Part shown: piece after piece, positions 1 to 10,692 of the stretch
How the letters are laid out: every line of letters begins with the position of its first letter
Position numbering within the stretch: position 1 is the first letter of the stretch
Assembly (NCBI GenBank): GCA_025774615.1
Contig: JALGVQ010000093.1
Coordinates: 1-10,692, forward strand
Direction of reading: 5' to 3'
Length of the DNA stretch: 10,692 bases
Origin: a bacterium
Lineage (GTDB): Bacteria; Blakebacterota; Blakebacteria; Blakebacterales; Blakebacteraceae
Program-made: the position numbers and the translations under genes
The notes under the pieces: generated by a model
Told to the model about the DNA's origin: nothing
Database searches by the model: none
The model's input: only the letters and a program-made list of their open reading frames with translations

Positions 1-1455
1 GGTCTGCTCCGAACGGAGTGTGATCGGGCTGTTCTTTCCGCTATCAGGCGCCCCGGGTGCTGGAGAACCCGGCGGAGTGGACGGCACAAGCCTGCAGGAG
101 AACCTGGTCATCGATGAGGGTGCGAGTCTGTTCCTGAAGACGATCCGTTTCCGCTGATCGGTCTGGATGTTGCAGCTCTCCTTCTCGAGCTGGAGCGGGA
201 CCGGTCGTCCATCCATATCGGTAAGTTCAGGCATCATGAACACCGATCGGTCGTGATTGGGCTCAGGCGGTTGGAATTCGCAGACCACCATCTGTTCGAC
301 TTCAAATGGATGGGGATTCCAGACGAAGATGGGGTATTCGCCATCTTCTGCTTCCCGTTCACCGGAGATGAGGGCTAAGAAGGACCGGCTGTGGATCCGG
401 GAGAGGATCTCGAGAGCGTGGTCCATCTTCTGAAGGGCGTACGCTTCCACCTCCGCAATGGATGATCCGGGCAGGATGTCATGGAAGGCGCAGAAAAGCA
501 TGTCTTCGAGCGCCGACCGCAGATCCTCGCGGGGGTACTCCAACAACCCCTGGAGGGCAGCGTGGGTAGCGATCTTCTCCGTTGTGAGATACCGGTTCTC
601 GAGTCGGCGGTGCTTCTGTTTGATGAGTGCCATCGAAGTGTAGCAACCGACGGCCCACGGATTCAGGTCCCGCTCGTGCCTCGGCAGCCGGGATCGGAAC
701 GCTTCCAGCGCGGAGAAATACTCTTCCGGTCGACCGTGGACGATATCCCGATCCGTTCCGGACCCCTGGAGTTCGGCGATCAGAGTGAGATCTTCCCGGG
801 AGGGCCCTCCTCCATGGTTCCCGATACCCCAGAGCAGGAGACCGACCTCCTGTTCACCGTTCTTCTCCAGCCACTCGGCGATCTTCTCTCCTACCCTGCC
901 CCGCTCAGAGTTGTAGTGTTCCGAAGCAACGTGAGCCAGTATCTCGGAGCCATCATACCCCACCCAGACGAAGTCCTCGCCCGGCAGATCGACCTCACCC
1001 GGTTTCGGGCGACAGAAGAGATATGAAGAATACCCTGAGCGTTTCAGTATCTGGACGAGTCCGCGGGTGTGGCCGAACGGATCGAGGTTCACCGCGGTCC
1101 GCGGCTCGGTGGCAAGCTTCTGGAGGAAGTATCGCTTGCCGACCACGATCTGCCTGACCAGTGATTCCCCCGAAGGGAGGTTGCAGTCGGGCTGCACGTA
1201 CCAGCCGCCCATGACATGCCACCGCTTCGCCTCCACCAGGCCCCTGATCCGCTCGAAGAGAACAGGTTCGTACTCCTCTACCCACTGATAGAGGAGCGCC
1301 TCGTTATGGCAGAAGACAAATCCCTCGAACTCCTCGCAGAATCTCGCGGCGGTCCGGAAGGTGGAGAGGGTCTCGGCCAGTCCCTCCTCCCACTCCCAGA
1401 GCCAGACAGGATCGAGGTGCGCGTTGCAGACCAGTATCAGCTTCTTGTCAGGCAT
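1..1455 (-). CDS. GH38 alpha-mannosidase, N-terminal 485 residues (runs off the left edge)
   Basis: The frame beginning at the ATG at 1455-1453 stays open to base 1 and encodes 485 residues. It has the GH38 signature set in order. His13 and Asp15 in NAHLDPVWLWEW are zinc ligands. Asp125 in NLDPFGHTRG is the nucleophile and a zinc ligand. IGNHGGGPSRED at 211-222 is the substrate-binding loop. His325-Asp326 in AFHDILPGSSI complete the zinc site and active site. The helical three-helix-bundle domain follows, then the start of the beta-sandwich region (EYPIFVWNPHPFEVEQ near 373-388). GH38 proteins usually have 800 or more residues, so about half is missing. The enzymes hydrolyse alpha-mannosides with retention; bacterial members are often cytoplasmic, as here where no signal peptide is present. 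The start overlaps the upstream stop (TGATG) and has no clear Shine-Dalgarno site, which implies coupled translation. A Pro/Ser/Gly-rich stretch at about 457-476 looks like a flexible insertion. Linkage specificity cannot be read. Confidence 0.93.
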   Translation of the reverse strand, partial: MPDKKLILVCNAHLDPVWLWEWEEGLAETLSTFRTAARFCEEFEGFVFCHNEALLYQWVEEYEPVLFERIRGLVEAKRWHVMGGWYVQPDCNLPSGESLVRQIVVGKRYFLQKLATEPRTAVNLDPFGHTRGLVQILKRSGYSSYLFCRPKPGEVDLPGEDFVWVGYDGSEILAHVASEHYNSERGRVGEKIAEWLEKNGEQEVGLLLWGIGNHGGGPSREDLTLIAELQGSGTDRDIVHGRPEEYFSALEAFRSRLPRHERDLNPWAVGCYTSMALIKQKHRRLENRYLTTEKIATHAALQGLLEYPREDLRSALEDMLFCAFHDILPGSSIAEVEAYALQKMDHALEILSRIHSRSFLALISGEREAEDGEYPIFVWNPHPFEVEQMVVCEFQPPEPNHDRSVFMMPELTDMDGRPVPLQLEKESCNIQTDQRKRIVFRNRLAPSSMTRFSCRLVPSTPPGSPAPGAPDSGKNSPITLRSEQT

Positions 1456-3506
1456 CACGGTATCCGGACATCCATCGAGATGTCTCCTTCAGGTCGAGCG
1501 ATGAGTACGCTGCCGGCAGATGTTTCGATCACCTCCGCATCGGATTCGATCGCAATCGAGTCCGCATGCCTATCCCTCGTGACATGAAGCTGGAAGTTGT
1601 GTCCCTTGATTCGCAGACGGGCGTCGATCTCATCCATCTCCGGAAGCAGCCGGGGCTGGATCAGCACACCCTTCTCTGCAGGGCGCACACCGATGATGTG
1701 ATGAACGACCAGCATGATGACTTCTGCCCACATCCAGGGAGGCACACCCACCTGCGGGTATGGCGGAGAGACACGTTCCCCATAATTCTCGAACCACGCT
1801 CCGGAACGGGAGCCGGGGATCGTGTCGAGCCACTCGATGATCCTCACAACTTTGTCCAGGTCACCGGTCTCCATCGCCGCACGGGCCACGAAGAGTGATG
1901 GGAAAGGCCAGCTGCCGGGCTGGTCCGCCTCGGAGGTGATGTTGTAACGCCCGTACCCACCCCCGCTCCATCCCTGGTCCCACAGAAGCTCGAATCCCTC
2001 CATCGTGGTCGAGGCCAGAGGGGAAAAAGGATCCACGACTCCCATCGCGATCGGGAGAGCGGCAGAGGTGTCAGGGTTGAGCTCATGTACGCCCGGTAAA
2101 AGCAGGCCGGTGCCACGCGGAAGCATGGCTTCCTCCAGCGGTTCGATCGTCTCCTGTACCTGGCCGTCGAGTCCCCTACGCTTGACGAGCCCCCGTTCAT
2201 CACACATGGCATGGACGGGATCCTCGAGGAAGGCGCGTCTGAGACTGGCGGACCGTTCATCCCAGGCCGCCGCGACCTCATCCTCGCCCTTCGCACGAGC
2301 GAGGCTCGCAGCCGAGGAGAGGCCGATGATGTTCCAGAACTGGTAGGCCAGTTCGAATCCGGTCTCGATCCCATGCGCTGAATGCCGTTCCCAGTACTCC
2401 CGCCGGTTGGCGAACATGCCGGGCGGGTCGACCAGGAATTCGGGCCGGAACGGGTAGTCGGCGACCGCGACCACTCTCTCCCAGTGGCGGTCGAGCAGGG
2501 ACGTGTCACCAGTCCAGTGAACATACGTCTCGAGCGCATGGAGGAGCTCCCCGTTCTGGTCGAGCTCCACCTCATCAGGCGATCTCCGTTCGCTCGAATC
2601 GACGGCATCCCCCTCGTCGCTCACAAATTCGGTCAGCAGCCGGTCGAGCAGTGTATGGGCGAGCGCATGATGGCCGGAAAGGACGAGACCGACTGCCATG
2701 GCCGAATGATCCCTGACCCACTCGCGGTTGTACTGCCAGATACTGGCATCTGCGACGCCGTTCTGTGAGATGACTGCCGGAAGCTGATCACAGGATGATC
2801 TGAAAAAACGGTCGAGGAGTCGATACCCGGTCCTCACTGTCGAACCGGACAGCCGGAGAGGCGGGCCCTCTGCCGCCGGATCGCCGGAATCCACCACCTT
2901 CATTACTATCCGGGGTGACTCTGCGACCAGGTGATAGGAGAGAGTGATCTCCGCTTCACCTTCTTCTCTGACTGGAATCGACAGCTCTGGAATGGACAGA
3001 TCCTGAAGCGACAGCTCGTGGTGTTCATCTGGAACGCCGGTCATCAGCCTGAAACTTCCCGACACGCCTGGTTCACAGGAGAGTCTGATCCTCCGGCGCA
3101 GTTCGGCTCTGTCAGAAGCTGGACAGGAGAACAGCTCCTCTGCTTCGAATCCCTCTCCCTTCCATCTGACACGGACAGCGGGATCACCCAGCTCCCGGGT
3201 CCACTCGGCCGAAACATCCTGGGGGTAAATCGACCGGTCTGATCCCGGCGCCCTGACAGAGAGCATCGTCGAAGCGAGTCCGGTCTCGTGATCGAGCGTG
3301 AGTGCCGCCCGCTTGGGGCTCAGGTGCTCAGGATCCATCACCAGCAGGCCGTACGGTGATCCATCTCCACCCGGAGCGAACTGGATCGCACCCTGGATGA
3401 GACCGTTCCCGAGGAAGAAGTAACAGGCTTCGTTCAGTCTCGTGCGGACATCGGGATGGCCATCAGCGGGATCATCACTGTAGAAATGCTCTTCGAAGTC
3501 GATCAT
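1455..3506 (-). CDS. Six-hairpin glycosidase-like protein, substrate unknown
   Basis: The 683-residue protein has the plan of (alpha/alpha)6-barrel glycosidases: an N-terminal beta-rich region (about 1-220), a helical barrel (about 225-605) and a short C-terminal beta domain (about 606-683). Barrel landmarks are YNREWVRDHSAM at 259-270, DQNGELLHALETY at 316-328, EYWERHSAHGIETGFELAYQFWN at 370-392, SWPFPSLFVARA near 532-543, and PPWMWAEVI at 589-597. The WVRDH and DQNGELLHALETY segments recall conserved positions in glucoamylase- and amylo-1,6-glucosidase-like families (GH15/GH63/GH133 fold group), but I cannot place it in a numbered GH family. The acidic residues of these two segments are reasonable catalytic candidates. 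There is no signal peptide or transmembrane segment, so it would act in the cytoplasm. Its stop overlaps the start of the GH38 mannosidase by one base (TGATG), so the two are probably coupled and act on the same imported glycan or glycoside. A phosphorylase or an isomerising enzyme on the same fold remains possible. Confidence 0.78.
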   Translation of the reverse strand: MIDFEEHFYSDDPADGHPDVRTRLNEACYFFLGNGLIQGAIQFAPGGDGSPYGLLVMDPEHLSPKRAALTLDHETGLASTMLSVRAPGSDRSIYPQDVSAEWTRELGDPAVRVRWKGEGFEAEELFSCPASDRAELRRRIRLSCEPGVSGSFRLMTGVPDEHHELSLQDLSIPELSIPVREEGEAEITLSYHLVAESPRIVMKVVDSGDPAAEGPPLRLSGSTVRTGYRLLDRFFRSSCDQLPAVISQNGVADASIWQYNREWVRDHSAMAVGLVLSGHHALAHTLLDRLLTEFVSDEGDAVDSSERRSPDEVELDQNGELLHALETYVHWTGDTSLLDRHWERVVAVADYPFRPEFLVDPPGMFANRREYWERHSAHGIETGFELAYQFWNIIGLSSAASLARAKGEDEVAAAWDERSASLRRAFLEDPVHAMCDERGLVKRRGLDGQVQETIEPLEEAMLPRGTGLLLPGVHELNPDTSAALPIAMGVVDPFSPLASTTMEGFELLWDQGWSGGGYGRYNITSEADQPGSWPFPSLFVARAAMETGDLDKVVRIIEWLDTIPGSRSGAWFENYGERVSPPYPQVGVPPWMWAEVIMLVVHHIIGVRPAEKGVLIQPRLLPEMDEIDARLRIKGHNFQLHVTRDRHADSIAIESDAEVIETSAGSVLIARPEGDISMDVRIP

Positions 3507-3514
3507 CGTGACAT

Positions 3515-3521
3515 CCCCTCT
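3515..3521 (-). promoter_or_regulatory. Shine-Dalgarno site that sets the start of the six-hairpin glycosidase gene
   Basis: The minus strand reads AGAGGGG eight bases before the ATG at 3506-3504. It rules against the longer in-frame start at 3563, whose 19 extra residues would be encoded by the inverted-repeat region. Confidence 0.7.
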
Positions 3522-3533
3522 GGTCTGAAACGC

Positions 3534-3564
3534 AGTACACCGCAAAATTCTGGAGCGGTGCACT
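3534..3564. repeat. Intercistronic inverted repeat (10-bp arms, 11-base spacer)
   Basis: Arms agtacaccgc (3534-3543) and gcggtgcact (3555-3564) pair at nine of ten positions. In the minus-strand transcript the tenth is a G.U pair, so a full ten-pair stem around an 11-base loop can form. It sits in the 77-base gap between the aldolase-kinase stop and the glycosidase start, the widest gap between two complete genes here. The stem is followed by GCGTTTC and not a U run, so it is not a standard terminator. It could be an RNA-processing or stabilising hairpin, or an operator for a dimeric regulator. The function is inferred only from position. Confidence 0.5.
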
Positions 3565-3583
3565 CAGCGAGGCAGAGCCTGGT

Positions 3584-5368
3584 TCATCGCATGACCCTGC
3601 CGCTGGTAGAACCGCCTGCCAGACGCTCTACCTCGGCAATATCCACCAGGTTGAAGTCGCCGTAGATCGAATGTTTCAGGCAGGAGGCCGCCACTGCTAA
3701 GTTGAGGGCCTCCGGGATCTCCATTCCGGTGAGATGCCCATGGATGAGTCCGGCCGCGAAGGCGTCCCCTGCCCCGACCCGGTCGATGATCGGCACATGG
3801 TAGACCGGGCTGAGATGGAAATCCTCTCCCTCAAGCAGGCAGGCCGACCAGTTGTTCTCCGAGGCCGAGATGCTCTCCCGGAGGGTGATGGCCACCTGTT
3901 CGAGGCCGAACCTCTCCTTCAGTTCCCTGGCCGCCATTTCATATCCCTTCACATCCAGATCGCCGCTCTCGACATCGGTTTCGGAGATCTCGATCCCGAA
4001 CACCTTCGCCGGGTCCTCCTCATTGGAGATCAGGAGATCGACGAACGGCATCAATCCGGTCATCACCCGTTCCGCATCTTCGGTACTCCACAGCCGGCTC
4101 CGGTAGTTGAGATCGGCGCTCACTTTGATCCCACGCTCACGGGCCACTTCCAGGCCGGCCAGGAGAGTCGCGGTCACGTCTGCACCAAGAGCTGGTGTGA
4201 TACCGGTCCAGTGGAACCACTCCACGCCTTCCAGCGCTACGTCCCAATCGATGTCCTGGGGCTCCACTTTCGAAAAGGAGGATCCGGCTCGATCGTAGAC
4301 CACCTTCGAAGGCCGTGGCCCGGAGCCGTGTTCCAGGAAGTATATTCCGAGCCGGGTCCCTTTCCGGACAATCCTGCCGGTTCCCACTCCCTGTTCACGG
4401 AGTGCGCGAAGGGCATTCTCACCCGAGTCGTTCTCCGGCAGCAGGCTCACGAATTCAGCCGAATGGCCGAACCGTGCCAGTGAAACGGCTACGTTCGCCG
4501 CCGCGCCGCCGAAGTGCACAGCGAACTCCCCCGCATTCCTGAGTCTGACACCCGACGGTGGAGAGAGGCGCATCATCAGCTCCCCGAAGGTCACGACCGC
4601 GCTTCCGGCTCCTTCTCCCTTCCCCGCTGTTTTTTCCTTCTCCCGCTCGGATCCCGGAGTCGAAAGAACCTGGACAGGCACATCCGACCGGGAACCGCCG
4701 GTCACGATCTCCTTCCATTTCCTGATCTCTGCCGCTGTCCCTTCCCTGTCGTCAAGGTTCTTCATCAGAGCCGAGGCGCAGAAGATGCCTTCGGGATCGA
4801 CTTCGAGAGCGCGCGGCAGGGTATCGATCGAGATGCCGCCGGTGTAGACGATTGCAAGATCCCGCCATGGTCCCCGCCATGCCTGTGGGAGATGGAGGGC
4901 GGACGACCCTTCTGTGAAGGCCGGGAAGAGTTTGTAGATCCACTGGTACGGATACCGTTCCTTCAGTTCATCGAGGGAACAACCGTACCCATCAGCCTTG
5001 TGGACCAGTTGTTTCCCAGCGTCGGAGAGTCCTCCCGGCACACACATGAGGTCGTGCTCGACACACACATCCACCACGGCAGGGATGAAGTCGGCTGATA
5101 CGATCCCTGAGGCGCCAGATGAAATGGCCGCTTCTGCCTGACCGGTCGTCATGACGGTCCCGGCCAGGATCAGCGCTTCCTGGTACTTCTCCCTGACGAG
5201 GGCGATCCCGGCGGCAGCATGCTCAGACCGGAAGGCGACTTCCAGGGTGATCCCTTCATCCCGGCACAGATCATATGCCGTCAGGCAGTCATCAGGAACA
5301 GAGGGGGTGAGGAGCGCGACAAGCTGGCCCTCTTTCATCTGTCTGAAGAGTCGTTCGGTCGCTTTCAT
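3584..5368 (-). CDS. Bifunctional KDPG aldolase - 2-keto-3-deoxygluconate kinase (fusion protein)
   Basis: One uninterrupted 594-residue frame carries two enzymes. Residues 1 to about 225 are a KDPG/KHG aldolase: Glu43 in LEVAFRSE, GTV at 70-72, the Schiff-base Lys146 in IYKLFPAF, and the phosphate-binding TGGIS at 176-180. Residues 236-256 are a charged Glu/Lys/Gly linker. Residues 257-594 are a PfkB-family kinase of the KDG kinase type: FGELMMRLSP at the start, HFGGAAANVA at 285-294, and DRVGAGDAFAAG at 529-540 with catalytic base Asp535. The kinase would phosphorylate 2-keto-3-deoxygluconate (or an epimer), and the aldolase would split the product to pyruvate and glyceraldehyde 3-phosphate, the lower Entner-Doudoroff route. 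The order is aldolase first, the reverse of the reaction order. A GAAGGGA Shine-Dalgarno site (5377-5383) overlaps the SDR stop and lies eight bases before the ATG. Substrate stereochemistry is not determinable from sequence. Confidence 0.9.
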   Translation of the reverse strand: MKATERLFRQMKEGQLVALLTPSVPDDCLTAYDLCRDEGITLEVAFRSEHAAAGIALVREKYQEALILAGTVMTTGQAEAAISSGASGIVSADFIPAVVDVCVEHDLMCVPGGLSDAGKQLVHKADGYGCSLDELKERYPYQWIYKLFPAFTEGSSALHLPQAWRGPWRDLAIVYTGGISIDTLPRALEVDPEGIFCASALMKNLDDREGTAAEIRKWKEIVTGGSRSDVPVQVLSTPGSEREKEKTAGKGEGAGSAVVTFGELMMRLSPPSGVRLRNAGEFAVHFGGAAANVAVSLARFGHSAEFVSLLPENDSGENALRALREQGVGTGRIVRKGTRLGIYFLEHGSGPRPSKVVYDRAGSSFSKVEPQDIDWDVALEGVEWFHWTGITPALGADVTATLLAGLEVARERGIKVSADLNYRSRLWSTEDAERVMTGLMPFVDLLISNEEDPAKVFGIEISETDVESGDLDVKGYEMAARELKERFGLEQVAITLRESISASENNWSACLLEGEDFHLSPVYHVPIIDRVGAGDAFAAGLIHGHLTGMEIPEALNLAVAASCLKHSIYGDFNLVDIAEVERLAGGSTSGRVMR

Positions 5369-5381
5369 GAGAGAGGTCCCT

Positions 5382-6170
5382 TCAAAGGCTCCTGATGTTC
5401 ATCCCGCCGCTCGCGTCAATGACTGTCCCGGTCGAGTATCCGAGATCGGCACAAGCGAGCGAGGTGACCACACGCGCGATGTCGTCCGGCTGTCCCCAAC
5501 GGCCGAGGGGTACCGCTCCCCCGTCGATGAGCCGATCGTATTTCTCCTTCACCAGGGCCGTCATATCAGTCTCGATGATCCCCGGTCGCACCTCGTATAC
5601 ACGGATACCATGTTCGGCGAGCCGGTCTGCAAACACAGTGGAGACCATGCTCAAACCCGCCTTCGACACGCAGTACTCCACACGGTTCACCGAGGAGACC
5701 TCGGCCGAGATCGAAGTGATGAAGATGATGGAGGAGAATCCATCCCCAGCCTCAGCTGTCTCGATCATCCTGCCGGCGATGGCCTGGGTAAGGAAGAAGG
5801 TCCCGCGCAGATTGACTGACAGTACCTCATCGAAGCTCTCCGGAGTCGTCTCGAGCACATCCCTCCGTTCGAGGGGAGCGATTCCGGCGTTATTCACCAG
5901 GGTGTCGATCCTCCCGAAGGCTTCCTCGATATCGGTGACGATCTTCCCGTGCCCCTCCAGCAGACTGATATCGGCTTCGATCGGCAGGAAGGCGGCACCC
6001 AGGTCGGCAAGCTCAACGGCCAGTCCATCGAGCCCTGCCCTTTCCGGGGTCGTCTTGAGCGCGAGGTCGATACCCGCGATATCGAATCCTGCTCCGGCGA
6101 GGTCGAGGGCAATGGCCCGACCGATCCCCCGACTGGCGCCGGTCACGACGGCTACCGGACGGTTATCCAT
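5382..6170 (-). CDS. Short-chain dehydrogenase/reductase (3-oxoacyl-ACP reductase-like), probably NAD-dependent
   Basis: This is a classical SDR of 262 residues (271 if translation begins at 6197). The cofactor loop TGASRGIG is at residues 10-17, NNAG at 93-96, the structural Asn in LSVNLRGTF at 120, and the catalytic set Ser153, Tyr166 and Lys170 lies in ITSISAEV...VEYCVSK. Asp35 at the end of the second strand (AGIDLAL) is the usual sign of NAD(H) rather than NADP(H) preference. The sequence around YEVRPGIIETDM and the C-terminal GRWGQPDDIA resembles proteins often annotated 3-ketoacyl-ACP reductase, many of which occur in sugar-catabolic operons and not in fatty acid synthesis. It begins 23 bases after the FAD oxidoreductase and ends 13 bases before the aldolase-kinase gene, so a role as a sugar, sugar-acid or keto-sugar dehydrogenase is likely. 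The substrate is unproven. Confidence 0.88.
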   Translation of the reverse strand: MDNRPVAVVTGASRGIGRAIALDLAGAGFDIAGIDLALKTTPERAGLDGLAVELADLGAAFLPIEADISLLEGHGKIVTDIEEAFGRIDTLVNNAGIAPLERRDVLETTPESFDEVLSVNLRGTFFLTQAIAGRMIETAEAGDGFSSIIFITSISAEVSSVNRVEYCVSKAGLSMVSTVFADRLAEHGIRVYEVRPGIIETDMTALVKEKYDRLIDGGAVPLGRWGQPDDIARVVTSLACADLGYSTGTVIDASGGMNIRSL

Positions 6171-6174
6171 GAGT

Positions 6175-6181
6175 CCCCTCT
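6175..6181 (-). promoter_or_regulatory. Shine-Dalgarno site favouring the internal SDR start
   Basis: The minus strand reads AGAGGGG four bases before the ATG at 6170-6168. The competing in-frame ATG at 6197 overlaps the upstream stop as ATGA but has no well-placed Shine-Dalgarno sequence, so translation from there would depend on coupling. The shorter start puts the glycine-rich loop at the usual distance from the N-terminus. Confidence 0.55.
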
Positions 6182-6193
6182 TTTCCACACTCT

Positions 6194-8203
6194 TCATCTG
6201 ATGACATCATCATTCCTGAACGATTTCCACACCTGCTCGAACCAGAGGTCCTCCCGTGGTATCGGTCTGACATCGATCCACTCTTTCACCACCCCACCAT
6301 CAGGATCACACGACACTTCCAGGATATGGGTGTCCACCCACGAGCCCTCTTCCTCGAGAGTGAACCGCCACTCATCCTCCAGCCCTTCACACGGGATCTC
6401 GCCGGCGGGATCGAGCACCAGGAACGACCCCCGGCTTCTGCCTCCCCGGGAGAGATATTCGGCGATCGCCTCCAGATAGAGCGCATGGGTGAAACCGAGA
6501 TCGAGGTTTCTGAAGGCCTCAGGCAACTCGGACTCTGATCCGACGCGAAGCTTCTCCTGCATGGCATGAAAAAGATGCCAGGCCTCATCCACTGCCTCAC
6601 CGATCAGTTCGGGATCCCTCACATGAGACCCGACTCTGGACATCCTCTGCCGGATATCCCTGCCGACAGCCTCTACGCTGAGGGCGTCCTCCCCGGCAGA
6701 CCCGGTGAAACAGGCCACCGTCGCGAGGAGTTCGCTGAGTCGAGGACCCGCGGAGGCGAGGAAAGCATCCTCGGTCCGGGGCTCTCCGGTATAGCGGCGG
6801 CTGATATACTGCGCCGACCGGAGCGCACCTACCTGACCGGCGTTCAGCGCCGATCCGCCCGGCCTCCTGACCCCGTGACTGCCATTGATCTCGCCCACCG
6901 GGAAGAGGTGCCGCACGTTCGACTCCCACCAGAGATTGCCGGCCAGTCCGCCATTGTTATGCTGGGCGCAGACAGCGATCTCGAGCGGTTCGGCGGCTAT
7001 ATCGATCCCGTTGTCGAGGTAGAGCTGGATCGCCGGCTGGTTCATCTTCCTGAGACGATCGATCGGTGTCTCCTGAACAGCCCCTGAACGCTCAAGGTAC
7101 TCCTTTGCCTCAGGCGCGAGTGCCTGAAGATCGAACTCCCCGAAACCGGGGGAGCCGGAAGGGTTCCGGGTAAAATCGAGAAACACCCGACGCCCCTGTG
7201 CAACCCGTTCCCGGTACACCAGCAGATCGATCAGGGAAGAGCCGTGGTCCCTGATCTTCCGGGGATCGAACGGCCACTGATATCCCTTCAGAAACACGGC
7301 GGTGGCCAGTGAACCCATGTCGGGAAAGAAGTCGTTGAGGAACTCCCGCTCATCCCCACCCTCATTGTCGGTTGAGAAATAGCGGGGGATCACCTGCTGG
7401 TACGATCCCGAGAGATTCCAGCGGAAGGAGATGGATGCCAGCCCGAACTGGGACTCGGTCAGATTCTGCGCGATCGCTCCCGTCTCCAGGGCGATCCCGG
7501 TGCTGCCGATCTGTCCCTCGGGGTAGACACTCGTTTCGTACATCCCGCCGGGTCCACCGGTCCCGATGATGACATTGATGGCGTTGAAGAGAACGAAGGG
7601 AGGTTCTCCCGCTTCGAGGGCCCTCCTGTCAAGCGCGAGCGCTCCCGTCACCCGCCGGTCATCCCCGTCAGGTTCGGTGAAGAGCGCGATGACCTGCTGG
7701 GAATCGAACACTTCGAGACCCCGCTTCTTAACCGCCGCGGCGAGGGCGGAGAACATCATCCGGGAAGTTCTCGGACCTGCCGAGGTCGCCCTTCCCCGCT
7801 GGTCGTGGTCGGTCCGGTAGCCGATGAAGGCTCCATGAGGGTCGTGGGGAAAGGGTACTCCCAGGTTCACCAGGTTGAGGAAGGCGCGTACCGAGTTCTG
7901 TGCCTCGCAGAGCGCGATATCGCCATGCATCGAGCCACCGTTGAAGAGATCTTCGGCCATCAGAAGAGGCGAATCGGCTACCTCACCCGCCAGGGAAAGT
8001 TTGTAGTAGGTCTGCTTGTCGGAGCCGGCGTTGTTCGAAGTGCCTCCTCCCCACTCCTCGGTGACGATGGCGACATCCTCCTGGCCGAGATCATGAAGAT
8101 TGAGGGCCGCGCTCAGGGAAGCTGCGCCGCTGCCGATCACCAGGGTATTCACCGAGATGAGTCTGAACCTGGTTCCTTCATAGGTAATAGCGGTCTCCCT
8201 CAC
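6194..8203 (-). CDS. FAD-binding oxidoreductase, fumarate reductase/succinate dehydrogenase flavoprotein-like
   Basis: This 669-residue protein starts with GTG inside the stop of the preceding gene (GTGA overlap), with an AGGAG sequence just upstream. Residues 19-40 form the dinucleotide-binding fold, with GSGAAS at 24-29. WGGGTSNNAGSDKQ (51-64) and IIGTGGPGGMYETS (212-225) match the FAD-contacting segments of the FrdA/SdhA/L-aspartate oxidase family. HNNGG (415-419), FPVGEINGSHGVRRPGG (434-450) and SALNAGQVGA correspond to the family's HxxGG, GE...HG.R.GG and cofactor-closing segments. The C-terminal part has the helical stretch with YLSRGGRSRGSF (583-594), comparable to the SdhA helical domain. 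There is no Tat or Sec signal and no haem or covalent-FMN domain, so it is likely cytoplasmic and needs a separate redox partner. The adjacent Fe-S-type OYE homologue is a candidate. Family members catalyse C-C dehydrogenation or C=C reduction; the substrate here is unknown. The SDR start overlaps or follows its stop. Confidence 0.87.
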   Translation of the reverse strand: MRETAITYEGTRFRLISVNTLVIGSGAASLSAALNLHDLGQEDVAIVTEEWGGGTSNNAGSDKQTYYKLSLAGEVADSPLLMAEDLFNGGSMHGDIALCEAQNSVRAFLNLVNLGVPFPHDPHGAFIGYRTDHDQRGRATSAGPRTSRMMFSALAAAVKKRGLEVFDSQQVIALFTEPDGDDRRVTGALALDRRALEAGEPPFVLFNAINVIIGTGGPGGMYETSVYPEGQIGSTGIALETGAIAQNLTESQFGLASISFRWNLSGSYQQVIPRYFSTDNEGGDEREFLNDFFPDMGSLATAVFLKGYQWPFDPRKIRDHGSSLIDLLVYRERVAQGRRVFLDFTRNPSGSPGFGEFDLQALAPEAKEYLERSGAVQETPIDRLRKMNQPAIQLYLDNGIDIAAEPLEIAVCAQHNNGGLAGNLWWESNVRHLFPVGEINGSHGVRRPGGSALNAGQVGALRSAQYISRRYTGEPRTEDAFLASAGPRLSELLATVACFTGSAGEDALSVEAVGRDIRQRMSRVGSHVRDPELIGEAVDEAWHLFHAMQEKLRVGSESELPEAFRNLDLGFTHALYLEAIAEYLSRGGRSRGSFLVLDPAGEIPCEGLEDEWRFTLEEEGSWVDTHILEVSCDPDGGVVKEWIDVRPIPREDLWFEQVWKSFRNDDVIR

Positions 8204-9549
8204 CCTCTCTCCTTCCTGCGACTGGCATGCAGTTCACGGTATTCCTTACCATATATCTCCCGATCGCGCACGATACATCCGCCGGGACGACCGTTCCGGA
8301 TCAGCTCGGAGCAGCCGGAACAGGCGATACAGACCCTGGCGGGATCGAGTCTGCCATCCTCCATGAGGTCCCGCGGCGCTTCCGGATAAGCGAAGGCACC
8401 CCGCCCGACCCCAACGATCGAAACATCTCCGGCAGCGATGACGGCTGCCGCTACCTGAGGATAGAACTGGCGCAGCCACGAGTACCCGGTACCCACCACC
8501 GGCAGGTCCGGCACCTCCTTCTGGACTCCGGCGGTCATTCGGATGAGACGGTGCACACCGGTCAGCGGGTGCTCAGGTGGTTCCCGGTCCCCGGACACGG
8601 GACGGTTGTAGGGTCGGCCGGTCCAGGGATTGAACGACGGGACGCCCGAGGTCGCGTTCAACAGGACACAACCCCGATCGATGAGTTCCCCGGTCACCAG
8701 AAGCGGTTCGGTCAGATCAGAATCGATCGATCCATCCTTCGGGACACCGAAACCGTGCGGCCAGGCGATCCCGTCGAAGAGGCTCAAGCGCACAGCCACC
8801 GGCAGGCCGGGGCATTCCGCGCCGATCCGATCCACCAGCTCCATCAGAAAGCGTGACCGGGCCGTCAGATCCTCCCCCCCGAACAGACTCTCCTCCCTGG
8901 CGCCGGCCCCCAGGAGTTCATGGACCAGATAGCCATGACAGGCCTTGATATCCACGGCATCGAATCCGGCCATATGGGCCAGTCGGGCGGCCTCCACGAA
9001 GTGATCCTGGAGTCCGCGCAGATAGTCGTCATCGAGGAGAGTGACCCCCTCGAACCGGTGATCGATATCGGGATTGGCAGCCGCAACCTGGGGCCGGGGT
9101 ACTCCCTCCGGTCGGCTGAATCGGCCGGAATGGGTGAGCTGGAGTACCAGGAACGGTCGGTGGGACGCTCCGAAAGCTCCATCTGCTGCGGCCCGGGTCT
9201 CTTCGACCAGCCGGCTGAACCGGTCGAACGTTCCCTGATGGAGATAGAGCTGTCGTGGATTTGAACGGCCCTCCGGAACGACACTCGCGGCCTCGAACCA
9301 GATGAGACCACTGCCACCCACAGCGAACCGTTGATAGCGCCGGAAGGCGAGGTCGCCGGGCGCGCCGTCAGGTTCTGAGTCGAATCCCTCCATCGGGTGG
9401 ATCGCCAGCCGGTTGGGGATCACCTGTTCCCCGATCGGGAGTGGCTCGAGCAGAGGTTCGATCGATTCCCGGTACGGAAGGTAGAGCCCCAGGCGACCGG
9501 CCTCAGCGAGCAACTCCTCTCCGCTTCTGAAATGGCTCATTCCCATCAT
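8200..9549 (-). CDS. NADH:flavin oxidoreductase, Old Yellow Enzyme family, with C-terminal Fe-S-type cysteine motif
   Basis: The protein (449 residues from the chosen start) is an FMN-binding TIM barrel of the OYE / 2,4-dienoyl-CoA reductase / trimethylamine dehydrogenase group, which typically reduces activated C=C bonds or dehydrogenates amines. Visible landmarks are IPNRLAIHPMEG near residues 44-55, LQLTHSGRFSRPEG near 136-149, the active-site stretch DIKACHGYLVHELL near 200-213, and VGTGYS followed by VSIVGVGRGAFAYPE near 376-390, the FMN phosphate region. Cys407, Cys410, Cys413 and Cys425 form CxxCxxCx11C, close to the 4Fe-4S motif of trimethylamine dehydrogenase and dienoyl-CoA reductase. 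The protein ends about 24 residues later, so the FAD/NAD(P) domains of those long enzymes are missing. The position of the OYE substrate-binding His holds Lys202, followed by His205 and Tyr207. It lies between a sugar isomerase-like gene and an FAD-binding oxidoreductase and overlaps the latter by four bases. Substrate unknown. Confidence 0.88.
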   Translation of the reverse strand: MMGMSHFRSGEELLAEAGRLGLYLPYRESIEPLLEPLPIGEQVIPNRLAIHPMEGFDSEPDGAPGDLAFRRYQRFAVGGSGLIWFEAASVVPEGRSNPRQLYLHQGTFDRFSRLVEETRAAADGAFGASHRPFLVLQLTHSGRFSRPEGVPRPQVAAANPDIDHRFEGVTLLDDDYLRGLQDHFVEAARLAHMAGFDAVDIKACHGYLVHELLGAGAREESLFGGEDLTARSRFLMELVDRIGAECPGLPVAVRLSLFDGIAWPHGFGVPKDGSIDSDLTEPLLVTGELIDRGCVLLNATSGVPSFNPWTGRPYNRPVSGDREPPEHPLTGVHRLIRMTAGVQKEVPDLPVVGTGYSWLRQFYPQVAAAVIAAGDVSIVGVGRGAFAYPEAPRDLMEDGRLDPARVCIACSGCSELIRNGRPGGCIVRDREIYGKEYRELHASRRKERG

Positions 9550-9553
9550 CTCG

Positions 9554-10558
9554 TCACCCCTCCAACCCGTTTGAACGATGGAGGATATCCCGGAGTGAGG
9601 TGATGTCCCGGATGAGCCTTTCCTCACACACATCCGGCCAGGACTCTCTAAGCGTCTTCACGCACGCTCCCTCCCCGATCCTCCGATCGGTCACATCGGC
9701 CATCTCCATCAGAAGCCCGTATTCCTCCCCGGTGAGATCGGGAAATTCCGCAAGGAAGCGGCTCTCTCCCACCGGCAGCAGGAATTCCCCGCCGTGATCC
9801 TCGATCGAGAGATTGATCGGGTGCTCGAGCGATGCGAGCATTACCGCGATGGTGGTCAGATCGATGATCCCGTCCCCTACCGCTGTCGGCCAGGTGATCA
9901 GGCCATCATCGGTCAGCTGCAGGGCTCCGTCCTTGATATGGGTGGAGGTCACCCACGGCAGTATCCGGCCGGTACCGCTGACCGGATCCTCCAGCATGGT
10001 GAGAAGGTTCATGGTATCGAGGCAGATACCGAGCCACTCTCCCGGCTCCGCCTCGCACATATCGAAGAGACGGTACAGTTCGAAGGTGGTGAACTCGAAA
10101 TGGAGTTCGATACTCAGGATCACCCCGTGATCCCGGAGCATCGACCGCTGCACCTTCAGCGCCTCTGATGTCTCCCGGAGGAGGGTCTCGGTCGCGGGAT
10201 TTGCGGGATCCCAGCGCATCAGCCCTCCCGAGCAGGAACGGATCACCCTGGTGTCGAGGATTGCGGCTTCTTCGGCCGCTCTCCGGTTCACATCGAAGAT
10301 ATCTTCCTCTACCCAGCTCTCCATATCCCGCGGGATGTGTCGGGCACCGCCCCACTCGATATACATCCCTTCTCCCTGCGCATACTCTCTCATCTCTTCG
10401 AGATATTCGCGGTCGATCTTCGGTTGGAATTCAGGTTCGATCCCGGAAAACTGCACACCATCAGCTCCGTGCGCTTGAGCCCATTCGAGCAGGGCCAGCG
10501 GCTCAAGGCCGAGCGGGATCGGTCCGTAACTGTCTATACCGACCTGGAGTCGACCCAT
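9554..10558 (-). CDS. Sugar phosphate isomerase/epimerase-like TIM-barrel protein
   Basis: This 334-residue protein resembles the xylose-isomerase-like TIM-barrel superfamily (AP endonuclease 2 family), whose members isomerise or epimerise sugars, keto-sugars and related polyols using a divalent metal. The N-terminus (MGRLQVGIDSYG) is the typical first barrel strand. Likely metal ligands fall at the ends of successive strands: Glu151 in SIELHFEF, Asp181 in GICLDTMN, His207 in STHIKDG and Glu253 in LSIEDHGGE. A GDG motif near residues 228-230 is common in the family. No signal peptide is seen, so it should be cytoplasmic. Its stop lies four bases before the next gene, so the two are probably translated together. 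The substrate cannot be read from sequence; related families include 3-keto-sugar hydratases/epimerases, inosose-handling enzymes and hydroxypyruvate isomerase. The family call is firm and the specific function is open. Confidence 0.85.
   Translation of the reverse strand: MGRLQVGIDSYGPIPLGLEPLALLEWAQAHGADGVQFSGIEPEFQPKIDREYLEEMREYAQGEGMYIEWGGARHIPRDMESWVEEDIFDVNRRAAEEAAILDTRVIRSCSGGLMRWDPANPATETLLRETSEALKVQRSMLRDHGVILSIELHFEFTTFELYRLFDMCEAEPGEWLGICLDTMNLLTMLEDPVSGTGRILPWVTSTHIKDGALQLTDDGLITWPTAVGDGIIDLTTIAVMLASLEHPINLSIEDHGGEFLLPVGESRFLAEFPDLTGEEYGLLMEMADVTDRRIGEGACVKTLRESWPDVCEERLIRDITSLRDILHRSNGLEG
9557..9563 (-). promoter_or_regulatory. Shine-Dalgarno site for the OYE-family gene
   Basis: The minus strand reads GGAGGGG immediately upstream of, and abutting, the TGA of the preceding gene, seven bases before the ATG at 9549-9547. 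It supports this start over the in-frame ATG at 9633, which would lie deep inside the upstream gene. A second ATG directly follows (9546) and cannot be excluded. Confidence 0.65.
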
Positions 10559-10567
10559 CCGCCCATT

Positions 10568-10573
10568 CCTCCT
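10568..10573 (-). promoter_or_regulatory. Strong Shine-Dalgarno site that sets the start of the TIM-barrel gene
   Basis: The minus strand reads a perfect AGGAGG nine bases before the ATG at 10558-10556. It makes this ATG far more likely than the longer in-frame option at 10621, whose 21 extra residues are rich in Arg, Gly and Ser and do not look like part of the fold. Confidence 0.75.
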
Positions 10574-10625
10574 GCAGGTTCCGGCCGACTCTTCTCCCGG
10601 TCTCGCACTATGATCCATCAATCAC

Positions 10626-10692
10626 TCAGCGCTTCTCCCCTTTGAAGAGCCAGACGAAGCCGTGATAGCTCTGCTCCGGGTACTTCTCCCAG
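10626..10692 (-). CDS. C-terminal end of an unidentified upstream gene (partial)
   Basis: Reading leftward from the right edge, the frame whose stop is TGA at 10628-10626 gives 21 residues ending in YHGFVWLFKGEKR. This has the aromatic and charged mix of a real protein end, while the other two frames give low-complexity Arg/Ser-rich or less protein-like peptides. The rest of the gene lies outside the window, so no family can be assigned. It is followed by a 67-base gap before the next start and is on the same strand, so it may be the preceding member of the same operon. This is a frame choice made on composition only. Confidence 0.5.
   Translation of the reverse strand, partial: WEKYPEQSYHGFVWLFKGEKR

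Follow-up and report, generated by a model that had tools for sequence, protein, structure and literature searches.

Two described systems combine the enzyme classes of the locus reported here. In the equol cluster, an NADH:flavin oxidoreductase occurs together with an SDR and a flavoprotein resembling fumarate reductase (PMC4381290), and the Bai set includes OYE-like Fe-S enzymes as well as SDRs and FAD reductases (PMC9645264, PMC10382948). The original prediction for this locus knew of no described glycan pathway that requires both kinds of flavoenzyme; this is correct for glycans as far as we found, but not in general, as equol and Bai illustrate. No description of the FAD protein or of the gene set was found in the open-licence papers searched.

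Organization of the locus

The window, the whole 10,692-nucleotide stretch analysed, contains seven genes, all on the minus strand (Table 1). The series runs from an AP_endonuc_2 TIM barrel through an Fe-S OYE, an FrdA-fold FAD protein and an SDR (the 10558..5382 block) to a KDPG aldolase-KDG kinase fusion, a glycosidase-like protein and a truncated GH38. The four successive redox and isomerase genes that had been predicted are borne out by family models, and their tight junctions are equally evident: the OYE and FAD genes share 4 nt at the stop of the one and the start of the other, gaps of a few nt to 13 nt occur at the TIM/OYE and SDR/fusion junctions, and at the FAD/SDR junction there is either a 4-nt overlap (if ATG 6197 is used) or a 23-nt gap (if ATG 6170 is used). 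The TIM-barrel gene starts at ATG 10558 with an AGGAGGA-like site upstream, in an ORF that extends to 10621, and the OYE gene starts at ATG 9549 in an ORF that extends to 9633. The window has no Rfam match, and promoter and terminator scans of it gave signals no higher than in shuffles.

Table 1. Features of the window
Feature	Coordinates	Strand	Evidence or remark
TIM-barrel protein, AP_endonuc_2 (sugar isomerase/epimerase-like)	9554..10558	-	AP_endonuc_2 59.7 bits
OYE-type FMN enzyme, 4Fe-4S motif, without C-terminal FAD/NAD domain	8200..9549	-	Oxidored_FMN 81 bits
OYE Cys cluster C407-C410-C413-C425, CxxCxxCx11C, CIACSGCSELIRNGRPGGC	8275..8331	-	C-terminal motif
FrdA-fold FAD protein, GTG start overlapping OYE stop	6194..8203	-	FAD_binding_2 68 bits
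G254 codon, position of NadB H244 (second carboxylate site)	7442..7444	-	Gly in 82/82
H415 codon, aligns with NadB H351	6959..6961	-	82/82
R447 codon, aligns with NadB R386 (carboxylate-binding Arg)	6863..6865	-	82/82
SDR oxidoreductase, PRK12745 type	5382..6170	-	alternative start 6197 overlaps FAD stop
KDPG/KHG aldolase fused to PfkB KDG-kinase-like domain	3584..5368	-	NF041633, residues 7-594
Glycosidase-like protein outside assigned families	1455..3506	-	weak oligosaccharide amylase/trehalase scores
GH38 alpha-mannosidase-type protein, truncated by contig end	1..1458	-	192.9 bits

The predicted KDPG aldolase-KDG kinase downstream of the block matches NF041633 over its full length (847.1 bits; cut-off 700). 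The SDR scores above the cut-off of PRK12745 (NF009386; 326.1 bits, cut-off 250) and below that of KduD (TIGR01832; 145.3 bits, cut-off 338.85), and a PDB sequence search with the TIM-barrel protein gave no relative. The two glycosidase genes had both been called alpha-mannosidase-type, which stands for the GH38 gene but not for its upstream neighbor, an alpha-mannosidase by no model. Even at E 0.05 the latter protein matches nothing in Pfam, it has no PDB sequence match, and in the sister genome its gene is missing between the fusion and GH38.

The two flavoproteins

The AF2 model of the FAD protein (pLDDT 90.8) has the FrdA/NadB fold, including the helical C-terminal domain, and superimposes on E. 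coli FrdA with a Z of 44.3-44.4 and an rmsd of 3.8 over 545-547 aligned residues. The top named models are those for NadB, SdhA and TfrA, each far under its cut-off (e.g. 73.8 bits for L-aspartate oxidase NadB, TIGR00551, cut-off 452.75; 59.2 bits for the fumarate reductase/succinate dehydrogenase flavoprotein, TIGR01812, cut-off 567.3), and the family is named by no curated model among those tested. NadB has two carboxylate sites (R386/H351 and H244), and in the alignment the FAD protein has kept one half-site (H415, R447) and lost the other. The family does not strictly conserve a counterpart of the catalytic Arg of FrdA/NadB (R315 is Arg in 62/82), and therefore the chemistry may differ from that of fumarate reductases. 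The window has no gene for an FrdB-type iron-sulfur subunit, next to the FAD gene or elsewhere. The residues together with the model scores rule out that the protein is a genuine fumarate reductase or aspartate oxidase.

In the OYE-type enzyme, the FMN barrel and four Cys for a 4Fe-4S cluster place it with the DCR/TMADH/BaiCD-type Fe-S OYE enzymes. The four Cys are all invariant in a 38-sequence alignment and at least 95% conserved among 42 sequences, and the closest fold match of the AF2 model (pLDDT 95) is 2-naphthoyl-CoA reductase (Z 43.7, rmsd 2.2, 363 aligned). The protein ends 24 residues past the last Cys and has no C-terminal FAD/NAD(P)-binding domain; among its relatives such a domain is found only in fusions (e.g. 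L099), where it is GltD-like, and these are few. Identity with BaiCD was rejected (56.8 bits against a cut-off of 825 for NF041087), as was identity with bilirubin reductase, where the score is again far under the model cut-off. About ten genomes with the FAD gene have no OYE orthologue, including G047 and G048 (97-98% complete), so the OYE cannot be an obligate electron partner of the FAD protein. A second OYE gene in the window's genome has an in-frame TGA; it lies upstream of the likely start and is therefore not a selenocysteine codon.

Distribution, neighbors and dehydratases

Relatives of the FAD protein are present at no fewer than 564 loci in species-representative genomes, ranging from Aminicenantes to Firmicutes and including gut Faecalibacterium, Halanaerobium and one archaeal genome, a Bathyarchaeota MAG; none was found on viral contigs. 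Many of the bacteria with the module are anaerobes that are not related to one another. Conservation of gene order had been set beforehand as a check, and the order or pairing recurs in Firmicutes, Bacteroidota, Aminicenantes, KSB1 and the Bathyarchaeota MAG. Of 83 examined loci, 69 have an SDR and/or OYE no more than 4.5 kb from the FAD gene (SDR in 56, OYE in 46, both in 33), in two gene orders, and the FAD protein and SDR are the core of the module. Pairwise distances of the FAD, SDR and OYE proteins correlate (r 0.61-0.76; 0/2000 permutations). Orthologues of the TIM-barrel protein are present in seven of the 83 loci, and AP_endonuc_2 proteins of any kind in 16.

Recurrent neighbors include KDPG aldolase, KDG kinase, UxaC/UxaE/UxaA and sugar or organic-acid transporters. 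The aldolase is present in 14 of the 83 loci and the kinase in 14, with both in 12 (1.23 Mb of locus DNA), compared with 43 aldolase matches in 34 whole genomes (about 119 Mb); the aldolase density is thus roughly 11 per Mb at FAD loci versus 0.36 per Mb genome-wide, an enrichment of about 30-fold. Most FAD loci have no KDPG gene within the available DNA. At loci L121 and L147 the FAD gene is paired with an ILVD/EDD-family protein. The Halanaerobium loci have UxaE, UxaC, UxaA, tagaturonate reductase and GH28 beside the module, and with a complete classical hexuronate pathway at hand the module there must do something additional; no such pathway is present in the window's genome.

The window's genome (G000), its sister (G001) and two Aminicenantes MAGs (G100, G102) have no KDPG aldolase other than the fusion. 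UxuA (PF03786), UxaA-type GD_AH_C (PF20629), ILVD_EDD (PF00920) and KduI are absent from all four, of which G000 and G001 are 82% and 85% complete, the dehydratase-free genomes being mostly MAGs. Nor do the four contain an enolase-superfamily sugar-acid dehydratase; beyond enolase-level matches there is only MenC (330-350 bits; cut-off 200.65). UxuA, GD_AH_C, ILVD_EDD and KduI are also all absent from G099, a 4.35-Mb single-contig chromosome, which encodes two proteins of the enolase superfamily left unassigned by every model. In the window's genome the module is the only visible source of KDG for the fusion, and therefore may replace the textbook dehydratase. That it does so in all genomes is too strong a claim, as most of the others hold one ILVD-type protein or UxuA/UxaA.

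Proposed route and comparison with known systems

Our preferred reading, in which we have slightly less than even confidence, is that the module (the FAD protein and SDR, joined in most cases by an Fe-S OYE and frequently by a TIM-barrel isomerase) makes KDG or a close 2-keto-3-deoxy acid from a sugar-derived acid without a classical dehydratase. A redox route of this kind is suggested by analogy with the Bai and equol clusters, which remove hydroxyls with the same enzyme classes. In the sequence of steps that we infer, the SDR would form a ketone allowing beta-elimination of water and would later reduce the ketone, and the OYE would reduce the enone left by the elimination. In the FAD protein, R447 and H415 could grip the carboxylate while the enzyme acts on the neighboring C2-C3 bond, the proposed target, at which KDG in its enol form is precisely an enoate. 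The electrons of the FAD protein could travel via the 4Fe-4S cluster of the OYE, and the fused kinase-aldolase would then phosphorylate the 2-keto-3-deoxy acid and split the phosphorylated product. The conserved gene order and the absence of the searched dehydratase families from the window's genome lend support to the earlier prediction that oxidation, dehydration and reduction would yield a 2-keto-3-deoxy acid. The broader proposal, a widespread and undescribed flavin-dependent route to KDG by oxidation, elimination and reduction that replaces the metal-dependent dehydratases of the Entner-Doudoroff and hexuronate branches, we put forward more tentatively. If KDG does arise without a dehydratase, carbohydrate-acid metabolism is mis-predicted in many uncultured phyla, and there is a new flavin reaction on sugar acids to draw on. 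With four genomes lacking every searched alternative, three or four recombinant proteins suffice for a direct test of the question.

Other substrates can be considered. The module may act on another polyol or acid (a cyclitol, keto-sugar or O-methylated sugar acid) that enters at tagaturonate or KDG, with the KDPG genes as a shared downstream end. We regard this as rather unlikely. In its favor are the recurrence of MocA (19 loci), AP_endonuc_2 (16 loci) and URO-D-type proteins (8 loci), the weak resemblance of Firmicutes TIM barrels to the 5-keto-L-gluconate epimerase IolO, and the UxaE gene adjoining the Halanaerobium module. Against it, the fusion comes immediately after the SDR in the genome of the window and in close relatives, and no other source of KDG was found. 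Unsaturated uronates from polysaccharide lyases seem less probable still; here the SDR would act as a DEHU/KduD-type reductase yielding KDG and the flavoenzymes would reduce the C4=C5 enoate or oligosaccharides. DEHU reductases yielding KDG are known (PMC8563752), the SDR is near the KduD and gluconate 5-dehydrogenase models, though under their cut-offs, and pectin genes adjoin the module in Halanaerobium. However, the window's genome and six of the seven others searched lack KduI, GH88/105 is absent from G000, G047, G098, G100, G102 and G108, and there is no polysaccharide lyase among the annotated neighbors.

The other suggestion of the original prediction, that the glycosidases free an unsaturated aglycone which the OYE and FAD proteins reduce as an electron sink, appears improbable and drew no specific support. 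The enzyme classes do match equol synthesis, and CoA-transferase and enoyl-CoA hydratase-like genes are present in L082 and L135 (the hydratase as read from sequence), with an acyl-CoA dehydrogenase also in L082. Against this, each glycosidase gene is limited to four Aminicenantes/KSB1-type loci, the window included, while the redox core is everywhere; the recurrent neighbors are sugar-acid catabolism and transporter genes; and the low OYE scores against BaiCD and bilirubin reductase count in the same direction. Each enzyme class is common on its own, and unrelated redox enzymes might share one operon by chance; the recurrence of order and pairing across phyla already refutes this, and we give it almost no weight.

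Set beside the preferred KDG route, each known system shares part of the module. The FrdA/SdhA/NadB family has the full fold and one carboxylate half-site in common with the FAD protein, which differs in its Gly for the second-site His, its lack of an FrdB-type partner and its scores under every named cut-off. The 2,4-dienoyl-CoA reductase, trimethylamine dehydrogenase and 2-naphthoyl-CoA reductase group has the same FMN barrel and 4Fe-4S motif as the OYE (Z 40-44), but also the C-terminal FAD/NAD domain that the window's OYE lacks. The classical hexuronate (Ashwell) pathway (UxaC, UxaB/UxuB, UxaA/UxuA, KdgK, Eda) has the KDG kinase and KDPG aldolase end in common, whereas the window's genome has flavoenzymes in place of UxuA or UxaA. 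In the daidzein-to-equol cluster of Slackia and Lactococcus, DZNR, the SDR DHDR and THDR represent the module's three classes (compared by class) and achieve net C=C reduction, ketone reduction and OH removal (PMC4381290); the substrate there is an isoflavone, whereas the module leads to a KDPG aldolase-KDG kinase in a sugar-acid neighborhood, and its OYE is without the FAD/NAD domain. The bai 7-dehydroxylation pathway differs in requiring a dedicated dehydratase (BaiE) and CoA esters, and resembles the module in combining an SDR (BaiA), Fe-S OYE enzymes (BaiCD/BaiH) and FAD reductases (BaiP/BaiJ) in a logic of oxidation, elimination and reduction (PMC9645264, PMC10382948).

Gene content of the contig

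The window spans one whole contig (10,692 bases); the draft genome to which it belongs has 3.3 Mb and is 82% complete. The seven genes of the window, all on the minus strand and classified with Pfam/NCBIfam, bear out the original prediction of a redox block joined to an Entner-Doudoroff fusion. Gene starts were deduced from relatives, and the end of the OYE gene shares 4 nt with the start of the FAD gene. Of the two glycosidases proposed, GH38 is present in part, but the other is only glycosidase-like, with no match in Pfam or, by sequence, in the PDB; it has orthologues in L072, L073 and L075, three other loci encoding the FAD protein. The sister genome G001 has the same module content on two contigs (OYE-FAD-SDR and SDR-fusion-GH38), each breaking inside the SDR gene, and no counterpart of the glycosidase-like gene lies there between fusion and GH38. 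The tail of another reading frame precedes the TIM-barrel gene, and the operon may run past the contig end.

Features of the window and of other loci encoding the FAD protein (L-numbers)
Feature	Position	Strand	Remarks
AP_endonuc_2 TIM barrel	start 10558	-	Pfam/NCBIfam; 1st in transcription order
OYE-type FMN enzyme	start 9549	-	Pfam/NCBIfam; 2nd
FAD_binding_2 protein	start 8203	-	Pfam/NCBIfam; 3rd
SDR, PRK12745 type	start 6170	-	Pfam/NCBIfam; 4th
KDPG aldolase-sugar kinase fusion	start 5368	-	NF041633, 847 bits vs cut-off 700; 5th
Glycosidase-like protein, 683 aa	1455-3506	-	start 3506; 6th
GH38	incomplete, ends at contig border	-	Pfam/NCBIfam; 7th
Reading-frame tail	10626-10692	-	WEKYPEQSYHGFVWLFKGEKR-stop; 67 nt upstream of TIM gene
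OYE relatives of about 620-930 aa	L099 290-2923; L108 6583-9204; L063 6796-9450; L187 6386-9172; L188 2997-4859		
ILVD/EDD-family dehydratase-like protein	L147 1266-2936		related cluster member in L121
CoA-transferases, enoyl-CoA hydratase-like gene	L082 5636-12019; L135 10004-17319		adjoin FAD in place of OYE
URO-D-family protein	L101 8760-9905		near module

Conservation of the module and its flavoenzymes

A profile of five FAD proteins detected at least 564 FAD-encoding loci in genome_contigs, of which 80 were retained; neighbour counts cover 83 loci, many cut by contig ends. Within 4.5 kb of FAD there is an SDR at 56 loci, an OYE at 46, both at 33 and neither at 14. The expected conservation of gene order holds across several phyla in two forms, OYE-FAD-SDR in Aminicenantes, Bacteroidales and KSB1, and OYE-SDR-FAD in Firmicutes. 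Protein distances of the three correlate, shared species history adding to the correlation. About half of the genomes with no adjacent OYE encode an orthologue elsewhere; none was found in about ten FAD genomes, two of them 97-98% complete, and the core is therefore FAD and SDR, with OYE a frequent third member.

The four cysteines of the OYE 4Fe-4S centre are invariant across 38 aligned sequences, and the protein ends shortly after the last, so that it lacks the FAD/NAD half of dienoyl-CoA reductase. Its predicted model (pLDDT 95) matches the fold of 2-naphthoyl-CoA reductase (Z 43.7, rmsd 2.2, 363 aligned), as well as trimethylamine dehydrogenase and dienoyl-CoA reductase. In L099, the one longer relative scanned, a GltD-like diaphorase (Fer4_20/Pyr_redox_2) is fused to the OYE. 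For the OYE of the window, identity with BaiCD was ruled out by the test made.

The FAD protein model (pLDDT 90.8) shows the FrdA fold in full, helical domain included (Z 44, about 546 residues aligned), and all scores against named NCBIfam family models are far under cut-offs. Profile alignments place R447 and H415 at NadB R386 and H351, both invariant in 82/82 sequences; the NadB H244 position (second carboxylate site) is Gly in 82/82. For the Arg that shuttles protons in FrdA/NadB there is no strictly conserved equivalent, R315 being Arg in 62/82. From established family knowledge, the substrate would have one carboxylate bound in the FrdA manner, the rest of the molecule being different, e.g. 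that of a sugar acid. We found no description of this family or pathway in the open-licence papers that were searched, and both are apparently undescribed there.

Dehydratases and metabolic neighbourhood

The block had been read either as a non-canonical redox route from a sugar to a 2-keto-3-deoxy acid with no dehydratase, or as the use of an unsaturated aglycone as electron acceptor. The former is the better reading. The fusion is the sole KDPG aldolase of G000 (the source genome), G001 and the Aminicenantes MAGs G100 and G102, and UxuA, UxaA-type GD_AH_C, KduI and the whole ILVD/EDD family were not found in these four concordant genomes, any such family having room in the absent 15-18% of G000 or G001. 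The only enolase-superfamily protein in the four, past enolase-level matches, is o-succinylbenzoate synthase, well above cut-off. The single-contig 4.35-Mb Aminicenantes chromosome G099 agrees, apart from two enolase-superfamily proteins matching no model. ILVD/EDD proteins number zero in G000, G001, G098, G099, G100, G102 and G103, so the branched-chain amino acid dehydratase IlvD is missing too, and GH88/105 were not found in G000, G100 or G102. Since the kinase-aldolase needs a feeder, the enzymes encoded directly upstream are obvious candidates. Surroundings of FAD are not always dehydratase-free, as L147 and L121 illustrate. The absence of the searched dehydratases stands in the four genomes, and the reaction itself is proposed.

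KDPG aldolase occurs in 14/83 loci, KDG kinase in 14/83 and both in 12 (1.23 Mb in total), whereas about 119 Mb of DNA from 34 whole genomes gave 43 aldolase matches; the aldolase is thus ~30-fold denser in FAD loci, a rough figure, as the two counts used different search methods. In Halanaerobium, OYE and FAD lie inside a pectin/hexuronate cluster, which also encodes UxaE, UxaC and UxaA, tagaturonate reductase and GH28, along with a CUT1-like transporter, MocA and an AP_endonuc_2 protein. AP_endonuc_2 proteins occur at 16/83 loci and MocA proteins at 19/83; other loci encode TRAP, NMT1-type or TctA-like transporters (the last read from sequence). The CoA-transferase loci L082, which also has an acyl-CoA dehydrogenase, and L135 possibly represent an acyl-CoA variant of the chemistry. 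URO-D-family proteins near the module (also L075, L078, L079, L089, L098, L118, L122 and L127) could conceivably transfer methyl groups on methylated sugar acids.

Proposed chemistry and known systems

A 2-keto-3-deoxy acid route remains our proposal for the module. By analogy with the two systems named below, the SDR would form a ketone, water would be eliminated, the OYE would reduce the enone, and the FAD protein would work on C2-C3, next to the carboxylate; the whole scheme could be redox-neutral overall. The enol of KDG (2-keto-3-deoxygluconate) is an enoate at exactly the C2-C3 bond.

Hydroxyl removal through redox chemistry occurs in equol synthesis (PMC4381290) and in bile-acid 7-dehydroxylation (PMC9645264, PMC10382948). 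The module shares enzyme classes with both, the likeness to equol synthesis being drawn at the level of these classes.
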